Source: Nesterenkonia xinjiangensis (GTDB lineage Bacteria; Actinomycetota; Actinomycetes; Actinomycetales; Micrococcaceae). Taken from it: DNA of 64,000 nt. Shown in pieces: positions 1 through 64,000 of the stretch. Where the stretch lies: positions 1,488,001 to 1,552,000 of the forward strand of contig NZ_JACCFY010000001.1 in assembly GCF_013410745.1 (NCBI RefSeq), read 5' to 3'. The position numbers were made by a program, and so were the translations under genes. The notes beneath the pieces were generated by a model that did no database searches, was not told where the DNA came from, and was given only the letters and a program-made list of their open reading frames with translations. Numbering within the stretch: the first letter of the stretch is position 1; every line of letters starts with the position of its first letter.

Positions 1-823
1 CCACGATCTGCGGGGCGATGAAGCCTCCCGGGATGCCTCCGGCGACGATGATCGCCACCATGGCGCCGGCAGCGACCGAGTCCAGGCCGGCGTCGCGGTA
101 GATCCGGGCCAGCCAGCCGAAGTGCGTATAGGCGTGGAGGGACTGCAGCCCGAAGTAGAGCAACAGGATCCAGGCACCGGACGAGGCCGTGATGCGGCCG
201 ACGGCCCTGGAGGCGCCGTGGTTCTGGGTGGAGGCAGCCGGCACGCCGCCCAGGTGCCGCAGGGCGGCCCAGATGATGAGGGCGATGAGCGGCAGCCCCG
301 CCCACACTCCCAGGCCCAGACGCCAGCCGCCGACGTGCTCGGCCAGGGGTGCGGTGAGCAGAGCCGGCACGGAGGCGCCGAGCCCCAACCCCACCATGAA
401 GACGGTCACTGAGACTGCCTGGCGGTCAGGGAAACGCACTTTGGCAAAGACGGGGAGCACCACGTTTCCCATGGCCATGCCGGCGAGCGAGAGCGTGGTG
501 AACCCCGCGAAGCCCCACCAGCTGTCCACCAGCACCCGCAGCCCCAGCCCGGTGCCGATGGCCGCCGCACAGATGGCCAGCGACCAGAACAGCCCCAGCC
601 GGCGCAGCAGCAGGAAGGAGATCGCACCGAAGACCACGAAAGCGGCCCCGGGCAGCGCGGTGAGCAGCCCTGACTGCCACCCCTGGAGCGCGAAGGCCGC
701 CTCGACGTCGGCCAGCACGGGGCCCAGCGACGTCGCGGCGGGGCGCAGACACACGGCCAGCAGCGCCAGGGCGAGGACGGCGAGGGCCGTCGCGCCCCGT
801 CCGGGCTGCGCGTCAGTTCTCAT
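1..823 (-). CDS. MFS transporter, CynX/NimT-like, C-terminus beyond the left edge
   Basis: Inner-membrane permease of the major facilitator superfamily, probably importing a small organic compound. About 274 codons are visible. The ATG at 823-821 follows an AGGAGG eight bases upstream, and the protein begins MRTDAQPGRGATALAV. The visible part is a run of hydrophobic helices rich in Gly, Ala and Leu, with a short loop containing FPDRQAV after the fourth or fifth helix, as in the cyanate/nitroimidazole transporter branch. It is divergent from the amidohydrolase at 993, with a palindromic operator between them, so it probably belongs to the same catabolic island. The substrate cannot be read from the sequence. 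Confidence 0.8.
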   Translation of the reverse strand, partial: MRTDAQPGRGATALAVLALALLAVCLRPAATSLGPVLADVEAAFALQGWQSGLLTALPGAAFVVFGAISFLLLRRLGLFWSLAICAAAIGTGLGLRVLVDSWWGFAGFTTLSLAGMAMGNVVLPVFAKVRFPDRQAVSVTVFMVGLGLGASVPALLTAPLAEHVGGWRLGLGVWAGLPLIALIIWAALRHLGGVPAASTQNHGASRAVGRITASSGAWILLLYFGLQSLHAYTHFGWLARIYRDAGLDSVAAGAMVAIIVAGGIPGGFIAPQIV

Positions 824-867
824 GCCCGCCTCCTGATCCTGTCACCTCAATATCGTGCCACCCCTGT

Positions 868-885
868 TTGGTATACCGTAATACC
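868..885. promoter_or_regulatory. Palindromic operator between divergent MFS and amidohydrolase genes
   Basis: The sequence TTGGTATACCGTAATACC holds the inverted repeat GGTAT-N6-ATACC. Its first ten bases are identical to the operator at 3835-3846. Palindromes with a TGGTATACCA core are typical of GntR-family regulators of the FCD type (established for the family in general). No such regulator is encoded in this window, so it may lie beyond the left edge. The shared site suggests that the MFS gene, the two amidohydrolases and the permease are co-regulated. Confidence 0.55.
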
Positions 886-992
886 TGGACGTGATTTCTC
901 CCACTCCCCCGGCAAGTCGCCCGAGACTGACTCTGTCAGCTCCACCGACGCCGTCGAGGCCCGATACCACCCGACCATCCAGGAGACTGCGG

Positions 993-2234
993 ATGACCAC
1001 CCGATTCACCGACGTCAGGCTCTTTCCGCGCACCCCCGACGAACCCGCCGTGGACCTCACCGTCCAGGACGGGCGCATCGCGGAGATCACCCCGGCCGGG
1101 ACCACCCCCACCCCTGACGGCGCGGAGATCGTCGACGGCGGTGGCCGTGTGCTGCTTCCCGCCCTGGGAGACGTCCACTCCCACCTGGACTCGAACCGCC
1201 TCGGGCAGACCTTCCTGCCCCACACAGCGGACGGCACGCTGCACGGCTACATCATGAACGACCGCCGCAAGTGGCGCGACGGCGAGCGCAGCGTAGCCGA
1301 CCAGGCCTCCTACGCGCTGGCACAGATCATCGCCTCCGGCGGGGTGCGCGTCCGTTCCCACGCCCAGGTGGACTCCGACTGCGGCCTGGAGCGGTTCCAC
1401 GGAGTGCAGGAGGGGCTGTCCCGGTATGCCGACATCATCGACCATCAGATCGTGGCCTTTCCCCAGGCCGGCATCCAGCGGGAGGCCGGCGTCGTCGACC
1501 TGCTCGACCAGGCACTGGCCGAGGGCGGGGACCTGGTGGGCGGGTTGGACCCCGTCCTCTACGACCGTGACCCGGCCTCTCACCTCAACGTGGTGTTCGG
1601 GCTGTGCGAGAAGCACGGCGTGGGCGCGGACATCCATCTGCACGAGTCCGGCACCGCCGGCATCTTCTCGATGGAGGAGATCGCCCGCCGGACCCAGGAG
1701 CTGGGCCTGCAGGGCAAGGTGACCATCTCCCACGCCTTCGCCCTGCACACCAATCCGGAGAAGGAGGTGGCCCGCGTGGTGGAGCTGCTCGCCGAGGCAG
1801 GCGTCTCACTGACCACGGTTGCGCCCTCCATCGGCTCCCTGCCCCAGGGTCTGTTGCGCGAGCACCGGATGGCGATCGGCCTGGGCGAGGACGGGCAGCG
1901 CGACCACTGGAGCCCCTACGGCGACGGCGACCTGCTGCGCCGGACCTGGCAGCTGTCCTTCACCAACGGCTTCCGGCGAGACGCCGACGTCGAGGCCTGC
2001 GTGGACATCGCTTCCCGCGGCGGGGCGATGGTCATGGCCGGACAGCGCCCCGAGGGCGTGAGCCTGCTCGACGACGCCGAGTTCGGCCTCGCCGTCGGAG
2101 CGCCCGCCCATTTCATCCTGCTTCCGGCCGACACGGTCACCGCCGCCGTGATGGACTGCCCGACCGCACGAGACGTCTATTCCGCCGGCCGGCTGGTGGC
2201 CTCCGGCGGCGACCTGATCGGAGGAGTCCGCTGA
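993..2234 (+). CDS. Amidohydrolase, cytosine deaminase-like
   Basis: Predicted cytoplasmic metal-dependent hydrolase of 413 residues, in the cytosine deaminase/isocytosine deaminase branch of the amidohydrolase superfamily. The HxH metal pair is at H62/H64 (DVHSHLDS). HLHES at about 215-219 has the His/Glu spacing of CodA. SHAFAL supplies H247, and the acid near 300 lies in GEDGQRDHWSPYG, comparable with HDDVFDPWYPLG of CodA. The ATG at 993 is chosen because AGGAG lies seven bases upstream; upstream in-frame codons lack a site. The stop overlaps the next start (TGATG), so the two amidohydrolases are translationally coupled. It probably deaminates or opens an N-heterocycle; cytosine itself is only one candidate. 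Confidence 0.8.
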   Translation: MTTRFTDVRLFPRTPDEPAVDLTVQDGRIAEITPAGTTPTPDGAEIVDGGGRVLLPALGDVHSHLDSNRLGQTFLPHTADGTLHGYIMNDRRKWRDGERSVADQASYALAQIIASGGVRVRSHAQVDSDCGLERFHGVQEGLSRYADIIDHQIVAFPQAGIQREAGVVDLLDQALAEGGDLVGGLDPVLYDRDPASHLNVVFGLCEKHGVGADIHLHESGTAGIFSMEEIARRTQELGLQGKVTISHAFALHTNPEKEVARVVELLAEAGVSLTTVAPSIGSLPQGLLREHRMAIGLGEDGQRDHWSPYGDGDLLRRTWQLSFTNGFRRDADVEACVDIASRGGAMVMAGQRPEGVSLLDDAEFGLAVGAPAHFILLPADTVTAAVMDCPTARDVYSAGRLVASGGDLIGGVR

Positions 2235-3721
2235 TGATCACCCGCATCCGCGCCCGCTTCGTCATCGGCTACGCCGACGGCGACCACTGCCTGATACCCG
2301 ACGGCGAGCTCGTCCACGACGACGCCGAGATCCTCTTCGTGGGCCGCGACTGGCCCGGCACACCTGACCGGGAGATCGACGCCGGCCACGCCGTCATCTC
2401 CCCCGGCTTCATCGACCTCAACGCGCTGGCCGACATCGACCACGCCCTGTTCGACTGCTGGCCCGACGCCTCTCGGCTGCTGGGTCTGGCCTGGTCCGAG
2501 CAGTACCTGCACGATCACGGGCCGCGCTTCACTCGGGCCCAGGAGAAGTTCCGGCGCGAATTCGCGATCAGCCAGCTGATCCGCAACGGCATCACCACGA
2601 TGATGCCGATCGCCGCCGAGACCTACAAGGAATGGTGTGAGGACTACCAGGACATGGCCGACACCGCTGAGGCGGTGGAGGCGCTGGGCATCCGTGCCTA
2701 TTTGGGGCCCAGCTACCGGACCCATGTGCCCTACACCGACGGCACGCAGATGCTGCTGCACCGGGACGAGCGGAAGGGCCTGGAGGGACTGGACGACGCC
2801 GTGCGGTTCATCCAGGACTACGACGGCGCCGCAGGCGGGCTGATCCGCGGGGCGCTGCTGCCGGCACGCATCGAGACTCAGACGGAGCAGACGCTGCGGC
2901 TCACCCGGCAGGCGGCCGATGATCTGGACGTGCCGATCCGCCTGCACGCCGCCCAGGGGCTGCAGGAGAACCGGGAGATGATCGCCCGGACCGGGCACAG
3001 ATCACTGCCGCACCTGGCAGAGATCGGCTTCCTCGGCGAGCGCACGTTCATTCCGCATGCCTGGACCCTCCCGGGACACCTGCACATGCCTGAGGAGCTC
3101 TGCCGACCCGAGCACGGGGCGGGCGGGGACAGCATCGATGATCTGGCGCTGCTGGCCGAGTCCGGGACCTCGGTGATCTTCTGCCCGATCCCCAGCGGGC
3201 ACTACGGCTCCGCGATGGACAGCTACGAGTCCTACCGGAAGCGCGGAGTGCGGGTGGTGATCGGCACCGATTCGGCGCCGCCGAACATGATCCGAGCCCT
3301 GGATCTGGCGATGACCATGACCAAGACGCTGACCGGCCGAGGCCCAGCCGCCCAGCCGCATGACCTGTTCCGCTCGGCCACCTTGGATCCCGCTCGAGCA
3401 CTCGGCCGGGAGGACCTCGGTCGGCTCGCCCCGGGTGCGCAGGCGGACTACTTCGTCATGGATCTGACCGGTACCCATGTGGGGCCCCATGCGGATCCGG
3501 TCCGCACCCTGGTGATGAACGGCGACGGCCGGGACATCACCCGCGTGGTGGTGGCCGGCCGGACGATCGTCGAGGACGGGGAGATCCTCACCGTCGACGA
3601 CGGCGACTACCGGCCTCGCGCTCAGGAGTTCCTGGATCAGTACATCGCCTCCCACACGGTCAGCGACCATGCTGGGCGGAGCCTGGAGGAGCTGCAGCCC
3701 CCGAGCTTCCCCATCCGATGA
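2234..3721 (+). CDS. Amidohydrolase of the AtzA/TrzN/SAH-deaminase type without the HxH motif
   Basis: Protein of 495 residues resembling chlorohydrolase/deaminase members of the amidohydrolase superfamily. Later metal-site motifs are present: H238 in RLHAAQG, H275 in IPHAWTLPGH and D346 in IGTDSAPPNM. The first-strand motif that normally reads PGFIDxHxH is PGFIDLNALADIDH here, so both first-strand histidines are replaced (N63, L65). That leaves a mononuclear site with three ligands, an altered metal site, or loss of hydrolase activity. The start at 2234 overlaps the stop of the preceding gene. Together with the upstream amidohydrolase and the permease at 3865 it looks like one catabolic pathway of unknown substrate. 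Confidence 0.75.
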   Translation: MITRIRARFVIGYADGDHCLIPDGELVHDDAEILFVGRDWPGTPDREIDAGHAVISPGFIDLNALADIDHALFDCWPDASRLLGLAWSEQYLHDHGPRFTRAQEKFRREFAISQLIRNGITTMMPIAAETYKEWCEDYQDMADTAEAVEALGIRAYLGPSYRTHVPYTDGTQMLLHRDERKGLEGLDDAVRFIQDYDGAAGGLIRGALLPARIETQTEQTLRLTRQAADDLDVPIRLHAAQGLQENREMIARTGHRSLPHLAEIGFLGERTFIPHAWTLPGHLHMPEELCRPEHGAGGDSIDDLALLAESGTSVIFCPIPSGHYGSAMDSYESYRKRGVRVVIGTDSAPPNMIRALDLAMTMTKTLTGRGPAAQPHDLFRSATLDPARALGREDLGRLAPGAQADYFVMDLTGTHVGPHADPVRTLVMNGDGRDITRVVVAGRTIVEDGEILTVDDGDYRPRAQEFLDQYIASHTVSDHAGRSLEELQPPSFPIR

Positions 3722-3780
3722 GCCGGCGGGCGGCTGACGCAGCCGCGGACAGGGCCACCGGCAGCCCTCACCTTCTCACT

Positions 3781-3798
3781 CTGTGAAACGCCTCACAG
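3781..3798. promoter_or_regulatory. CRP/GlxR-type binding site
   Basis: CTGTGAAACGCCTCACAG is a perfect TGTGA-N6-TCACA palindrome with one extra matching pair at each end. This is the consensus of the CRP/FNR-family cAMP receptor proteins (GlxR/Crp in actinobacteria). It lies just upstream of a good -35 box, centred about 50 bases before the expected transcription start of the permease gene, so carbon-source control is likely. No CRP gene is seen in the window. Confidence 0.6.
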
Positions 3799-3804
3799 CA
3801 GCTA

Positions 3805-3846
3805 TTGACGTACATCACACTGCTCCTTATGGTTTTGGTATACCAA
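3805..3846 (+). promoter_or_regulatory. Sigma-70-type promoter with overlapping TTGGTATACCAA operator
   Basis: TTGACG at 3805-3810 and TATGGT at 3828-3833 are separated by exactly 17 bases, a good vegetative promoter. The perfect 12-base palindrome TTGGTATACCAA at 3835-3846 falls on the expected transcription start, a classical repressor position. Its left ten bases recur at 868-877. I infer repression by a GntR/FCD-type regulator combined with CRP-type activation from the site at 3781-3798. Confidence 0.6.
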
Positions 3847-3864
3847 TTCACGCGGGAGGCTTGA

Positions 3865-5244
3865 ATGCAGACCACTGGGCACCACACCGAGGCGGCATCG
3901 GAGGCCGCCGCCGTCGACCCTCCGCACCAGAGGCACTCGCGCCGCTCCTGGATGTGGGCCATGGGACTCGGCGTCGGCGTCTCCGCCGCAGCCGTGCTGA
4001 TCGGCACCTACGAGCTCACCATCGGCCTAGCCGCCATCGTGCTGTTCCCCCTGCTGTGGGCAGTGCTGATCGGCGCCGTCGTCGGACTCCAGCCCTGGCG
4101 CCCGGTCACCGGACCCACACGAGCCGTCAGCGAACTGCTGATCCGTGTCGGCATCGTCGTCTTCCTCGCCCTGCTGGGCACCGGCATCGGACCGTCCCTG
4201 CCGGACCTGGTGGACATCGGCCCCGCCATCGCCCTGCAGGAGCTGGGCAACGCGTTCGGCACCGTCATCATCGGCATCCCGGTGGCCGTAGCCATGGGCA
4301 TGGGACGCGTGGCCATCGGCGCGACCTGGTCGGCCAACCGTGAGTCCTACCTGGCCTACGCGATCGACAAGTGGGGCGTCCGGGCGCCGGAATACCAGGG
4401 CGTGTTCGGCGTCTGGCTGCTGGGCACCGTCTTCGGTGCGGCCTTCATCTCACTGATCGCCGGCATCACCGGCGGCCTGGAGATCTTCGACCCGCGCGCT
4501 CTCGCCCTGGCCTGCGGCCTCGGCTCCGCGTCCATGATGCTCGGCGGCGCCGGCTCGCTGACCGTGCTCTACCCCGAGATGGCTGGCGAGATCATGGCCC
4601 TGGCCGCGATCTCCAACCTGGTCACCAACATCGTGGGCTTCTACATGGGTGTCTACGTGGTGCTGCCCTTCGCCCGTTGGTTCTACCGGGTCTGGGTGAA
4701 GATCCTCCGCAAGGAGGAGACCGACGCGCGCAGCATCGCCGCCGATCCGGTCCCCGTCGCGGAGGAGGGCTCCGCGCGGACGAAGAAGCCGCAGGACCCG
4801 CCTCCTCCGAAGACCATCGCCGCCTGGGTGGCCGCCTTCATCTTCACCGGCGTGGCCGGGCTGCTGATCAACTGGCAGGGCACCGGCGAGCTGAGCCTGA
4901 CCGGCATCATCGGCATCACGATGGTCACCGGACTCTCTGTGCTGGCCTTCCTCCTGGCCCGCGTCGTGCGGGCGGTCCCGGCAAGCATCTGGGTGCTGGC
5001 CATGGCGACCCTGGCTTCCGCGCCGTTCTTCCCCGGTTCGGAGTTCCTGGTCGGGATGACCGAGAACCTCGACGTGCTGCTGGTGGGACTTCCGCAGATC
5101 GCCCTGCTGGGGCTGAGCCTGGGTCGCGACATCGACGGCCTGAAGAGGATGAGCTGGAAAGTCGTGCTGATCGGCTTCCTCACCTTGGCGTCCGCCTATC
5201 TCGCGGCCGCCGTCGTCGCGCAGCTCGTCCTCCCGGGAGTCTGA
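3865..5244 (+). CDS. Polytopic membrane protein, DUF3100-like permease
   Basis: Integral membrane protein of 459 residues with about ten or eleven hydrophobic helices in two blocks. They are separated by a charged cytoplasmic segment (about 275-315) rich in Glu, Lys and Pro. The central motif GLGSASMMLGGAGSLTVLYP and the following helix resemble the DUF3100 family of uncharacterised permeases; this match is from memory. The start has GGGAGG at a suitable distance, and the gene sits behind a regulated promoter whose operator it shares with the upstream amidohydrolases. It is probably the uptake or efflux system for the compound processed by those enzymes. It ends before a strong inverted repeat. 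Confidence 0.65.
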   Translation: MQTTGHHTEAASEAAAVDPPHQRHSRRSWMWAMGLGVGVSAAAVLIGTYELTIGLAAIVLFPLLWAVLIGAVVGLQPWRPVTGPTRAVSELLIRVGIVVFLALLGTGIGPSLPDLVDIGPAIALQELGNAFGTVIIGIPVAVAMGMGRVAIGATWSANRESYLAYAIDKWGVRAPEYQGVFGVWLLGTVFGAAFISLIAGITGGLEIFDPRALALACGLGSASMMLGGAGSLTVLYPEMAGEIMALAAISNLVTNIVGFYMGVYVVLPFARWFYRVWVKILRKEETDARSIAADPVPVAEEGSARTKKPQDPPPPKTIAAWVAAFIFTGVAGLLINWQGTGELSLTGIIGITMVTGLSVLAFLLARVVRAVPASIWVLAMATLASAPFFPGSEFLVGMTENLDVLLVGLPQIALLGLSLGRDIDGLKRMSWKVVLIGFLTLASAYLAAAVVAQLVLPGV

Positions 5245-5290
5245 CCCGACAGCAGGCCACCCCTCCCCTGACTCATCAGTCGCCCAGAGA

Positions 5291-5362
5291 CATCGACTGG
5301 GCGATATGACCGGAGAGCGGGCCCTTCGGCCCGGGAGATCCCGTCATATCGCCCAGTCGATG
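5291..5362. terminator. Long inverted repeat between convergent genes (bidirectional terminator-like)
   Basis: Two perfect 20-base arms at 5291-5310 and 5343-5362 flank a 32-base centre that holds its own hairpin (CGGGCC-CTTC-GGCCCG). A competing short stem is possible between TCGCCCAG at 5280-5287 and CTGGGCGA at 5297-5304. It lies between the convergent permease and lipoprotein genes, so a two-way terminator is the simple reading. The outer decamer CATCGACTGG recurs in the inverted repeat at 16340-16414, so these may belong to a repeat family. Confidence 0.65.
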
Positions 5363-5385
5363 TGTTGAGGGGGCGAGTCCTCGAC

Positions 5386-6183
5386 TCAGAGATGAGTCTC
5401 GACGTCGGCGTCCTCGCGGAGGTCCTCGACGTGGGCCTGGGCGGCCTCATTCTGCTTCTGGGTGGTGAGCTCCTGCTCGAGCTCGTCACGCACTTCCTCG
5501 AACTCCGGCATCTCGGCCTCTTCACCCTCAGCGCCCTCAGGGGCCTGCTGGGCGGAAGCCTCGTCGTAGTAGTCGCGGAGCTCCTCCTCGGAGGGCTCCT
5601 CGACGTCGAGGTCCTCGAGCCGCTGGTCGATGAGCACCTGGTCGTGGGCATCCTCGCGGAGCTTCTCCTCGCTCATGCCCTGCTCCTCATAGGCCTGGAT
5701 GAGGTCCTCCACAGACTCCATGCCGCCGGTCTCGGCGGTGGTCTCGAGCAGCTCCTCGACGTCGTCCTCACCGGCCTCGAAACCGGCGTCCTCGGCGTCC
5801 TGGATCAGCAGCTCGTTGGCGATCATGGACTCCAGGGACTGCTCCTTCAGCGCGTCCTCGTCCACCTCCTCGCCCGACATCTGGGACTGCATGGCCATCT
5901 GCTGGAACTGGTTCTCATAGAGGGTGGTGAACTCCTCACCGGAGAGCTCCTCCCCGTTGACCTCGGCGACCACCTCGGGGATGTCGGACGTGTCGGGCTC
6001 GGGCATCTCACCCTCGGGCCCAGCCTCTCCCTCGGCCCCGCCATCACCTTCGGCTCCCTGCTCAGCGTCGGCGGGGTTCTCCGTCTCGGCGCCATCCGCG
6101 CCCTCCTCGGGCGCATCGCCGCAGCCGGCGACACCGAGCAGCACGCCGGCCAGGGCAAAGCTTGTCAGCAGTTTCTTCGACAT
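5386..6183 (-). CDS. Acidic SurA-like lipoprotein (SurA N-domain)
   Basis: Secreted lipoprotein of 265 residues. The signal peptide MSKKLLTSFALAGVLLGVAGC ends in a VAGC lipobox. A low-complexity linker very rich in Glu, Asp, Ala and Gly follows (about 24-60). The rest resembles the N-terminal chaperone domain of SurA/PrsA-type foldases (AEVNGEELSGEEF followed by long helices). No parvulin isomerase domain is visible, so a chaperone role at the outer membrane face is more likely than catalysis. The ATG at 6183 has AGGAGG eight bases upstream; a GTG nine bases earlier is a worse start. The extreme acidity suggests a salt-adapted exoprotein. Confidence 0.8.
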   Translation of the reverse strand: MSKKLLTSFALAGVLLGVAGCGDAPEEGADGAETENPADAEQGAEGDGGAEGEAGPEGEMPEPDTSDIPEVVAEVNGEELSGEEFTTLYENQFQQMAMQSQMSGEEVDEDALKEQSLESMIANELLIQDAEDAGFEAGEDDVEELLETTAETGGMESVEDLIQAYEEQGMSEEKLREDAHDQVLIDQRLEDLDVEEPSEEELRDYYDEASAQQAPEGAEGEEAEMPEFEEVRDELEQELTTQKQNEAAQAHVEDLREDADVETHL

Positions 6184-6267
6184 GACAAGCACCTCCTAAT
6201 TCGTGGACGAGCGCGCAACGTAGCACACGGCCCACAACAGGAGGACCAGTCCTCGTACAGCTCGCGC

Positions 6268-6600
6268 TCAGGCCCAGAGCACCGCGACCACGCCCAGCAC
6301 ACCCAGCGCCAGGACGGCGCCGGTGGTGGAGAACACCGCGAGGACGTCGGCCTCCACCTGCTCGGCCTCCACTCCCAGGGACTGGCGCCGGTAGCGGACC
6401 CGCTGGGTGAAGTAGATGCCGGCCGCCACGGCCGCGCAGACCAGTGTCAGCAGCATCGTCCACAGGCCGTAGTGCGGCATCCAGCGCAGGAAGACGGCAC
6501 CGACCAGGGCGAAGAGCATCATGGTGCGCCCCCAGGAGAGCACGGTCCGTTCCGGCTGGAGACCTGGGTCGCCGTGCAGCGCAGCGGTGGTCCGAGCCAT
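6268..6600 (-). CDS. DUF202 family membrane protein (second of pair)
   Basis: Small membrane protein of 110 residues with three predicted helices. The N-terminus GLQPERTVLSWGRTMMLF is the typical DUF202 signature, in which an Arg-Thr-x-Leu-x-W segment precedes the first helix. The function of the family is unknown. The start overlaps the stop of the gene at 6600-6977 (TGATG), so the two DUF202 proteins are made together and may form a heteromer. Confidence 0.8.
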   Translation of the reverse strand: MARTTAALHGDPGLQPERTVLSWGRTMMLFALVGAVFLRWMPHYGLWTMLLTLVCAAVAAGIYFTQRVRYRRQSLGVEAEQVEADVLAVFSTTGAVLALGVLGVVAVLWA

Positions 6601-6977
6601 CAGCTGAAGACCACCAGGAGGATCACCACCGCCATCGCCACCCCGGAGGCGAAGCTCAGCACCGGGATGATCAGCGGCATGGGCAGCGGGCGGCGGAGCC
6701 GCAGGCTGCGCTCCACATGCAGCCAGCGGGCGGCCGCACCGAGGCTGATCAGCAGCCCCACCCCGATGGTGAGGACCGAGATGATGGTCCGGTAAGGGTC
6801 CGCAAAGACGTCGGCGGCGAAGGCCTCGAGCGCGATCCCACCGGCCAGGAACGCCAGCGCGGTGCGGATCCAGGCCAGGAACGTCCGCTCATTGGCCAGG
6901 GTGAACCGAGGGTCGGGCTCCTCGCCCTGCGCCAGCAGCTTCGAGGCCACCCACCCGCGATCAGCAGACTCCGCCAT
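6600..6977 (-). CDS. DUF202/YidH family membrane protein (first of pair)
   Basis: Small membrane protein of 125 residues carrying FTLANERTFLAWIRTALAFL, the hallmark of the YidH/DUF202 family, followed by two further helices. The ATG at 6977 is preceded by GAGGAGGAG; longer in-frame extensions upstream lack such a site and have poor composition. It forms a two-gene unit with the second DUF202 gene. Pairs like this are common in actinobacteria; the role is unknown. Confidence 0.85.
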   Translation of the reverse strand: MAESADRGWVASKLLAQGEEPDPRFTLANERTFLAWIRTALAFLAGGIALEAFAADVFADPYRTIISVLTIGVGLLISLGAAARWLHVERSLRLRRPLPMPLIIPVLSFASGVAMAVVILLVVFS

Positions 6978-7080
6978 ACGCTCCTCCTCTGCGCCGATGC
7001 CGGCTCCTGTCACAACGCCACGAGTCTGCCATGTCGGCGGCTCTGCCGTTCCACCGTAGCCTCCGGAGCCCACACGAGGT

Positions 7081-8373
7081 TCAGCCTCCGCGGATGCGCC
7101 GGCCCCGGGCGACCAGCACCCCGGAGAGGACCACACAGCCGGTGTAGGTGCTGGCCGCAGCGATCCACCCGGCCTGGAATCCGCCGGTCGCGCCGATGAG
7201 CAGCCCCATCACCAAAGGGCCCAGGGTGAAGCCGGCGAACATCCCTGCCGTGGCGATCCCGCTGGCCGAGGCCATCCTCTCCGCAGGGATGCTGCGCAGC
7301 AGCGCCCCCATGATCACCACGGAGACCCCGAGCGCGGAGGCGCCATGCAGGGCGACAGCGAGCCAGAGCAGCACCGCCCAGCCGGTGATGCCGGCGGCCA
7401 GGAAGGTCCCGGCCCCGGTGAGCGCCATCATCGACAGCACCAGCAGCAGCTTCGGAGCGGAGGCGCCCATGGACATGACGCGGCCCCAGCCCACTCGTGC
7501 GGCCACGCCGATCGCTCCGGCCGCGGCAGCCGTCAGCCCTCCGGCCAGCAGGCTGAACTCCAGCTCTCGGACCGCGAAGAGCGGCAGGTACACGTTGGTG
7601 GCCTGCACCCCGAGACCGTTGAGGAAGCCGAAGAACGTCAACGCCCAGACGACCCCGGGCAATCGGGGGTGCGACATCGGCGTCGCGGACTCCTTCAGCG
7701 GGCCAGGCTCCGGCCCCGGCCCCGGCCCCGGCGACGTGTCCATCGTCCGGTCCGTGGCCGGCGACACGGCCAGCGGAGGGACCTGGCGCAGCACGTGCAG
7801 CGTGAGCGCCATCAGCCCCAGGGCGAGCAGCACGCCCAGCAGAGAGGCTCCGCGCCAGCCGATCCACACCGCCACTGCAGGGAAGGCCAGGCTGGCGGTG
7901 AGCTGGCTGGCCTGAACCCCGGACTGTTTGATGCCGGCCCAGCCGATCCGCCGCCGGGCAGGCACCCTCTGGAGCAGGATCCTGTTGGTCACCCCGTTGG
8001 GGAAGGACTGTGCGAGCCCGGAGATCCCGGCGGCCACCAGCACCAGCATGTAGCCGCCGGGGACCGCAGCCAGGCCCAGTGCGGCGGCGGCGAGCAGGAA
8101 GATCAGGCACATCAGCACCCGGTCGGACAGCCGGTCGGAGAGTCTTGCCAGGGACGCGTTGCCCACGGCCGCGGAGGCGAAACAGACGGTGGCGAAGAGC
8201 CCGAACTGGGCCTCGGTGATCCCCAGGTCGGCGATCACCAGGTCGCTGGTGGCGCTGAGTCCGTAGATCAGCACCGGCCCGATGCCCACGGCACCCAACA
8301 GGGCGGCCAGCAGTCCGGCCCCCGGGCCTCTGCCCTGCGGCGTTGCGCCGGCCTCCTGCTCGCGCCCGCTCAT
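7081..8373 (-). CDS. MFS transporter
   Basis: Twelve-helix major facilitator of 430 residues. The N-half carries the loop LSDRLSDRVL between helices 2 and 3, matching the family motif RxSDRxGRR in form. A charged central loop (about 205-235, rich in Pro and Gly) joins the two six-helix halves. The ATG at 8373 has AGGAGG six bases upstream. It lies alone between the DUF202 pair and the aldehyde dehydrogenase. It could import aromatic substrates of the adjacent pathway, but nothing in the sequence proves this. Confidence 0.8.
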   Translation of the reverse strand: MSGREQEAGATPQGRGPGAGLLAALLGAVGIGPVLIYGLSATSDLVIADLGITEAQFGLFATVCFASAAVGNASLARLSDRLSDRVLMCLIFLLAAAALGLAAVPGGYMLVLVAAGISGLAQSFPNGVTNRILLQRVPARRRIGWAGIKQSGVQASQLTASLAFPAVAVWIGWRGASLLGVLLALGLMALTLHVLRQVPPLAVSPATDRTMDTSPGPGPGPEPGPLKESATPMSHPRLPGVVWALTFFGFLNGLGVQATNVYLPLFAVRELEFSLLAGGLTAAAAGAIGVAARVGWGRVMSMGASAPKLLLVLSMMALTGAGTFLAAGITGWAVLLWLAVALHGASALGVSVVIMGALLRSIPAERMASASGIATAGMFAGFTLGPLVMGLLIGATGGFQAGWIAAASTYTGCVVLSGVLVARGRRIRGG

Positions 8374-8453
8374 GCGCACCTCCTGAGACGTCTTCGCACC
8401 TGATCAGGGTACGCCGGGCCGCGTCAGGACGATCACTCAGACACCGCGGCGCC

Positions 8454-9911
8454 TCAGAACGGGTATCGGGCGATCTCCGGGCGCAGGGTCAGCCACTGGA
8501 GCTCTGTGAAGGACTCGATGTTCGCGGCCGCGCCTCCCACCCGGCTCCCGTTGCCCGAGTCGCCGACGCCGCCGAAGGGGGCATAGGCCTCATCGGAGAC
8601 AGTCTGCTCGTTGATGTGGATCTTCCCGGAGGCGAGCTGGTCGGCGATCCGCATGGCCGCGCCGACGTCGCCCAGGATGGAGGCGGAGAGCCCGTAGGCG
8701 CTGCCGTTGGCCAGGGAGATGGCCTCCTCCTCGGTGCGGAACCGCATCACCGGGGCCACGGGCCCGAAGATCTCCTGCGCCCAGGCGGGGCTCTCCTCGG
8801 TCAGGTCGGTGAGCACTGTGGGACGGTAGAACGGTCCGTCATGGGTGCCGCCCGCCACCACGCGGCCGCCGCCGAGCACCGTCTCCTGGACGATGGAGTC
8901 CACCCGCTTGAGCTGGTTCTCATCGATGATCGGTCCCAGGGCCACCTGCTCCCGGGCCGGGTCGCCCACCGGCAGTCCGTCGGCCTTCGCGGCGAGCCGC
9001 TCCAGGTAGTCATCGTGGATGTCCTCATGGACCAGGTGCCGCCCAGTGGTCATGCAGATCTGCCCCTGGTGCATGAAGGAGCCGAAGGCCGCCGCGGAGA
9101 CCGCCCTGTCCAAGTCCGCCTCGGGCAGCACGATCATCGCGTTGTTGCCGCCCAGCTCCAGATGCGGCCGCTTCAGCAGCCGGGCGCAGGTCTCCCCGAT
9201 GCTGCGGCCGGCCTCCGTGGAACCGGTGAAGGCCACCACGCGCACCTCCGAGGCCTCGACGACGGCGGCTCCGGTCTCGCGGCCGCCGGGCAGCAGGTGC
9301 AGCAGTCCCTCGGGCAGTCCGGCCTCCTCGAAGATACGGGCCAGCACCACACCCCCGGAGACGGAGGTGCGCGGGTCGGGCTTGAGCAGCACGGCGTTGC
9401 CCAGCGCCAACGCCGGCGCCACGGACCGGATGGAGAGGATCAGCGGGAAGTTGAACGGCGCGATCACGGAGACCACCCCGGCGGGCCGGCGTCGGGCTTG
9501 GGACCAGCGGTCCTCGTCGGTGGCCAGCACCTCACCGTGCGGGTGGGTGGGCAGGGCGGCCGCCTCGTGGCACTCGTCGGCGGCGATCTTGGCCTCCAGC
9601 CCGCCCTTCGGCGGGATGGCGCCGGTCTCTGAGACGATCCAGGAGCGGATCTCCTCGGCGTGCTCCTCGAAGAGCCGTCCGGCCCGGCGCAGCACGGCGG
9701 CCCGCTCCCGAGGGGGTCGGGCGGCCCAGTCCTTCTGCGCCGCGGCGGCCGCGCGGGAGGCGGCGAGCACATCCTCCCGGGAGGCCGCCCCTACGGTGCC
9801 CAACGTCTCTCCGGTGGCAGGCTCCCGGACGGTGATCGTGCCGTCAGAGCCCTCCGTCCAGCGCGTGGAGTGGATCTTGCCCGTCCAGGTGGTGGAGTCC
9901 AGCAGCGTCAT
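8454..9911 (-). CDS. Aromatic aldehyde dehydrogenase (benzaldehyde dehydrogenase-like)
   Basis: NAD(P)-dependent aldehyde dehydrogenase of 485 residues, cytoplasmic. The catalytic elements are visible: the glutamate in HLELGGNNA, the nucleophilic Cys in HQGQICMTTG, the Asn in PFNFPLI and the C-terminal EIFGPVAPV motif. The spacing and the GGLEAKIAADE region fit benzaldehyde/vanillin dehydrogenases. The gene is followed 55 bases upstream in the same direction by pobA, so it probably oxidises 4-hydroxybenzaldehyde or a related aldehyde to feed 4-hydroxybenzoate into the pathway. The ATG at 9911 has an AGAGG site; the open frame extends further upstream but overlaps pobA with poor coding character. 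Confidence 0.85.
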   Translation of the reverse strand: MTLLDSTTWTGKIHSTRWTEGSDGTITVREPATGETLGTVGAASREDVLAASRAAAAAQKDWAARPPRERAAVLRRAGRLFEEHAEEIRSWIVSETGAIPPKGGLEAKIAADECHEAAALPTHPHGEVLATDEDRWSQARRRPAGVVSVIAPFNFPLILSIRSVAPALALGNAVLLKPDPRTSVSGGVVLARIFEEAGLPEGLLHLLPGGRETGAAVVEASEVRVVAFTGSTEAGRSIGETCARLLKRPHLELGGNNAMIVLPEADLDRAVSAAAFGSFMHQGQICMTTGRHLVHEDIHDDYLERLAAKADGLPVGDPAREQVALGPIIDENQLKRVDSIVQETVLGGGRVVAGGTHDGPFYRPTVLTDLTEESPAWAQEIFGPVAPVMRFRTEEEAISLANGSAYGLSASILGDVGAAMRIADQLASGKIHINEQTVSDEAYAPFGGVGDSGNGSRVGGAAANIESFTELQWLTLRPEIARYPF

Positions 9912-9966
9912 CGGTGCCTCTTTCGTGGTGGTCTGTCCGGTGGTGGGTTCTCTGGTGGTCAGGTGG

Positions 9967-11208
9967 TCAGACCTCGGCCCAGCCGGTGTACGAGTCGGCG
10001 AAGTAGGACTGCCCGTGGACTGATCCGGTGATGGCCTGGAACTCTCCGCGGCGTCGCTGGTGGGCGAAGGCGTCTTCACCGGGCCGGCGGTGCAGCAGGT
10101 TGGTGGCCCACCAGGAGAAGTTCTGGGCCTTCCACACCCGGTCCAGCGCCGTGGCAGAGTAGCGCCGCAACGGCGCGGTGAGGTCGGCAGGGCCACCTCC
10201 TGCCGAGCCGTCGCCACGGGCAGGCCCGCTCCGCAGGCCGGTGAGGAACTCCTCGATGCGCGGCACCAGGGCCCGCACGTCGGAGAAGGCGAGGTTGAGC
10301 CCCTTGGCACCGGTGGGCGGCACGGTGTGCCCGGCGTCGCCGGCCAAGACGAGCCGCCCGTAGGTCAGCGGGTCGCACACATAGGAGCGGAAGGGCAGCA
10401 CCGTCTTGTCGATGATCCGTCCGCGTTTCAGCGCCACCACGTCCTCGCCACCAAGGACCTGCTGGATGTGCTCGAAGATGGCGTCGTCGCTCCAGTCCTC
10501 GGGGTCGGTGTCGGGGTCGCACTGGAAGTACATGCGGGTGATGTCCTCATTGCGCTGGGAGATCAGCGCGAAGCCGACTTCGGAGTTCGCATAGATCAGC
10601 TCTGGGGCGGTGGGCGGTGCCTCACAGAGGATCCCGAACCAGGCGAACGGATAGCTGGTGAAGTAGTCGGTGCGGACGTCGTCGGGGATGAGCTTCCGGC
10701 TCATGGACCGGGATCCGTCGGCGCCGACGATCAGCTCCGCCTCGATCCGCCGCGGCTCGCCGGCGGCATCCGCGAAGGTGATCGCCGGGGTGTCGCCCTC
10801 GAGCCCCTCGACGGCGACGCCGTCCACCTCCCAGTGGATCTCGCCGCCCTCGGCCTGCCAGGCGGTCGCCAGATCATGGAAGACCTCATTCTGCGGGTAG
10901 AGCCACACCGAACGGCCCACCAGGGCCTGGAAGTCGATGCGGTGCTGGACCCCGTCGAAGCTGAGCACCGTGCCCTCGTGCTCGTGACCCTCGGTCAGCA
11001 CCCGGGAGCCGATCTCGGCGTCGACGAGCATGTCCACCGTGGGGGCCTCGAGGATGCCGGCCCGCTGAGTGGCACGGATGGTCTCCTGGCTGCGGCGTTC
11101 GACGACGGCGGCGCTGATCCCGCGGCGCTTGAGCAGCAGCGCCGTCATCAGGCCGGCTGGCCCGCCGCCCACGATGCCGACGTCGACTCGGCTGGTGTGC
11201 TCGGTCAT
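9967..11208 (-). CDS. pobA: 4-hydroxybenzoate 3-monooxygenase
   Basis: FAD-dependent NADPH hydroxylase of 413 residues that converts 4-hydroxybenzoate to protocatechuate. Motifs in order: GGGPAGLM near the N-terminus (FAD ADP-binding), VGADGSRS in the middle (the DG motif that binds FAD and NADPH), and AGDAGHTVPPTGAKGLNLAFSD near 300 (the flavin GD motif, almost identical to known PobA). The ATG at 11208 is chosen for its GGAGGAG site and because the protein then begins like PobA; an ATG 54 bases earlier is less likely. It is divergent from an IclR-type regulator, with a CATTGAATG site between them. Confidence 0.93.
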   Translation of the reverse strand: MTEHTSRVDVGIVGGGPAGLMTALLLKRRGISAAVVERRSQETIRATQRAGILEAPTVDMLVDAEIGSRVLTEGHEHEGTVLSFDGVQHRIDFQALVGRSVWLYPQNEVFHDLATAWQAEGGEIHWEVDGVAVEGLEGDTPAITFADAAGEPRRIEAELIVGADGSRSMSRKLIPDDVRTDYFTSYPFAWFGILCEAPPTAPELIYANSEVGFALISQRNEDITRMYFQCDPDTDPEDWSDDAIFEHIQQVLGGEDVVALKRGRIIDKTVLPFRSYVCDPLTYGRLVLAGDAGHTVPPTGAKGLNLAFSDVRALVPRIEEFLTGLRSGPARGDGSAGGGPADLTAPLRRYSATALDRVWKAQNFSWWATNLLHRRPGEDAFAHQRRRGEFQAITGSVHGQSYFADSYTGWAEV

Positions 11209-11283
11209 CTGATCTCCTCCGGCGGCGTGACGGTCCTCCTGCACAAGTGTGTCGCCGGTCATGCGCCGACTCCATGATCATGT

Positions 11284-11292
11284 CATTGAATG
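11284..11292. promoter_or_regulatory. CATTGAATG repeat in the pobA/IclR divergent promoter
   Basis: The nonamer CATTGAATG (inverted repeat CATT-G-AATG) lies between pobA and the divergent IclR-type gene. The same nonamer recurs at 12068-12076, near the 3' end of the regulator gene and 107 bases upstream of the pcaH start. Two identical copies in front of the two pathway transcripts suggest an operator for the IclR-type protein between them. Binding is inferred, not shown. Confidence 0.4.
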
Positions 11293-11325
11293 GGAATCAC
11301 CGGGGGTACGAGCTACGCTCACTCC

Positions 11326-12117
11326 ATGGCCAACTCACCCAGCGGCGACGCCGTCCTGGACCGCGTGATGCGGCTGTTCGCCGCCCTGGAGGAGCAGCCG
11401 TCCCAGACCCCCGGCGACCTCGTTGCCGCCGCACGCCTGCCCCGGACCACCGGATACCGGCTCATCCGGGAGCTGCGCACACGCGGTCTGCTGGCGCTGA
11501 CCGACGGCGGGGAGATCGTCGTCGGACGCCGGGTGTGGGAGATCGCCCAGCACGCCCCCATCCACCGGGAGCTGCGCACCGCGGCGCTGCCGTACATGCA
11601 GGACGTCAACGCGGTGGTCCGGCAGACCACCCAGCTCTCGGTCCTCGCCGACGACGGTGCACTGATCGTGGAGCGGCTCTCTCGACACGGTGCTGTGGCC
11701 AACCCGGCGGAGGTGGCGACCACCATGCCGGCGCATCTGACCTCCATGGGACACGTGCTGCTGGCCTTCGCACCTCAGCGCACCGCCGAGCGCTGGTGGG
11801 CCGAGCACGGGGACCGTGCGGAGGCGGCCCGGCCGGAACTGCGCCGGGAGCTCGCCGAGGCCCGCCGGCGGGGTCATGGCCTGCTCGTGGGCGTCATCAA
11901 CACCGAGACCGCAGGGCTCTCCGTGCCGGTGCTGGATCCTCGCGGACGCGCACTGGCCGCGCTGACCGTCGTCGTACCACGGGACTCGCCCGAGATCCCG
12001 CAGTTCCTCATGGCGCTGCAGACTGCCGCCCGCGGCATCAGCCGGGCCATGCCCCAACCGACTGTGCCATTGAATGAGACACCCGTGGTGCGGTCCCCGC
12101 AGAGCCCCGCAGACTGA
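11326..12117 (+). CDS. IclR-family transcriptional regulator (PobR/PcaR-like)
   Basis: DNA-binding regulator of 263 residues. The N-terminal winged helix-turn-helix spans about 8-70 (LDRVMRLFAALEE...LPRTTGYRLIRELRTRGLL), and the IclR effector domain spans about 85-250, with GHVLLAFAP and the C-terminal AGLSVPVLDPRGRALAALTVV motif. It sits between pobA (divergent) and pcaH (65 bases downstream, same direction). It is therefore the natural controller of hydroxybenzoate/protocatechuate genes. The ATG at 11326 lacks a clear ribosome site; an ATG at 11290 is inside the putative operator and less likely. Confidence 0.85.
   Translation: MANSPSGDAVLDRVMRLFAALEEQPSQTPGDLVAAARLPRTTGYRLIRELRTRGLLALTDGGEIVVGRRVWEIAQHAPIHRELRTAALPYMQDVNAVVRQTTQLSVLADDGALIVERLSRHGAVANPAEVATTMPAHLTSMGHVLLAFAPQRTAERWWAEHGDRAEAARPELRRELAEARRRGHGLLVGVINTETAGLSVPVLDPRGRALAALTVVVPRDSPEIPQFLMALQTAARGISRAMPQPTVPLNETPVVRSPQSPAD
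12068..12076. promoter_or_regulatory. Second CATTGAATG copy, upstream of pcaH
   Basis: Exact copy of the nonamer at 11284-11292, located within the last codons of the IclR-type gene and 107 bases before the pcaH start. Its placement suggests an operator for the pcaHGBDC transcript. It is short enough that chance cannot be excluded. Confidence 0.35.
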
Positions 12118-12182
12118 GGACGCACCCGTCCCCACCGGCATCCAGAGGGAGCGTCCGGTCTCACCTGCGAAGGAGCGGATCC

Positions 12183-12974
12183 ATGGCGGAGAAGCCCACC
12201 GATCCGGATGCGGCGGCGGCCTCCCAGGAGGAGATCGACGCCGAGATCGCCCAGGTCCACCGCGACTACGAGTCGCGCAAGGCCACCGACGGGGAGGAGA
12301 CCAGCGCCCGGCTGAACTTTCCGCCCTACCGCAGCTCGCTGCTGCGCCACCCCACCAAATCCCTGCACCACGCCGACCCCGAGGAGATCGAGCTCCACAG
12401 CCCGGCCTTCGGTCACCAGGACGTCTCCCCGCTGGAAGCGGACCTGACCATCCAGCACCACGGTGAGCCCATCGGCGAGCGCATCGTCGTCACCGGACGG
12501 GTGCTCGACGGCGACGGTCGCCCGGTGGCGAACCAGCTGATCGAGATGTGGCAGGCCAATGCGGCCGGCCGCTATATGCACAAGAGGGACCAGCACCCCG
12601 CCCCGCTGGACCCCAACTTCACAGGAGTCGGACGTGCGCTGACCGGCCCGAACGGCGAGTACACGTTCACCACCATCAAGCCCGCGCCCTACCCGTGGAA
12701 GAACCACCACAACGCCTGGCGCTCGGCGCATCTGCACTTCTCGATGTTCGGCACCGACTTCACCCAGCGGATCGTCACGCAGATGTACTTCCCCGGGGAC
12801 CCGATCTTCGACCTGGACCCCATCTACCAGTCCATCACCGACCCCAAGGCGCGCGACCGTCTGGTGGCCGAGTACGACCACTCGGTGTCTCAGCACGAGT
12901 GGAACACCGGCTACCGCTGGGACATCGTCCTCTCCGGCAGCAACCGCACCTGGTCCGAGCAGGAGGAGCACTGA
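12183..12974 (+). CDS. pcaH: Protocatechuate 3,4-dioxygenase beta subunit
   Basis: Iron-binding subunit (263 residues) of the intradiol dioxygenase that opens protocatechuate to 3-carboxy-cis,cis-muconate. The four Fe(III) ligands are visible: Y131 (AAGRYMHKRDQ), Y170 (APYPWKN), and H183 and H185 (RSAHLHFSMFG). An N-terminal helical extension of about 45 residues precedes the core, usual for beta subunits. An AAGGAG site precedes the ATG. The alpha subunit follows two bases after the stop, so the two subunits are co-translated. Confidence 0.95.
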   Translation: MAEKPTDPDAAAASQEEIDAEIAQVHRDYESRKATDGEETSARLNFPPYRSSLLRHPTKSLHHADPEEIELHSPAFGHQDVSPLEADLTIQHHGEPIGERIVVTGRVLDGDGRPVANQLIEMWQANAAGRYMHKRDQHPAPLDPNFTGVGRALTGPNGEYTFTTIKPAPYPWKNHHNAWRSAHLHFSMFGTDFTQRIVTQMYFPGDPIFDLDPIYQSITDPKARDRLVAEYDHSVSQHEWNTGYRWDIVLSGSNRTWSEQEEH

Positions 12975-12976
12975 CC

Positions 12977-13573
12977 ATGGCCCGCACCCCCGGCGACCTC
13001 ACCCCCATCCCCGCCCAGACGGTGGGCCCCTTCTTCGGCTTCGCGCTGCCCTACGAGGGCGGGCCGGACTTGGTGGACCGCTCCCACCGGCAGGCGGTAC
13101 GGCTGCACGGCACCGTCTACGACGGCGACGGCATCCCCGTCCCGGACGCGCTGATCGAGATCTGGCAGCCCGACGGCGAGGGACGTATCCCCGCTGAACC
13201 GGGCTCCCTGCACCGTGACGGCCACACCTTCACCGGGTGGGGCCGGGCCGCCGTGGACGCAGTGGGTCACTACAGCTTCACCACCGTGGAGCCGGGCGCG
13301 ACGTCGGCCGGTGCGGCACCGTTCGTCCTGGTCACGGTCTTCGCCCGCGGACTGATGGACCGACTCTTCACCCGCACGTACCTGCCGGAGCACACCGACG
13401 CCCTGGCCGCCGACCCCCTGCTGGCCTCCGTGCCGGAGAACCGACGCCACACCCTGATCGCCGCCCGCGACGACGACGGCGGCCTGCGCTTCGACATCCG
13501 GTTCCAGGGCCAGGACGAGACGGTCTTCCTGAGCTACCCGAACACCCCGCAGGTCACCGGCCCGGTGGACTGA
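12977..13573 (+). CDS. pcaG: Protocatechuate 3,4-dioxygenase alpha subunit
   Basis: Non-catalytic partner (198 residues) of PcaH in the alpha-beta dioxygenase. The N-terminus TPIPAQTVGPFFGFALPY and the segment PDALIEIWQPDGEGR are characteristic of PcaG, as is GHYSFTTVEPG. It lacks the two-Tyr two-His iron set of the beta subunit, as expected. The ATG at 12977 lies just after the pcaH stop; GGAGGAG within the end of pcaH serves as ribosome site. Confidence 0.95.
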   Translation: MARTPGDLTPIPAQTVGPFFGFALPYEGGPDLVDRSHRQAVRLHGTVYDGDGIPVPDALIEIWQPDGEGRIPAEPGSLHRDGHTFTGWGRAAVDAVGHYSFTTVEPGATSAGAAPFVLVTVFARGLMDRLFTRTYLPEHTDALAADPLLASVPENRRHTLIAARDDDGGLRFDIRFQGQDETVFLSYPNTPQVTGPVD

Positions 13574-13594
13574 GCCGAGACGCAGACTGAGACG

Positions 13595-15019
13595 ATGGTG
13601 TCCATGACCTCCCCTCCCAAGCACCTTCCTGCGGCGCCGACCGGGCAGCACGGCCTGCTGAACCCAGCCTGGGCCGGGACCGCCGCGGCGTCGATGACCT
13701 CCGATGCCGCCGTCGTCGCCGCGCTGTTAGAGGTGGAAGCCGCCTGGGGCGAGGTGCTGGCCGAGGCGGAACTCGCTCCTGCGCAGAGCGCGGACGCACT
13801 GCGGGAGCTGAGCCGGGACGAGGCAGCACATCCGGACCCGGCCGTGCTGGCCGAGGCCGCCACCGGCGGCGGCAATCCGGTGATCCCGCTGCTGGCCGAG
13901 CTGCGCCGACTGCTGGCCGAGCGCGGGATCTCGGATGCCGCGCTGCATCGCGGGGCCACGAGCCAGGACGTGCTCGACACCGCCCTGATGCTGGTGGTGC
14001 GCCGGGTGATCGACCAGGTCGTGACGGATCTGCTGCGTACCGGGGAGGCGCTGAGCCGATTGGCGGACGCCCACCGGGAGACGCTCGCCGTCGCCCGGTC
14101 GCTGACCCAGCCCGCTATGCCCACCGTCTTCGGACTGCGCGCCGCCCAATGGCTGGAGGCGCTCACCGACGCCGCCGAGAGCCTGCACGCCGCCGCCGGC
14201 GCCGCACCCCTGCAGTGGGGCGGGGCCGTCGGGACCCAGGCCGCGCTCGTGGAGCTCGCCGGCTCTCCCGCCCGGGCCGAGGTGCTGACCGCCCGGCTGG
14301 CCGAGACCCTGGGCCTGGCGCTCCCGGCGATGCCCTGGCACACCCGACGTCGCCCGGTGCTGCAGGCGGCCACCGCCGCCGCCGAGGCCCTGGCCGCGCT
14401 GGGCACGCTGGCCTCCGACGTGCTCACCCTGCAGCGCCCAGAGATCGGAGAGCTGCGTGAGCCCACCGCCCCGGGGCGGGGAGGTTCCTCGGCGATGCCC
14501 CAGAAGCAGAATCCGGTGCTCTCGGTGCTGATCCGCTCCGCCGCGCTGGCCGGGCCCGGACACCTGGCCACACTCCACCAGGCCGCCGGCGCCGCAGTGG
14601 ACGAACGGCCCGACGGCGCCTGGCACGCCGAATGGCCAGCCCTGACCGAGCTGCTGCGCCTCACCGGGGGTGCCGCAGCCCGGGCCGCGGAGCTGTGCGA
14701 GGGCCTTCAGGTCTTCCCCGCGGCGATGCGTCAGAATCTGGACACCGCGGGCCCGGGAGTGCTCGGCGAACGCCTCCTGGCCCGACTGGGCGAAGCCCAC
14801 CCGGGCGGACCGGCTGGGCTGAAGGCGCTGCTGGCGGAGGCAGGACACGGCGATATCGACCTGACCGCCCGGCTGCGGCAGGAGCTCCCGGCCGAGACGA
14901 TCAGCGACGACGAGCTGACCGAGACGCTGGACCCCCACCGATACGTGGGCCGCTCGGCCCAGCTCATCGACGCCGCACAGGCCCGGTTCGGCGAGCTGCG
15001 GGCAGGGCTCGCCCCCTGA
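13595..15019 (+). CDS. pcaB: 3-carboxy-cis,cis-muconate cycloisomerase
   Basis: Fumarase/aspartase-superfamily enzyme of 474 residues. It lactonises 3-carboxymuconate to 4-carboxymuconolactone, the second ring-cleavage step. The superfamily signature GGSSAMPQKQNP is at about 300, and ATSQDVLDTA at about 120 is the conserved region that contacts substrate. Length and C-terminal region fit PcaB rather than fumarase or adenylosuccinate lyase. The start could be the ATG at 13595 or that at 13604; neither has a strong ribosome site. It is third in the pcaHGBDC operon. Confidence 0.92.
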   Translation: MVSMTSPPKHLPAAPTGQHGLLNPAWAGTAAASMTSDAAVVAALLEVEAAWGEVLAEAELAPAQSADALRELSRDEAAHPDPAVLAEAATGGGNPVIPLLAELRRLLAERGISDAALHRGATSQDVLDTALMLVVRRVIDQVVTDLLRTGEALSRLADAHRETLAVARSLTQPAMPTVFGLRAAQWLEALTDAAESLHAAAGAAPLQWGGAVGTQAALVELAGSPARAEVLTARLAETLGLALPAMPWHTRRRPVLQAATAAAEALAALGTLASDVLTLQRPEIGELREPTAPGRGGSSAMPQKQNPVLSVLIRSAALAGPGHLATLHQAAGAAVDERPDGAWHAEWPALTELLRLTGGAAARAAELCEGLQVFPAAMRQNLDTAGPGVLGERLLARLGEAHPGGPAGLKALLAEAGHGDIDLTARLRQELPAETISDDELTETLDPHRYVGRSAQLIDAAQARFGELRAGLAP

Positions 15020-15095
15020 CGCCACTGCCCCGATGCCTCGGCGTCGCACCACCCGCCACACACCACAGACCAACCGGCCACCACTGGGAGTTCCG

Positions 15096-15932
15096 ATGAC
15101 GCATCCGCGCAGCGCCCTCACCCTCACCCTCACCCTGCTCGCCGGCCGCACCGAGGACCTCTCCTCCGGCAGGCGCCCGCTGCTGCTGGTGGGACCCTCC
15201 CTGGGCACGAGTGTCTCGGCCCTCTGGGGCCCTGCCCTGCCGTGGTTGGACGAGCGGTTCGTCGTCATCGGCTGGGACCTGCCGGGCCACGGCGCGGGGC
15301 AGCCCTCCGCCGGACCTTTCACCTTGGAGGATCTGGCCGACGGCGTGGAGGAGGCCCTGGCGGGAGTGGTCGCTGAGCACGGGCTGCCGACGTCGACCCC
15401 GGTGCTGGCCGCCGGGGTGTCCATCGGCGGGGCCACCTCGCTGACGCTGGCCCAGCGGCCGGAGACCCGCATCGACCGGCTGGCCGCGATCTGCACGGCG
15501 GCCCGCATCGGCACCCCGCAGAGCTGGACCGAGCGGGCCGAGCTCGTGGCCCAGGCGGGCACCCCCACGATCGTAGAGGGCTCGGCCCAGCGATGGTTCG
15601 CCCCCGGGTTCATGGCCGAGCACCCCCGGGTGGCCACCAACCTGCTGCAGTCCCTGCAGCACGCCGACCGCCACAGTTACGCCCACGCCTGCCACGCCCT
15701 GGGCACCCATGACCTCACCGGCCGGCTGGGCCGGTTCGCCCGTCCTCTGCTGGTGGTCAACGGCGCCGAGGACACCGTGTGTCCGCCGGCGGATGCCGCG
15801 GCGATCGCCGACGGCGCGGCGGCAGGCTCCGTACCGGTGCGGGCGGTGACACTTCCCGGCGTCGCACACCTGGCCCCCGCCGAGGCCCCCGAGGCCACGG
15901 CCCGACTTCTGGAGGAGCTGCTCGATGGCTGA
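15096..15932 (+). CDS. pcaD: 3-oxoadipate enol-lactonase
   Basis: Alpha/beta-hydrolase of 278 residues that hydrolyses beta-ketoadipate enol-lactone. The nucleophile elbow is GVSIGG, the acid is in NGAEDTVCPP and the catalytic His is in PGVAHLAP. The ATG at 15096 has GGGAG upstream; the longer open frame from 15033 has an Arg/Thr-rich N-terminus without coding character. It overlaps pcaC by eight bases. In many actinobacteria the two activities are fused as PcaL; here they are separate but coupled. Confidence 0.88.
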   Translation: MTHPRSALTLTLTLLAGRTEDLSSGRRPLLLVGPSLGTSVSALWGPALPWLDERFVVIGWDLPGHGAGQPSAGPFTLEDLADGVEEALAGVVAEHGLPTSTPVLAAGVSIGGATSLTLAQRPETRIDRLAAICTAARIGTPQSWTERAELVAQAGTPTIVEGSAQRWFAPGFMAEHPRVATNLLQSLQHADRHSYAHACHALGTHDLTGRLGRFARPLLVVNGAEDTVCPPADAAAIADGAAAGSVPVRAVTLPGVAHLAPAEAPEATARLLEELLDG

Positions 15933-16338
15933 CCCCCGCCCCACTCCCGCTGAAGACCCTTATGCCGCCGGCATGGAGGTGCGCCGCGAGGTGCTCTCCG
16001 ATGCACATGTGGACCGCGCCGAGGCGAAGAAGGACGCCTTCACCGAAGACTTCCAGGAGCTGATCACCCGTTACGCCTGGGGCGGCATCTGGACCCGCCC
16101 GGGCCTGCCGCGCACCACACGCTCGGCCATCACGCTGACCGCCATGATCGCCGGCGGCTACTGGGAGGAGCTGGAGATGCACATCCGCGCCGCCCTGCGC
16201 AACGGCATGACCGCATCCGAGATCAAAGAGGTCTTCCTGCAGGCGGCGATCTACTGCTCCGTGCCTGCGGCCAACGTCGCCTTCGGCATCGGCCAGCGGG
16301 TCATCGCCGAGGAGCTCGGCGACACACCCCCGACCTGA
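15925..16338 (+). CDS. pcaC: 4-carboxymuconolactone decarboxylase
   Basis: Small helical enzyme of the CMD/AhpD fold (137 residues) that decarboxylates gamma-carboxymuconolactone to the enol-lactone used by PcaD. Typical motifs are seen: RREVLSDAHVDRA near 20-32, YAWGGIWTRPGLP around 50-62 and EVFLQAAIYCSVPAANVAF around 100-118. It overlaps pcaD by eight bases, the last gene of this transcript, and ends two bases before a long inverted repeat. Confidence 0.93.
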   Translation: MADPRPTPAEDPYAAGMEVRREVLSDAHVDRAEAKKDAFTEDFQELITRYAWGGIWTRPGLPRTTRSAITLTAMIAGGYWEELEMHIRAALRNGMTASEIKEVFLQAAIYCSVPAANVAFGIGQRVIAEELGDTPPT

Positions 16339-16339
16339 T

Positions 16340-16414
16340 GCATCGAAAGGTCGATTCGACTGGATCTTGAGGTCCCGAGACCCCTGGAATCCAGTCGAAT
16401 CGACCAGTCGATGC
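16340..16414. terminator. Long inverted repeat after pcaC (terminator-like)
   Basis: Arms at 16340-16365 and 16389-16414 pair over 26 positions with two mismatches around a 23-base centre that can itself fold (GGTC-CCGA-GACC). It sits where the plus-strand pcaHGBDC transcript ends and the minus-strand pcaFIJ transcript approaches. It shares the outer decamer CATCGACTGG (complement on the right arm) with the repeat at 5291-5362. Confidence 0.65.
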
Positions 16415-16448
16415 AAGCTGGGCCGCGGAGCCGATCCCTCGGGCCCAC

Positions 16449-16568
16449 GAAGAGCGCACCGTCGCAGCCCGGCTGGAGAGGTTTCCGCCGGAGAGCCACG
16501 ACCGGATCGTGGCCTACAAGACCTTCGCCTATGAGGAGCTCATCGCCCGGGGGAGGCCGAGATCGCCT
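16449..16568 (+). pseudogene. Remnant resembling the C-terminal part of a type I restriction methylase subunit
   Basis: One frame of this stretch reads TVAARLERFPPESHDRIVAY and then KTFAYEELIARG before losing sense. The segment AYKTFAYEELIAR resembles the FSYDELIARDK segment found near the end of HsdM-type N6-adenine methylases. There is no start, no upstream coding part, and a shift by one base at about 16551 would give a quick stop (EAEIA). I read it as a decayed gene fragment between the two pca transcripts; the family assignment is from memory and uncertain. Confidence 0.3.
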
Positions 16569-16623
16569 GAGCACGGCGCGGCCTGGAACTTATCGACTCC
16601 CTTCCGGCCGAGGAGAGGAGACC

Positions 16624-17316
16624 TCACACGCCTGAGGCGACCTCGAACGGCACGCCCAGCCGCCGCCGCAGCTCCTCCACGGTGATCCCGTGGGCCTCGC
16701 GCAGCACCAGCCGGACGCTCCCGTCCGCGCGGCGGTCCAGCAGGAACACCCCGTGGTCCGTGTACACTCGGGTCACGCAGCCCAGCCCCGTCACCGGATA
16801 GGTGCACTCCGGCACCAGCTTCGGGGAGCCGTCCTTGGCGAAGAGCGTCATCATCACGAAGACCTGCTTCGCGCCCGCGGCCAGGTCCATGGCGCCACCG
16901 ACGGCGGGGATCGCCTCCGGGGCCCCGGTGGACCAGTTGGCCAGGTCGCCGGCGGCGGAGACCTGGAAGGCGCCCAGCACACAGACGTCCAGGTGCCCGC
17001 CACGCATCATGGCGAAGGAGTCGGCGTGGTGGAAGTAGCTGGCCCCAGGCAGTTCGGTGACAGGAATCTTCCCGGCGTTGATGAGATCATGGTCCACATC
17101 CTCGCCGTGAGCCTGCGCCCCCATGCCGAGCATGCCGTTCTCGGTGTGCAGGACTACGCCCCTCTCCGGAGTCAGGTGGTCCGCGACCAGGGTGGGCTGC
17201 CCGATGCCGAGATTCACATAGGATCCCGGGGCGATGTCGGAGGCGATGAGCCGGGCGAGGTCGTCCCGGCCCAGGCGGGCCGAGGACTGCGTGCCGGTGG
17301 TCTGCTGCGCGGTCAT
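16624..17316 (-). CDS. pcaJ: 3-oxoadipate CoA-transferase subunit B
   Basis: Beta subunit (230 residues) of the CoA-transferase that activates beta-ketoadipate with succinyl-CoA. The catalytic glutamate is in VLHTENGMLGMG, and VNLGIGQPTLVA near the N-terminus is the CoA-transferase subunit B signature. It overlaps pcaI by four bases (ATGA). A general 3-oxoacid CoA-transferase (ScoB) is the alternative, but the position beside pcaF favours PcaJ. Confidence 0.9.
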   Translation of the reverse strand: MTAQQTTGTQSSARLGRDDLARLIASDIAPGSYVNLGIGQPTLVADHLTPERGVVLHTENGMLGMGAQAHGEDVDHDLINAGKIPVTELPGASYFHHADSFAMMRGGHLDVCVLGAFQVSAAGDLANWSTGAPEAIPAVGGAMDLAAGAKQVFVMMTLFAKDGSPKLVPECTYPVTGLGCVTRVYTDHGVFLLDRRADGSVRLVLREAHGITVEELRRRLGVPFEVASGV

Positions 17317-18008
17317 GCGATCTCCTTCAGGGCGGCCTCGCCGGAGGCGGTCGGGATGACGGTGACGGTGTTCACGTGGATGCCCGGGGTGATCACATGC
17401 TCGGGATCGATGCCGCCCACAGGGACGAGCTCATCCACCTGGACGACGGTGCGGGCCGCGGCTGCGGCCATGACCGGCCCGAAGTTCCGGGCTGTCTTCC
17501 GGTAGACCAGGTTGCCGGCCTCGTCGGCGCGCAGCGCCTTGATGAGCGCGATGTCCCCGGGCAGCGGCTGCTCCAGCACATAGCCGCGTCCGTCGATGAC
17601 GCGGGTCTCCTTGCCCTCAGCCAGAACGGTGCCGTACCCGGTGGGGGTGAAGAATCCCCCGATGCCGGCGCCGGCGGCACGCAATCGCTCGGCCAGGTTC
17701 CCCTGCGGCACGAGCTCCAGCTCGATCTCCCCCGCCCGGTATGCCTCATCGAAGTGCCAGGAGTCTGACTGCCGGGGGAAGGAACAGATCATCTTGGCCA
17801 CGCGGCGCTCCTTGATCAGCAGTGCGAGCCCGGCGTCGGCCTGACCGGCGTTGTTGTTCACCACGGTCAAGTCGCGTGCGCCGGAATCCAGCAGCGCGTC
17901 GATCAGCTCCATCGGCTGCCCCGGGTTGCCGAACCCTCCCAGCAGCACCGTGGATCCGTCCAGCACCTGGCCCACCGCCTCGGCGGCATCCTCCGCGATC
18001 GTGATCAT
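17313..18008 (-). CDS. pcaI: 3-oxoadipate CoA-transferase subunit A
   Basis: Alpha subunit (231 residues) of the CoA-transferase. It has the family glycine motif LLGGFGNPGQP (about 22-32) that binds CoA, and GGFFTPTGYGT around 115-125. GGAGGAGG lies upstream of the ATG at 18008. It is transcribed after pcaF, 59 bases downstream, and overlaps pcaJ. Confidence 0.9.
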   Translation of the reverse strand: MITIAEDAAEAVGQVLDGSTVLLGGFGNPGQPMELIDALLDSGARDLTVVNNNAGQADAGLALLIKERRVAKMICSFPRQSDSWHFDEAYRAGEIELELVPQGNLAERLRAAGAGIGGFFTPTGYGTVLAEGKETRVIDGRGYVLEQPLPGDIALIKALRADEAGNLVYRKTARNFGPVMAAAAARTVVQVDELVPVGGIDPEHVITPGIHVNTVTVIPTASGEAALKEIA

Positions 18009-18040
18009 CCTCGTCCTCCTCCATCAGCGTTCTCCAGCAC

Positions 18041-18088
18041 AGCTCAGTCAGCGCGCTCCAGCACAGCTCAGTCAGCGCGCTCCAGCAC
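18041..18088. repeat. 24-base tandem duplication at the 3' end of pcaF
   Basis: Two exact tandem copies of a 24-base unit (18041-18064 and 18065-18088) that starts AGCTCAGTCAGCGCGCTCCA, with a further partial copy of ten bases just before. The second copy contains the last codons and stop of pcaF, so the first copy duplicates the ERAD-stop end in the pcaF-pcaI gap. It looks like a recent slippage or unequal exchange event. Confidence 0.9.
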
Positions 18089-19288
18089 GACAGCGATCCC
18101 CTGCCCGACGCCGATGCACAGCGCCGCCACGCCCCACCGGACGCCCTCGGCCTGCATACGGCGAGCCAGCGTGGCCAGCACCCGAGTGCCGGAAGCGCCC
18201 AGCGGATGCCCGATGGAGATGGCGCCGCCCCAGGCGTTGACGATCGCCGGGTCATGCTCCGTCCCGAAGCCCCAAGCGTCCAGGCAGGCCAGGGACTGGG
18301 CGGCGAAGGCCTCGTTGAGCTCCACGGCGCCGACGTCGGCCCAGCCGATCCCGGCCCGCGCCAGCGCGCGGCCTGCCGCCTCCACCGGGGCATAGCCGAA
18401 GAACTGCGGTTCATTCGCGGCGGTGCCCCAGCCCGCCATGCGCGCCTGCGGGGCCAGACCCAGCAGTTCGCCGCCGCGGGCGGAGCCCAGCCAGGCGGCC
18501 GAGGCGCCGTCGCTCATGGGTGAGGCGTTGCCGGCGGTCACTGTACCGTCGTCACGCCGAAAGACCGTCTTCAGCCCGGCCAGCGACTCGGGAGTCACGC
18601 CGTCGCGGATGGTCTCGTCCCGGGGAAGGCCCACTCCGGGGACCTCGACGACCATCTCGGCATAGCGACCCTCAGACCAGGCCTGGCCCGCACGGGCGTG
18701 GGATTCGGCGGCGAAGGCGTCCTGCCGTTCACGGCTGATGCCGTGGCGCTCGCGCAGCTGCTCGGTGGCCTCCCCCAGGGAGACGGTCCACTCGGCGGGC
18801 ATCCGGTCGTTCACCAGCCGCCAGCCCAGAGTGGTGTTGACGGCTTCGAGGTTCTTCAGCGGAAAGGGCCGGTCCGTCTTGGGCAGCACCCACGGCGCCC
18901 GGGACATGGACTCCACGCCACCGGTGAGCACGACGTCAGTCTCCCCCAGCGCGATCTGCCGCGCACCGGAGATCGCCGCGTCCAGCGAGGAGCCGCACAG
19001 CCGATTGACGGTGCTGGCCGGCACCTCCACAGGGAGACCCGCCAACAGCCACGCCATGCGGGCGACGTTGCGGTTCTCCTCCCCCGCGCCGTTGGCGTTT
19101 CCCAGGATCACCTCGCCCACGACATCTCCGGCCGCGGCAGGATCGAGCTTCGGAGCCCGGCCTACCAGAGCACTGATGACCAACTGCGCGAGGTCATCGG
19201 GACGCTGCCCGGCCAGGGCTCCGCCGACCTTGCCGAAGGGCGTCCGCACGCCGTCGTAGACGAAGACATCCTTCATGACGTCCTCCAT
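18068..19288 (-). CDS. pcaF: 3-oxoadipyl-CoA thiolase
   Basis: Thiolase of 406 residues that cleaves 3-oxoadipyl-CoA into succinyl-CoA and acetyl-CoA. Catalytic residues are visible: Cys in VNRLCGSSLDAA, His in SIGHPLGASG and the C-terminal Cys in LCIGVGQG (the usual glycine triplet CIGGGQG has one Gly replaced by Val). The N-terminus KDVFVYDGVRTPFGKVGG fits PcaF. Starts at 19288 and 19276 both have acceptable ribosome sites; the shorter one begins MKDVF. It heads pcaFIJ and is divergent from the IclR regulator at 19402. Confidence 0.92.
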   Translation of the reverse strand: MEDVMKDVFVYDGVRTPFGKVGGALAGQRPDDLAQLVISALVGRAPKLDPAAAGDVVGEVILGNANGAGEENRNVARMAWLLAGLPVEVPASTVNRLCGSSLDAAISGARQIALGETDVVLTGGVESMSRAPWVLPKTDRPFPLKNLEAVNTTLGWRLVNDRMPAEWTVSLGEATEQLRERHGISRERQDAFAAESHARAGQAWSEGRYAEMVVEVPGVGLPRDETIRDGVTPESLAGLKTVFRRDDGTVTAGNASPMSDGASAAWLGSARGGELLGLAPQARMAGWGTAANEPQFFGYAPVEAAGRALARAGIGWADVGAVELNEAFAAQSLACLDAWGFGTEHDPAIVNAWGGAISIGHPLGASGTRVLATLARRMQAEGVRWGVAALCIGVGQGIAVVLERAD

Positions 19289-19323
19289 GAGAGCTCCTGC
19301 CCGCGTCCACCCATCTTCGAATG

Positions 19324-19367
19324 TTCGCTATGCGTACTTGTGTTCGCTATACGTTGCTAGCATAGCG
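19324..19367. promoter_or_regulatory. Three-repeat operator between pcaF and the IclR regulator
   Basis: TTCGCTATGC at 19324-19333 and TTCGCTATAC at 19343-19352 are direct repeats 19 bases apart. GCATAGCG at 19360-19367 is an inverted copy of the same half-site. A palindrome plus one additional direct repeat is the arrangement known for PcaU/PcaR-type IclR regulators in other bacteria. The site fills the divergent pcaF/regulator promoter region, so it is a strong candidate for control of pcaFIJ and autoregulation. Confidence 0.6.
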
Positions 19368-19401
19368 GCGGCACACGCACTGGACCAGCCCTGAGCGGAA
19401 A

Positions 19402-20268
19402 ATGGACAGCGAGATTCTCGATACGCTCAGAATCATGGAAGACGACCGCGCAATGTCCCCGACCTCCTCGGAATCCCCTGACAAGGAGGAGTTCGTCAGG
19501 TCGCTGGCCAACGGGCTCAAAGTGCTCGAGTCCTTCGCCGAGGCCGAGGACCCGATGACGCTCTCCGACGTCGCCCGGCGCACCGGGCTCTCCCGGGCTG
19601 CCGCCCGGCGCATGCTCAAGACGTTGGTCCATCTGGACTACGCCAGCACCGACGGCCGGCTCTTCGTGCTCACACCGAAGGTGCTCAGTCTCGGCGTCGG
19701 CTTCTGGTCCGGCAACGGGCTGCACGACGTGCTGCAGCCGCTGCTGCGCACCCTGGCCTCCGAGCTGAACGAATCATGCTCAGCCTCGGTGCTGGTGGGT
19801 GAGGAGATCGTCTACATCGCGCGGGCGCACACCCGCCGCATCATGCGCATGGACCTCGACGTCGGCACGCGCCTGCCGGCCTTCGCCACCTCCATGGGTC
19901 GCGTGCTCCTCGGAGGCATGGACGAGGACGCACGACGCCGACTCCTCGACCACGCGGAACGGCCCCAGCTCACCCCCGTCACCCGCACCGAGGTCGACGA
20001 GCTTCTGGAGATCATCAGCACGGCCCAGCGGGCAGGATGGACTCTCGTCGACCAGGAGCTCGAGACCGGGCTGCGCTCGGTCTCCGCCCCGGTGATCCAT
20101 CCGGAACGAGGCGTGGTCGCGGCGATCAACGTGTCAGTCTCCGCGGGGCTGGAGACGCCTGAGCAGACGCGCGACCGCGTCCTGCCTCCCCTGCGGCGTG
20201 CCGCGGAGGAGGCAGGACGCTCAGTCGCCGTCTGGGAACGCAGCACGGGGCGCCCCGTGCGCGACTAG
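19402..20268 (+). CDS. IclR-family regulator, PcaR-like
   Basis: Regulator of 288 residues with an N-terminal helix-turn-helix (EFVRSLANGLKVLESF... LSDVARRTGLSRAAARRMLKTL, about 30-85) and the IclR effector domain (about 100-275; SMGRVLLGGM, ELETGLRSVSAPVIHP). Sequence and position match the PcaR/PcaU branch that activates beta-ketoadipate genes in response to beta-ketoadipate. Starts at 19402, 19435 and 19453 are possible; none has a strong ribosome site, and the family begins near the DKEEFVRSLANG segment. Divergent from pcaF. Confidence 0.87.
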   Translation: MDSEILDTLRIMEDDRAMSPTSSESPDKEEFVRSLANGLKVLESFAEAEDPMTLSDVARRTGLSRAAARRMLKTLVHLDYASTDGRLFVLTPKVLSLGVGFWSGNGLHDVLQPLLRTLASELNESCSASVLVGEEIVYIARAHTRRIMRMDLDVGTRLPAFATSMGRVLLGGMDEDARRRLLDHAERPQLTPVTRTEVDELLEIISTAQRAGWTLVDQELETGLRSVSAPVIHPERGVVAAINVSVSAGLETPEQTRDRVLPPLRRAAEEAGRSVAVWERSTGRPVRD

Positions 20269-20287
20269 GCCCGGGCACCAGGCCCGG

Positions 20288-21475
20288 TCACCCCACTTCG
20301 CCGGTCACCCCGTCCTGCCGGGCAGCCTCGATCACAGCGGCCGCCACGTCCGCTGCCACACGCTCGTCAAGCGGCGAGGGCACGATGTAGTCGGGGCTGA
20401 GGTCCTCCCCCACGGTGTCGGCGATCGCGGTGGCCGCGGCGACCTTCATCGCCGAGGTGATCCGTCGGGCACCAGCGTCGAGCGCCCCGCGGAAGATCCC
20501 GGGAAAGGCCAGCACATTGTTGATCTGGTTCGGGAAGTCGGAACGCCCAGTGGCGACGACGGCGGCATGCCGGGCGGCGACCTCGGGCATGATCTCCGGG
20601 TCGGGGTTGGACAGGGCGAAGACGATGGAGTCCGGCGCCATCCGCGCCACCGCCTCCTCCGGGACCTTCGACGAGGACACCCCGACGAACACGTCGGCCC
20701 CGTCGAGCGCCTCCGAGATCCCCCCGATGACGCTCTCCCGGTTCGTGAAACCGGCCACCCGGGCCTTCACGGCGTTGAGGTCGTCGCGATCCCGGTGGAC
20801 GGTCCCCTGCGAGTCGGTGAGGATGATGTCGCCGATCCCTGCCTCGTGCAGGATGTCGGCCACCGCGATGCCGGCCGCTCCGGCTCCGGCGATGACCACC
20901 CGCGTGTCGGCGAAGCTGCGCCCGGTGAGCCGAGCGGCGTTGGTCAGCGCGGCGAGCACCACCACGGCGGTGCCGTGCTGGTCATCATGCATCACCGGGC
21001 AGTCGAGGGCCTCGATGAGCTTCTGCTCCAGCTCGAAGCAGCGCGGAGCGACCACATCCTCGAGGTTGACGGCCCCGAAGCTGGGCCGCAGCCGGACCAT
21101 GGTCTCCACGATCTCGTCCACGTCGGTGGTGTCGATGACCAGCGGAATCGAGTTCAGCCCGCCGAACTCCCGGAAGAGCGCGGACTTGCCCTCCATGACC
21201 GGCAGCGAGGCGGCGGCCCCGATGTTCCCCAGCCCCAGCACGGCGGTGCCGTCGGAGAGCACCACGACGAGCCGGGAGGCCCAGGTGTGGGTGGCGTGTG
21301 CGGCGGGGTCCTCGTGGATCGCCCGGGAGACCTTGGCGACCCCGGGGGTGTACGCGATGGACAGCGCCCGCTTCGAATCCAGCAGCATGGTGGTCTCGAC
21401 GGTGAGCTTGCCGCCCTCGTGGGAGGTGAAGACCTCGTCGTCGGTGATGGGCGCGGTCGTGTCGGTGGTGGACAT
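20288..21475 (-). CDS. Malic enzyme (short NAD(P)-dependent type)
   Basis: Oxidative decarboxylation of malate to pyruvate, cytoplasmic, 395 residues. The malic N-domain carries SIAYTPGVAKVSRAI (active-site Tyr) and LGLGNIGAAASLPVMEGK. MHDDQHGTA is the metal-binding signature. The NAD-binding domain starts VVIAGAGAAGIAVADIL. The protein lacks the C-terminal phosphotransacetylase-like domain of long forms. Placed next to the pca genes, it could drain C4 acids formed from aromatics to pyruvate. NAD versus NADP use cannot be decided here. Confidence 0.9.
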   Translation of the reverse strand: MSTTDTTAPITDDEVFTSHEGGKLTVETTMLLDSKRALSIAYTPGVAKVSRAIHEDPAAHATHTWASRLVVVLSDGTAVLGLGNIGAAASLPVMEGKSALFREFGGLNSIPLVIDTTDVDEIVETMVRLRPSFGAVNLEDVVAPRCFELEQKLIEALDCPVMHDDQHGTAVVVLAALTNAARLTGRSFADTRVVIAGAGAAGIAVADILHEAGIGDIILTDSQGTVHRDRDDLNAVKARVAGFTNRESVIGGISEALDGADVFVGVSSSKVPEEAVARMAPDSIVFALSNPDPEIMPEVAARHAAVVATGRSDFPNQINNVLAFPGIFRGALDAGARRITSAMKVAAATAIADTVGEDLSPDYIVPSPLDERVAADVAAAVIEAARQDGVTGEVG

Positions 21476-21805
21476 CAGTGGTGACTCCTGGAAAGCGTCT
21501 GATCAGGTCGGCACGGCGCATCGCGGATCCCGCGGGAGCGTCCACACGTCGTCGGGTGGACCGTGCGCTCCGGCCGTTCGCTGCAGTGCGCGCCGAGGTC
21601 ATCGGCATCTGCACCGTCGCAGTGGTCAGTACTTTCTTTAGACCGTGCAGGCCAGGGTACGGCACGCCGGCGTCGGCACGTGAGCGTCGGTCCATCCAGT
21701 GGACGTCCAGCGCACATCTCTGACAGGGGCGCCCCCTGTCCGGCGACGCATGTGCGCGGCCGACCGACCTGGTCACCTCGAGCCCTCCCGTCTACTCTTC
21801 GATCC
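21476..21805. other. Intergenic stretch without a recognisable gene
   Basis: The 330 bases between the divergent malic enzyme and a small membrane protein gene hold no frame with coding character and no clear hairpin. They presumably carry the two promoters, but I cannot place them with confidence. Confidence 0.5.
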
Positions 21806-22159
21806 ATGACGATCTCACCTGACAGCGGCCGGCGACGGCTCTCCGCCGCCGAGCTCGACGGCGATGCGGCCAGGATGGCCCGGCGTCGCCGGAGGTCGGG
21901 GGTCGGAGTCGGCGTGGTGCTCTCTCTGCTGGTGGGCTATCCGGTGTTCCACATGCACTTCCTGGCGCTGGTCAGCTACGGGATGGGCCGCCCGTGGGGC
22001 GGCTGGCTCCTGGGCGCGTTCCTGCTGGCCTGCCTGCCGGCCACCTCCGCGGTGACGGTGGGCACCGGCAGTCTGCGTCGTGGTCTTCTGCACGGGCTCT
22101 GGACCGGCGCGACGATCTCTGTGCTGGCGGTGGGAGGACTCATCCTGGTGATCGGCTGA
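21806..22159 (+). CDS. Small membrane protein, unknown function
   Basis: Protein of 117 residues with an Arg-rich N-terminal segment (about 10-32) followed by three hydrophobic helices. The stretch ACLPATSAVTVGTGSLRRGLLHGLWTG is similar in pattern to ACVPAAFGLLIATGQFWRSLTHALWIG in the protein at 25675-26136, so the two may be diverged paralogues. No catalytic motif is seen. The ATG at 21806 is the first codon after which the composition is typical for the genome. Confidence 0.6.
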   Translation: MTISPDSGRRRLSAAELDGDAARMARRRRRSGVGVGVVLSLLVGYPVFHMHFLALVSYGMGRPWGGWLLGAFLLACLPATSAVTVGTGSLRRGLLHGLWTGATISVLAVGGLILVIG

Positions 22160-22229
22160 CCGCCACCCCCGCCCCAGGCCCACCCGAAAGAATGCATGTT
22201 TCTCAGCACGTCAGGTCTTCGCCAGATCG

Positions 22230-23321
22230 ATGTCCGGCTCTGCTACGTTGATCACAATGCCTGCCTCAGACACCCAGCCGCCGCAGGGCATCGATGGTGC
22301 CCGCGCCGCGGCTGACGCCCCTGTCCGTCGACGCCGTCCGACCGGCGCCGACGTCGCCGCGCGCGCCAACGTCTCCCGCGCCACCGTCAGCTTCGTGCTG
22401 AACAACACCCCCGGCCAGACCATCTCCGAGGAGACCCGGCGCGGCGTGCTCAACGCCGCGGAGGAGCTCGGCTACCACCCCAACCGGAATGCCAAGTCTC
22501 TGGCCTCGGGAAAGTCCACGAATCTGGTGTGCGTGGTGCCGCGCACACAGCTGGGCGAGCCGGCCACCGCACTGATCGGCATGCTCACCGCCGAGCTGAG
22601 TCGACGCGGCTACTCCATGGCGGTGCACTTCGAGTCCTCGGACCACGGCGCGCTCACCGCACTGGTCCAGGACCTCGCCCCGCAGATGATCTTTCCGCTC
22701 TTCGGAGCCTTGCCGGGGTGGATCGATGAGGAGGCCGCCGACGGCACCACGCTGATGGCGGCCACCCAGCTGCCTGCGAACACTCGCGACGCCGGCGCCG
22801 CCGCCCAGGTGGAGCACCTGGCGCGGGCCGGCCACTCCCGTATCGGCTATGTGGGTACGGCCAGCCCGGTCGCCGGCGAGATCTCCGCATGGCGTGCCGC
22901 CACGGCCGAACGCATCGCCGAGGGACTCGGGCTGCAGATTCCGGTGGTGACCTCCGTCGCCGTCGACGGCTCCGACGCGGTCGAGGCGGTCCGCAAGGCC
23001 CGCGAGGCTGGTGTGACGGCGCTCTGCGCCTTCAGCGACAACATCGCGATCATGCTGATGGCCACGCTGCAGGACGAAGGCATCGCCTGCCCCGAGGACA
23101 TCGCCATCGTCGGCTATGACGACGTCTCGTTGGCCGAGTGGTCCCGTCCGCGACTGACCACGGTCCACTGGGACGAGTCGGTGATCGCCTCGCTGATCGC
23201 CGACGCCGTCATCGCGGCCGTCGACGACGCCCCACAGCGCCCCGCCGCCGAGCAGATCGCCTCCGGCGACGATGTGGTGATGATCGGCAAGGCCGAGGTC
23301 ATCGTGCGCGAGTCCGCCTGA
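22230..23321 (+). CDS. LacI-family transcriptional regulator
   Basis: Repressor-type protein of up to 363 residues. The N-terminal LacI helix-turn-helix and hinge are clear (TGADVAARANVSRATVSFVL, then ISEETRRGVLNAAEELGYHPN at about 60-85). The periplasmic-binding-protein-like ligand domain follows (RIGYVG, AIVGYDDVSLAEWSRPRLTTV). The ATG at 22230 and that at 22257 are both possible and neither has a good ribosome site. The effector is unknown. It precedes a pyroglutamyl peptidase gene by 12 bases and is probably co-transcribed with it. Confidence 0.88.
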   Translation: MSGSATLITMPASDTQPPQGIDGARAAADAPVRRRRPTGADVAARANVSRATVSFVLNNTPGQTISEETRRGVLNAAEELGYHPNRNAKSLASGKSTNLVCVVPRTQLGEPATALIGMLTAELSRRGYSMAVHFESSDHGALTALVQDLAPQMIFPLFGALPGWIDEEAADGTTLMAATQLPANTRDAGAAAQVEHLARAGHSRIGYVGTASPVAGEISAWRAATAERIAEGLGLQIPVVTSVAVDGSDAVEAVRKAREAGVTALCAFSDNIAIMLMATLQDEGIACPEDIAIVGYDDVSLAEWSRPRLTTVHWDESVIASLIADAVIAAVDDAPQRPAAEQIASGDDVVMIGKAEVIVRESA

Positions 23322-23333
23322 AGCCCTGAACCC

Positions 23334-24038
23334 ATGAGTGCCGGACCTCTGGACAACCGGCCCGCGAGCGGGGCACCGCTGGTGCTCCTCACCGGTTTCG
23401 AACCCTTCGGCGGGATGGACCACAATCCCTCCTGGGACGTGGTCACCGCAGTAGCCGCACGCGCCGCAGCAGGTCAGTCCTCCCTCCCGGGAGCGCCCGA
23501 GGTCCGCCCGCTGTGCCTGCCGGTGGCCTTTGGTCAGGCGCCTCGGCTGCTCGACGAGGCGGTGGAGGCCGCCGTCGTCGAGGGCAGGCCCCCGGCCGCC
23601 GTCCTCGCCCTGGGTCTGGCTGCCGGAACCGACGTGGTGCGGCTGGAACGGGTGGGGGTGAATCTGCGCGATGCGCGGATCCCCGACAACGCCGGCGCCC
23701 AGCCGGCCGATGAGCCCGTGGTCGAGGGCGGCGACGGCGCGCTGTTCTCCACTCTGCGGCTCAAGGCCGCCCACACACGGATCAGCGCGGCGAACATCCC
23801 GGTGCAGCTCTCGCTGAGCGCCGGAAGCTTCGTCTGCAACGACGTCCTCTACTCCCTCCTGCACGGTCTGCGGGTGCGCGGCCTGGAGATCCCTGGAGGG
23901 TTCGTCCATGTCCCTGACCTGCGGGACCCGCTGGCTCCGGTGCGCCTGGAGGGGGCGGTGGAGGCCGTGGAGATCCTGCTGGAGGAGGCGCTGCACGGCG
24001 GCGCCGACGTGGCGACCCCCGGCGGGACTCTGCACTGA
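23334..24038 (+). CDS. pcp: Pyroglutamyl-peptidase I
   Basis: Cytoplasmic cysteine peptidase (C15, 234 residues) that removes N-terminal pyroglutamate from peptides. The family start motif LLTGFEPFGGMDHNPSW is present. The catalytic triad can be placed: Glu in RLERVGVN, Cys in SFVCNDVLYSLL and His in GGFVHVPDLRDP. The C-terminus is slightly longer than usual. It lies 12 bases behind the LacI-type gene. Confidence 0.9.
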   Translation: MSAGPLDNRPASGAPLVLLTGFEPFGGMDHNPSWDVVTAVAARAAAGQSSLPGAPEVRPLCLPVAFGQAPRLLDEAVEAAVVEGRPPAAVLALGLAAGTDVVRLERVGVNLRDARIPDNAGAQPADEPVVEGGDGALFSTLRLKAAHTRISAANIPVQLSLSAGSFVCNDVLYSLLHGLRVRGLEIPGGFVHVPDLRDPLAPVRLEGAVEAVEILLEEALHGGADVATPGGTLH

Positions 24039-24133
24039 GCCGGGCGGAGACGCCACCCCTGGGGGATGTCACCGCCGGAGCCTACTGTGGGACCACGTCC
24101 TCATGACCCGATACGGACCAGCAGGAGGCCCCG

Positions 24134-25309
24134 ATGCACACTCCCGAGCACACTCTGAGCACCAGCACCCGCGAGGGTCGCTTCGTCGTCGTCTTCGACA
24201 CCGCCGACCTCCACGTCCGGGATCAGGAAGCCCCGGGTCTGCTCCGCGCAGAGGGTCTCTCCACCGACACCTACTTCTCCCGACTGGGCATCGCCGTGGT
24301 CGACGGGGAGGACGAACGCCTGGAGGCCTTCCGGAGCCGCTGCCGGGATCGCCGCCGTCCCGTCCGGGTGCTGCCCGAACGGATCTACCACGTGCTGGGT
24401 CCCGCGACGCCGGCCCGGCCTGCCGAGCATTCAGGCTCTTTCACCGACACCGCGGACCTGACCTGGGGCCTGCAGGCGGTGCGCGCCGTCGAGTCGGGGC
24501 ACACCGGGGCCGGGGTCCGGGTGGCGGTGTTGGACACCGGCTTCGACCTCGAGCACCCCGACTTCACCGATCGCGGCGTGACCGCCGAGTCCTTCATCGA
24601 GGGTGAGACCGCCCAGGACGGCCACGGGCACGGCACCCACTGCATCGGCACCGTGGGCGGTCCGCGCAGCCGCGAGGCCGGCCCGGGCTACGGTGTGGCG
24701 CCGGAGGCGGAGATCTTCTCCGGGAAGGTGCTCGGCGACGACGGCTCAGGCTCCGACACCTCCATCCTGGCCGGGATCGACTGGGCCCTGCGCCATGACT
24801 GCGACCTGATCTCGATGTCCCTGGGCGCTGACATCCCGGAGGTGCACCCGCCCTACGTGGCCGCCGGGCGGCGTGCCCTGGAACAGGGCGCGCTGATCAT
24901 CGCCGCAGCGGGCAACAACGCACGGCGCAGCGCCGGGGAGGACGGGTTCGTCGGAGCGCCGGCGAACAGCCCCTTCGTCATGGCTGTGGGTGCCCTGGAC
25001 TCGGAGCTGGGGGTCGCGGACTTCTCGGCCCGCACGCTGCCGGGACGGGGCGGACAGGTCGACGTCGCCGCCCCGGGGGTGGATGTGCTCTCCTCCTGGA
25101 TCGGGGACGAGCAGCACCGGACCATCAGCGGGACCTCCATGGCCACGCCTCATGTCGCAGGTGTCGCCGCGCTCCTCGCCGAGGCCACCGGCTTCCGGTC
25201 GCGTGAACTGTGGGCCGAGATCGTCCAGGAGGCGGTGCGGCTGGAGCAGCCCTCCGTCGACGTCGGATCAGGGCTCTCCGTGGCGCCGCCGGCAGACGAT
25301 GCCGGCTGA
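24134..25309 (+). CDS. Subtilisin-family serine peptidase without signal peptide
   Basis: S8 peptidase of 391 residues. The triad is visible at D134 (VAVLDTGFD), H166 (GHGTHCIGT) and S335 (SGTSMATPHVAG), with oxyanion N261 (AAAGNN). Residues 1-90 form an N-terminal domain starting GRFVVVFDTADL that resembles an inhibitor/propeptide fold. There is no signal peptide or membrane helix, so it probably works in the cytoplasm, unlike secreted subtilisins. A small gene 61 bases downstream encodes a possible partner. GAGG-type ribosome site just before the ATG. Confidence 0.85.
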   Translation: MHTPEHTLSTSTREGRFVVVFDTADLHVRDQEAPGLLRAEGLSTDTYFSRLGIAVVDGEDERLEAFRSRCRDRRRPVRVLPERIYHVLGPATPARPAEHSGSFTDTADLTWGLQAVRAVESGHTGAGVRVAVLDTGFDLEHPDFTDRGVTAESFIEGETAQDGHGHGTHCIGTVGGPRSREAGPGYGVAPEAEIFSGKVLGDDGSGSDTSILAGIDWALRHDCDLISMSLGADIPEVHPPYVAAGRRALEQGALIIAAAGNNARRSAGEDGFVGAPANSPFVMAVGALDSELGVADFSARTLPGRGGQVDVAAPGVDVLSSWIGDEQHRTISGTSMATPHVAGVAALLAEATGFRSRELWAEIVQEAVRLEQPSVDVGSGLSVAPPADDAG

Positions 25310-25370
25310 CCCGGGACAGACCGGGGAGCAGGCCTGTCTGCATTCCGGGTCGGAGGACTACCCTGGCGGC

Positions 25371-25625
25371 ATGCAGTCCCACCGTGAAGAGAGCATCGGC
25401 TGGATCATCACGGTCGATGAGAAGAGCGCGACACACCTGGATGACGTCGTCGTGGAGCTCCAGGCCGCCGGCCTGCGGGTCAACCGTGTGCTCACCTCGC
25501 TGGGAATGATCAACGGCCGTGCCCGCGAGGACCAATGGGAGACCCTCGCCGCCGTCGACGGAGTGGTGTCGGTGGACCGCGAGCAGGAGCACCGGATCAG
25601 CCCTCCCGACGCGGACGTGCAGTGA
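25371..25625 (+). CDS. Small protein paired with the subtilisin, possible inhibitor-like fold
   Basis: Protein of 84 residues, beginning MQSHREESIGWIITVDEKSA. The pattern of a beta strand, helix (THLDDVVVELQAAG), strands (VNRVLTSLGMINGRA), helix (QWETLAAVDG) and strand (VVSVDRE) fits the ferredoxin-like fold of I9-type subtilisin inhibitors/propeptides. The segment ending AAVDGVVSVDREQEHRI resembles the end of such domains. Its position directly after a signal-less subtilisin suggests a trans-acting inhibitor or chaperone. No sequence identity is claimed. Confidence 0.6.
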   Translation: MQSHREESIGWIITVDEKSATHLDDVVVELQAAGLRVNRVLTSLGMINGRAREDQWETLAAVDGVVSVDREQEHRISPPDADVQ

Positions 25626-25674
25626 CCCAGACTCGACGGCCTACCCACACTGGCGCGCGATAGGCTTGTCTGCC

Positions 25675-26136
25675 GTGACCACCCGCAGAAAGTCCCGCAG
25701 CGCCGCACCCCCGGGACGGACGTCGACACGGACGAGGGACCGGGCTCAGAAGCGACCTTCGAACCGCTCGGCGCCCCGCTCATCCGGCCGTTCCGCCAGG
25801 GACCATGGGACGGCGGCGAAGTCTCGACGTCGGACGGGAGGAACCTGGGGCCGGTACCTGTGGGCCCTGGTCACCTCCGTAGTGATCGCCGCGCTGCTCT
25901 TCGAGTTCACCATGCTGTGGACCATCGGGGTCGGGTTCTACATGCTCGCCCTGCGCGAGTTCACCGGCCTGTGGTTCCTCGTCGGAGGCTACGCGCTGGC
26001 CTGCGTACCGGCCGCCTTCGGGCTGCTGATCGCCACCGGTCAGTTCTGGCGCAGTCTCACCCATGCCCTGTGGATCGGGCTGGTCTACGGCCTGCTCGGA
26101 TTCTTCCTTCTGGACCGCATCCTCGGCGCACTGTGA
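25675..26136 (+). CDS. Small membrane protein with basic N-terminal tail
   Basis: Protein of 153 residues with a GTG start. Residues 1-55 are very basic (Arg, Lys, Ser, Thr), followed by three or four hydrophobic helices ending LGFFLLDRILGAL. It shares pattern with the protein at 21806-22159. No function is recognisable. The tail could bind membrane phospholipid or nucleic acid, which is inference only. Confidence 0.6.
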   Translation: MTTRRKSRSAAPPGRTSTRTRDRAQKRPSNRSAPRSSGRSARDHGTAAKSRRRTGGTWGRYLWALVTSVVIAALLFEFTMLWTIGVGFYMLALREFTGLWFLVGGYALACVPAAFGLLIATGQFWRSLTHALWIGLVYGLLGFFLLDRILGAL

Positions 26137-26238
26137 TCCTGCGCCCTGTCGGCGTGACGCAGAGAGGCCACCTGCACCGCCCGTCTGGCGGCGCAGATGG
26201 CCCCTCTGGCCCCTCCCTCAGGCAGGTGGGCCGCCGAC

Positions 26239-27453
26239 TCAGGCGGCCACCATGCCATGCGGGTCGATGACGAACTTCCGGGCCGCGCCGTCGTCGAACT
26301 CCTGATACCCGCGCGGGGCATCGTCGAGGCCGATGGCGGTGGCGTTGACGGCCTTCGCGATCTGCGCGCGGTCATGGAGGATCAGGTTCATCAGCTTCCG
26401 GTTGTACTGCTTCACCGGGCACTGTCCTGTCATGAACGAGTGCGACTTCGCCCAGCCCAGTCCCAGTCGGACGCCCAGAGTGCCTTCCTTGGCCGCGTCG
26501 TCGACCGCACCGGGATCCCCGGTGACGTAGAGCCCGGGGATGCCGATCCCCGCACCGGCACGGGCCACGGTCATGCAGTCGTTGAGCACGGTGGCCGGCG
26601 CCTCTCCGGCCCCGGAGCCGTGGCCGCGGGCCTCGAAGCCGACGGCGTCGACAGCGGCGTCGACCTCTGGCTCTCCGACGACCTCGGCGATCTTGTCGGT
26701 CAGTTCACCCTCGGTGCTCAGATCGATGCCGACGCAGCCGAAGCTCTCGGCCTGGGTGAGCCGACCGGGAACCATGTCTCCGACCATGACCACCGCGGCG
26801 CCCAGCAGCTGGGCGGCGTGGGCGGCGGCGAGACCCACCGGCCCGGCGCCGGCCACGTAGACGGTGGACCCGGTGGTGACTCCGGCCGTGTAGGCGCCGT
26901 GATAGCCGGTCGGGAAGATGTCGGAGAGCATCGTGAGGTCCAGGATCTTCTCCAGCGCCTGGTCCCGGTCCGGGAACTTCAGCAGGTTGAAGTCCGCATA
27001 GGGGATCATCACGTACTCCGCCTGACCACCGATCCAGCCACCCATGTCGACGTAGCCGTAGGCGGCGCCGGCGCGGGCCGGGTTCACGTTGAGGCAGATG
27101 CCGGTCTTGCCCTCGTCGCACATGCGGCAGCGGCCGCAGGCGATGTTGAAGGGCACAGAACAGATGTCTCCTTCGTTGACGAAGAGCACATCCTCCCCGG
27201 CTTCGACGACCTCGCCGGTGATCTCATGCCCGAGGGTCTGCCCCTGGGGCGCGGTGGTGCGGCCGCGGACCATGTGCTGGTCCGATCCACAGATGTTGGT
27301 GGTGACGATCTTCAGGATGGCGGCGTGGGGCGCCTTCTTCGTGATTCCGAAGTGGTCCGCCACCTCCTGGGGGACTTCCAGGGAGGGGTAGTCGACGGAC
27401 TCGACCGCCACCTCTCCGGGGGACTTGTAGACGACGACTCTGTTCGAACTCAT
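26239..27453 (-). CDS. fdhA: Glutathione-independent formaldehyde dehydrogenase
   Basis: Zinc alcohol dehydrogenase superfamily protein of 404 residues, oxidising formaldehyde with bound NAD (dismutation also known in the family). Catalytic zinc motif NICGSDQHMVRG with GHEITGEVVEAG; structural zinc cysteines in CGRCRMCDEGKTGIC; Rossmann motif VAGAGPVGLAAA. The C-terminal region KSHSFMTGQCPVKQYNRKLM is characteristic of the Pseudomonas-type enzyme. The ATG at 27453 has AGGAG upstream. It may remove formaldehyde from demethylation of methoxylated aromatics, an inference from the nearby aromatic pathway. Confidence 0.9.
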   Translation of the reverse strand: MSSNRVVVYKSPGEVAVESVDYPSLEVPQEVADHFGITKKAPHAAILKIVTTNICGSDQHMVRGRTTAPQGQTLGHEITGEVVEAGEDVLFVNEGDICSVPFNIACGRCRMCDEGKTGICLNVNPARAGAAYGYVDMGGWIGGQAEYVMIPYADFNLLKFPDRDQALEKILDLTMLSDIFPTGYHGAYTAGVTTGSTVYVAGAGPVGLAAAHAAQLLGAAVVMVGDMVPGRLTQAESFGCVGIDLSTEGELTDKIAEVVGEPEVDAAVDAVGFEARGHGSGAGEAPATVLNDCMTVARAGAGIGIPGLYVTGDPGAVDDAAKEGTLGVRLGLGWAKSHSFMTGQCPVKQYNRKLMNLILHDRAQIAKAVNATAIGLDDAPRGYQEFDDGAARKFVIDPHGMVAA

Positions 27454-27511
27454 GGTGGGGCTCCTGATGACACAAGGTAGGTGGTGTGGATCACATGCCA
27501 CTCCTCACCAT

Positions 27512-27526
27512 GGGGGCTCCGCCCCC
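27512..27526. terminator. Short GC-rich hairpin
   Basis: GGGGGC-TCC-GCCCCC forms a six-base stem with a three-base loop between the HAD phosphatase gene and the formaldehyde dehydrogenase gene on the minus strand. It may end the upstream transcript, but no T-run follows. Confidence 0.3.
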
Positions 27527-27563
27527 GGGTGACAACAGTTCGCCGGCCTGGGTCCGGTGCGGC

Positions 27564-28457
27564 TCAGCCGACGGCCGGGGTGAGCTCTCCGACGTCGACC
27601 CAGCGGCTCAGCACGCGGGCGATGCCTTCGTCGTCATGGCTGGCTGTCACGATGTCAGCGGCCTCCTGCGCCTCAGGGATGGCGTTGCCCATGGCCACCC
27701 CGATGCCCGCCGCGCGCAGCATCGTCACGTCGTTGCCGTTGTCACCGAAGGCCATCGTCTCCGCCGGTTCGATCCCCTGGGTCCGGCAGAAGTCCAGCAG
27801 TGCGGTGGACTTGTCGACGCCGGCGCCGGTGGCCTCCAGGTAGATCGGCGAGGAGTAGCTCAGCTCGATCCGGTCAGCGAAGCGTTCCCGCAGCTCGACC
27901 TCCAGGATCTCCAGCTGCGGGCGCGGCGCGCAGTAGAGGACCTTGGTGGGCTCAATGCCCGGTGCCGTGATGTCCTCGACTACCCGGAGGGTCAGCCCAT
28001 TGCCGCCGGCCTCGTGGACGGCCTGCGGGTCGCCGTCGTCGGCGACGACCAGCTCGTCGTCGTGGGGAAGCATCATCAGCGCTCCGTGACGCACCCCGGT
28101 GGCGATCAGCGGCCGGGCGACATTCTCAGGGACGGGGTGGCGGGCGAGCGTGCGGCCGGTGGCCTGGTCCACGACCACCGAACCGTTGAGGCCGGCGAAG
28201 ATCAGATCAGTCCCGAGTCCGCAGCGCTCGGCGAGTCCCCGCAGCCCGGGGATGGGCCGCCCGGAGGCGAGCATGATTCGAGTGCCTGCGGCACGCAGGC
28301 CGGCGAACGCCCGCAGCGTGCCGGGCTGGGGCCGCTTGGTGGAGTCGAACAGGGTCCCATCGATGTCGAAGGCCACCAGCCGGGGCAGGGCGGTGTCCGA
28401 CAGGACAGTACTGAAGGGGGCGGGGTTGGAGGGGGCGGGGCGCTCGTCGGTCGTCAC
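27564..28457 (-). CDS. Cof-type HAD phosphatase
   Basis: Haloacid dehalogenase-superfamily hydrolase of 297 residues with a C2 cap, of the Cof/YbiV type, acting on sugar phosphates or similar. Motif I is FDIDGTLFDS, motif II LASGRP, motif III the Lys in AGVDKSTALL and motif IV FGDNGNDVTML. A GTG start at 28457 is used. The substrate cannot be inferred. Confidence 0.85.
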   Translation of the reverse strand: MTTDERPAPSNPAPFSTVLSDTALPRLVAFDIDGTLFDSTKRPQPGTLRAFAGLRAAGTRIMLASGRPIPGLRGLAERCGLGTDLIFAGLNGSVVVDQATGRTLARHPVPENVARPLIATGVRHGALMMLPHDDELVVADDGDPQAVHEAGGNGLTLRVVEDITAPGIEPTKVLYCAPRPQLEILEVELRERFADRIELSYSSPIYLEATGAGVDKSTALLDFCRTQGIEPAETMAFGDNGNDVTMLRAAGIGVAMGNAIPEAQEAADIVTASHDDEGIARVLSRWVDVGELTPAVG

Positions 28458-28516
28458 AGCCGTGATCCTATCGGAGACCCTCCTGCCCTCGTCCGTCTGC
28501 AGCCGGGTGGGCCAGA

Positions 28517-29506
28517 TCAGCGAGGAGTGTTCCTGGCCGCCAGGTCCTGGCCGCGCTCGTGCAGGAACCCGCGCAGCTCGGCTGGCTCATGCACCTCCAC
28601 TCCGGGCACTCCGAGCAGCTGGGCTCCGACGATCTCCAGCGCCTCGGTCATCAGGCTGACCTCCAACCGTGTCCCACCGCCGGGGTCGGCGCTCGTCCCT
28701 GCGGTCCGCCGGGCCTCCTCCAGCGCGGCGTCGATCTGTGTCCCGGGAAGGGCCGCTCGCAGGGTCTGCGCGGAAGACTGCGGGATGGACACACACACCG
28801 GGAGGCTGTTCACGGAGCGCTCGAACCGTGTCTGCGAGCGCTGCCAGTGATCAGCCAAGGAGAAATCCGCCGGACGCCAGGCCTGTTCCTCGTGGACGGT
28901 CGCGTCCGTCATGCGGGAGACCCGGTAAGTGCGCACCGATCGTCGGTGGGCGGCGATCAGGTACCAGCGGTCGGTCTTCAGCACCAGGCCCAGGGGATCC
29001 AGACGTCGGCTCACCGGTTCACCGGGTCGGCCGGGACGCTCATAGCGGATGCTCAGCCGACGCCCCGTCCACACCGCATCGGCCACCGTAGGCAGCGCAG
29101 GCGGCCGCTCCGGTTCTGCGAACCATCGGTGGTGGTCGATGTGGAAGCGTTCCACCGCCGACTCGCCCATCGCCTGCGGCGCCCCCGGGCTGGAGACCAT
29201 CTTCGCCCGGGCGGTCTCGAACTCCGTGTGCATCCCCAGCTCGCGGGAACCGGCCTGGCCCAGCAGCAGCGCCTGGACCTCGGCGGCCATCATCCCGGTC
29301 AGCGGGGAACGCCAGCCCTCCACCAGCCCCACTCCGCCGGCCGGTCCCGTGCGGGTCCACACCGGCACCCCCATGTCCTGCAGGGCGACCAGGTCCCGCT
29401 GGATGGTGCGGGCTGAAACCCCGAGGGGTGCGGCCAGGTCAGCGACGGTGCTCCGCCGCACCCTGGTCAGCTCCAGCAGCAGGGCCACCAGCCGCGAGGT
29501 GCGCAT
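28517..29506 (-). CDS. YafY-type regulator with HTH and WYL domains
   Basis: Transcription factor of 329 residues. The N-terminal winged helix (LVALLLELTRVRRSTVADLA, GVSARTIQRDL) is followed by the WYL domain (about 140-210; WTGRRLSIRYERPG, VLKTDRWYLIAAHRR) and a WCX-like C-terminal extension. It is divergent from the short-chain dehydrogenase at 29605 with a perfect 13-base inverted repeat between them. It therefore probably controls that gene and itself. Confidence 0.87.
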   Translation of the reverse strand: MRTSRLVALLLELTRVRRSTVADLAAPLGVSARTIQRDLVALQDMGVPVWTRTGPAGGVGLVEGWRSPLTGMMAAEVQALLLGQAGSRELGMHTEFETARAKMVSSPGAPQAMGESAVERFHIDHHRWFAEPERPPALPTVADAVWTGRRLSIRYERPGRPGEPVSRRLDPLGLVLKTDRWYLIAAHRRSVRTYRVSRMTDATVHEEQAWRPADFSLADHWQRSQTRFERSVNSLPVCVSIPQSSAQTLRAALPGTQIDAALEEARRTAGTSADPGGGTRLEVSLMTEALEIVGAQLLGVPGVEVHEPAELRGFLHERGQDLAARNTPR

Positions 29507-29531
29507 GGGCAGATCCTAGATGGTGATCGTG

Positions 29532-29562
29532 CTCATTGGCGACATCCAGTGTCGCCAATGAG
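29532..29562. promoter_or_regulatory. Perfect 13-base inverted repeat, operator of the WYL regulator
   Basis: CTCATTGGCGACA and its exact complement TGTCGCCAATGAG flank a five-base spacer, midway between the divergent WYL-regulator and dehydrogenase genes. The length and perfection favour a dimer-binding operator. YafY-like regulators beside dehydrogenases commonly bind such long palindromes. Confidence 0.6.
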
Positions 29563-29604
29563 TGGCACGCTCGGTGGAGACAGCCCCACCACCAGGAGGA
29601 CACG

Positions 29605-30603
29605 ATGACCGACAGCACCAGGCACGACCACGCCAAGCCCGATTCCACACCCGATCCCACCGGCACCCGATCCTTGGAAGGGAGGGTCGCCCTGGTCGCG
29701 GGGGCGACCCGCGGGGCAGGCCGCGCCATCGCCCGCCAGCTGGGACGAGCCGGCGCCGTCGTCTACTGCACGGGACGCTCCACCGCGCAGACGCCCTCCG
29801 ACTACGGGCGTCCGGAGACCATCGAGGAGACCGCGGAGCTCATCACTGGTACGGGCGGCACTGCGCATGCCGTCGTCGTGGACCATCTCGACGTCGAGGC
29901 GGTGCGGGCCCTGGTGGCGCGCATCGACAGCGAGCAGGGCAGGTTGGACATCCTGGTCAACGACATCGGTGGAGAAGCCTATGTCCAGTTCGAGACCCGG
30001 CTGTGGGAGTACGACCTCGACGCCGGACGGCGTCTGTTCGACACGGCGCTGCTGACGCACCTGAACACCAGTCACAGCGCCCTGGGCCTGCTGACCAGGA
30101 ATCCCGGCGGACTGGTGGTGGAGGTGACCGACGGGACCCGCGCCTACAACGCCTCCCACTACCGGGAGACGGTGTTCCTGGACCTGGCGAAGACGGGGGT
30201 GGACCGGCTGGCCTTCGCCGAGGGCCACGAGCTCGCCGCGCACGGAGGCACCGCCGTCTCGGTCTCACCGGGGTGGCTGCGCTCGGAGATGATGCTGGAC
30301 CATTTCGGCGTCACCGAGCAGGACTGGCGACAGGCCGCCGAGGCCAACCGCGGGAGGACCGACACCGTCCCGCCCTACGAGTTCGTGATCTCCGAGACTC
30401 CGGAGATGCTCGCCCGAGGCATCGCCGCGCTGGCCGCGGATCCGAACCGGGCGGTCTGGAACACCCGCTCAACCAGCTCCTTCGAACTGGCCACCCACTA
30501 CGCACTCACCGACGTGGACGGCTCCCGGCCTGACTCCTGGAGCTTCATCACCGCGATGGAGGACACCCCCGTGGAGGAGATCGACGTCGACGACTACCGC
30601 TGA
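29605..30603 (+). CDS. Short-chain dehydrogenase/reductase-like protein lacking the catalytic Tyr
   Basis: Rossmann-fold protein of 332 residues. The cofactor motif is VAGATRGAGRAIA (about 31-43), and an acidic/basic segment CTGRST suggests NADP. The SDR subfamily marker LVNDIGGE replaces NNAG. At the active site, where YxxxK is expected, the sequence is LDLAK (L192, K196), so the catalytic Tyr is missing; a Tyr sits six residues earlier at Y186. The ATG at 29605 has AGGAGG five bases upstream. It is divergent from the WYL regulator. Confidence 0.75.
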   Translation: MTDSTRHDHAKPDSTPDPTGTRSLEGRVALVAGATRGAGRAIARQLGRAGAVVYCTGRSTAQTPSDYGRPETIEETAELITGTGGTAHAVVVDHLDVEAVRALVARIDSEQGRLDILVNDIGGEAYVQFETRLWEYDLDAGRRLFDTALLTHLNTSHSALGLLTRNPGGLVVEVTDGTRAYNASHYRETVFLDLAKTGVDRLAFAEGHELAAHGGTAVSVSPGWLRSEMMLDHFGVTEQDWRQAAEANRGRTDTVPPYEFVISETPEMLARGIAALAADPNRAVWNTRSTSSFELATHYALTDVDGSRPDSWSFITAMEDTPVEEIDVDDYR

Positions 30604-30694
30604 GGGTGAGCCATCACCACGTGTGTCCTGTATAGGCTGGAACACAGACCACCCCGATCAGCCGCACGCCCCTGCCAGGCAGAACGGAGGCGAT

Positions 30695-31210
30695 ATGCCC
30701 ATTCCCCCGGAGGAGATCGACGCGGCCGACGCTCTCGTGCGCGAGCGTGTCACCATCACGCCATTCTGGGAAGTGGCCTCTTGGCCAGGCTTATCGACCC
30801 TGGCGGAATGGTCATCCGACCCGTCCGTGGCTCAGGTCGATCACCTGTCTGAGTCTGAGGCTGTCGTGATCTCCGTGCGAACCGCCCACCACCAGGACAG
30901 CACACGTGTCCTAAAGCGGATGCACGCACGGTCACTCATGCAGCGCGGCGATGTTCCCTACCAAGAGACCCGAGTCGGAATCCCAGAGGCATCCCGCGCC
31001 ACCACCCTCAGCGTGGACGGGCAGTACTTCGAGGCGCAGCACTGGGCCGACGCGGACTCATGGTGGCTCGCCGTCGACCTGACCGATGGCACTGCCGTCG
31101 TCGTCGGGGGTGCGATCCAGATGCCTGTCGCCAGGGAACTTCGGGCCGTCACCGAGATCGAGCCGTTGCTGACGGCCCGGCGCGAGCGCCTGCTGCGGCA
31201 CCAGGACTGA
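30695..31210 (+). CDS. Conserved-looking cytoplasmic protein, unknown function
   Basis: Protein of 171 residues with GGAGG six bases before the ATG. It is soluble, mixed alpha/beta, with no recognisable catalytic motif; its C-terminal half has VDLTDGTAVVVGGAIQMP. The base composition is slightly lower in GC than that of its neighbours. I do not recognise a family. Confidence 0.55.
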   Translation: MPIPPEEIDAADALVRERVTITPFWEVASWPGLSTLAEWSSDPSVAQVDHLSESEAVVISVRTAHHQDSTRVLKRMHARSLMQRGDVPYQETRVGIPEASRATTLSVDGQYFEAQHWADADSWWLAVDLTDGTAVVVGGAIQMPVARELRAVTEIEPLLTARRERLLRHQD

Positions 31211-31446
31211 TCAGCACCGTCACGGGAGACGTGGTGATGGCTGAACCTGCCTCGTCGGTTGCAAGGCATCCGAGGCTGATACAGAATCCGGCAGCATGAT
31301 CGATAGATGCCTGTGGTCGATGTGACCATGACTCTCATGACAGACCACTCGGGAGAGCACGACCGTCGTTCACAGGCACGGAGAGCCCTGGATTGACCGA
31401 CCCGCCCCGACGGCACCCGCGCATCCAGCACCATCCCCTTACGCGC

Positions 31447-31728
31447 TCAGCGACGGGGCGGCTCACCGGAGGATGACGGGTATTCCCTCCTGTGACGCAC
31501 GGTCTCCACGATGAAGTACGTCGTAGGTCCGAGGATCGGCACGCCCAGAATGACCAGAGCCCACAGGGCACCTCGCGGCGGGCGGTGCCGGGTCTGGACC
31601 AGCACCATGAGGGCGGCGAGTGCCAGCGCCCCGGCCACCAGCAGACCCCACCGCAACCACCACGGGGCCGCGGCACCACCCGAGGCGACATCGGCGGTCA
31701 GCGAGAGGATCCACACTGAGTGCTCCAT
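31447..31728 (-). CDS. Small membrane protein with PLDc_N-like domain
   Basis: Protein of 93 residues with two or three helices. The second half, GALWALVILGVPILGPTTYFIVE, matches the PLDc_N motif (W-L-hydrophobic-P-LGP-YF) found at the N-terminus of cardiolipin synthases and in many stand-alone small proteins. The function is unknown. Confidence 0.7.
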   Translation of the reverse strand: MEHSVWILSLTADVASGGAAAPWWLRWGLLVAGALALAALMVLVQTRHRPPRGALWALVILGVPILGPTTYFIVETVRHRREYPSSSGEPPRR

Positions 31729-31868
31729 GATCAGTCAAGCGTAGAGCCGTCGCCTCCCCGGTGCCCAGGATGCCTGAACACGGAGCACGCGGAAACCCGG
31801 CGCCCTTGCGTCAGCCCGGATATGCTCCGGAGAAGAGCGCAGGACCACGTGGAGAAGAGAGGCCCGCC

Positions 31869-32624
31869 ATGAGGACATCGAAGAATCCCGGCCAGGTCGC
31901 CCGAAGGGTCTTCCTCTGGTCGATGATCGCGTCATTCACGCTCGCCGCAGGTGCCGGCATCCTGGCGCTGCTCGGACTCAGCCTCGACGACACCGGTGGT
32001 CAGGTGCTGCTGACCACGGTGGTGGTGGGTCTCTACAGTCTGGCCATGCTCTGCTGCGCGGCAGTGTTCGGGCGTCCCGAGCGTCTGGTGGGCATCATCG
32101 GCGTCGCGGTGGCGGCGCTCAGCATGTTGTGGTCCCTGGTGATGGTCTGGTCGGAGAGCAGCTGGATCTGGGACGCCTACGAGGTGCTGCTCACCGGCAT
32201 CACGCTGACCATCGCTGCCAGCTTCCTGTGCCTCATGCTGACGATGGCCTCATATCGAGACGCCGTGATCCGCTGGATGCTCGGGGCGGCCGCCGGGCTC
32301 ATCACCCTGGCCTCCGTCCTGACCGTGGTGCTGATCTGGTGGGAGACCTGGGAGAGCGAGACCTTCGGACGGTTCTACGGAATCGTGCTGATCCTGGCGG
32401 TGCTGACCGGCGTGGTCACACCTCTGCTCTCGGCGCTGCGCCGCCGGGCCGCACCAGGGGCGTCTGAGCCCTCGACGACGGCGCCGCAGGCCCCTGCACG
32501 GCCGACCGGCGTCGACCCGCAGACGGCCGCCGCCCTGCAGGCCGAGGCCCAGCATCGAGGCATCACCGTCGCTCAGCTGGTCGCCCCGTTGCTGGAGCAC
32601 AGGAACCGGCCTCCCACGGAGTGA
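31869..32624 (+). CDS. Integral membrane protein, unknown function
   Basis: Protein of 251 residues with about six hydrophobic helices, then a cytoplasmic C-terminal tail (about 195-251) rich in Ala, Pro and Gln. The tail ends in a short predicted helix TAAALQAEAQHRGITVAQLV, which resembles a helix-turn-helix-like adapter. The ATG at 31869 has GAGAGG upstream. No family is recognised. Confidence 0.6.
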   Translation: MRTSKNPGQVARRVFLWSMIASFTLAAGAGILALLGLSLDDTGGQVLLTTVVVGLYSLAMLCCAAVFGRPERLVGIIGVAVAALSMLWSLVMVWSESSWIWDAYEVLLTGITLTIAASFLCLMLTMASYRDAVIRWMLGAAAGLITLASVLTVVLIWWETWESETFGRFYGIVLILAVLTGVVTPLLSALRRRAAPGASEPSTTAPQAPARPTGVDPQTAAALQAEAQHRGITVAQLVAPLLEHRNRPPTE

Positions 32625-32671
32625 GCCGGGCACCATAGGGCCCAGGGAACCCCCTGTGCCACGCTGGTGCT

Positions 32672-33106
32672 GTGACGTCCCCGGATGAACTCTACGCGCG
32701 CGTGTTTCGTCGGCACGCCCATCCCGTCAGCGCCTGGTCCCGGCTGATCAGCACGCCCTTACTGATGGTGCCCCTGTGGACTCGGCGGTGGTGGCTGTAT
32801 CTGCCCATCGGGGCGTGGTTCGCCGTGAACCCCGTGATGAGCCCACCGGCTGACGACTCGACGTCCTTCGCCACACGGGCGATCCTGGGCGAGGAGGCCT
32901 GGACCCGGGACCCCACCTCTGACCTGCGGGCCCTCGCGCTGGGCGGCATCGCGAGCGCCTCGCTCGCAGGTGCCATGGTCGCCAGCTATCACCATAGACG
33001 GATCCCCGCCGTCGTCGGCACCGGCTTCTACATGGCGCTGACGCTGGAGCAGTGGAAGCTGTGGGCGGGCCGGTTCGCGCGGGGCGCACGTCCACCGACC
33101 CCCTGA
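32672..33106 (+). CDS. DUF6653-like membrane protein
   Basis: Protein of 144 residues with a GTG start. It carries YARVFRRHAHPVSAWSRLIST, PLWTRRWWLY and AWFAVNPVMSPPADD, which I associate with the DUF6653 family of small membrane proteins; this match is from memory. Two to three helices. No function known. It is convergent with dnaB. Confidence 0.6.
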   Translation: MTSPDELYARVFRRHAHPVSAWSRLISTPLLMVPLWTRRWWLYLPIGAWFAVNPVMSPPADDSTSFATRAILGEEAWTRDPTSDLRALALGGIASASLAGAMVASYHHRRIPAVVGTGFYMALTLEQWKLWAGRFARGARPPTP

Positions 33107-33141
33107 CTCGGCACCGGCCCGACCGTCGCTCAGGGATGCTG

Positions 33142-34497
33142 CTAGATGTCCTGGGCCATGTCCTGGAAGCGGGCGTAGTGGCCCTGGAAGGCGACCACGA
33201 TGTCCCGGGTGGGGCCGTTACGGTTCTTCGCGACGATGATGTCAGCCTCCCCGGCGCGCGGGGACTCCTTGTCATAGACCTCTTCACGGTGCAGCAGCAG
33301 CACCATGTCGGCGTCCTGCTCGATGGAGCCGGACTCACGCAGGTCAGAGACCTGGGGGCGCTTGTCGGTGCGCTGTTCGGAGCCACGGTTCAGCTGGGAC
33401 AGGGCGACGATCGGGACGTCGAGCTCCTTGGCCAGCAGCTTCAGGGTTCGGGAGAACTCGCTGACCTCCTGCTGACGGGACTCCACACGCTTGCCGGAGC
33501 TGAGCAGCTGCAGGTAGTCCAGCACGATGAGCTTCAAGTTGTGCCGCTGCTTGAGCCGGCGAGCCTTCGCCCGGATCTCCATCAGCGACATGTTGGGGGA
33601 GTCGTCGATGAACAGCGGCACCTCGTTGAGCTTGTCCACCGCCAGGGACATCTTGTCCCAGTCGTCATCGCGGATGTCGCCCTTGCGCAGATCCTGGAAC
33701 TGAATCTTGGCCTCGGCGGAGAGCAGACGCATGGCGATCTCGTTGCGCCCCATCTCCAGGGAGAAGAACGCAGACGTCATCCCGTGCCCCACGGAGGCGG
33801 CACGGGCGAAGTCCAGCGCCAGGGTCGACTTTCCCATCGCGGGACGCGCGGCGACGATGATCATCTGCCCGCCGTGGAACCCGTGGGTGAGGTCGTCCAG
33901 ATCCCGGAAGCCGGTCGGGATGCCGGTCAGCCCGCCGTCGTGGCTGGCGTTGGTCTCGATCTCGTCGATGGTGGGGACCAGCACCTCGGAGAGCGCCACA
34001 TAGTCCTCGCTCTGCCGGTTCTCCGCGACGCTGTAGATCTCCGACTGCGCCTGGTTGACGATCGCCTCGACCTCACCGTCGGCGGTGTGGCCCATCTGCG
34101 CGATCTTGGTGCCGGCCTCCACCAGACGGCGCAGGATGGCACGCTCGTGGACGATCTCCGCATAGAACGAGGCGTTGGCCGCCGTCGGGACCGACTGGGC
34201 CAGATTGTGCAGATAGGCGGGGCCGCCCACCCGCTGCAGCTCCTGCCGTTTGGTCAGATGGTCGGAGATGGTGACGACGTCGGCGGGCTCACCCCGCCCG
34301 TAGAGGTCCACGATCGCGTCGTAGATCAGCTCGTGGGCAGGACGGTAGAAGTCTTGACCCCGCAGCACCTCGACGACGTCGGCGATCGCGTCCTTCGAGA
34401 GCATCATCCCGCCCAGCACCGACTGCTCGGCCACCAGGTCCTGCGGCGGCGTGCGCGACTCAGCCGCCGGCGGGGCGTCATAGGCTTCCAAGCTCAC
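33142..34497 (-). CDS. dnaB: Replicative DNA helicase
   Basis: Hexameric 5'-3' helicase of the replisome, 451 residues. The DnaB N-terminal domain is at about 15-115 (VAEQSVLGGMMLSKDAI). The RecA-like ATPase domain starts near 185 (GLTGIPTGFRDLDDLTHGF), with Walker A ARPAMGKST, Walker B LIVLDYLQLL and the H4 segment VSDLRESGSIEQDAD. No intein is present. A GTG start at 34497 is used because GGAGG lies eight bases upstream. It lies about 6 kb from rplI, separated by hydrolase, condensation-domain, glutaminase and LLM genes. Confidence 0.95.
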   Translation of the reverse strand: MSLEAYDAPPAAESRTPPQDLVAEQSVLGGMMLSKDAIADVVEVLRGQDFYRPAHELIYDAIVDLYGRGEPADVVTISDHLTKRQELQRVGGPAYLHNLAQSVPTAANASFYAEIVHERAILRRLVEAGTKIAQMGHTADGEVEAIVNQAQSEIYSVAENRQSEDYVALSEVLVPTIDEIETNASHDGGLTGIPTGFRDLDDLTHGFHGGQMIIVAARPAMGKSTLALDFARAASVGHGMTSAFFSLEMGRNEIAMRLLSAEAKIQFQDLRKGDIRDDDWDKMSLAVDKLNEVPLFIDDSPNMSLMEIRAKARRLKQRHNLKLIVLDYLQLLSSGKRVESRQQEVSEFSRTLKLLAKELDVPIVALSQLNRGSEQRTDKRPQVSDLRESGSIEQDADMVLLLHREEVYDKESPRAGEADIIVAKNRNGPTRDIVVAFQGHYARFQDMAQDI

Positions 34498-34587
34498 CGG
34501 GGATCCTCCAAGGGGGTGATCGTTCTGAGGACAGGGTGTCGGGCCTGCGTGGAGACCCATACGTGCAGCAGCTGAGCGGGTGCAGCC

Positions 34588-35472
34588 TCAGCGGGGGTCG
34601 GCAGAGACCATCTTCTCACCCTCAGCTGACAGCCCAGCCCGCGCCGTCGAGCCGGGCCCTGAATCCGGCTCCACCCCGGCCGCCGGGTGCGCCGCCACAT
34701 GCGCGGCGGTCCGCACGGGCCAGGTGGCCAGCTCCTGCGGCGTGGCGGCGATGCTCAGCGTGGAGTCGGGGATCAGCCGGTGCAGCGCCTCAGCGGTGGC
34801 CACGGGATGAGAGGGGTCGTCCACCCAGGCGAGAATCTGTGTGGGCACCTGCAGGCGGGAGATCTCCTCGGGTGCGGGCAGATCGGTCAGCGCCGCGCCC
34901 CGGAAGATCGAGGGCAGCAGCTCCTGGCTGACCGCGGGCACTCGTTCCCGGGACCGGTCCGCCAGCGCGGGAGGGGGCAGCACCTGGGCGCCGATGCGCA
35001 CGAAGGCCCCGATGCCGGAGTCCTCCACCAGCTGCGCGGAGCGGCGGTAGTTCCCGGCCTGGGCCGCCCGGGTCTCCCAGGCGGTCGGCGGGACCAGCAG
35101 GGTCAGCGTGGCGAAGCGACGGGGCGCGGAGAGCGCCGCGTGCAGCAGCGTGGCCGCACCCATGGACGGGCCGGCAGCATGAACCTGTTCCCCGGGTGCG
35201 AGGGCATCGAGCAGGGCCAGCAGATCTCCAGCCAGGCGAGGCCACCGGTAGTCCTCGGCGACCTTGCGGCCGGTGGAACCGCCGTGCCCGCGGGCGTCAT
35301 AGCGCAGCACGCGCATCGACTCGAGGCGGCCGGTCATGTCCAAGCCGACGCGGTGCTCACGGGAGCCGCAGGAGGTCAGACCGTGCAGCTGGACGAAGGT
35401 TCCCGCCGGTGAGGAGTCTGCGGCGCTGAGCTCATAGGAGATCGCCGCTCCGTCGGTCCGGAATATGTCCAC
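34588..35472 (-). CDS. Alpha/beta hydrolase
   Basis: Predicted serine hydrolase of 294 residues. Motifs: QLHGLTSCGSREHR (oxyanion loop), YDARGHGGSTG and the nucleophile elbow GPSMGAAT. The acid lies in AWVDDPSHP. The catalytic His is less clear near ATPQELATW or in the long C-terminal tail. The GTG at 35472 has a weak ribosome site. The substrate is unknown. Confidence 0.75.
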   Translation of the reverse strand: MDIFRTDGAAISYELSAADSSPAGTFVQLHGLTSCGSREHRVGLDMTGRLESMRVLRYDARGHGGSTGRKVAEDYRWPRLAGDLLALLDALAPGEQVHAAGPSMGAATLLHAALSAPRRFATLTLLVPPTAWETRAAQAGNYRRSAQLVEDSGIGAFVRIGAQVLPPPALADRSRERVPAVSQELLPSIFRGAALTDLPAPEEISRLQVPTQILAWVDDPSHPVATAEALHRLIPDSTLSIAATPQELATWPVRTAAHVAAHPAAGVEPDSGPGSTARAGLSAEGEKMVSADPR

Positions 35473-35550
35473 TGCTCCGGTGTCACCTCGCTGTCATCCT
35501 GGATCCCCGCCGGGGTCCCGGACGGGAAGGTATCCCCCTAGACTACGCCT

Positions 35551-37062
35551 ATGCGGCTGACCAACGTCTCCCGGATGGACACCCTGACGGGCAGACTCTC
35601 CAGCTACTCGGTGACGGTCTCGCCCGCCGAGGGTGACCCCCTGCCGATCTCCTTCGACCAGAACCGCCATGTCAGCCTCGGGTCGCGACCGGGGTCATGG
35701 ATGGCTGCCGCCTTCTTCCTGGACCATCCTGCGGCCCGGGAGGAGGTCGCCGAAGCCTGGCATGCGGTCATCGCCAGGCACGGCACATTACGCACCGTGT
35801 TCAGCTGGAAGCCTGGGGCCGACGCCGCGTCGGACCTCGGCAGCAGCCGGCGCCGCCCTCCCGTGAAGGAGGGCCGGGGCGGAGGACCGGAGACGGACCT
35901 GAACCTGGACCCGGTGCACATCAGCCCCGGGGCATGGGAGGTGCTGAGCCCGGTCAGCGTCCCCCTCGAGTCGGGGATCAGTCTGCGTGCCCACCCGGAG
36001 TCCCCGCCGGCCTACCCCGCCCCGCCGGCCTCCCCCGGCCTGCCGGTCGAGGTCGGTTCCCCGGTGTTGACCGCTGAGGAGGTCCGCACCGCGCTGCGCG
36101 CCCATTTCGACTCCGTCTGCGACCCTCTCGCCGCACCCTCGCACCGCCTCTGCGTCGTGGAGCCCGCGGGAGGCTCGCCCCCGCAGGTGATCATCGGTGT
36201 CGACCACGCCCATGTGGACGCCTGGTCGCTGCTGGTGATCATCCGCGACCTCACCACCTGCCTCGCCGACCTGCAGACAGGAAGACCGCCAGGACGGGAG
36301 CTGCCCACCGCTGAGCCCTTCTCCGCACACACCGAGGTGCTGGAGGACCGGCCCGCCCCGCCCGCATCGCTGGTGGACCGCTGGCAGCAGATCCTCGCCG
36401 CCGGCGGGGGCGTGATGCCGCAGTTCCCACTGCCGCTGGGGGACCTCTCTGTGCCCAGGCCGGAGGTGGTGGAGGTCCGCGATGTGCTCGACCCCGCCGA
36501 GCTGGCAGCCGTGGAGGCCCACGCCACCGCCCACGGGGTGCGGCTGATCTCGGTGGCGGTCTCGGTGATGACCGCACTCTTCGCCGAGCTCGGCGGGCAA
36601 CCCCTGCGCACCGTCTTCCCCGTCCACTCCCGGGAGGAGCCGCGCTGGTTCGACTCGGTGGGATGGTTCATCACCAACGCGGTGCTGGAGAACGACGACC
36701 CCTCCCTGGAGGCCAGCCACCGGGCGGTCAAGGAGGCGATCAGGCTGGGCAGCCAGCCGTTGGCCCCGATCATGCGCCCCTACGGCGGGATGCCCGCAGA
36801 GCCCGGGATGTTCGCGATGTCTTGGCTGGACCATCGCAGGCTGCCCATCGCCGTCGACGACGCCCTGCGCCCACAGCATGTCAGCGCGGTCATCCGCACC
36901 GACGGCGTGATGATCTGGTTCGTGATCAACGAGACCGGGCTGCATCTGCGCTGCCGCTACCCTGACACCCCCGAGGCCCGCATCACGATGGCGCACTGGC
37001 TCGACGCCGTCGTCGAGAGACTGCGCAGACCCGTCCACGACGACCCCACGGAGACCACCTGA
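35551..37062 (+). CDS. Stand-alone condensation-domain protein
   Basis: Protein of 503 residues related to NRPS condensation domains and PapA-type acyltransferases. The catalytic HHxxxDG motif appears as VDHAHVDAWSLLV near 215-227, so the second His and the Asp are kept but the Gly is Ala. A GWFITNAV segment near 370 corresponds to the GxFxN floor loop. A proline-rich insertion (about 90-165) separates the two halves. No adenylation or carrier domain is nearby. The stop overlaps the glutaminase start (TGATG), so the two are translated together. Confidence 0.7.
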   Translation: MRLTNVSRMDTLTGRLSSYSVTVSPAEGDPLPISFDQNRHVSLGSRPGSWMAAAFFLDHPAAREEVAEAWHAVIARHGTLRTVFSWKPGADAASDLGSSRRRPPVKEGRGGGPETDLNLDPVHISPGAWEVLSPVSVPLESGISLRAHPESPPAYPAPPASPGLPVEVGSPVLTAEEVRTALRAHFDSVCDPLAAPSHRLCVVEPAGGSPPQVIIGVDHAHVDAWSLLVIIRDLTTCLADLQTGRPPGRELPTAEPFSAHTEVLEDRPAPPASLVDRWQQILAAGGGVMPQFPLPLGDLSVPRPEVVEVRDVLDPAELAAVEAHATAHGVRLISVAVSVMTALFAELGGQPLRTVFPVHSREEPRWFDSVGWFITNAVLENDDPSLEASHRAVKEAIRLGSQPLAPIMRPYGGMPAEPGMFAMSWLDHRRLPIAVDDALRPQHVSAVIRTDGVMIWFVINETGLHLRCRYPDTPEARITMAHWLDAVVERLRRPVHDDPTETT

Positions 37063-38336
37063 TGCACTCCCCCATTCCGGACTACCTGCTCGAGGTGCTG
37101 GAGTCCTGCGCCCAGGACCGCTCCGGGGAACTGGCCGACTACATCCCGGAACTGGCCTCCGCCGACGCGGACCGGCATGCCCTCGCGCTGGGCACCACCG
37201 ACGGCGTCTCCTACTCCGCCGGGGACGCGGAGGCGCAGTTCACCATCCAGTCGGTCTCCAAGCCCTTCGTCTATGCTCTGGCCATCGACGACATCGGCCT
37301 GGAGGCGGTCCGCGCACGTGTCGGCGTCGAACCCTCGGGAGAGGCGTTCAACGAGCTCTCCCTGGAGGGCGGCACCGGGCGTCCGCTGAACCCGATGATC
37401 AACGCCGGAGCGATCGCCACCCACCAGCTGGTGAGCACCGAGGGCTGTGAGCCGCTCGACGACGGCGCTCCGGAGCGCCTCGCCCGCACAGAGTCGGTGC
37501 GTGCCCGCACCGGGCGGGTGCTCGCCGGGCTCTCGGCCTTCGCCGGCCGGGAGCTGCACATCGACTACTCGGTCGCGGAGTCGGAGTTCGAGGAGAGCTA
37601 CCGCAACCGGGCGATCGCAAACATGCTGCGCACCCACGACATCATCGGCGGCGAGCCCACCGAAGCGGTGCGCGGCTACATCGACCAGTGCGCGGTGCTG
37701 GTGACCGTCCGGGACCTGGCCCTGATGGCCGCGACCCTGGCCGGCGGCGGCGTGCACCCGGTGACCGGGACTCAGGTGGTCTCAGCCGCCGCCGCACGGC
37801 AGACGCTCTCGGTGATGGCCACCTGTGGGATGTACGACGGGTCCGGCCGCTGGCTGGCTCGAATCGGCATCCCCGCGAAGTCCGGGGTCTCCGGTGCGAT
37901 CATCGGGGTGCTTCCCGGACAGGTGGGGATCGCCAGCTTCGCACCTCGCCTGGACAGCGAGGGCAACAGCGTCCAAGGCGTGGAGATGTTCGAGCGGCTC
38001 TCCCAGGACATGGGCCTGCACCTGATGAGCGCCGAGCAGCCTGCCGCGGCGGCGGTGCGCGGCATCACGCGCGAGGAGGGTCCCGCCGGAGCTGCGACCA
38101 CCAGGGTCGCCCTGCAGGGAGCGCTGCGCTTCACCGGGGCGGAGCGCGTGCTGCGCGAAGTCGTCGCCGTCGATGCCGATCACGGACTGGCCGAGACCGT
38201 GGTGCTGGACCTGACCCAGGTGCAGGGGCTCTCCTCCACCGCCGTGCGCATGCTGCGCGAGCTCATCCGGCGCCTGGAGCTCGACGGGCACACGGTGCCG
38301 CTGGAGGACCCCGGCGGCCTGCTCGAGGACCGCTGA
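37062..38336 (+). CDS. glsA: Glutaminase with C-terminal STAS domain
   Basis: Hydrolyses glutamine to glutamate and ammonia. The serine-dependent glutaminase domain (about 1-310) shows the SxxK motif at S64-K67 (TIQSVSKPF), NAGAIATHQL, and YNRA-type SYRNRAIANM. Residues about 330-424 form a STAS domain (AETVVLDLTQVQGLSSTAVRML), a fusion known for some actinobacterial glutaminases, which may regulate or localise the enzyme. Total 424 residues. Translationally coupled to the condensation-domain gene. Confidence 0.9.
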   Translation: MHSPIPDYLLEVLESCAQDRSGELADYIPELASADADRHALALGTTDGVSYSAGDAEAQFTIQSVSKPFVYALAIDDIGLEAVRARVGVEPSGEAFNELSLEGGTGRPLNPMINAGAIATHQLVSTEGCEPLDDGAPERLARTESVRARTGRVLAGLSAFAGRELHIDYSVAESEFEESYRNRAIANMLRTHDIIGGEPTEAVRGYIDQCAVLVTVRDLALMAATLAGGGVHPVTGTQVVSAAAARQTLSVMATCGMYDGSGRWLARIGIPAKSGVSGAIIGVLPGQVGIASFAPRLDSEGNSVQGVEMFERLSQDMGLHLMSAEQPAAAAVRGITREEGPAGAATTRVALQGALRFTGAERVLREVVAVDADHGLAETVVLDLTQVQGLSSTAVRMLRELIRRLELDGHTVPLEDPGGLLEDR

Positions 38337-38353
38337 TAGCGCGCTGAGGCGGC

Positions 38354-39487
38354 TCAGCTCTCCGCGGCCTCCGCGCTCTTCTTCCTCCCACCGGGGATCG
38401 GGTCGCCGCCCGCAGCCCGGCGGCGGACCAGCGACCCATGCGTGGGCGGCTCCGGGGTCCCCTCCGGGGCCCGAGCGGCGACCTCCTGGCGCAGCACCGG
38501 CACGACCTCCTCGCCGAGCAGCTCGACCTGCTCCAGCACGGTCTCCAGCGGCAGGCCGGCGTGGTCGATGAGGAACAGCTGGCGCTGATAGTCACCGGCG
38601 TACTCGCGGAAGCTGAGGGTCTTCTCGATGACCTGCTCCGGGCTGCCCACAGTCAACGGCGTCATCTCGGTGAACTCCTCCAGAGACGGACCCCCGCCGT
38701 AGACCGGCGCGTGGTCGAAGTAGGGGCGGAACTCACGCACGGCGTCCTGGGAGTTCCTGCGCATGAAGACCTGCCCGCCCAGACCCACGATGGCCTGCTC
38801 GGCGGTGCCGTGGCCGTAGTGCTCGTAGCGCTCCCGGTAGAGGTCCACCATGCGGCCGGTGTGCTCCTTGTTCCAGAAGATGTTGTTGTGGAAGAAGCCG
38901 TCACCGTAGTAGGCCGCCTGCTCGGCGATCTCCGGGCTGCGGATGGACCCGTGCCAGACGAACGGGGCGACGTCGTCGAGCGGCCGCGGCGTGGAGGTGA
39001 AGTTCTGCAGCGGGGTGCGGTAGCGGCCCTGCCAGTCGACCTCGGTCTCGCGCCAGAGCTGGTGCAGCAGCGCGTAGTTCTCCACGGCCAGCGGGATCCC
39101 GGAGCGGATGTCCTTGCCGAACCACGGGTAGACGGGGCCGGTGTTCCCGCGTCCCAGGGTGAGATCCACCCGACCTTCGGCGAGGTGCTGCACATAGGCG
39201 TAGTCCTCGGCCAGACGCACCGGGTCCGTGGTGGTGATCAGGGTGGTGGCGGTGGAGAGCAGGATGTGATCGGTCTGCGCGGCGAGGTGCCCCATGAGGA
39301 TGGGCGGATTCGCGGGGGCGACGAACGGCGGGTTGTGGTGCTGTCCGATGGCGAAGACGTCGAGGCCCACCTCTTCAGCCTTTCTGGCGATCTCCACTGT
39401 GGCTCTGATGCGCTCGTGCTCGGTGGGGGTGCGGCCGGTGGTGGGGTCGGGCGTGACGTCACCGATGCTGAATATGCCGAACTGCAT
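38354..39487 (-). CDS. LLM-class flavin-dependent oxidoreductase
   Basis: Bacterial luciferase-like monooxygenase of 377 residues, using FMNH2 from a separate reductase or F420. The N-terminus MQFGIFSIGDV, RKAEEVGLDVFAIGQHHNP, and STATTLITTTDPVRLAEDYA with LAEGRVDLTLGRGN are typical of the family. The ATG at 39487 has AAGGAG five bases upstream. It resembles Arthrobacter-type LLM proteins with a basic C-terminal tail. The substrate is unknown. Confidence 0.82.
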   Translation of the reverse strand: MQFGIFSIGDVTPDPTTGRTPTEHERIRATVEIARKAEEVGLDVFAIGQHHNPPFVAPANPPILMGHLAAQTDHILLSTATTLITTTDPVRLAEDYAYVQHLAEGRVDLTLGRGNTGPVYPWFGKDIRSGIPLAVENYALLHQLWRETEVDWQGRYRTPLQNFTSTPRPLDDVAPFVWHGSIRSPEIAEQAAYYGDGFFHNNIFWNKEHTGRMVDLYRERYEHYGHGTAEQAIVGLGGQVFMRRNSQDAVREFRPYFDHAPVYGGGPSLEEFTEMTPLTVGSPEQVIEKTLSFREYAGDYQRQLFLIDHAGLPLETVLEQVELLGEEVVPVLRQEVAARAPEGTPEPPTHGSLVRRRAAGGDPIPGGRKKSAEAAES

Positions 39488-39551
39488 GTCCGCTCCTTGG
39501 AGTCTGAGGCACTGCTGCCGCGGAAGATGGGGAGAGAACGTCACCCATCAT

Positions 39552-39563
39552 TTCAAAATTGAA
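39552..39563. promoter_or_regulatory. MarR-like palindrome upstream of the LLM monooxygenase
   Basis: TTCAA-AA-TTGAA is an inverted repeat about 65 bases upstream of the LLM start, in an AT-rich spot of an otherwise GC-rich region. Palindromes of this form are common MarR-type operators. No MarR gene is adjacent, so this is tentative. Confidence 0.35.
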
Positions 39564-39759
39564 TCACTTGCGCCGAGTGCAACTGCTCGAGCCTCCACGC
39601 TATTCCACACTGCCCGGGGCGGGGCACCCTGGCCTGACCAGCCGAGCCGTCGGCAGGGCCGGCGACCCGCTCATCTGTGAGGAGATGATCGGCAGACGTC
39701 CCTGACCTGCGGCGACATGGAGCAGCCCTCTCGCGGCGTCGATCCTGCTGTGGAGATCC

Positions 39760-39980
39760 TGTGGATAACTGTGGGCGACACCCGCTATACACCCTGGAGC
39801 AGACCCGCGGCAAGCCTTGGATCAGCCCAAGAGATCGCTCTCGAAAAAAGTTGAATCCACAGGTGTGTCGCTACATCGCTCCAGGTCCAAGCGCTTTTGC
39901 TGAGGGTTGTGGATAACTATCCACAGGGTTTCCCCCAGATTGTGCACAGGACACGCCGCGCACTCCACATGTTATCCACA
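39760..39980. other. DnaA-box cluster in a non-coding region
   Basis: Perfect TTATCCACA boxes occur at 39972-39980 (plus) and at 39760-39768 and 39908-39916 (minus, TGTGGATAA). Near-matches lie at 39917-39925 (CTATCCACA, back to back with the previous box) and 39940-39948 (TTGTGCACA), plus a weak one at 39853-39861. A short A-rich stretch is at about 39843. DnaA binding is therefore likely, as for an oriC-like, titration or regulatory site. dnaA and dnaN are not in the window, so I do not call it oriC. Confidence 0.65.
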
Positions 39981-40660
39981 GCCCGAGCGGTCGGGGGTAT
40001 TGCTACTCGCCGGAAGTCACCATATGGTGTGAGGCGTCCCCCACTCGCCGGGCGGGTATTGGCTGGCATCGCCTGCGCACATCCGTCCACCTGCTGATGG
40101 GCCGAACTGATCGGATTCGAGCATCGGGCCGGGAGGAGCTTCGCGGTCGGCTCGGGTTCACCACAGCCCGGACAATCAGCATCGGGTCCGCCTCACACGC
40201 GGATCCGGAGATGACGGCAGCATCGTCATCAGGCGAGTGAGTGACGGCGGTCGCCTGCGGGCGACCTGCGGCATGCAGCTCGACGACGACGGCGGATCCC
40301 CGCCGACGTCTCGATGCGTCCGTCCGGGGATCGGGCGAGAACTGCATCGGATCGCCGGGAGACCGGCGCAGGGAAGGGAATCACGGCACTGAGGCCGGGA
40401 GACCTGCTGGACGGCCCGCCTCGCGGGGCCGGACGGCGCTGGGGACCGGTCTTGTCGTCGTCGTGATTCTGCCGTTCCCCGGCGATCCGATCAGCACGTC
40501 GCCGCTCGGCTCGGCCATGTCTCGCCCCCGAGGCCCGGAACCCCCTGCAGATCTCGGTGCCCCGTCACTCAGCATGGGGCTCGCCGTGCACGGCACACCA
40601 GGGCCGCTGCCGGCCACCACGCGCCCTCCCCTCAGCGAGAGCTTTCCCCAGACCTCGGAC
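39981..40660. other. Non-coding stretch with no recognised gene
   Basis: Open frames exist on both strands but none has a ribosome site, family-like sequence or consistent codon pattern. I see no gene and no strong secondary structure apart from the terminator that follows. It may be a decayed gene or spacer next to the DnaA-box cluster. Confidence 0.5.
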
Positions 40661-40666
40661 ATGCAA

Positions 40667-40700
40667 GAGGGCCCCGGGAGATCTCTCTCCCGGGGCCCTC
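40667..40700 (-). terminator. Terminator of the rpsF-ssb-rpsR-rplI operon
   Basis: Perfect 14-base arms (GAGGGCCCCGGGAG and its complement) around a six-base loop, 92 bases after the rplI stop on the minus strand. The T-tract is weak, as usual in high-GC genomes. Confidence 0.7.
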
Positions 40701-40791
40701 TCACTGTCTTGTGCCGAAGAGCTGGGCCCGTCGGCGATCGACGTCGGCAGGGCAGCTCAGTGGATGAGGCCCGGCTGCGCCGATGCGCGAG

Positions 40792-41244
40792 TCACTTTCC
40801 TGCGACGACCTGCAGGTCGATCGAGGCGGTGACGTCAGAGTGCAGCTTCACCGTGGCAGCGTAGCTGCCGACGGCCTTGATCCGCTCGGGGATCTCGACG
40901 GTGCGCTTGTCGATGGAGCCCAGACCGGCGGCCTCGACGGCCTCTGCGATCTGTGCGGCGCCGACGGTGCCGAACAGGCGACCGGACTCGCCGGTCTTCA
41001 CGCTGACCTTCACCGGCTGCGACTGCAGCTTCTCGGCGACGGCCTGCGCCTCCTCGACAGTGGCGATCTCACGAGACTTCCGTGCTGCGCGGATGCGCTC
41101 CACGTCCTTCTCGCCACCCTTGGTCCACGCCAGGGCGTAGCCGCGCGGAAGCAGGTAGTTGCGCGCGTAGCCGTCCTTGACGTCGACGATGTCGCCCGCA
41201 GCACCCAGACCGGACACTTCCTGAGTCAGGATGAGCTTTGCCAT
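40792..41244 (-). CDS. rplI: Ribosomal protein bL9
   Basis: Large-subunit protein of 150 residues. The N-terminal domain [20 protein letters not shown] followed by [16 protein letters not shown] is the L9 signature. The long connecting helix (about 45-80) and the C-terminal domain ([14 protein letters not shown]) follow. Last gene of the ribosomal/SSB operon. Confidence 0.97.
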
Positions 41245-41277
41245 AGATGAGTTCCTTTCCTTCCCAGACAGCCTGGA

Positions 41278-41517
41278 TCAGCCGCGACCCGCGCCGGAGT
41301 ACGGCAGCAGGGCCATCTCACGAGCATTCTTGATCGCCTGGGCGATCTTGCGCTGCTCCTGGACGGACACGCCGGTCACCCGGCGAGCACGGATCTTGCC
41401 TCGGTCGGAGATGAACTTCCGCAGCAGGGCGGTGTCCTTGTAGTCAATGACCTTGATGTCAGCAGCCTTCAGCGGGTTCGCCTTGGGCTTCGGCTTCTTG
41501 AGTTCAGCCTTTGCCAT
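41278..41517 (-). CDS. rpsR: Ribosomal protein bS18
   Basis: Small-subunit protein of 79 residues with the signature [19 protein letters not shown] followed by [20 protein letters not shown]. It forms a heterodimer with S6 (rpsF in the same operon). No Cys-based zinc ribbon is visible, so it is a zinc-independent form. AAGGAG upstream. Confidence 0.97.
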
Positions 41518-41595
41518 CGTGGTGCTCCTTCTTCAGATCGGAGCCCGCAGGTGCTTCCTGCGGGATGGTGAACAGGATTAAGTGGTGAGCCTGCC

Positions 41596-42171
41596 TCAGA
41601 AAGGAGGCTCGTTGCTGTCAGGAGTGTCCCAGCCGCCACCGGAGGGCTGTCCGCCCCACGGGTCAGAGGAGCCGCCGGAGGGCTGCTGGCCGCCACCGCC
41701 GCCGAAGGAGTCTCCCCCTCCGCCGAAGCCGCCACCGGCAGCAGCGCCACCGCCGAAGCCTGCACCGCCACCACCGCTGGAGAAGCCGCCGCCGCCTCCG
41801 CCGCCGCGGCTCTGACGCTGCACGCTCGCCGTGGCGAAGCGCAGCGAGGGGCCGATCTCGTCGACGTCGAGCTCCCAGGAGGTGCGACGCTCGCCCTCCT
41901 TGGTCTCGAAGGAGCGGGCCTTCAAACGGCCCTGGGCGACCACACGCATCCCCTTGGTCAGCGACTCTGCGGCGTTCTCCGCAGCCTCCCGCCAGAGGGA
42001 GCACCGGACGAAGAGCGTCTCGCCGTCCTTCCACTCATTCGCCTGACGGTCGAAGAATCGCGGCGTGGAGGCGATGCTGAAGTTCGCCACGGCTGCACCC
42101 GAGGGGGTGAAGCGCAGCTCCGGGTCAGCAGTCAGGTTCCCGACAACGGTGATGATGGTCTCGCCGGCCAT
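41596..42171 (-). CDS. ssb: Single-stranded DNA-binding protein
   Basis: SSB of 191 residues. The OB-fold domain spans about 1-115 ([40 protein letters not shown]-type strands). A Gly-rich disordered linker with GGGGG runs (about 120-175) and the acidic tip DSNEPPF, which recruits replication partners, follow. It lies between rpsF and rpsR as in most bacteria. Confidence 0.96.
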
Positions 42172-42232
42172 ATACAGCTCCTATGGTTCATGCCTGACAG
42201 GGTTCGGGCCTCGCGGCCCGTCCACCAGAGGA

Positions 42233-42532
42233 TCAGCTGATGCGCTGGTCCTCAGGACGGATGATCTTGGTGCGCATGATCGTCTCGTTCAGGCGCAGCA
42301 GTCGGTCGAGCTCGGCAGCCGAGTCCGGGGTGGAGTGGAAGTTCACGACGGCGTAGATCGCCTCGTTCTTCTTCTTGATCTCGTAAGACAGGCGACGACG
42401 TCCCCAGACGTCGATCTCCTCGACGGAGCCGCCGTCCTTCTTGACGATCTCCATGTACTTGCCGAGAGTCGGCTCCACAGTGCGCTCATCCACCTCGGGG
42501 TCGACGAGCACCATCAGTTCGTAGTGACGCAT
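42233..42532 (-). CDS. rpsF: Ribosomal protein bS6
   Basis: Small-subunit protein of 99 residues, beginning [40 protein letters not shown] is the family signature. The ATG at 42532 follows AGGAGG about 12 bases away; the ORF can be extended upstream, but the S6 family starts here. First gene of the rpsF-ssb-rpsR-rplI operon. The 254 bases between it and the aminopeptidase gene should contain the operon promoter. Confidence 0.96.
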
Positions 42533-42786
42533 ATGTGAACCCACCTCCTTCGGTCTTGCGGTCACGGGCTTTCCGTAACAGGAGGTTCATTGCGTGCGTG
42601 TCTGCGCAGGTCAGCTCGGAGGGCGGGGATCCCGGCCTCCACCCGCAGGCGGGCACACTGAACGAGCGTCAGACAACCTGCACCATGTTACCGGTTCCGC
42701 GCCTCCGAGACTAACCGGCTCCGATGACAGGTGGAAGAGCCTGTGTCGCGCCCCCGGCTGCGGCCCTGGCCTCGCTCACTCCGGGC

Positions 42787-44142
42787 TCACACCGTCAGCT
42801 CGGCGGTGAAGAAGGCCGCCGCCGCGTCACGCAGGTGGGCGACGTCGTCGACCCCGCACATCTCGCGGGCCGAATGCATGGACAGCAGCGGGATCCCGAC
42901 GTCGACGGTGCGGATCCCCAGCCGGGTGGCGGTGATGGGGCCGATCGTCGACCCGCAGGGGACATCGTTGTGGGAGACGAACTCCTGACTGGGGATGTCC
43001 GCGGCCCGGCAGACCTGCGCCCACATGGCCGCCCCCGGGGCGTCAGTGGTGTAGCGCTGGTTGGCGTTGATCTTCAGCAGCGGCCCTGCGTTGGGCAGCG
43101 GACGGTTGGCCGGGTCGTGACGCTCCGCATAGTTGGGGTGCACTGCGTGGCCAGCGTCGGAGGAGAGGTGCCAGGAGGCGGCAAAGGCCTGCGCGCGCTG
43201 CCCCGCCGTCGCCCCCAGCCCCTCGTAGATGCGGTCCAGCACCTCCTCCAGGAACGGCCCTGCGGCCCCGGAGCGGGAAGCCGAGCCGAGCTCCTCATGG
43301 TCGAACGCGGCCAGCATAGGGATGACTGCACCATCGGCGGCCTCGGCGGCCTCGGCGGCGATCTGCTCCAGAGCGGCGAGACCGGCCTGCACCGAGGAGA
43401 GGTTGTCCAGCCGACCGGAAGCGAGGAACTCCCCGGCGCCCCGGCGCCCTGCCCCGAAACGGGCCGGAGCCTGGGCATCGGCGACCACGAGGTCGTATCC
43501 GTCCACCTGCTCCGGATCCACTCCGGCCACCTCGGCGACCACAGCGAGCACATCCGTCTCCGCGGCGGCCTCCGGGGACCCGGCCAGCCCCAGAATGGGT
43601 GCGGTGTGGGTCTGCTTGCCGAGTGTGAGCCCGTCGTTGACCTTCCGGTCCAGGTGGATGGCCAGCTGCGGGATGCGCGCCACCGGGCCGGTCGCGGCCA
43701 GGTGGGTGGCGCCGTCGCGGGTGACCAGCCGGCCCGCCAGCCGCAGCTCCCGGTCCAGCCAGGAATTCAGGAGCGGGCCCCCGTACACCTCCACACCGGC
43801 CTGCACCCAACCGTGGCTGATGACCGTGGACTTCGGCTTCAGCTTGAATCCGGGGGAATCCGTGTGAGCGCCCAGGATCCGAAGCGGGGTGGCCGCCGTC
43901 GCGCCCTGCGGGATGATCCAGGCCAGCACGGCCCCGTCCCGGACCACGACGTGACGTCCGGGCGTCACGGGCCAGTCCTGGTGCTCGCCGAGCTGGGTGA
44001 ACCCGGCCTCCACGAGACGCTGGGCCGCCACGGACGCCGCATGGTACGACGACGGCGAGGCGCTCACATAGGAGGCGAGGTCCTCGATGAGCTCGTCTCC
44101 GGTGAGCGGGGAACTGGTGAGGGTGTCGGAGGTCTCAGGCAT
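42787..44142 (-). CDS. M18 family aspartyl aminopeptidase-like protein
   Basis: Zinc aminopeptidase of 451 residues that removes N-terminal acidic or other residues, cytoplasmic. Motifs: GAHTDSPGFKLKP (zinc His/Asp), SGRLDNLSSV, the catalytic and zinc glutamates in DHEELGSAS, and SMHSAREMCGV near the C-terminus (last zinc His). Length and motifs fit the bacterial ApeB/PepC type M18. Confidence 0.92.
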   Translation of the reverse strand: MPETSDTLTSSPLTGDELIEDLASYVSASPSSYHAASVAAQRLVEAGFTQLGEHQDWPVTPGRHVVVRDGAVLAWIIPQGATAATPLRILGAHTDSPGFKLKPKSTVISHGWVQAGVEVYGGPLLNSWLDRELRLAGRLVTRDGATHLAATGPVARIPQLAIHLDRKVNDGLTLGKQTHTAPILGLAGSPEAAAETDVLAVVAEVAGVDPEQVDGYDLVVADAQAPARFGAGRRGAGEFLASGRLDNLSSVQAGLAALEQIAAEAAEAADGAVIPMLAAFDHEELGSASRSGAAGPFLEEVLDRIYEGLGATAGQRAQAFAASWHLSSDAGHAVHPNYAERHDPANRPLPNAGPLLKINANQRYTTDAPGAAMWAQVCRAADIPSQEFVSHNDVPCGSTIGPITATRLGIRTVDVGIPLLSMHSAREMCGVDDVAHLRDAAAAFFTAELTV

Positions 44143-44266
44143 GGCTTCATCCTACTGATCGGTCAGCTGACACCACGCGGGGGCGGCTCAGTGCGGCACG
44201 GGCGACCCCGGCGTAAAGTCGTCAGGTGACACTCGACACCGCCGTCGACACGACCGAGGAGCAGCC

Positions 44267-45703
44267 ATGAACACGGTGCACGTGACGATCCTGATCCTGT
44301 ATCTGGTGGGCCTCGTCGCCACCGGCCTCTGGTTCAGCCGCACGAAGAAGATCTCGACCGGCGATGACTTCATCTTCGCCGGGCGGCAGCTGCCCACGAT
44401 CGTCATGGTGGGCACGCTGGTGGCCACTTGGGTCGGCTCCGGAACCATCATCGGCGGCGCGAGCTTCGTCTACAGCTACGGCCCCCTGGCCTCCCTCATC
44501 TTCTTCGCCGGGACCCCGCTGGGCATCCTGGTCCTCTATGCCCTCGCTCGCAGGATCCGTGTGTCAGGCTCCTACACGGTCCCGCAGATCCTGGAGATGC
44601 GGTTCGGCATCTCGGTGCGGATGCTGGCCGCGGCCATCACGATCCTCGCCTACGTCGGGATCGTGGCCTACCAGTTCACCGGCGGCGGCAGCATCATCTC
44701 CCTGGTCACCGGGCTGACTCCGGGCCAAGGAGCGATCATCGCCACGCTGATCATCACCTTCCTCGCCCTGGGCGGCGGCCTGAAGTCAGTGGCCTGGTCA
44801 GACTTCTTCTCTGCGGCGATCATCGTCACCGGGCTGCTCATCGCCGTACCGATCGTGCTGGGTCGCACCGATGGATTCACCGGATGGTGGGAGGACCTGC
44901 CGACGGAGGCCACCACCCTCTCCGGCGGGCTCAGCGCCCTGGCCCTGCTGGGCTACTTCCTGCCGACCTTCCTGCTGATCATCGCCGATCAGAACATGTA
45001 CCAGCGGCTCGGCGCCTCGCGTGACCCGGCCTCGGCCCGGCGGGCGATGGCGGGCATGTTCTTCGCCTCCTTCCTGATCTACTTCCCGGTGATCGTGCTG
45101 GCCACCGCGGCGATCACCCTGATGCCCGATGCGGAGCCCGGCGACGCGGTCCTGGGCCTCGCCTCGGCCGGCCTCATGCCGACGGTGCTCGGCGGACTGA
45201 TCCTCGCCAGTGCGCTGGCCTTCATCATCACCACCGGCTCCAGCTTCCTGCTCTCGGTGGGCAGCAACATCGTCTATGACGGATTCGCACGCTTCACCCG
45301 CGGTGGGCTCTCCGACCGGAGCAGGCTCCTCATCCACCGGATCACCATCCTGGTGATCGCCGCCCTGGCGTACGTGCTGGGCACGTTCTTCCCCACGGTG
45401 CTGGAGCTGCAGATGTACTCCTACACCGTCTACGGGGTCGCACTGGTTCCGCCGCTGATGGCCGCCTTCTTCTGGCGGCGCGCCACCACCGCCGGGGTGC
45501 TGAGCTCCATGATCCTCGGCGTGATCGTCACCATCCTCTGGGAGCAGCTGGCGGACAGTGAGCTCAACGCCGTGATCGTCTCCCTGCCGGTGGCGGTCAT
45601 CGCCCTGCTGGTGGTGAGCCTGCTGACCACCCCGCGTGCGGAGGCTCTGCCGGATGAACTCGCCGAACCCGACCCGGAGATCGACCCGCAGAAGGAGCGC
45701 TGA
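44267..45703 (+). CDS. Sodium:solute symporter family permease
   Basis: Twelve to thirteen helix transporter of 478 residues, of the SSS family. The N-terminus LVGLVATGLWFSRTKKISTGDDFIFAGRQLP and VGTLVATWVGSGTIIGGASF are the typical SSS signature. It is followed three bases later by an amidohydrolase gene, so it probably imports that enzyme's substrate, perhaps a dipeptide or cyclic amide. An acidic tail ends the protein. Confidence 0.87.
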   Translation: MNTVHVTILILYLVGLVATGLWFSRTKKISTGDDFIFAGRQLPTIVMVGTLVATWVGSGTIIGGASFVYSYGPLASLIFFAGTPLGILVLYALARRIRVSGSYTVPQILEMRFGISVRMLAAAITILAYVGIVAYQFTGGGSIISLVTGLTPGQGAIIATLIITFLALGGGLKSVAWSDFFSAAIIVTGLLIAVPIVLGRTDGFTGWWEDLPTEATTLSGGLSALALLGYFLPTFLLIIADQNMYQRLGASRDPASARRAMAGMFFASFLIYFPVIVLATAAITLMPDAEPGDAVLGLASAGLMPTVLGGLILASALAFIITTGSSFLLSVGSNIVYDGFARFTRGGLSDRSRLLIHRITILVIAALAYVLGTFFPTVLELQMYSYTVYGVALVPPLMAAFFWRRATTAGVLSSMILGVIVTILWEQLADSELNAVIVSLPVAVIALLVVSLLTTPRAEALPDELAEPDPEIDPQKER

Positions 45704-45706
45704 CCC

Positions 45707-46960
45707 ATGCCGGAGATACCCGGAGCCCGCACCGGCGACGAACCGCTGGTCATCCGCGAGGCGACGGTGGCCGACGTCGCCACCGGGACCCTCACGGAGT
45801 CTCAGACCCTGGTGATCGCCGACGGGGTGATCCAGGAGGTCGGAGCCTCTCCCGCCGTGCCCTCCGCGGCTCGGGAGATCTCGGCCGGGGGACGCGTGGT
45901 GATCCCCGGGCTCGTCGACGCCCATGTGCACGTCCTCGCCGGGACCGCGGACCTCTTCCGGCAGGCCGAGGAGTCCCCGTTCTATGTGGGAGCCCAAGGC
46001 TCACAGGTCATGCGCTCCATGCTCGCGCGGGGCTTCACCACGGTTCGCGACGTCGGCGGCGCCGACCACGGAGTGAGCCGGGCCGTGGCCGAGGGGCTCT
46101 GGGAGGGGCCCCGCGTGGTCTTCGGCGGCCGGGCACTCTCGCCCACCGGGGGCCATGGTGACGGACGTGCGCCCAGCCGCTTCGCCACCGATGACACCTG
46201 CTGCGACATCGGCCTGGTCTGCGACGGTGAGCCGGAGGTGCGGCGCGCGGCGCGCCATCAGCTGCGCACCGGCGCTCATCATGTCAAGGTCATGCTCTCC
46301 GGAGGGGTGGCCTCCCCGACGGACCGCGTCGACTCCGTGCAGTTCAGCGACGCCGAGATCAGTGCCGTGGTGGATGAGGCGCAGGCGGCGAACCGCTATG
46401 TGGCCGGCCACGCCTACACGGCCCGTGCGGTGAATCGCGGGCTGCGGCTGGGCGTGCGCAGCATCGAGCACGGCAACCTCATCGACGACGAGTCCGTGGA
46501 GCTGTTCCGTGCGCACGACGCCTATCTGGTGCCGACCTTGGTCACCTATGACCGGCTGAAAGCCGAGGGGGCCGCCGCGGGGCTCCCCCGCGCGAGCCAG
46601 GAGAAGGTCGACGTCGTCCTCGAGGCCGGCCTGCGTGCGCTGGAGCGAGCCTGGCGCGGCGGGGTGAACATCGTCTTCGGCACGGACCTGCTGGGTGCCA
46701 TGCATCCGCACCAGAGCGCAGAGTTCCGCATCCGTGCGGAGGTCATGCCCGCCCGCGACGTCCTGCTCTCGGCGACCGTCACCGCCGCCCGGCTGCTCGG
46801 GATGGAGGGCCAGATCGGGGTGATCGCGCCCGGAGCTGCGGCGGACCTGCTGGTGGTGGACGGAGACCCGCTGGAGGATGCCGCGGTCCTGGCTGATCCG
46901 TCCCGGCACCTGCGGACGGTGGTGCAGGCAGGCCGAGTCGTGAGCTCCTCGCTGCCCTGA
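45707..46960 (+). CDS. Amidohydrolase, prolidase-like (Xaa-Pro/Xaa-Arg dipeptidase type)
   Basis: Metal-dependent hydrolase of 417 residues. HxH at H73/H75 (LVDAHVHVL), the carboxylated Lys in HHVKVMLSGG, His in AGHAYT and SIEHGN, and Asp in VFGTDLLGAM define a binuclear site. The family includes Sgx9260-type prolidases and imidazolonepropionase-like enzymes. Directly coupled to the symporter upstream, so a small peptide or amide is the probable substrate. Confidence 0.85.
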   Translation: MPEIPGARTGDEPLVIREATVADVATGTLTESQTLVIADGVIQEVGASPAVPSAAREISAGGRVVIPGLVDAHVHVLAGTADLFRQAEESPFYVGAQGSQVMRSMLARGFTTVRDVGGADHGVSRAVAEGLWEGPRVVFGGRALSPTGGHGDGRAPSRFATDDTCCDIGLVCDGEPEVRRAARHQLRTGAHHVKVMLSGGVASPTDRVDSVQFSDAEISAVVDEAQAANRYVAGHAYTARAVNRGLRLGVRSIEHGNLIDDESVELFRAHDAYLVPTLVTYDRLKAEGAAAGLPRASQEKVDVVLEAGLRALERAWRGGVNIVFGTDLLGAMHPHQSAEFRIRAEVMPARDVLLSATVTAARLLGMEGQIGVIAPGAAADLLVVDGDPLEDAAVLADPSRHLRTVVQAGRVVSSSLP

Positions 46961-46991
46961 CCTCGCCCTCAGGCTCGGGGCGCCGCCCGGG

Positions 46992-47927
46992 TCAGCCGAC
47001 CAGTCCCGCCTGGTACACGTAGACCACCGCCTGGACGCGGTCGCGCAGCTGCAGCTTGGTGAGGATGCGCCGCACATGGGTCTTGACCGTGGCCTCCGAG
47101 AGGAAGAAGCGGCCGGCGATCTCCGCATTGGACAGGCCCTCGGCGACGGCGAAGAGCACCTCGGTCTCGCGATGGGTGAGAGGCTCGCGCACCACTCCGT
47201 CCTGAAGCGCCGCGGCGATGCGTTCTCCGCTGGGCAGGGCCGCCGTCTCCGCCGGCCCGGGTGCCGCCGCTGCGGTGCGGCGGGCAGGCGGTGCGGCGGG
47301 AAGCTCTCCGGAGCGAGTCCGGGTGGCCGGATCCGTCTGCTCCTGGGGCCGGTGCACATAGGTCTCCAGCAGCCGCTGGGTGATGCGCGGCGCGACGACG
47401 GCGTCCCCCTCGGCGACCACACGCACCGCGTGGACCAGGTCCTCCGGTGCCACGTCCTTGAGCAGGAACGCGCTCGCTCCAGCCTGCAGGCCGGAGAACG
47501 CGTACTCGTCCAGGTCGAAGGTGGTCAGGATGATGACGCGCGCACAGGGGTGGTCCGCGACGATCCGGCCGGTGGCCTCGATGCCGTCCATGCGGGGCAT
47601 GCGCACGTCCATCAGCACCACCTCGGGCAGCTGCTCCTGCGGCAGGCTGTTCATCAGCTCCAGGGCCTCGACGCCGTCAGCGGCCTCCGCGACGACCTCC
47701 ACGTCCGGCTCGCCTTCGAGGATCAGCCGGAATCCCATGCGCAGCAGGTGCTGATCGTCCACCAGCATCACCCGGATCGGCCCGGTGCGCACCTCAGCCC
47801 GTTCCTCGGTCCGTTCCCCTCGGTGCTCGAGCGCGTCAGTGCGTCGCGCGGCGTCCTCGTCCATCGTCTCCCTCATCTCCGTCGTCTCCCTCATCGCGGC
47901 ACGTGCTCCCCCGTCGTCCCACGCCAT
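46992..47927 (-). CDS. LuxR-family response regulator
   Basis: Two-component regulator of up to 311 residues. REC domain (about 50-165): acidic DD in LVDDQHLL, phospho-Asp in VLMDVRMP, Thr in ILTTFD and Lys in LLKDVAP. LuxR/NarL-type HTH at the C-terminus (LTHRETEVLFAVAEGLSNAEIA, TVKTHVRRILTKLQLRDR). An unusually long Pro/Ala/Thr-rich linker of about 60 residues separates the domains. Several in-frame ATGs exist at the 5' end (47927, 47873, 47864); the one at 47864 (MDEDAARR) has the best ribosome site. Confidence 0.88.
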   Translation of the reverse strand: MAWDDGGARAAMRETTEMRETMDEDAARRTDALEHRGERTEERAEVRTGPIRVMLVDDQHLLRMGFRLILEGEPDVEVVAEAADGVEALELMNSLPQEQLPEVVLMDVRMPRMDGIEATGRIVADHPCARVIILTTFDLDEYAFSGLQAGASAFLLKDVAPEDLVHAVRVVAEGDAVVAPRITQRLLETYVHRPQEQTDPATRTRSGELPAAPPARRTAAAAPGPAETAALPSGERIAAALQDGVVREPLTHRETEVLFAVAEGLSNAEIAGRFFLSEATVKTHVRRILTKLQLRDRVQAVVYVYQAGLVG

Positions 47928-47961
47928 TCCCGCATGACTGCGGCGTCAGGGTCCAGAGCCC

Positions 47962-49359
47962 TCAGCCGGTGCCTCGCCCCGCCGACGTCGGCTGCGGGGG
48001 CTCCAGCACAGCCCGCACCGTCCAGCCGCGGTGCCGTCCCGGTCCAGCGTAGACGGAGCCGCTGAAGAACGCGGCGCGTTCATTCATCCCACGGATGCCC
48101 TGCCCCGAGCCCACGGACTCCACCCGGCTCCCCACCGCCTGCGAGAGACCGTCATCGGTGACCGTGATGATCACCTGTCCCGCTCGGGTGATGCCCAGTG
48201 CCGCCTGATGGTCCTCCTCAAGGCCTTCGGCCCGCAGTGCCTCGGCCTCCTCCTCGGAGCTGCCCGGCCGATGCTCGATCCGCACCTGGACCGCGGTGAC
48301 CTGTCTCCCGTAGCGCAGCACGTTGGTCAGCGACTCCTGGATGATCCGGTGCACGGTCAGTCCGAAGGCGACGTCGTCGGGCAGCGGCGGCCCCTGGGTG
48401 GTCACAGTCAGCGGCATCCCCGCCCGGCGGAACCCCTCGTAGAGCTCCTCCAGCGACTCGCGTGCCGGCCGGAGGGCGCGGTCGACGCCGTCCCCCTGCC
48501 GAAGCACCCCGATCACGCGCCGCATGTCCGCCAACGCGGTCCGACCGGTGCTGGACACTTCGCCGAGCACCTCAGCCGCCCGCTCCGGATCCCGCCGGAC
48601 CACGACCCTGGCGCCGTCGGCCAGTGAGATCATCACCGACAGCGAATGCGCCACCACATCGTGCATCTCCCGGGCGATCCGGTTCCGCTCGGCCACCTGC
48701 GCGAGCTCATGGCTGCGGCTGGCCCATTCGAGGACCTCCCGCTCGTGGCTGCGACCACGGCGCACCGCAGCTCCGATGCCGCCGGAGATACCTACCGAGA
48801 GAGCCATGATGATCACCATGGGGATCAGCAGCTCATGGGGACTGGATCCATTGTTGAAGATCTCCTCCAGGTAGGCGAAGTCGTATCTCTCCAACCAGGC
48901 GTCGGCGCGCAGCAGCGGCAGATACGCCACCACGGTGCCTGCGACCCCGACCACCAGCCCTCTGACCAGACCGCGATGCAGGCCCACGCAGTAGATGGCA
49001 AAACACAGGCCCACCATCTGCGCCCCCTGCCACGGGTAGACGAAGATCCCGGCCGTCTCACCGAGGACCACCGCGGCGGCGATCCCCACGGGCCAGCGAT
49101 GTCGAAACAGCAGCGCCGCTGCGATCACGGCCTGGACTGCACCCAGCCACCAGGCGTCAGCTCCCATGTCGATGAAGGCGCCGGGCAGGCTCCAGGCCGA
49201 GAGGAACACGTAGATGGCCGAGACGATGAGGTTCATCGTCCGTGGGTGCCGGCGAAGCCAGCCGCGCATCCCCCGGCGCCGGACGATGCCCAGATCCTGC
49301 CAACCCGGTGGCTGCTGTCCTCCGGCCGGTGTCCCCGTCGATGGCGCCGTCGTACTCAT
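47962..49359 (-). CDS. NarL-type sensor histidine kinase (HisKA_3)
   Basis: Membrane kinase of 465 residues with five or six helices (about 45-200), a dimerisation helix whose phospho-acceptor His is in RNRIAREMHDVVAHSLSV, and an HATPase domain with DGLSQAVGSRVESVGSGQGIRGMNER (Gly-rich ATP lid). It partners the response regulator just downstream. Together with the ABC-2 exporter genes upstream it forms a typical antibiotic-response or exporter-control unit. Confidence 0.88.
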   Translation of the reverse strand: MSTTAPSTGTPAGGQQPPGWQDLGIVRRRGMRGWLRRHPRTMNLIVSAIYVFLSAWSLPGAFIDMGADAWWLGAVQAVIAAALLFRHRWPVGIAAAVVLGETAGIFVYPWQGAQMVGLCFAIYCVGLHRGLVRGLVVGVAGTVVAYLPLLRADAWLERYDFAYLEEIFNNGSSPHELLIPMVIIMALSVGISGGIGAAVRRGRSHEREVLEWASRSHELAQVAERNRIAREMHDVVAHSLSVMISLADGARVVVRRDPERAAEVLGEVSSTGRTALADMRRVIGVLRQGDGVDRALRPARESLEELYEGFRRAGMPLTVTTQGPPLPDDVAFGLTVHRIIQESLTNVLRYGRQVTAVQVRIEHRPGSSEEEAEALRAEGLEEDHQAALGITRAGQVIITVTDDGLSQAVGSRVESVGSGQGIRGMNERAAFFSGSVYAGPGRHRGWTVRAVLEPPQPTSAGRGTG

Positions 49360-49404
49360 GCCACGAGCCTACTGGCCTGCCCGGTCATTCTGACCGCCCC
49401 GAGT

Positions 49405-50340
49405 TCAGGCGTCCCTGCGGCGGAAAAGGAGCCCACCCGTCACAGTCATGACCGCCGTCCAGGCACCCATCCCCACACCGGCGGCGAAAGAGCCGATCCC
49501 ATCCCTGGGGGCCGGGCCCGGGACGGTGAAACTGCTCATCAGGTTCGCGAACTGCCACCGGTAGAGCGTCATGACCAGCTCGGACTCCTCGGTGACTGAC
49601 ACCAGGATCTCCATGGCCATAGGCAGCACGAACAGCAGGATCGCCAACGTGACGATCCCTCCGGCAGTGCTGCGCAGGATGGCACCGAGTCCGAAGCCGA
49701 CCAGACCGGCCAGAACCACTCCCGCCCAATGGGTGATGAGCCGGTGCCAGGTCTCGGTAGCTGTGAAGTCCGGGGTGAGACCGTGCGTGGCCGCAAAGGG
49801 CAGCGCGACCGCGAGGATCCCGACGATCATCAGTGCGGCCAGTACCCCCAGCACCACGGCGGTGGCCAGCACCTTGGCGGTGTAGAGCACCACCCGGCGG
49901 GGCACCGCAGAGAGCGACGAGCGGACTGATCCGCTGGCGTGCTCGGAGGTGATAGCGATGACCCCGATGCAGCCGAGGAGGATGACGGCGAAGTAGAGGC
50001 CGGTCAGCGGGGTCTCGAGGGCCATGTCCCGCAACGCCGCCTCGGGCAGTCCCGCCCCGGGGTCCTCCTGCTGCCAGCTGATCATGCTGTTCAGGCTGGC
50101 CCCGGACATCCAGGCGAAGAGCAGCACCAGCACCAGAGCGCTGGCGCCGAGCCACCAGGTGGCGCGCAGCCAGACGAGCTTCTGCAGTTCGGAGCGCAGC
50201 ACACGAAGGAAGCTCAGTCCGCTCAAGGCAGGGTCGACCTCGAACCGGCGCTGCGGCTCCGTGGCGGTGCAGGTGTTGAGGCGTAGCCCCGGCGCACCCT
50301 GGGGATGGCCGACGCTCGAGGATCCAGTCTCAGGAGTCAT
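49405..50340 (-). CDS. ABC-2 type exporter permease
   Basis: Membrane protein of 311 residues with six helices, preceded by a cytoplasmic helix FLRVLRSELQKLVWLRATWW typical of ABC-2 permeases. The ATG at 50340 lies directly after the stop of the ATPase gene. Works with the ATPase encoded at 50342-51334. The substrate is unknown; regulation by the adjacent two-component system is likely. Confidence 0.82.
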   Translation of the reverse strand: MTPETGSSSVGHPQGAPGLRLNTCTATEPQRRFEVDPALSGLSFLRVLRSELQKLVWLRATWWLGASALVLVLLFAWMSGASLNSMISWQQEDPGAGLPEAALRDMALETPLTGLYFAVILLGCIGVIAITSEHASGSVRSSLSAVPRRVVLYTAKVLATAVVLGVLAALMIVGILAVALPFAATHGLTPDFTATETWHRLITHWAGVVLAGLVGFGLGAILRSTAGGIVTLAILLFVLPMAMEILVSVTEESELVMTLYRWQFANLMSSFTVPGPAPRDGIGSFAAGVGMGAWTAVMTVTGGLLFRRRDA

Positions 50341-50341
50341 G

Positions 50342-51334
50342 TCAGCGCCCTTCTTCATGGTCGGGTCCGTTCGGCGCCTCGTCAGGGGCGAGGGAGACCG
50401 TGCCGGAGCTCTCGAGCCCGCCGCTGCGGTGCTCGACGGCGTCATGTGTGAGTCGCAGGTAGGAATCCTCCAGCGAGCTCCGCAGCGGCGTGAGCTCGTG
50501 CAGCACCGCTCCGATGTCACGGGCGCGGCGACCGATGCTGCGGGCGTCGAGCCCGGTGACCTCGAACGTCTCGGCATCGTGCCCGGTGACCGTGACCTCG
50601 GCAGCCGAGAGGGAGTTCATCAGATCAGCGGCGTCTTCGGTGCGCACCAGTACGCGGGACTCCCCTGCGGCGTCGATGAAGTCCTGCAGGGGCATATCGG
50701 CCAGGATCCGGCCGCGGCCGAGCACGATCAGGTGGTCGGCGGTCTGGGCCATCTCAGACATCAGGTGGGAGGAGAGCAGCACGGTGCGGCCCTCGGCGGC
50801 GAGCTGACGGGTCAGCTGCCGCACCCAACGGACGCCCTCAGGGTCTAGGCCGTTGACCGGTTCGTCGAGGATCAGTGTGGCGGGATCGCCGAGCAGCGCG
50901 GCGGCGATGCCGAGCCGCTGATTCATACCCAGCGAGTAGCTCTTGACGCGGCGGCCGTCAACTGAGCCCAGCCCGGTCATCTCGATCACCTCGTCCACAC
51001 GCTGTCGGCCGATGCCGTGGGTGCTGGCGAGGAGGCGCAGGTGCTGCCGCCCCGTGCGTCCGGGATGGGTGGCGCCGGCGTCGAGCACAGCCCCGGCCTG
51101 ACGCAGCGGCGCATCATGCTGGGAGAAAGGGAGACCGTTGACGGTGATCGTCCCGGAGGTGGGGCGGTCCAGGCCCATGGCCAGGCGCATGGTGGTGGAC
51201 TTCCCGGCCCCGTTGGGGCCGAGAAATCCGGTGACCTTCCCGGGCGCAGCAGTGAAGCTGATGCCGTCTACGGCGGTCCGGGGCCGGGAGGTGCCGGCGC
51301 CGTAGGTCTTGCTCAGGTCCTCGGCGGTGATCAT
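50342..51334 (-). CDS. ABC transporter ATPase, CcmA/DrrA-like
   Basis: ATPase of 330 residues. Walker A GPNGAGKST, signature SLGMNQRLGIAAALL, Walker B LILDEPVNGLDP and H-loop SSHLMSEM are present. The C-terminal extension fits drug-exporter ATPases. The ATG at 51334 has GGAGAG seven bases upstream; an ATG 48 bases earlier has no site. Confidence 0.88.
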   Translation of the reverse strand: MITAEDLSKTYGAGTSRPRTAVDGISFTAAPGKVTGFLGPNGAGKSTTMRLAMGLDRPTSGTITVNGLPFSQHDAPLRQAGAVLDAGATHPGRTGRQHLRLLASTHGIGRQRVDEVIEMTGLGSVDGRRVKSYSLGMNQRLGIAAALLGDPATLILDEPVNGLDPEGVRWVRQLTRQLAAEGRTVLLSSHLMSEMAQTADHLIVLGRGRILADMPLQDFIDAAGESRVLVRTEDAADLMNSLSAAEVTVTGHDAETFEVTGLDARSIGRRARDIGAVLHELTPLRSSLEDSYLRLTHDAVEHRSGGLESSGTVSLAPDEAPNGPDHEEGR

Positions 51335-51447
51335 GACTCTCCGATCGGTGGTCGCGATGCCCCTCACTCTACGGAGCCGCAACCGCGCGACGCTTCAGCC
51401 TGTGGGGGTATCTTGTGTCGACCAGATCGTCGACCAGACCCGTCACG

Positions 51448-52368
51448 TCATCCTTCAGAAGGAGACGCGGCCCGCTCCTCTGCCATCCTGACGATGGCCC
51501 CGTCGCGAGGCATGCCGTCGAGCGCCGTGCTCCCAGGCTCCTGAGCGTGCTTCCTCCAGGACGGGTCCAGGCCCTCCACCTGACATCCCTGCCACGTCAT
51601 GGGCAGCCCGGCAGCAGCGTCGAAGGAGGCCCGGTCCATGAGGTGCACGTGCAGATGCGGCTCGGTGGAGTTGCCCGTGTTCCCGACCGCGGCGATGACC
51701 TGGCCCGCCACGACTTCCTCTCCCACCTGGACACGTGACGAGCCACGCTTCAGGTGGGCGTAGGCGGCGAAGGTGCCGTCATGGTGACTGATCACGATGC
51801 GATTTCCGATCACGGCACGGTATCCACCGACCAGCTCACGGAGGAACCCACCCAGGAGGATCATCCACAGCATGGCCTGCCAGGTGTTGCGGGCACGCTG
51901 GTCCCGCTGCCCGTCCGACGTCTGGACCACGACTCCCTGCGCCACAGCGTGGACCGGCTCCCCGAAGCACGTGAAGTCTTCCGGACGGCTCCCTCGCAGA
52001 GCCCGTCGGGGCGACACTGGGTTCTGCGGTGTGACCATGTCCGGTCCCACTGTGGGATGGGAGAGGTCCACCGCGTAGCGCTGCCCCCGGGTCGTCGTCC
52101 CGTGGCTCGGGACCTTCTGCCCGGGGCTGTTGTGGACCATCCATCTGCCCCGGACCGGAGCGTCGACGATCAACGGCTCCTGGGACTCGGTGGCGGGCGC
52201 CACCCTGTACAGCAGATAGGCCAGCAGGATCCAGGCGATGACACCGAGAACCCACCACAGCCCGCTGGGTGGCGTGATGATCCCTGTCAGATCCGCAGCG
52301 ATCACCAGGACACCCAGACACATCATCACTCGCCACAGTGCCCGCAAGCGGGCCACGATCCTCAGCAC
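51448..52368 (-). CDS. Membrane-anchored M23 (LytM-type) peptidase-like protein
   Basis: Protein of 306 residues with two N-terminal helices (about 15-60) and an extracellular peptidase domain. The M23 metal motifs are partly visible: HGTTTRGQRYAVD with its H and D, GNRIVISHHDG and HLHVHL near 250. A GTG start at 52368 gives GGGAGG six bases upstream (an alternative GTG is two codons earlier). It could cleave peptidoglycan or, as last gene of the RiPP cluster, process an exported peptide; neither is proven. Confidence 0.75.
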   Translation of the reverse strand: MLRIVARLRALWRVMMCLGVLVIAADLTGIITPPSGLWWVLGVIAWILLAYLLYRVAPATESQEPLIVDAPVRGRWMVHNSPGQKVPSHGTTTRGQRYAVDLSHPTVGPDMVTPQNPVSPRRALRGSRPEDFTCFGEPVHAVAQGVVVQTSDGQRDQRARNTWQAMLWMILLGGFLRELVGGYRAVIGNRIVISHHDGTFAAYAHLKRGSSRVQVGEEVVAGQVIAAVGNTGNSTEPHLHVHLMDRASFDAAAGLPMTWQGCQVEGLDPSWRKHAQEPGSTALDGMPRDGAIVRMAEERAASPSEG

Positions 52369-52457
52369 TGCCACCCTCCCATGGTCTCTTCCCCAGCATC
52401 ACAGGCCGCACAGCGCGGATGCCTGCTCCTCGACTCCCCGCATGGCCGAGTTCCTGG

Positions 52458-53300
52458 TCAGGAGGGCCAGGCGCCTGAGGAGCTCTGCATCATCGTGTGC
52501 AGGCTGCACACCCTGCCGTCTGACGCGAGACGTCCGACATCGAAGACAGCGAGCGTCGGCCCGCCTCCCCGCCTCCGCTCCGGAGTCATCGTGTAGCGTG
52601 CGGCGAAACGCCGACCCTGACGCAGGACGTCGTGGACCTCCACGGAATGACTGAGCCCCTTCTTGCGGGCCCGTCTGATCGCCGCCACCATGTCAGAGCG
52701 GTGTTTGAGGGTCCTGTTGATCCTGACGTCGGCACCGGGCGTGTGGAACGTCTCGAAGACGTCGTCGGCAGCGACCGATTCGTCCGAGACGAGCCGGTTG
52801 TACTCGTGCAGATACGTGGCGATGTCGTCCCCGGGTGTGCCCGGCAGGGCGTTCAGCGGAGCATCAGCCACCGCACCCTCCACCTCCACCATAGGATCCC
52901 GCGGCTCACCCCAGATGTAGCCGCTGCGTGAGACAGATGCCGAACCGGAGATGCGACCGTCATCTCCGAGCCGATGAAACTCGATGTGCTCGGTCTCCAT
53001 GCGCAACTCCCAGAGGACCCCGGAGAGAATCGCGTATCGGACGGCCAGCCGGTCTCCTTCGACCACCGCATCACGGATCTGCAGGACGTACGGAGACTCT
53101 CGAAGTCGCCATTGACGCAGCTGCTTGACTCGCCGGGCGCGCGCGATCGGCTTCTGATTCATGACATGCACAGCATCCGGTGTGTGACAGCTGTCCCAGA
53201 TATCCTCGACCGGCTCCGATCCGTCGAAGCTCCTGTCGATGAACCAACGCACGAATCCGGCGGGATCCTGCCTCAGGATCGGGGGCTTCGCGGACTGCAT
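52458..53300 (-). CDS. Tandem NTF2-like (SnoaL-type) protein of the RiPP cluster
   Basis: Protein of 280 residues made of two similar halves, each with the strand-helix pattern of NTF2-like domains. In the first half FVRWFIDRSFD, DIWDSCHTPDAVHV and VVEGDRLAVRYAILS; in the second IATYLHEYNRLV, DVFETFHTPGADVRI and VLRQGRRFAARYTM. The spacing of the matching segments suggests internal duplication. An ATG 15 bases earlier also has a good site (53315). It lies 68 bases downstream of the exporter gene, so may belong to the cluster. Function unknown. Confidence 0.6.
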   Translation of the reverse strand: MQSAKPPILRQDPAGFVRWFIDRSFDGSEPVEDIWDSCHTPDAVHVMNQKPIARARRVKQLRQWRLRESPYVLQIRDAVVEGDRLAVRYAILSGVLWELRMETEHIEFHRLGDDGRISGSASVSRSGYIWGEPRDPMVEVEGAVADAPLNALPGTPGDDIATYLHEYNRLVSDESVAADDVFETFHTPGADVRINRTLKHRSDMVAAIRRARKKGLSHSVEVHDVLRQGRRFAARYTMTPERRRGGGPTLAVFDVGRLASDGRVCSLHTMMQSSSGAWPS

Positions 53301-53368
53301 GCTCGTCTCCTCCATCGTCGGTCTCCTCCCTACCGGTCTCCGATGCGACCGATGCCGCGGGCTGTCAC

Positions 53369-55096
53369 TCACTGGACGCCGCTGGCTTGCAGCTGCTGCT
53401 CTGCCAGCCGGCGATAGACCTCATCCGACTCCATCAGCTCTGCGTGAGTCCCGATCGCGCGCACAGCTCCTCGGTCGAGCACGATGATCCGATCGGCCCG
53501 GAGCACTGTGGAGATCCTGTGGGCGATGGTGACGACCGCACGTTGCTGGGCCGCATCGATGACCGCGTCACGGAGCGCCGCCTCGGTGTCACTGTCGAGG
53601 TGGGCAGTCACCTCATCGAGGAGCACCACCTCAGGCTGCTGCAGGAGGGTGCGGGCGATGGCCAGACGCTGCCGCTGCCCGCCGGAGAGGCCGAGGCCTC
53701 GTTCCCCCAGCTCCGTATCGAGCCCTTGCGGCAGAGACTCGACGAAGTCCTTGAGGCTGGACAGCCGCAGGACCTCCTCGATCTGCCGGTCTTCCGCTTC
53801 CGGACGAGCATAGACCAGGTTCTCTCGGATGGTCCCGCGCAGCAGAGGAGCGTCCTGCTCCACATAGCCGACCTTGGTCCTGAGCTGATCCAAGGACATG
53901 TCGGCGACATCGACGCCGCTCACGCTCACCGCGCCCCGGTCAGCGCGATGGAATCGTTCGACTAGCTGGAAGAGACTCGTCTTCCCGGCGCCGGACGGTC
54001 CGACGATGGCGGTGAGCCCTGTGCGAGGCACGGAGAAGGTCACATCGCGAAGTGCTGGCGACCCGTCCTCGTAGGAGAACCACACACTCTCGAACGCGAC
54101 CGCTGCGTCCACCATCTCGACACGGGTGCTGTCCTCAGCTGCTCCGGCTGCCTGCGGTTCTTCCTCCTGCGGCAGCTCGGCCAGCTCCGTGATGCGCTGG
54201 ACTGCGGCCCGGCCCTGTTGGATCTGCCCCAGCGCCAGGAAGAGCATCACCAGCGGGGACACCAGGTAGAAGAGGTACATGACGAATGCGGTCAGATCGG
54301 CTGCGTGCAGCTCACCGGTCGTCACACGGGCCATCCCCCACGCGATGACGACCGCCAGCGAGAGCTGGGTGCCTACGTTCATCGCGGGCTGCAGCAGCGC
54401 TCCGAGAGCGGTCACGCGGATCCCGCTCTGACGAGCTGAGTCCGCCAGACCTTCGAGGCGCTCTGTCTCACGCGCCTCGGCCCGGGATGCCTTCACCGTG
54501 GTGATGGCCCCGAGCACGCGCTGCAGGCCCGACCCGAAGGCACTGGTGTCCGTTCGGTTGACCAGGGACGCGACCCTCACCTGACGAGCGATCACCAACG
54601 AGACGAGGCTGGCTGCTCCGAGGCAGATGAGGGTCGCCACCAGCAGCTGCCAGTCGATCCACGCCATGAAGATGACACCGCCCACCACCATGAAGAGGGA
54701 ACTCACCAGCTGGGCGAGTGCTTGGGTGATCACCATGCACGCCAAGGTGGTGTCACCGACCATGCGGGTGAAGATGTCTCCGGACTCCATCCGTTGGAAG
54801 GCGGCGACCCTGCTGCGCAGCAGACGCCCCGCCAGAAGGTTCCGCACATCGAACACGATGTTTTCGCCGGCGCGTCCGATGAGGTAAGCGTTCGCCGCCG
54901 ACATGGCGGCATCGAGGATGAACAGGCCGACGATCCAGAGGATGGGCCCGGAGATGGAGTCCCCCTCCGCAACGGCCCTGATGAGGATGCCGACGAACAG
55001 CGGCTGGGCGAGGGAGGCGGCCGCACCCACGAGTCCGGCGGCGATGCCTGCGAGGAGGAGGGCCCGGTGTCCGGAGATGATCCGCACAAGGTTCAT
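53369..55096 (-). CDS. ABC exporter with fused permease and ATPase
   Basis: Half-transporter of 575 residues. Six helices (about 1-310, exporter fold) and an ATPase domain with Walker A VGPSGAGKTS, signature LSGGQRQRLAIART, Walker B VVLLDEVTAHLD and H-loop IAHRISTV. No peptidase C39 domain is fused to its N-terminus. It overlaps the methyltransferase gene by four bases (ATGA), so it is probably the exporter of the modified peptide. LinT/CypT of linaridins is the closest functional analogue by position. Confidence 0.85.
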   Translation of the reverse strand: MNLVRIISGHRALLLAGIAAGLVGAAASLAQPLFVGILIRAVAEGDSISGPILWIVGLFILDAAMSAANAYLIGRAGENIVFDVRNLLAGRLLRSRVAAFQRMESGDIFTRMVGDTTLACMVITQALAQLVSSLFMVVGGVIFMAWIDWQLLVATLICLGAASLVSLVIARQVRVASLVNRTDTSAFGSGLQRVLGAITTVKASRAEARETERLEGLADSARQSGIRVTALGALLQPAMNVGTQLSLAVVIAWGMARVTTGELHAADLTAFVMYLFYLVSPLVMLFLALGQIQQGRAAVQRITELAELPQEEEPQAAGAAEDSTRVEMVDAAVAFESVWFSYEDGSPALRDVTFSVPRTGLTAIVGPSGAGKTSLFQLVERFHRADRGAVSVSGVDVADMSLDQLRTKVGYVEQDAPLLRGTIRENLVYARPEAEDRQIEEVLRLSSLKDFVESLPQGLDTELGERGLGLSGGQRQRLAIARTLLQQPEVVLLDEVTAHLDSDTEAALRDAVIDAAQQRAVVTIAHRISTVLRADRIIVLDRGAVRAIGTHAELMESDEVYRRLAEQQLQASGVQ

Positions 55097-55845
55097 GACG
55101 GCTTGCGGTACGTCGCGATGAACATCAGGGATTGCTCCGCATAGGGACTGCGAAGTGGGTCAGACCACGAACCGTCCGGCTCCAGGCCAGCGAGGTGCGC
55201 ATAGGCGTCGGTGTCCTCGGGCGTGATCAGCCGGAGGACCTCGGTGCCGATCCTATGCGTTCCATCCGCTTCGAACCAGATCTGCGAACAGTGCCAGAGA
55301 TCATCGGGCAGCAGGGTCGCGTGAGTCTGGAGACCTGTGTTGCGCTCCGGGTAGGGGAAGAAGAGCGTCGTCCTCGTCTTTCCTTCATGCAGGCCCACAC
55401 ATCCCGGACGGTTGTGTGCTTCGAGGACGAGACGGCCACCAGGAATCAGCAGGTCGGCGGCGCGCTGGACCGCCTGCTGCTGCTCTTCCCGAGACAGCAC
55501 CAGGGACAGTGCCGAGCACACGATGTAGATGAGACCGAATCGCCGATGGTCGGTGTAGGTGCGCATGTCCCCGTAGCGGGGGACCACGAGATCCTCCCCG
55601 CACTCCTCTTGCAGGGCGTCGAGCATCAGGCTGGAGCTGTCAACGCCCACGACCTGCCCGACCCGTCTGGCCAGAGGGACCGCGATGCGCCCGGTGCCGA
55701 CACCGAGCTCAAGCGTTCCACTGGCAGGATCTGGGTGCTGGCCCGCGAGGAACTCCGCCAGCACCTCCGCCGACTCGTCCTTGCGGAAGACCCGGTCGTA
55801 CCAGCCCTCGAACTGTTCGGCGTAGCCTGTGTCCTGCACAGTCAT
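55093..55845 (-). CDS. SAM-dependent methyltransferase of the RiPP cluster
   Basis: Class I methyltransferase of 250 residues with motif I LELGVGTGRIAVPL (45-58), acidic loop GVDSSS and motif IV-like LIYIVCSALSLVLS. The N-terminal segment GYAEQFEGWYDRVFRKDE resembles small-molecule and peptide methylases. By analogy with CypM in cypemycin, which dimethylates the N-terminal Ala of the core, it could methylate the predicted Ala-Thr-Pro amino terminus of the two cores. AAAGGA upstream; overlaps the exporter. Confidence 0.75.
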   Translation of the reverse strand: MTVQDTGYAEQFEGWYDRVFRKDESAEVLAEFLAGQHPDPASGTLELGVGTGRIAVPLARRVGQVVGVDSSSLMLDALQEECGEDLVVPRYGDMRTYTDHRRFGLIYIVCSALSLVLSREEQQQAVQRAADLLIPGGRLVLEAHNRPGCVGLHEGKTRTTLFFPYPERNTGLQTHATLLPDDLWHCSQIWFEADGTHRIGTEVLRLITPEDTDAYAHLAGLEPDGSWSDPLRSPYAEQSLMFIATYRKPS

Positions 55846-55894
55846 CGAGTCTCGTCCTTTCTCCGTCGTATTGATCGGGCATGGTGGGGCGTCC

Positions 55895-56482
55895 TCAGGC
55901 GACGGGGACGAGTCTGCGTTCATCAGCGCCGTCCATTCCCACATAGGGCGAGACGAAGAGGATCTCAGGCTCCTCGTCAGGGTCATGGCCGCTCGCCCGC
56001 ACCATGGATATCTGGAATCCCTTGATGCGGCCGAGGTCATCGGACCTCTCGGCGATCTCTCGGCGGATGAAGTTCACCAGCAGGCGGTAGGACGCGGTGA
56101 CCTTGATGACCTCGAAACCCTTGTCCATCCTCTGGAGGATCTCGCTGCACACGTCGAACACCGCCTTCTCGCCCCTGCGCGTGGCGAACCAGAACGCCTG
56201 GTGCATCCGTCGATCAGCGATGAGCTCGATGCTCTGCCACCTCGACGTCTCACCGTCGACGTCCAGCGTCCGGAAGAGGTAGTGATAGTCGTGGGTCGCC
56301 GGGTTGGGTGCGAAGAACTTCCAGTTGGGCAGCACGGAGAAGTGGTCTCGGAGCTGGAGCCGATTGAAGACGGGATTGGGATGCTGGGTCGCGACGGTGG
56401 CGACGAGAAGGGCGGAACCCGCGATCCGCGCTGCCGCACCACGCCCTGTGAACAGCGCCCTGCACTGAGCTGCGACGTTCAT
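55895..56482 (-). CDS. SdpA-like/LinL-like small protein
   Basis: Protein of 195 residues with one N-terminal hydrophobic helix, then a soluble domain. The segment LRDHFSVLPNWKFFAPNPATH is like the W-x-F-F-x-NP segment of SdpA in the Bacillus SDP toxin system; in linaridin clusters a small membrane-linked protein (LinL) accompanies the hydrolase fusion. Its start overlaps the stop of the fusion gene by four bases (ATGA), so it probably acts with that protein. Function is inferred only by context. Confidence 0.5.
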   Translation of the reverse strand: MNVAAQCRALFTGRGAAARIAGSALLVATVATQHPNPVFNRLQLRDHFSVLPNWKFFAPNPATHDYHYLFRTLDVDGETSRWQSIELIADRRMHQAFWFATRRGEKAVFDVCSEILQRMDKGFEVIKVTASYRLLVNFIRREIAERSDDLGRIKGFQISMVRASGHDPDEEPEILFVSPYVGMDGADERRLVPVA

Positions 56483-58407
56483 CCGAGCACCTCGACCTTC
56501 CTCGTGTCATGGCCATCGGTCCGTGCGAGATCCACATCCGAATCTGCCGACGGCTCCATGAGATCAACGTGTCGGGAGCGCTGGAGATGGGCGATGATGA
56601 CGTCTGCGACAAGGTGCGCGTGCCGCGCATTGGTCAACATGCTGTCGTGGTCCGTTCCGGGGATGACGCGCAGCTCACTGGACGGATCATCATGGGTCCT
56701 CACCAACTCCTCGTACATCGCCAGCTGCTCGGCATCCTGATCGACCGTATTCTGGGCTGCGACGACGACACCGCACGCAGCGATGGGGTCGACGTCGGCG
56801 GAGTGACTGCGGAAGTCCTTCTCCACCGCACGCCACTCTCGGGATGCCGCACTCCACAACCGAGCATCGGAGTATTGGGCGAAGACCTTGTCACGATACG
56901 CCGGCGGGAGACTGTCCAGCCACCGGGGTCGGCTCATCAGGATCCCCGTTCCCAGGCGCAGCGCCCAGGTCGCCGTCGTGAGCGCACCGTGGAGGTTCCG
57001 CGCGCCCAGGTCCTGTGCTTCTGAGCGTTGGAGCTCAGCAGGATGGGACGGGTCCAGGTACACCAGAGCCTCGAGAGTCTCGGGATCCATCTCGGAGGCA
57101 GCGCGCCGGATGATCTCACCACCCAACGAATGCCCCACCAGGGCGACCTTCCGACCGCTTGGGGCCGTCACCGCATGGCAGAGGTCGAGGAGGTCGTCCA
57201 CTGACTCCTGAAGCGTGTAGTCGGCACGGGATCTCCGCCGACTGCCTGCATACCCGGCTCGCGCATAGACGATCAGACCGCAGTCCGTCTCTGTGACGAT
57301 CTTCTCGCTGATCCAGGCGAAGTGTTCGGCGGTCGCGGCAAGACCCGCGACGAAGATCACGATGGGGGACTCTCCATCAGGCGTGCCTCCAGACTCGAAC
57401 TGGAGCTCGTTGCCGTGGCGCGTGGTGATCCTGCGGGATGTCCCCCATCCCTGAAGCGTCTTGAGCCGCTTCTGCACGGCCACTGTCCCGGCGACAGCCG
57501 CGGAGACCCCTAGGGCCACCAGGGCTGCGGGGACCATGCGGTCGTCCCTGCCAGCGATGACGGGATGGGACCTGGGAGTCGAGGTATAGGCGACGAAGGG
57601 ATGCATCGAGGGGAATGCCGTCATGAACCGTCCCAGTCCCATGACGAAGCCGTTGGCGACGTGGAAGGATGCCGCAGAGGCCAAGAACGGTCGCGCAAAC
57701 CGTCCACCTGCCACGTAGACGAGGGGAAACAGACACTCCATGGCGAGAACCCCGTGCTGGATCATCGTGGAGGCCCGCGGATGCTGCTTGGAGAATCTGT
57801 AGACCTTCTCGAAGCCATAGGTCTTGGTCCGCATGACTCCAGGCAGGGCTTCGCCGCTGCGCCACTTGTCACCCAGCAGCTTCACCCAGCCCGACGCGGC
57901 GTAGGAGAGGTTGGCCTGGATCGCCACATACCAGAGCAGCGCATCCTGAGTCTGGGGGGACGAGCTCAGACGAGCCGCACCCGTGGCTGACTGCACCAGA
58001 AGAGAGACCTGGTCGGACCCGTCGGTGCCGAATCGGTGTCGGGGATAGAGGATGGCGGTGATGCCGCTGAGCGCCAGGTTGCCTGCGCCGCGCCATCGAC
58101 TGTTCCCGGGCAGCATCATCGCGATGCTCACGGCCGCCCGGGTCACGTGGAGTCCCACGGTGACCCGACGGTCTCCGACCAGATCCAACACACACCGGAA
58201 CATCGGATTGTCGACTGCTTCCTCCTCCCTCATGATCTCCCAGTCATTCAGCCCACCCTTCTCAAGGTGGCGACGCTGGCTGAGGTACTCCAGGGACGAC
58301 GTCAGAGTCGTCGCGGCGACCAGGCGTTCGGAGATGCCGAGCGCACGATCACGAGATACGGGGATCGGGCTGAAGACAGCGGAGACCAGTTTCCGGGCCA
58401 GATTCAC
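56479..58407 (-). CDS. HTTM-like membrane domain fused to alpha/beta hydrolase (LinH-like)
   Basis: Protein of 642 residues. Residues 1-320 contain several helices with NLSYAASGWVKLLGDKWRSG and FHVANGFVMGLGRFMTAFPS, the conserved pattern of HTTM/SdpB-type membrane proteins related to vitamin K carboxylases. Residues 325-620 form an alpha/beta hydrolase with GHSLGGE (S427), the oxyanion loop FVAGLAATAEHF and PGTDHDSML containing the likely catalytic His. As I recall, linaridin clusters carry a membrane-hydrolase fusion (LinH) needed for modification of core residues. It overlaps the SdpA-like gene and lies downstream of the two precursor genes. Confidence 0.7.
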   Translation of the reverse strand: MNLARKLVSAVFSPIPVSRDRALGISERLVAATTLTSSLEYLSQRRHLEKGGLNDWEIMREEEAVDNPMFRCVLDLVGDRRVTVGLHVTRAAVSIAMMLPGNSRWRGAGNLALSGITAILYPRHRFGTDGSDQVSLLVQSATGAARLSSSPQTQDALLWYVAIQANLSYAASGWVKLLGDKWRSGEALPGVMRTKTYGFEKVYRFSKQHPRASTMIQHGVLAMECLFPLVYVAGGRFARPFLASAASFHVANGFVMGLGRFMTAFPSMHPFVAYTSTPRSHPVIAGRDDRMVPAALVALGVSAAVAGTVAVQKRLKTLQGWGTSRRITTRHGNELQFESGGTPDGESPIVIFVAGLAATAEHFAWISEKIVTETDCGLIVYARAGYAGSRRRSRADYTLQESVDDLLDLCHAVTAPSGRKVALVGHSLGGEIIRRAASEMDPETLEALVYLDPSHPAELQRSEAQDLGARNLHGALTTATWALRLGTGILMSRPRWLDSLPPAYRDKVFAQYSDARLWSAASREWRAVEKDFRSHSADVDPIAACGVVVAAQNTVDQDAEQLAMYEELVRTHDDPSSELRVIPGTDHDSMLTNARHAHLVADVIIAHLQRSRHVDLMEPSADSDVDLARTDGHDTRKVEVLG

Positions 58408-58443
58408 GGGGTGGTCCTTGCGGTAAAGGGGTTCGATGGAGAA

Positions 58444-58484
58444 GAGGCCTCCGGGACACAGAAGCTCTGCATCCCGGAGACCTC
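58444..58484 (-). promoter_or_regulatory. Hairpin between precursor genes and modification genes
   Basis: On the minus-strand transcript GAGGUCUCCGGGA pairs with UCCCGGAGGCCUC to give a 13-pair stem with one G-U pair and a 15-base loop. There is no long U-tract after it. It sits between the second precursor stop and the start of the fusion gene. It may act as attenuator or RNA stabiliser, keeping precursor mRNA more abundant than enzyme mRNA. Confidence 0.55.
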
Positions 58485-58537
58485 AGGACGGGCCGGCTCA
58501 TGCACAACCCAGCGTGGGACCGAATGCGTCCGGTGAG

Positions 58538-58729
58538 TCAGCCGTTGGCGCCGGCGTGCTCACGTCCCAGGTCATAGGCCTGAAGTGTGATCCACGCGTA
58601 CCCGGCAGCGCCGGCGAAGGCTGCGGGCGTCGCCATGACCGGCCCCAGCTTGGCACCGGACATGCGACTGTCCTCGGTCAATGCGGACTCGGTCTCGCTC
58701 TCCAGCTTCTCCTCAATGCGGGCGATCAT
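58538..58729 (-). CDS. Candidate RiPP precursor peptide B
   Basis: Peptide of 63 residues. A charged leader (about 1-32, many Glu, Lys, Arg) is followed by GPVMATPAAF, and a C-terminal part with aromatic and aliphatic residues (AGYAWITLQAY) and a polar tail. The octapeptide PVMATPAA is shared with the peptide at 58840-59040. If processed before Ala as in cypemycin, whose core starts Ala-Thr-Pro, the core is 31 residues with two Thr and no Cys or Ser. GAGAGG precedes the ATG. Confidence 0.65.
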   Translation of the reverse strand: MIARIEEKLESETESALTEDSRMSGAKLGPVMATPAAFAGAAGYAWITLQAYDLGREHAGANG

Positions 58730-58839
58730 GTCGTCCTCTCTGAAATCATCGTGATCCGGTTGATGAGCCTGGCGACCAGCCCGTCAGCAGGGCCTCGGAC
58801 ACATGTCCGGCACTGTGTCGACGGTCGGTCACGACCAGG

Positions 58840-59040
58840 TCAGTTGACCGTGCGGCCCACGGTGTAGGCGACGCCCACACCGGTGACTCCCGCAGCCGCG
58901 GCTCCCACGACCTTCTTCCCGGCGAGGGCCGCCACCACCGCGGCGGGTGTCGCCATGACCGGCGTCCCCTCCCGACGGAAGCCTTCGGTGAGTGATCCCA
59001 GTTCCTGCTCGTTCATGAATGCGGCGATGTTTTCTGACAT
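58840..59040 (-). CDS. Candidate RiPP precursor peptide A
   Basis: Peptide of 66 residues, first gene of the apparent cluster. Leader MSENIAAFMNEQELGSLTEG plus nine residues, then the motif GTPVMATPAA, then a hydrophobic core of 37 residues with GKKVVGAAAAG and Thr at four places (T31, T53, T60, T64) and no Cys or Ser. The hydrophobic Gly/Ala-rich core would be membrane active. GGGGAG precedes the ATG. It resembles precursor B only in the PVMATPAA motif and general layout. Confidence 0.65.
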   Translation of the reverse strand: MSENIAAFMNEQELGSLTEGFRREGTPVMATPAAVVAALAGKKVVGAAAAGVTGVGVAYTVGRTVN

Positions 59041-59123
59041 AACTCTCCCCAATCTTATTCAGCAGACTTGACATAATCGAGAGGCCACCGAACGGCCCGT
59101 CGATCACGAATGACGCTACAGAC

Positions 59124-59188
59124 GCGTTCAGTTCCCGCCAAGACTAATGCGCGTATTTTGAGGAACTCGAAAGGTTGCGTTCAGCTCC
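59124..59188. promoter_or_regulatory. Direct repeats upstream of the RiPP cluster
   Basis: GCGTTCAGTTCC at 59124-59135 and GCGTTCAGCTCC at 59177-59188 match in 11 of 12 bases and lie 53 bases apart (about five helical turns) in an AT-richer region upstream of precursor A. This spacing puts both on the same DNA face and suggests binding of a regulator. No cluster-specific regulator gene is seen. Confidence 0.45.
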
Positions 59189-59252
59189 TGTTAAGGGTGG
59201 ACGCCCGCTCCATCATGATGTCCGGCGCCTCCGCCCGGCATCGCCGCTGACC

Positions 59253-60560
59253 TCACCGCCAGCGTGGAGCGCGGCCGTAGGTGATCGCCCGCACCGGCGC
59301 CTCCAGGGGGCCGGTGCGGAAACCGGCCATCCAGAGACGAGAGGCCAGCAGCTGGACCAGCCAGAGGGCGAGGACGATCCCGCCGACCTGCAGTGCGGTC
59401 AGCTGGCCGGCCAAGCCGAGACCCAGGGCGGAGAAGATCAGCGCCAGCACCAGTGACTGTCCCAGGTAGTTGGTCAGCGACATGCGCCCGGCCGGGGCGA
59501 GGGCGGCGGTGAGCCAGCCGAATGCCGGGCTGCGGAACACCAGCAGGGCAAGGATCACGTAGCCCAGGGACTGGACTGGGCCTCCGGTGAGGGTCAGGGC
59601 CTGCGCCAGCAGGAGCTGGACCATGCTGGGCTCCCCGCCGGCCACCGACCCGGGGGCGCCCCAGTCCAGCCAGGCGGCGGTCCCGGAGATCAGCAGACCC
59701 ACCGTCAGGGCCGGCACCATGATGGCCACCAGGCGGCCGGTGGGCACCTCACGAGCGACGATCCGCTCCAGCAGCTGCGAACGCCCGACCACCAGTCCGA
59801 TCAGGAACGCAGCGAGGACCATGATCCCCTGCCCGAACAGGATCATGGGGCCCATGAACGCATAGGTCTGCAGCTGGAAGCCCAGATAGGAGCCGATGGT
59901 CCCGGTATAGGCGGCGACGGCGGCATCGGCGTCACCGCCGGCCATCATGGCGTCGTCGAAGCCGGGGGTGCCTTCGGCCAGCAGCATGATGCCGCTGATC
60001 CCGAACATGAACAGGGCGACCACCCCGTAGAGAAGCCCGGCGAGGATCAGCGCAGTGCGGGTGCGGATGCGGCGCATGCCCAGCAGCGCGAAGCCCAGCA
60101 GCGCATAGGCCAACAGGATGTCGCCCACGAAGAGCAAGCTCCCGTGCAGCACGCCCAGCACCGCCAGGGTGATGAAGCGGCGCACCGATCGGCCCACCTC
60201 CGAGACTCCGGCCCGATGTGCCGAGGCCCACTGCATCACGAAGGAGAGCCCGAAGAGGAAGGAGAAGACCACATAGGACTTCGCCTCGAAGAGCAGAGTC
60301 GCGGTGAAGGCCGTCAGCTGGTCGCCGGCGCTCTGGATCTCGCGGTGGAACTCCCCGGTGCTCAGCTGCCCCGGCTCGGCGAAGAACCAGATGTTGACCG
60401 AGAGGATGCCCAGCAGCGCCACCGCCCGCAGGGCGTCGACGGCGATGAGCCGCGGCGGCCGAGCGGGCTGGGTCCCGCTCGGCATAGGCAGGCTGGAGCC
60501 GCCGTCGTCGTCGATGTGCCGCTCCCTGCCGAGGGTGCCTTCCGGCTGATGTCCGCTCAT
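59253..60560 (-). CDS. DUF418 family membrane protein
   Basis: Polytopic membrane protein of about 435 residues with ten or eleven helices. The DUF418 family features are RLIAVDALRAVALLGILSVNI near the N-terminus and the C-terminal LAPAGRMSLTNYLGQSL. Acyltransferase-like or transport functions have been guessed for the family; none is proven. Alternative starts exist at 60596 and 60485. Confidence 0.82.
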   Translation of the reverse strand: MSGHQPEGTLGRERHIDDDGGSSLPMPSGTQPARPPRLIAVDALRAVALLGILSVNIWFFAEPGQLSTGEFHREIQSAGDQLTAFTATLLFEAKSYVVFSFLFGLSFVMQWASAHRAGVSEVGRSVRRFITLAVLGVLHGSLLFVGDILLAYALLGFALLGMRRIRTRTALILAGLLYGVVALFMFGISGIMLLAEGTPGFDDAMMAGGDADAAVAAYTGTIGSYLGFQLQTYAFMGPMILFGQGIMVLAAFLIGLVVGRSQLLERIVAREVPTGRLVAIMVPALTVGLLISGTAAWLDWGAPGSVAGGEPSMVQLLLAQALTLTGGPVQSLGYVILALLVFRSPAFGWLTAALAPAGRMSLTNYLGQSLVLALIFSALGLGLAGQLTALQVGGIVLALWLVQLLASRLWMAGFRTGPLEAPVRAITYGRAPRWR

Positions 60561-60628
60561 GGGACTCAGCGTAGGGACGTCGCAGCCGCGGCTCATCCCC
60601 CCGAAGGATGATCCCGCCCCTCAGCGCC

Positions 60629-61714
60629 TCAGCGCTCGACGTCCCCCCGGATGAACGCCTCCACACGGTCCCGGGCGACGCTGTCGTGCAGCTGCTCGGG
60701 CGGGGACTTCATGAAGTAGCTCGACGCCGAGACCAGCGGGCCCCCGATGCCGCGGTCCAGGCCGATCTTCGCGGCACGCACGGCGTCGATGATGACCCCG
60801 GCGGAGTTCGGCGAGTCCCAGACCTCGAGCTTGTACTCCAGCGCCACCGGGGCGTCGCCGAAGTTGCGGCCCTCCAGACGCACATAGGCCCATTTGCGGT
60901 CGTCCAGCCACTGCACGTAGTCGGAGGGGCCGATGTGCACGTCCTCCGCCTGCAGGTCTGCGCTGGTGTTGGAGGTGACCGCCTGGGTCTTGGAGACCTT
61001 CTTCGACTCCAGCCGGTCCCGCTCCAGCATGTTCTTGAAGTCCATGTTGCCACCCACGTTAAGCTGATAGGTGCGGTCCAGGATCACCCCGCGGGACTCG
61101 AAGAGCGCCGCCATCTCACGGTGGGTGATGGTCGCCCCGATCTGCGACTTGATGTCGTCTCCGACGATCGGCACCCCCGCCTCGGTGAACTTCTGCGCCC
61201 ACTCCTCCGTCCCGGCGATGAACACCGGCAGCGCGTTGACGAAGGCGGCACCGGCGTCGATGGCGGCCTGTGCGTAGTAGCAGGCCGCCTCCTCGGAGCC
61301 CACCGGCAGGTAGCAGACCACGACGTCGACCTCGGCCGCCTGCAGCGTCGCGACCACGTCGACCGGCTCGGCAGAGGACTCGGTGATGGTCTCCCGGTAG
61401 TAGCGGCCCAGTCCGTCCAGGGTGGGCCCGCGCTGGACGGTCACTCCGGTGGGCGGGACGTCGGCGATGGTGATCGTGTTGTTCTCACTGGCGTCGATGG
61501 CCTTCGAGAGGTCCAGGCCCACCTTGGCCTCGTCGACGTCGAAGGCCGCCACGAACTGCACGTCGGAGACGTGATAATCACCGAACTCGACGTGCATCAG
61601 CCCGGGCACCTGCTGATCGGCCGGGGCGTCCTTGTAGTACTCCACGCCTTGGATCAGCGAGGCGGCGCAGTTGCCGACGCCGACGACGGCGACGCGGATG
61701 GGGTTCGTGGCCAC
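60629..61714 (-). CDS. ino1: Inositol-3-phosphate synthase
   Basis: Converts glucose 6-phosphate to 1L-myo-inositol 1-phosphate, the entry to phosphatidylinositol and mycothiol in actinobacteria. It has 361 residues and starts at GTG with AAGGAG seven bases upstream. NAD-binding motif [16 protein letters not shown]. Conserved [27 protein letters not shown] and SNTSADLQ (Lys and Asn of the active site) are typical. Confidence 0.93.
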
Positions 61715-61890
61715 GTGGTCACTCCTTGGTTCTCGGGTCTCTGGGACGCGTGCGGATCGCACAGCGGGGCCGACGGTGTCACCGTCGGCCGATCCCTTCA
61801 GCCGACGTTCACCAGCCTGTCATTATTCCTCATCAGGCCCGCATCCCGGTGAGGCTCACGCAGTCAGTCGCGGGTCTTAGAGTGGTGCCG

Positions 61891-63285
61891 ATGACACCAG
61901 AACCCCGGAATCGGCGCGAGGTCGTGGCACCGACGCGCGCGGATCCCCTGCTGCGCCTGCTCTCCGACCGAGTCGGCGGCCCCAGCGGGACGCGGCTGAC
62001 CGCGGATCGACGCTTCTGGACGATTCCCCGGGTCCTGATGGCGATGACGGCGGTGGCCGCGCTGGTCTCGCTGCTGTCGATGCAGCACTGCCGAGCAGAA
62101 GGCTGGATCGGGGTCTCGCTCTACCACCACGGCTGCTATTCGGACGTCTCCGCCCTATATGTGCAGCGCGGGCTCGACGCCGACCCCTGGGCCCCCTTCG
62201 TCGACGGTCAATGGTTCGAGTATCCGGTGCTGACCTCGCTGCTGGCCTCGCTGGCGGCGCTGGTGACCCGCGGAGTGGACGGCGTCGTGAGCTCGACGGT
62301 GCCCTCGCTGGCCTACTGGGAGGGCCGGCTCTCCCTGCTCTACTGGGACGTGACGTTCCTGGGCGCGGTGCTGGCCTGGTTCCTCCTGGTGCTCACCGTG
62401 ATGCGCGCCGCCGGGCGGCGGCCCTGGGACGCGGCCATCGTGGCGACCTCTCCGGCGATCATCTTCGGGGCAGGCATCAACTGGGACCTGTGGGCCACTG
62501 CGGCGCTGCTCCTGGCAGTGTTGGCGCATCTGCGCGGCCAGCACCTGACCGCCGGGGCGCTGATCGGCGTCGGAGTCTCCTTCAAGCTCTTCCCGCTGTT
62601 CCTGCTCGGAGCGCTGTTCGTGCTGGCACTGCGCCGGGACGGTCTGCCCTGGTCGGCCCTCGGGCGCACAGTGGCGGCCTCAGCGGTCTCCTGGGCGCTG
62701 CTGAACGTGCCGGCGATGCTGCTCAGCTGGGAGAACTGGTCCCAGTTCTGGTCGTTCTCGGCCGAGCGCGGCAGCGGCTACTCCTCGATCTGGCACGTCT
62801 GGCAGGTGCTGGCCGAAGCGCAGGGAAGCGCCGGGCCGGGGCCCGAGCTGGTCTCCACCCTGAGCCTGGCACTGTTCCTGGCCTGCTGCACGGGCGTGCT
62901 CCTGCTGGGCCTCAGGGCCCCGGTCCCACCACGCACGGTGCAGTTGCTGCTGCTGATCGTGGCTGCCTTCGCCCTGGTCAACAAGGTGTACTCGCCGCAG
63001 TTCATGATCTGGCTGATTCCGCTGATCGCGCTGGCCGCCCCGCGCTGGCGGGACGTGCTGATCTGGCAGGCGGCGCAGGTGCTGCACTTCTGGGCGGTGT
63101 GGATGTACCTGGCCGGCGTCGTCGGAGACGCAGGACCGCAGCACACCATGGCCGACGGCGTCTACCTGCTGGCGGTGCTGGGGCACATGGCCGCCACCGC
63201 GTGGATCATGGCGGTGGTGGTGCGGGACATGTACCGGCCGGAGTGCGACGTGGTGAGGCACCCGCCGGTGCTGGCTCGACGCTGA
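61891..63285 (+). CDS. GT87-type polyprenyl-phosphate glycosyltransferase-like protein
   Basis: Membrane protein of 464 residues with about ten helices. It resembles mannosyltransferases of the GT-C class (PimE/GT87) that act in the cell envelope of actinobacteria. The first loop has DADPWAPFVDGQWFEYPVLTS, in the position of the catalytic acidic loop, and a SFKLFPLFLLG segment in the middle is typical. Adjacent to inositol-phosphate synthase (divergent), so it may act in mannosylated inositol lipids. Confidence 0.75.
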   Translation: MTPEPRNRREVVAPTRADPLLRLLSDRVGGPSGTRLTADRRFWTIPRVLMAMTAVAALVSLLSMQHCRAEGWIGVSLYHHGCYSDVSALYVQRGLDADPWAPFVDGQWFEYPVLTSLLASLAALVTRGVDGVVSSTVPSLAYWEGRLSLLYWDVTFLGAVLAWFLLVLTVMRAAGRRPWDAAIVATSPAIIFGAGINWDLWATAALLLAVLAHLRGQHLTAGALIGVGVSFKLFPLFLLGALFVLALRRDGLPWSALGRTVAASAVSWALLNVPAMLLSWENWSQFWSFSAERGSGYSSIWHVWQVLAEAQGSAGPGPELVSTLSLALFLACCTGVLLLGLRAPVPPRTVQLLLLIVAAFALVNKVYSPQFMIWLIPLIALAAPRWRDVLIWQAAQVLHFWAVWMYLAGVVGDAGPQHTMADGVYLLAVLGHMAATAWIMAVVVRDMYRPECDVVRHPPVLARR

Positions 63286-63294
63286 GCGTCCGCC

Positions 63295-64000
63295 TCACTC
63301 CTGCGCGGACCACCAGTCGCGCAGCACCTTCTCGGCCGTCGCAGGCTCCACCGGCCCGTGCTCCATGCGGTGCTCCAGCAGGAACCGGTAGGCCTGGCCG
63401 ACCTCCGGCCCCGGGGGGATGCCCAGAATCTCCATGATCTGCTCGCCGTTGAGGTGGGGGCGGATCCTGGCCAGCTCCTCCTGCTCGGCGAGCACGGAGA
63501 TCCGGTCCTCGAGATCGTCGTAGGCGTGGGCCAGCCGGTCGGCCTTCTTCCGGTTGCGGGTGGTGACGTCGGAGCGGGTGAGCCGGTGCAGCCGCTCCAG
63601 CTGATCGCCGGCGTCGGTGACATAGCGCCGCACCGCCGAATCGCTCCAGCCGGCGTCGCCGTAGCCGTAGAACCGCATGTGCAGCTCCACCAGCCGAGTG
63701 ACCGCCTTGATGGAGTCCTTGTCGAAGCGCAGCTCCTGCATGCGTTTGCGGGTCAACTTGGCCCCGACCACGTCATGGTGCCGGAAGCTGACCCCGCCAC
63801 CGGGTTCGAAGCGGCGGGTCCTCGGCTTGCCGACGTCGTGCATCAGTGCCGCGAAGCGCAGGACGAAGTCCGGGCCGGGGACCGGGCCGTCGTCGTCGGT
63901 CTCCAGCTCCGCAGCCTGTTCCATCACCTGCAGCGAATGCTGGTAGACGTCCTTGTGCCGACGGTGCTCGTCATCGGTGCGCTTCAGGGCCGGCACCTCG
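63295..64000 (-). CDS. cca: CCA-adding tRNA nucleotidyltransferase, N-terminal part beyond the right edge
   Basis: Visible C-terminal 234 or so residues. HKDVYQHSLQVM and LRFAALMHDVGKPRTR give the HD-domain His and Asp residues. Then SFRHHDVVGAKLTRKRM, FDKDSIKAVTRLVELHMRFYGY and the RNA-binding helical part follow. Bacterial CCA-adding enzymes of the HD-containing type match this order. The start and the nucleotidyltransferase domain lie past base 64000. Confidence 0.88.
   Translation of the reverse strand, partial: EVPALKRTDDEHRRHKDVYQHSLQVMEQAAELETDDDGPVPGPDFVLRFAALMHDVGKPRTRRFEPGGGVSFRHHDVVGAKLTRKRMQELRFDKDSIKAVTRLVELHMRFYGYGDAGWSDSAVRRYVTDAGDQLERLHRLTRSDVTTRNRKKADRLAHAYDDLEDRISVLAEQEELARIRPHLNGEQIMEILGIPPGPEVGQAYRFLLEHRMEHGPVEPATAEKVLRDWWSAQE

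What the first reader, a model, noticed from the sequence alone, without database searches (positions are those of the whole stretch)
51448..59040. Linaridin-like RiPP cluster with two cysteine-free precursor peptides
Two tiny genes with the shared octapeptide PVMATPAA precede a membrane-hydrolase fusion, an SdpA/LinL-like protein, a methyltransferase and an exporter in one direction, several with overlapping starts. Cypemycin-type linaridins have cores that start Ala-Thr-Pro, are N-dimethylated and require a hydrolase fusion plus LinL (from memory). The absence of Cys in the cores and of a decarboxylase gene would put this outside the AviCys group. Two precursors of different sequence in one locus would be unusual.
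Basis: partly seen in the sequence, partly recalled or inferred. Interest (0 to 1): 0.9.

Follow-up and report, generated by a model that had tools for sequence, protein, structure and literature searches.

The report
Two-precursor linaridin-type peptide gene cluster
A Nesterenkonia genome carries an acquired set of eight genes that most likely makes two different small modified peptides, related to antibiotics called linaridins but on a separate branch where two or more peptide genes per cluster are common.

Summary
On the minus strand lie two precursor genes (alpha 58840-59040, beta 58538-58729), a membrane/hydrolase fusion (LinH), LinL, a methyltransferase and an ABC exporter, then SnoaL-like and M23-peptidase genes. 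LinH and LinL are homologous to those of a grisemycin-type, a cypemycin-like and a legonaridin-type locus compared here; both precursors carry the linaridin motif PxxxTP. The genes fill a 7.8 kb, lower-GC insert (51418-59250) in a block that is uninterrupted in the 14 relatives' loci fetched; 2 of 30 genomes of the genus have LinL. The locus fits neither type A (no decarboxylase, no Cys tail) nor type B (LinH fused, no SDR gene); its LinL lies on a third branch. Predicted products are two N-dimethylated peptides with dehydrated Thr; this is unproven. Whether they act as a pair is open: my co-divergence test became weak once locus effects were removed. Two key papers (Georgiou 2020; Ma and Zhang 2020) could not be read, so novelty is uncertain.

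The parts
51418..59250 (.). Acquired insert between the ABC ATPase gene and the DUF418 gene
   Evidence: Homology to relative L137 ends at 51417 and resumes at 59251; GC 65.1% (51400-59100) against 70.0% and 69.1% in the flanks; the flanking genes lie together in 14 of 14 relatives' loci fetched
58840..59040 (-). Alpha precursor, 66 aa; predicted core ATPAAVVAALAGKKVVGAAAAGVTGVGVAYTVGRTVN
   Evidence: ORF and SD-like stretch; weak NCBIfam CypA hit E 0.0032, below cut-off; dN/dS 0.24; core border inferred from PxxxTP
58538..58729 (-). Beta precursor, 63 aa; predicted core ATPAAFAGAAGYAWITLQAYDLGREHAGANG
   Evidence: ORF and SD-like stretch; dN/dS 0.20; no NCBIfam or Pfam hit
56479..58407 (-). 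LinH: HTTM-type membrane domain fused to an alpha/beta hydrolase
   Evidence: Pfam hydrolase; full-length homologs; HTTM by hhalign 97.9%; match to L037, L133, L135
55895..56482 (-). LinL
   Evidence: Match to LinL of L037, L133, L135; weak DUF5819 hit E 0.0025, below cut-off; present in 76 of 79 related loci
55093..55845 (-). Methyltransferase, predicted N-terminal dimethylation
   Evidence: Methyltransf_25; daptide methyltransferase model 1e-18, below cut-off; 57% to that of L133
53369..55096 (-). ABC exporter (membrane and ATPase domains)
   Evidence: Pfam; 54% to that of L133
52458..53315 (-). SnoaL-like protein with two SnoaL_2 stretches; start not certain
   Evidence: Pfam; found in 12 of 79 related loci; most diverged gene of the insert, 46% to L044, dN/dS 0.36
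51448..52374 (-). M23 peptidase with N-terminal hydrophobic stretches (by eye)
   Evidence: Pfam Peptidase_M23 3.5e-19; found in 18 of 79 related loci, not all beside LinH

Best explanation
A horizontally acquired linaridin-type RiPP cluster of a third LinL/LinH branch. Two leader-core precursors (alpha, beta) are modified at the membrane by one LinH-LinL pair, which most likely dehydrates Thr, above all the invariant Thr of ATP, and may epimerise residues. The leader is removed at PVM|ATP by a protease not identified, the new N-terminal Ala is dimethylated by the methyltransferase, and both peptides leave through the ABC exporter, probably as antibacterial peptides. Shown: genes, homology, motif, conservation, insert. 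Inferred: chemistry, order of steps, cleavage point, export, activity.
For: LinH and LinL match grisemycin-type, cypemycin-like and legonaridin-type loci. LinL is present in 76 of 79 related loci and the methyltransferase in 62 of 79. PxxxTP in both precursors; in the 130 motif-bearing precursors gathered, position 2 is V in 119 (P, T and P are fixed because they define the motif). Purifying selection on the eight genes, dN/dS 0.11-0.36. Two or more precursors in 58 of 71 loci; alpha-before-beta order recovered in 38 of 42 loci with whole clades left out at 65% LinH identity. Corynaridin, made with homologous genes, is cleaved at this motif and has its Thr/Ser dehydrated (PMC9927463).
Against: No product known. 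Cores are Thr-poor: window alpha 4 Thr, beta 2 Thr, no Ser, against 8 Thr in the legonaridin-type core. The NCBIfam CypA model scores alpha below its cut-off and beta not at all. 10 of 71 loci had no precursor by HMM and 3 only one. No promoter-like site by a simple sigma-70 scan. At 60% clade removal the alpha/beta signal drops to 59 and 65 of 84, and window alpha is misplaced by both measures.
Confidence: 0.75

Rival explanations
1. Same enzymes, other chemistry: LinH/LinL here act like a DUF5819-HTTM (SdpA/SdpB-like) pair, for example epimerising or processing the peptides without dehydration, and the Thr-Pro of the motif only guides leader cleavage.
For: HTTM link by hhalign; HTTM genes of relatives sit beside DUF5819 genes (3 of 3 tested by Pfam) that LinL profiles pick up weakly (best 1.6e-7); Thr-poor cores.
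Against: LinH and LinL are closer in kind to the enzymes of loci whose products are known or expected to contain dehydrobutyrine (PMC9927463).
Confidence: 0.17
2. One active peptide plus a duplicated spare: only alpha or only beta makes a product; two genes reflect tolerated duplication.
For: Some loci have one precursor (3 of 71) or three to five (17 of 71) by HMM; co-divergence of cores is weak after removing locus effects.
Against: Both genes are under purifying selection, and alpha and beta form separable lineages in constant order in 38 of 42 loci. This rival can be true within the best explanation.
Confidence: 0.3
3. Decayed or silent island that makes nothing.
For: 2 of 30 genomes of the genus carry LinL; no promoter-like site by a simple scan.
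Against: Frames intact; dN/dS 0.11-0.36 between the two Nesterenkonia copies.
Confidence: 0.05

Closest known systems
Legonaridin-type (type B) locus of Streptomyces sp. CT34 (L133; identified by strain and precursor, published sequence not at hand)
   Same: LinL 34%, methyltransferase 57%, exporter 54%; PxxxTP precursor; no decarboxylase homolog found by tblastn
   Different: LinH split into two genes there; one plausible precursor with a Thr-rich core
Grisemycin-type and cypemycin-like (type A) loci (L135, L037)
   Same: LinH fused, LinL, methyltransferase, PxxxTP followed by Ala
   Different: One precursor ending in STICLVC, and a flavoprotein decarboxylase; methyltransferase only about 30% identical
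Two-precursor loci of Streptomyces, e.g. L050, L051, L054
   Same: Alpha, beta, LinH, LinL, methyltransferase, exporter, SnoaL-like and M23 genes
   Different: LinH 53-56% identical; M23 gene in the opposite direction and SnoaL gene farther off
Corynaridin (PMC9927463)
   Same: LinL, HTTM and hydrolase genes, PxxxTP, no decarboxylase
   Different: One precursor, split LinH, SDR gene, no methyltransferase
Daptides (details recalled)
   Same: Methyltransferase resembles the daptide model (1e-18, below cut-off)
   Different: None of the other insert genes matched a daptide model at E<=1 among the rows shown
SdpA/SdpB-type DUF5819-HTTM pairs
   Same: HTTM domain and LinL-like partner gene
   Different: No hydrolase fusion or precursor examined there; sequence link of LinL is weak

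Membership tests
Linaridin (family level) | LinL homolog | tested here: met
   E 9e-13 to 2e-20 against type A and B reference loci L135 and L133; 9e-10 to L037
Linaridin (family level) | LinH, or its two halves | tested here: met
   Fused LinH, E 8.7e-24 (L037), 1.5e-27 (L135); HTTM half 1.6e-31 and hydrolase half 1e-10 (L133)
Linaridin (family level) | Precursor with PxxxTP cleavage motif | tested here: met
   PVMATP in both precursors
Linaridin (family level) | Dehydrated residues (dehydrobutyrine) in the product | not testable with these tools
   Needs mass spectrometry
Type A linaridin | Decarboxylase gene and C-terminal Cys (AviCys) | tested here: not met
   No flavoprotein among the Pfam-assigned insert genes; CypD tblastn hits only L037 and L135 among 84 loci searched, sister L044 included, the window itself not in that set; no Cys in either core
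Type B linaridin | No decarboxylase; short-chain oxidoreductase gene (as stated in PMC9927463) | tested here: not met
   No decarboxylase, but also no SDR hit among the insert's genes; LinH is fused, while L133 and L134 have it split
Daptide | Daptide methyltransferase model over its curated cut-off | tested here: not met
   67.7 bits against cut-off 175
Two-peptide bacteriocin | Both peptides needed for full activity | not testable with these tools
   Conserved alpha/beta lineages and weak co-divergence only

The most novel reading that the evidence does not exclude
A widespread third branch of linaridins makes two-peptide antibiotics: alpha and beta are old, order-conserved partners, matured together by one LinH-LinL complex that derives from an SdpA/SdpB-like (DUF5819-HTTM) pair and whose invariant HTTM lysine drives C-alpha deprotonation, giving dehydration and epimerisation.
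Probability: 0.2. Interest if true: 0.8.

Novelty: new variant of a known kind. Interest (0 to 1): 0.5.

Why it matters
In the papers I could read, no characterised linaridin comes from two precursors. If alpha and beta work together, this would be a two-peptide linaridin, with relatives in dozens of actinobacterial genomes. The Thr-poor cores are simple substrates for finding out what LinH and LinL do chemically. The link of LinL/LinH to DUF5819-HTTM pairs would tie linaridin maturation to the unexplained SdpA/SdpB step.

Tried and rejected
ABC-2 pair at 49405-51382 as cluster immunity: rejected, since it neighbours DUF418 in relatives without the cluster. GxxxG helix pairing as support for a two-peptide system: enriched in the 42 pairs (alpha 66 against 39.7 shuffled, 0 of 500 as high; beta 60 against 46.6, 7 of 500 as high), but neither window core has a GxxxG and the shuffles ignore kinship. 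Membrane-spanning cores: a 19-residue mean hydropathy of 1.6 or more is reached by 23 of 42 alpha and 26 of 42 beta cores, but the window's reach only 1.59 and 0.84. Alpha-beta co-divergence: Spearman 0.76, against means of 0.48 and 0.38 to equal-length LinH segments, and 0.69 on 18 dereplicated loci. With locus effects removed it is 0.59 on those 18, against 0.44 (alpha-LinH) and 0.40 (beta-LinH); for core residues 4-25 it is 0.38 against 0.43 and 0.19. So it is not decisive.

LinL model (pLDDT 86.9): no solved fold at E<=0.001. LinH model (pLDDT 92.1): the 50 listed matches are hydrolase folds, so the HTTM part was not tested by fold. The HTTM-domain profile found one chance-level PDB match (E 1.1); Pfam's HTTM model did not hit the window domain, only L098 at E 0.11. 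PADLOC: nothing for four proteins. L073, a fused LinH in strain CT34, has no methyltransferase, exporter or precursor hit and so is not the legonaridin-type locus.

Printed work: six searches of the held library (listings only, capped at 15 to 40 papers each) showed no two-precursor linaridin. Georgiou 2020 is not held; Ma and Zhang 2020 was seen only as a reference. Absence from print is therefore not claimed. Recalled, from no call: the names pegvadin and 'type C', the HTTM lysine as base-forming residue of vitamin K carboxylase, cypemycin's residue map, and daptide gene content.

Full report
What is there. On the minus strand of 51448-59040 are the alpha and beta precursor genes, LinH, LinL, a methyltransferase, an ABC exporter, a SnoaL-like gene with two SnoaL_2 stretches and an M23 peptidase gene. 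LinH/LinL and methyltransferase/exporter overlap by 4 bp. Each precursor has a Shine-Dalgarno-like stretch before its ATG (by eye) and the string PVMATPAA. The genome is taken to be a Nesterenkonia: contig C57 of the same-genus relative G026 has 75172 bases, the length of the record NZ_JAJUJJ010000014.1, Nesterenkonia sp. bin114, whose LinH match is also 75%.

The insert. The flanking genes encode an inositol-1-phosphate synthase and a DUF418 protein (Pfam) on one side, and an ABC ATPase and an ABC-2 permease on the other. DUF418 is found in 27 of 30 genomes of the genus at E<=1e-20 and the ATPase in 28 of 30 at E<=1e-60, the window's own genome included. Both lie together in 14 of 14 relatives' loci fetched (L137-L150). 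Against L137, homology stops at window 51417 and resumes at 59251. GC is 65.1% inside against 70.0% and 69.1% outside. A LinL profile finds 2 of 30 genomes of the genus. G026 has its cluster on contig C57 and its DUF418 and ATPase genes 166 bases apart on C25. I conclude that the cluster was acquired, and that the ABC-2 pair is not part of it.

Relation to linaridins. Window LinH and LinL match all four. The methyltransferase and exporter are closest to the legonaridin type (57% and 54%). A LinL tree of 69 rows joins types A and B (100/95) outside a 59-row branch that holds the window (99/77); the tree tool warns that the A-B join may be a long-branch artefact. The nearest row is L044 (100/99), then Streptomyces loci. 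The 59-row branch was sampled with window-like LinH, so its size is biased.

Two precursors are common here. A scan of named genomes found 96 relatives of LinH; the best 80 were kept, giving 79 loci. Of the 71 with at least 2 kb before LinH, 58 had two or more HMM hits (41 two, 15 three, 2 five), 3 one and 10 none; 52 had two or more with the exact motif. At least two of these hits, one each in L078 and L095, look spurious by eye; neither takes its locus below two. Restricted to 2.5 kb upstream, 53 of 71 have two or more. Among the 41 loci that gave no seed to the HMM, 23 have two or more, 5 one and 13 none. Some of the loci without hits have divergent precursors, as S. scabiei L053. The type A and B reference loci each showed one plausible precursor.

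Alpha and beta are separable lineages, tested on the 42 loci with exactly two motif precursors, labelled by order. Leave-one-out HMMs sort 79 of 84 cores and 81 of 84 leaders; random-label controls gave 28, 52 and 32 of 84. Leaving out whole clades at 65% LinH identity, the order is right in 38 of 42 loci by cores, 32 by leaders and 38 by whole peptides; eight controls with labels flipped per clade gave 9 to 36 of 42. At 60% the sorting falls to 59 and 65 of 84 peptides, window alpha being misplaced by both measures and window beta by leaders.

How it may work. The LinH membrane domain is related to HTTM proteins: hhalign 97.9%, E 4e-13, against 8 HTTM proteins, 6 from the genus and 2 from the order. 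Lys176 is invariant in 48 LinH rows and in 30 membrane-domain rows that include types A and B, and it aligns with the HTTM lysine. Hydrolase residues Ser427 and His587 are nearly invariant in the 48 rows. Genes beside the HTTM genes encode DUF5819 proteins (3 of 3 tested); a LinL profile picks these neighbours up at E 1.6e-7 to 0.34 in a small set, and the window LinL and the L037 LinL hit DUF5819 weakly (0.0025 and 0.00055, below cut-off). I infer common descent of LinL-LinH and such pairs. As that lysine is, from recall, the base-forming residue of vitamin K carboxylase, C-alpha deprotonation leading to dehydration and epimerisation is plausible but untested. Passages of PMC10373908 report that grmL is needed for grisemycin production and may encode an epimerase. 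Corynaridin shows that cleavage at PxxxTP and dehydration of Thr and Ser go with a related gene set (PMC9927463: abstract, introduction, first part of results, LC-MS section, discussion).

Accessory genes. SnoaL-like homologs occur in 12 and M23 homologs in 18 of 79 loci, both in 11, so neither is generally needed. Immunity, leader cleavage or helper roles are guesses.

What is new. Every family-level linaridin feature that could be tested here is met; types A and B are not. The combination of a fused LinH, a type-B-like methyltransferase and exporter, no decarboxylase and two Thr-poor precursors makes this a variant. Members of the branch may already be annotated as linaridins: passages of PMC6256446 name a linaridin cluster among those predicted for strains AC1-42T and AC1-42W (AC1-42W gave L045), and PMC8914351 names one in S. 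scabiei (L053). I did not map those clusters to the loci. Whether the branch is among the 561 clusters of Georgiou 2020 (number as cited in PMC9927463) could not be checked.

Noticed in passing
G000 contig C1:1988977-1991404 (outside the window): The same genome holds further HTTM genes; an adjacent gene is picked up weakly by the LinL profile. Possible SDP-like system, unrelated to this insert.
   Followed up: partly
L096 5650-7122: Streptomyces iakyrus locus with five precursors in a row before the methyltransferase, all ending in GSKQPS or GSKQPN.
   Followed up: no
L085, L096, L113: Within a locus the precursors share a C-terminal tail (for example THPTLPHA, GSKQPS, NVELPM) that differs between loci; gene conversion or a shared recognition tail is possible.
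   Followed up: no
L073 (Streptomyces sp. CT34): A fused LinH with LinL but no methyltransferase, exporter or precursor hit, besides the strain's legonaridin-type locus L133.
   Followed up: no
L049 and L134 (Streptomyces noursei): One genome carries both a two-precursor locus and a legonaridin-type locus; pegvadin A, recalled as from this species, could stem from either.
   Followed up: no
window 52458-53315: The SnoaL-like gene is the most diverged gene of the insert between the two Nesterenkonia copies (46% identity, dN/dS 0.36).
   Followed up: no
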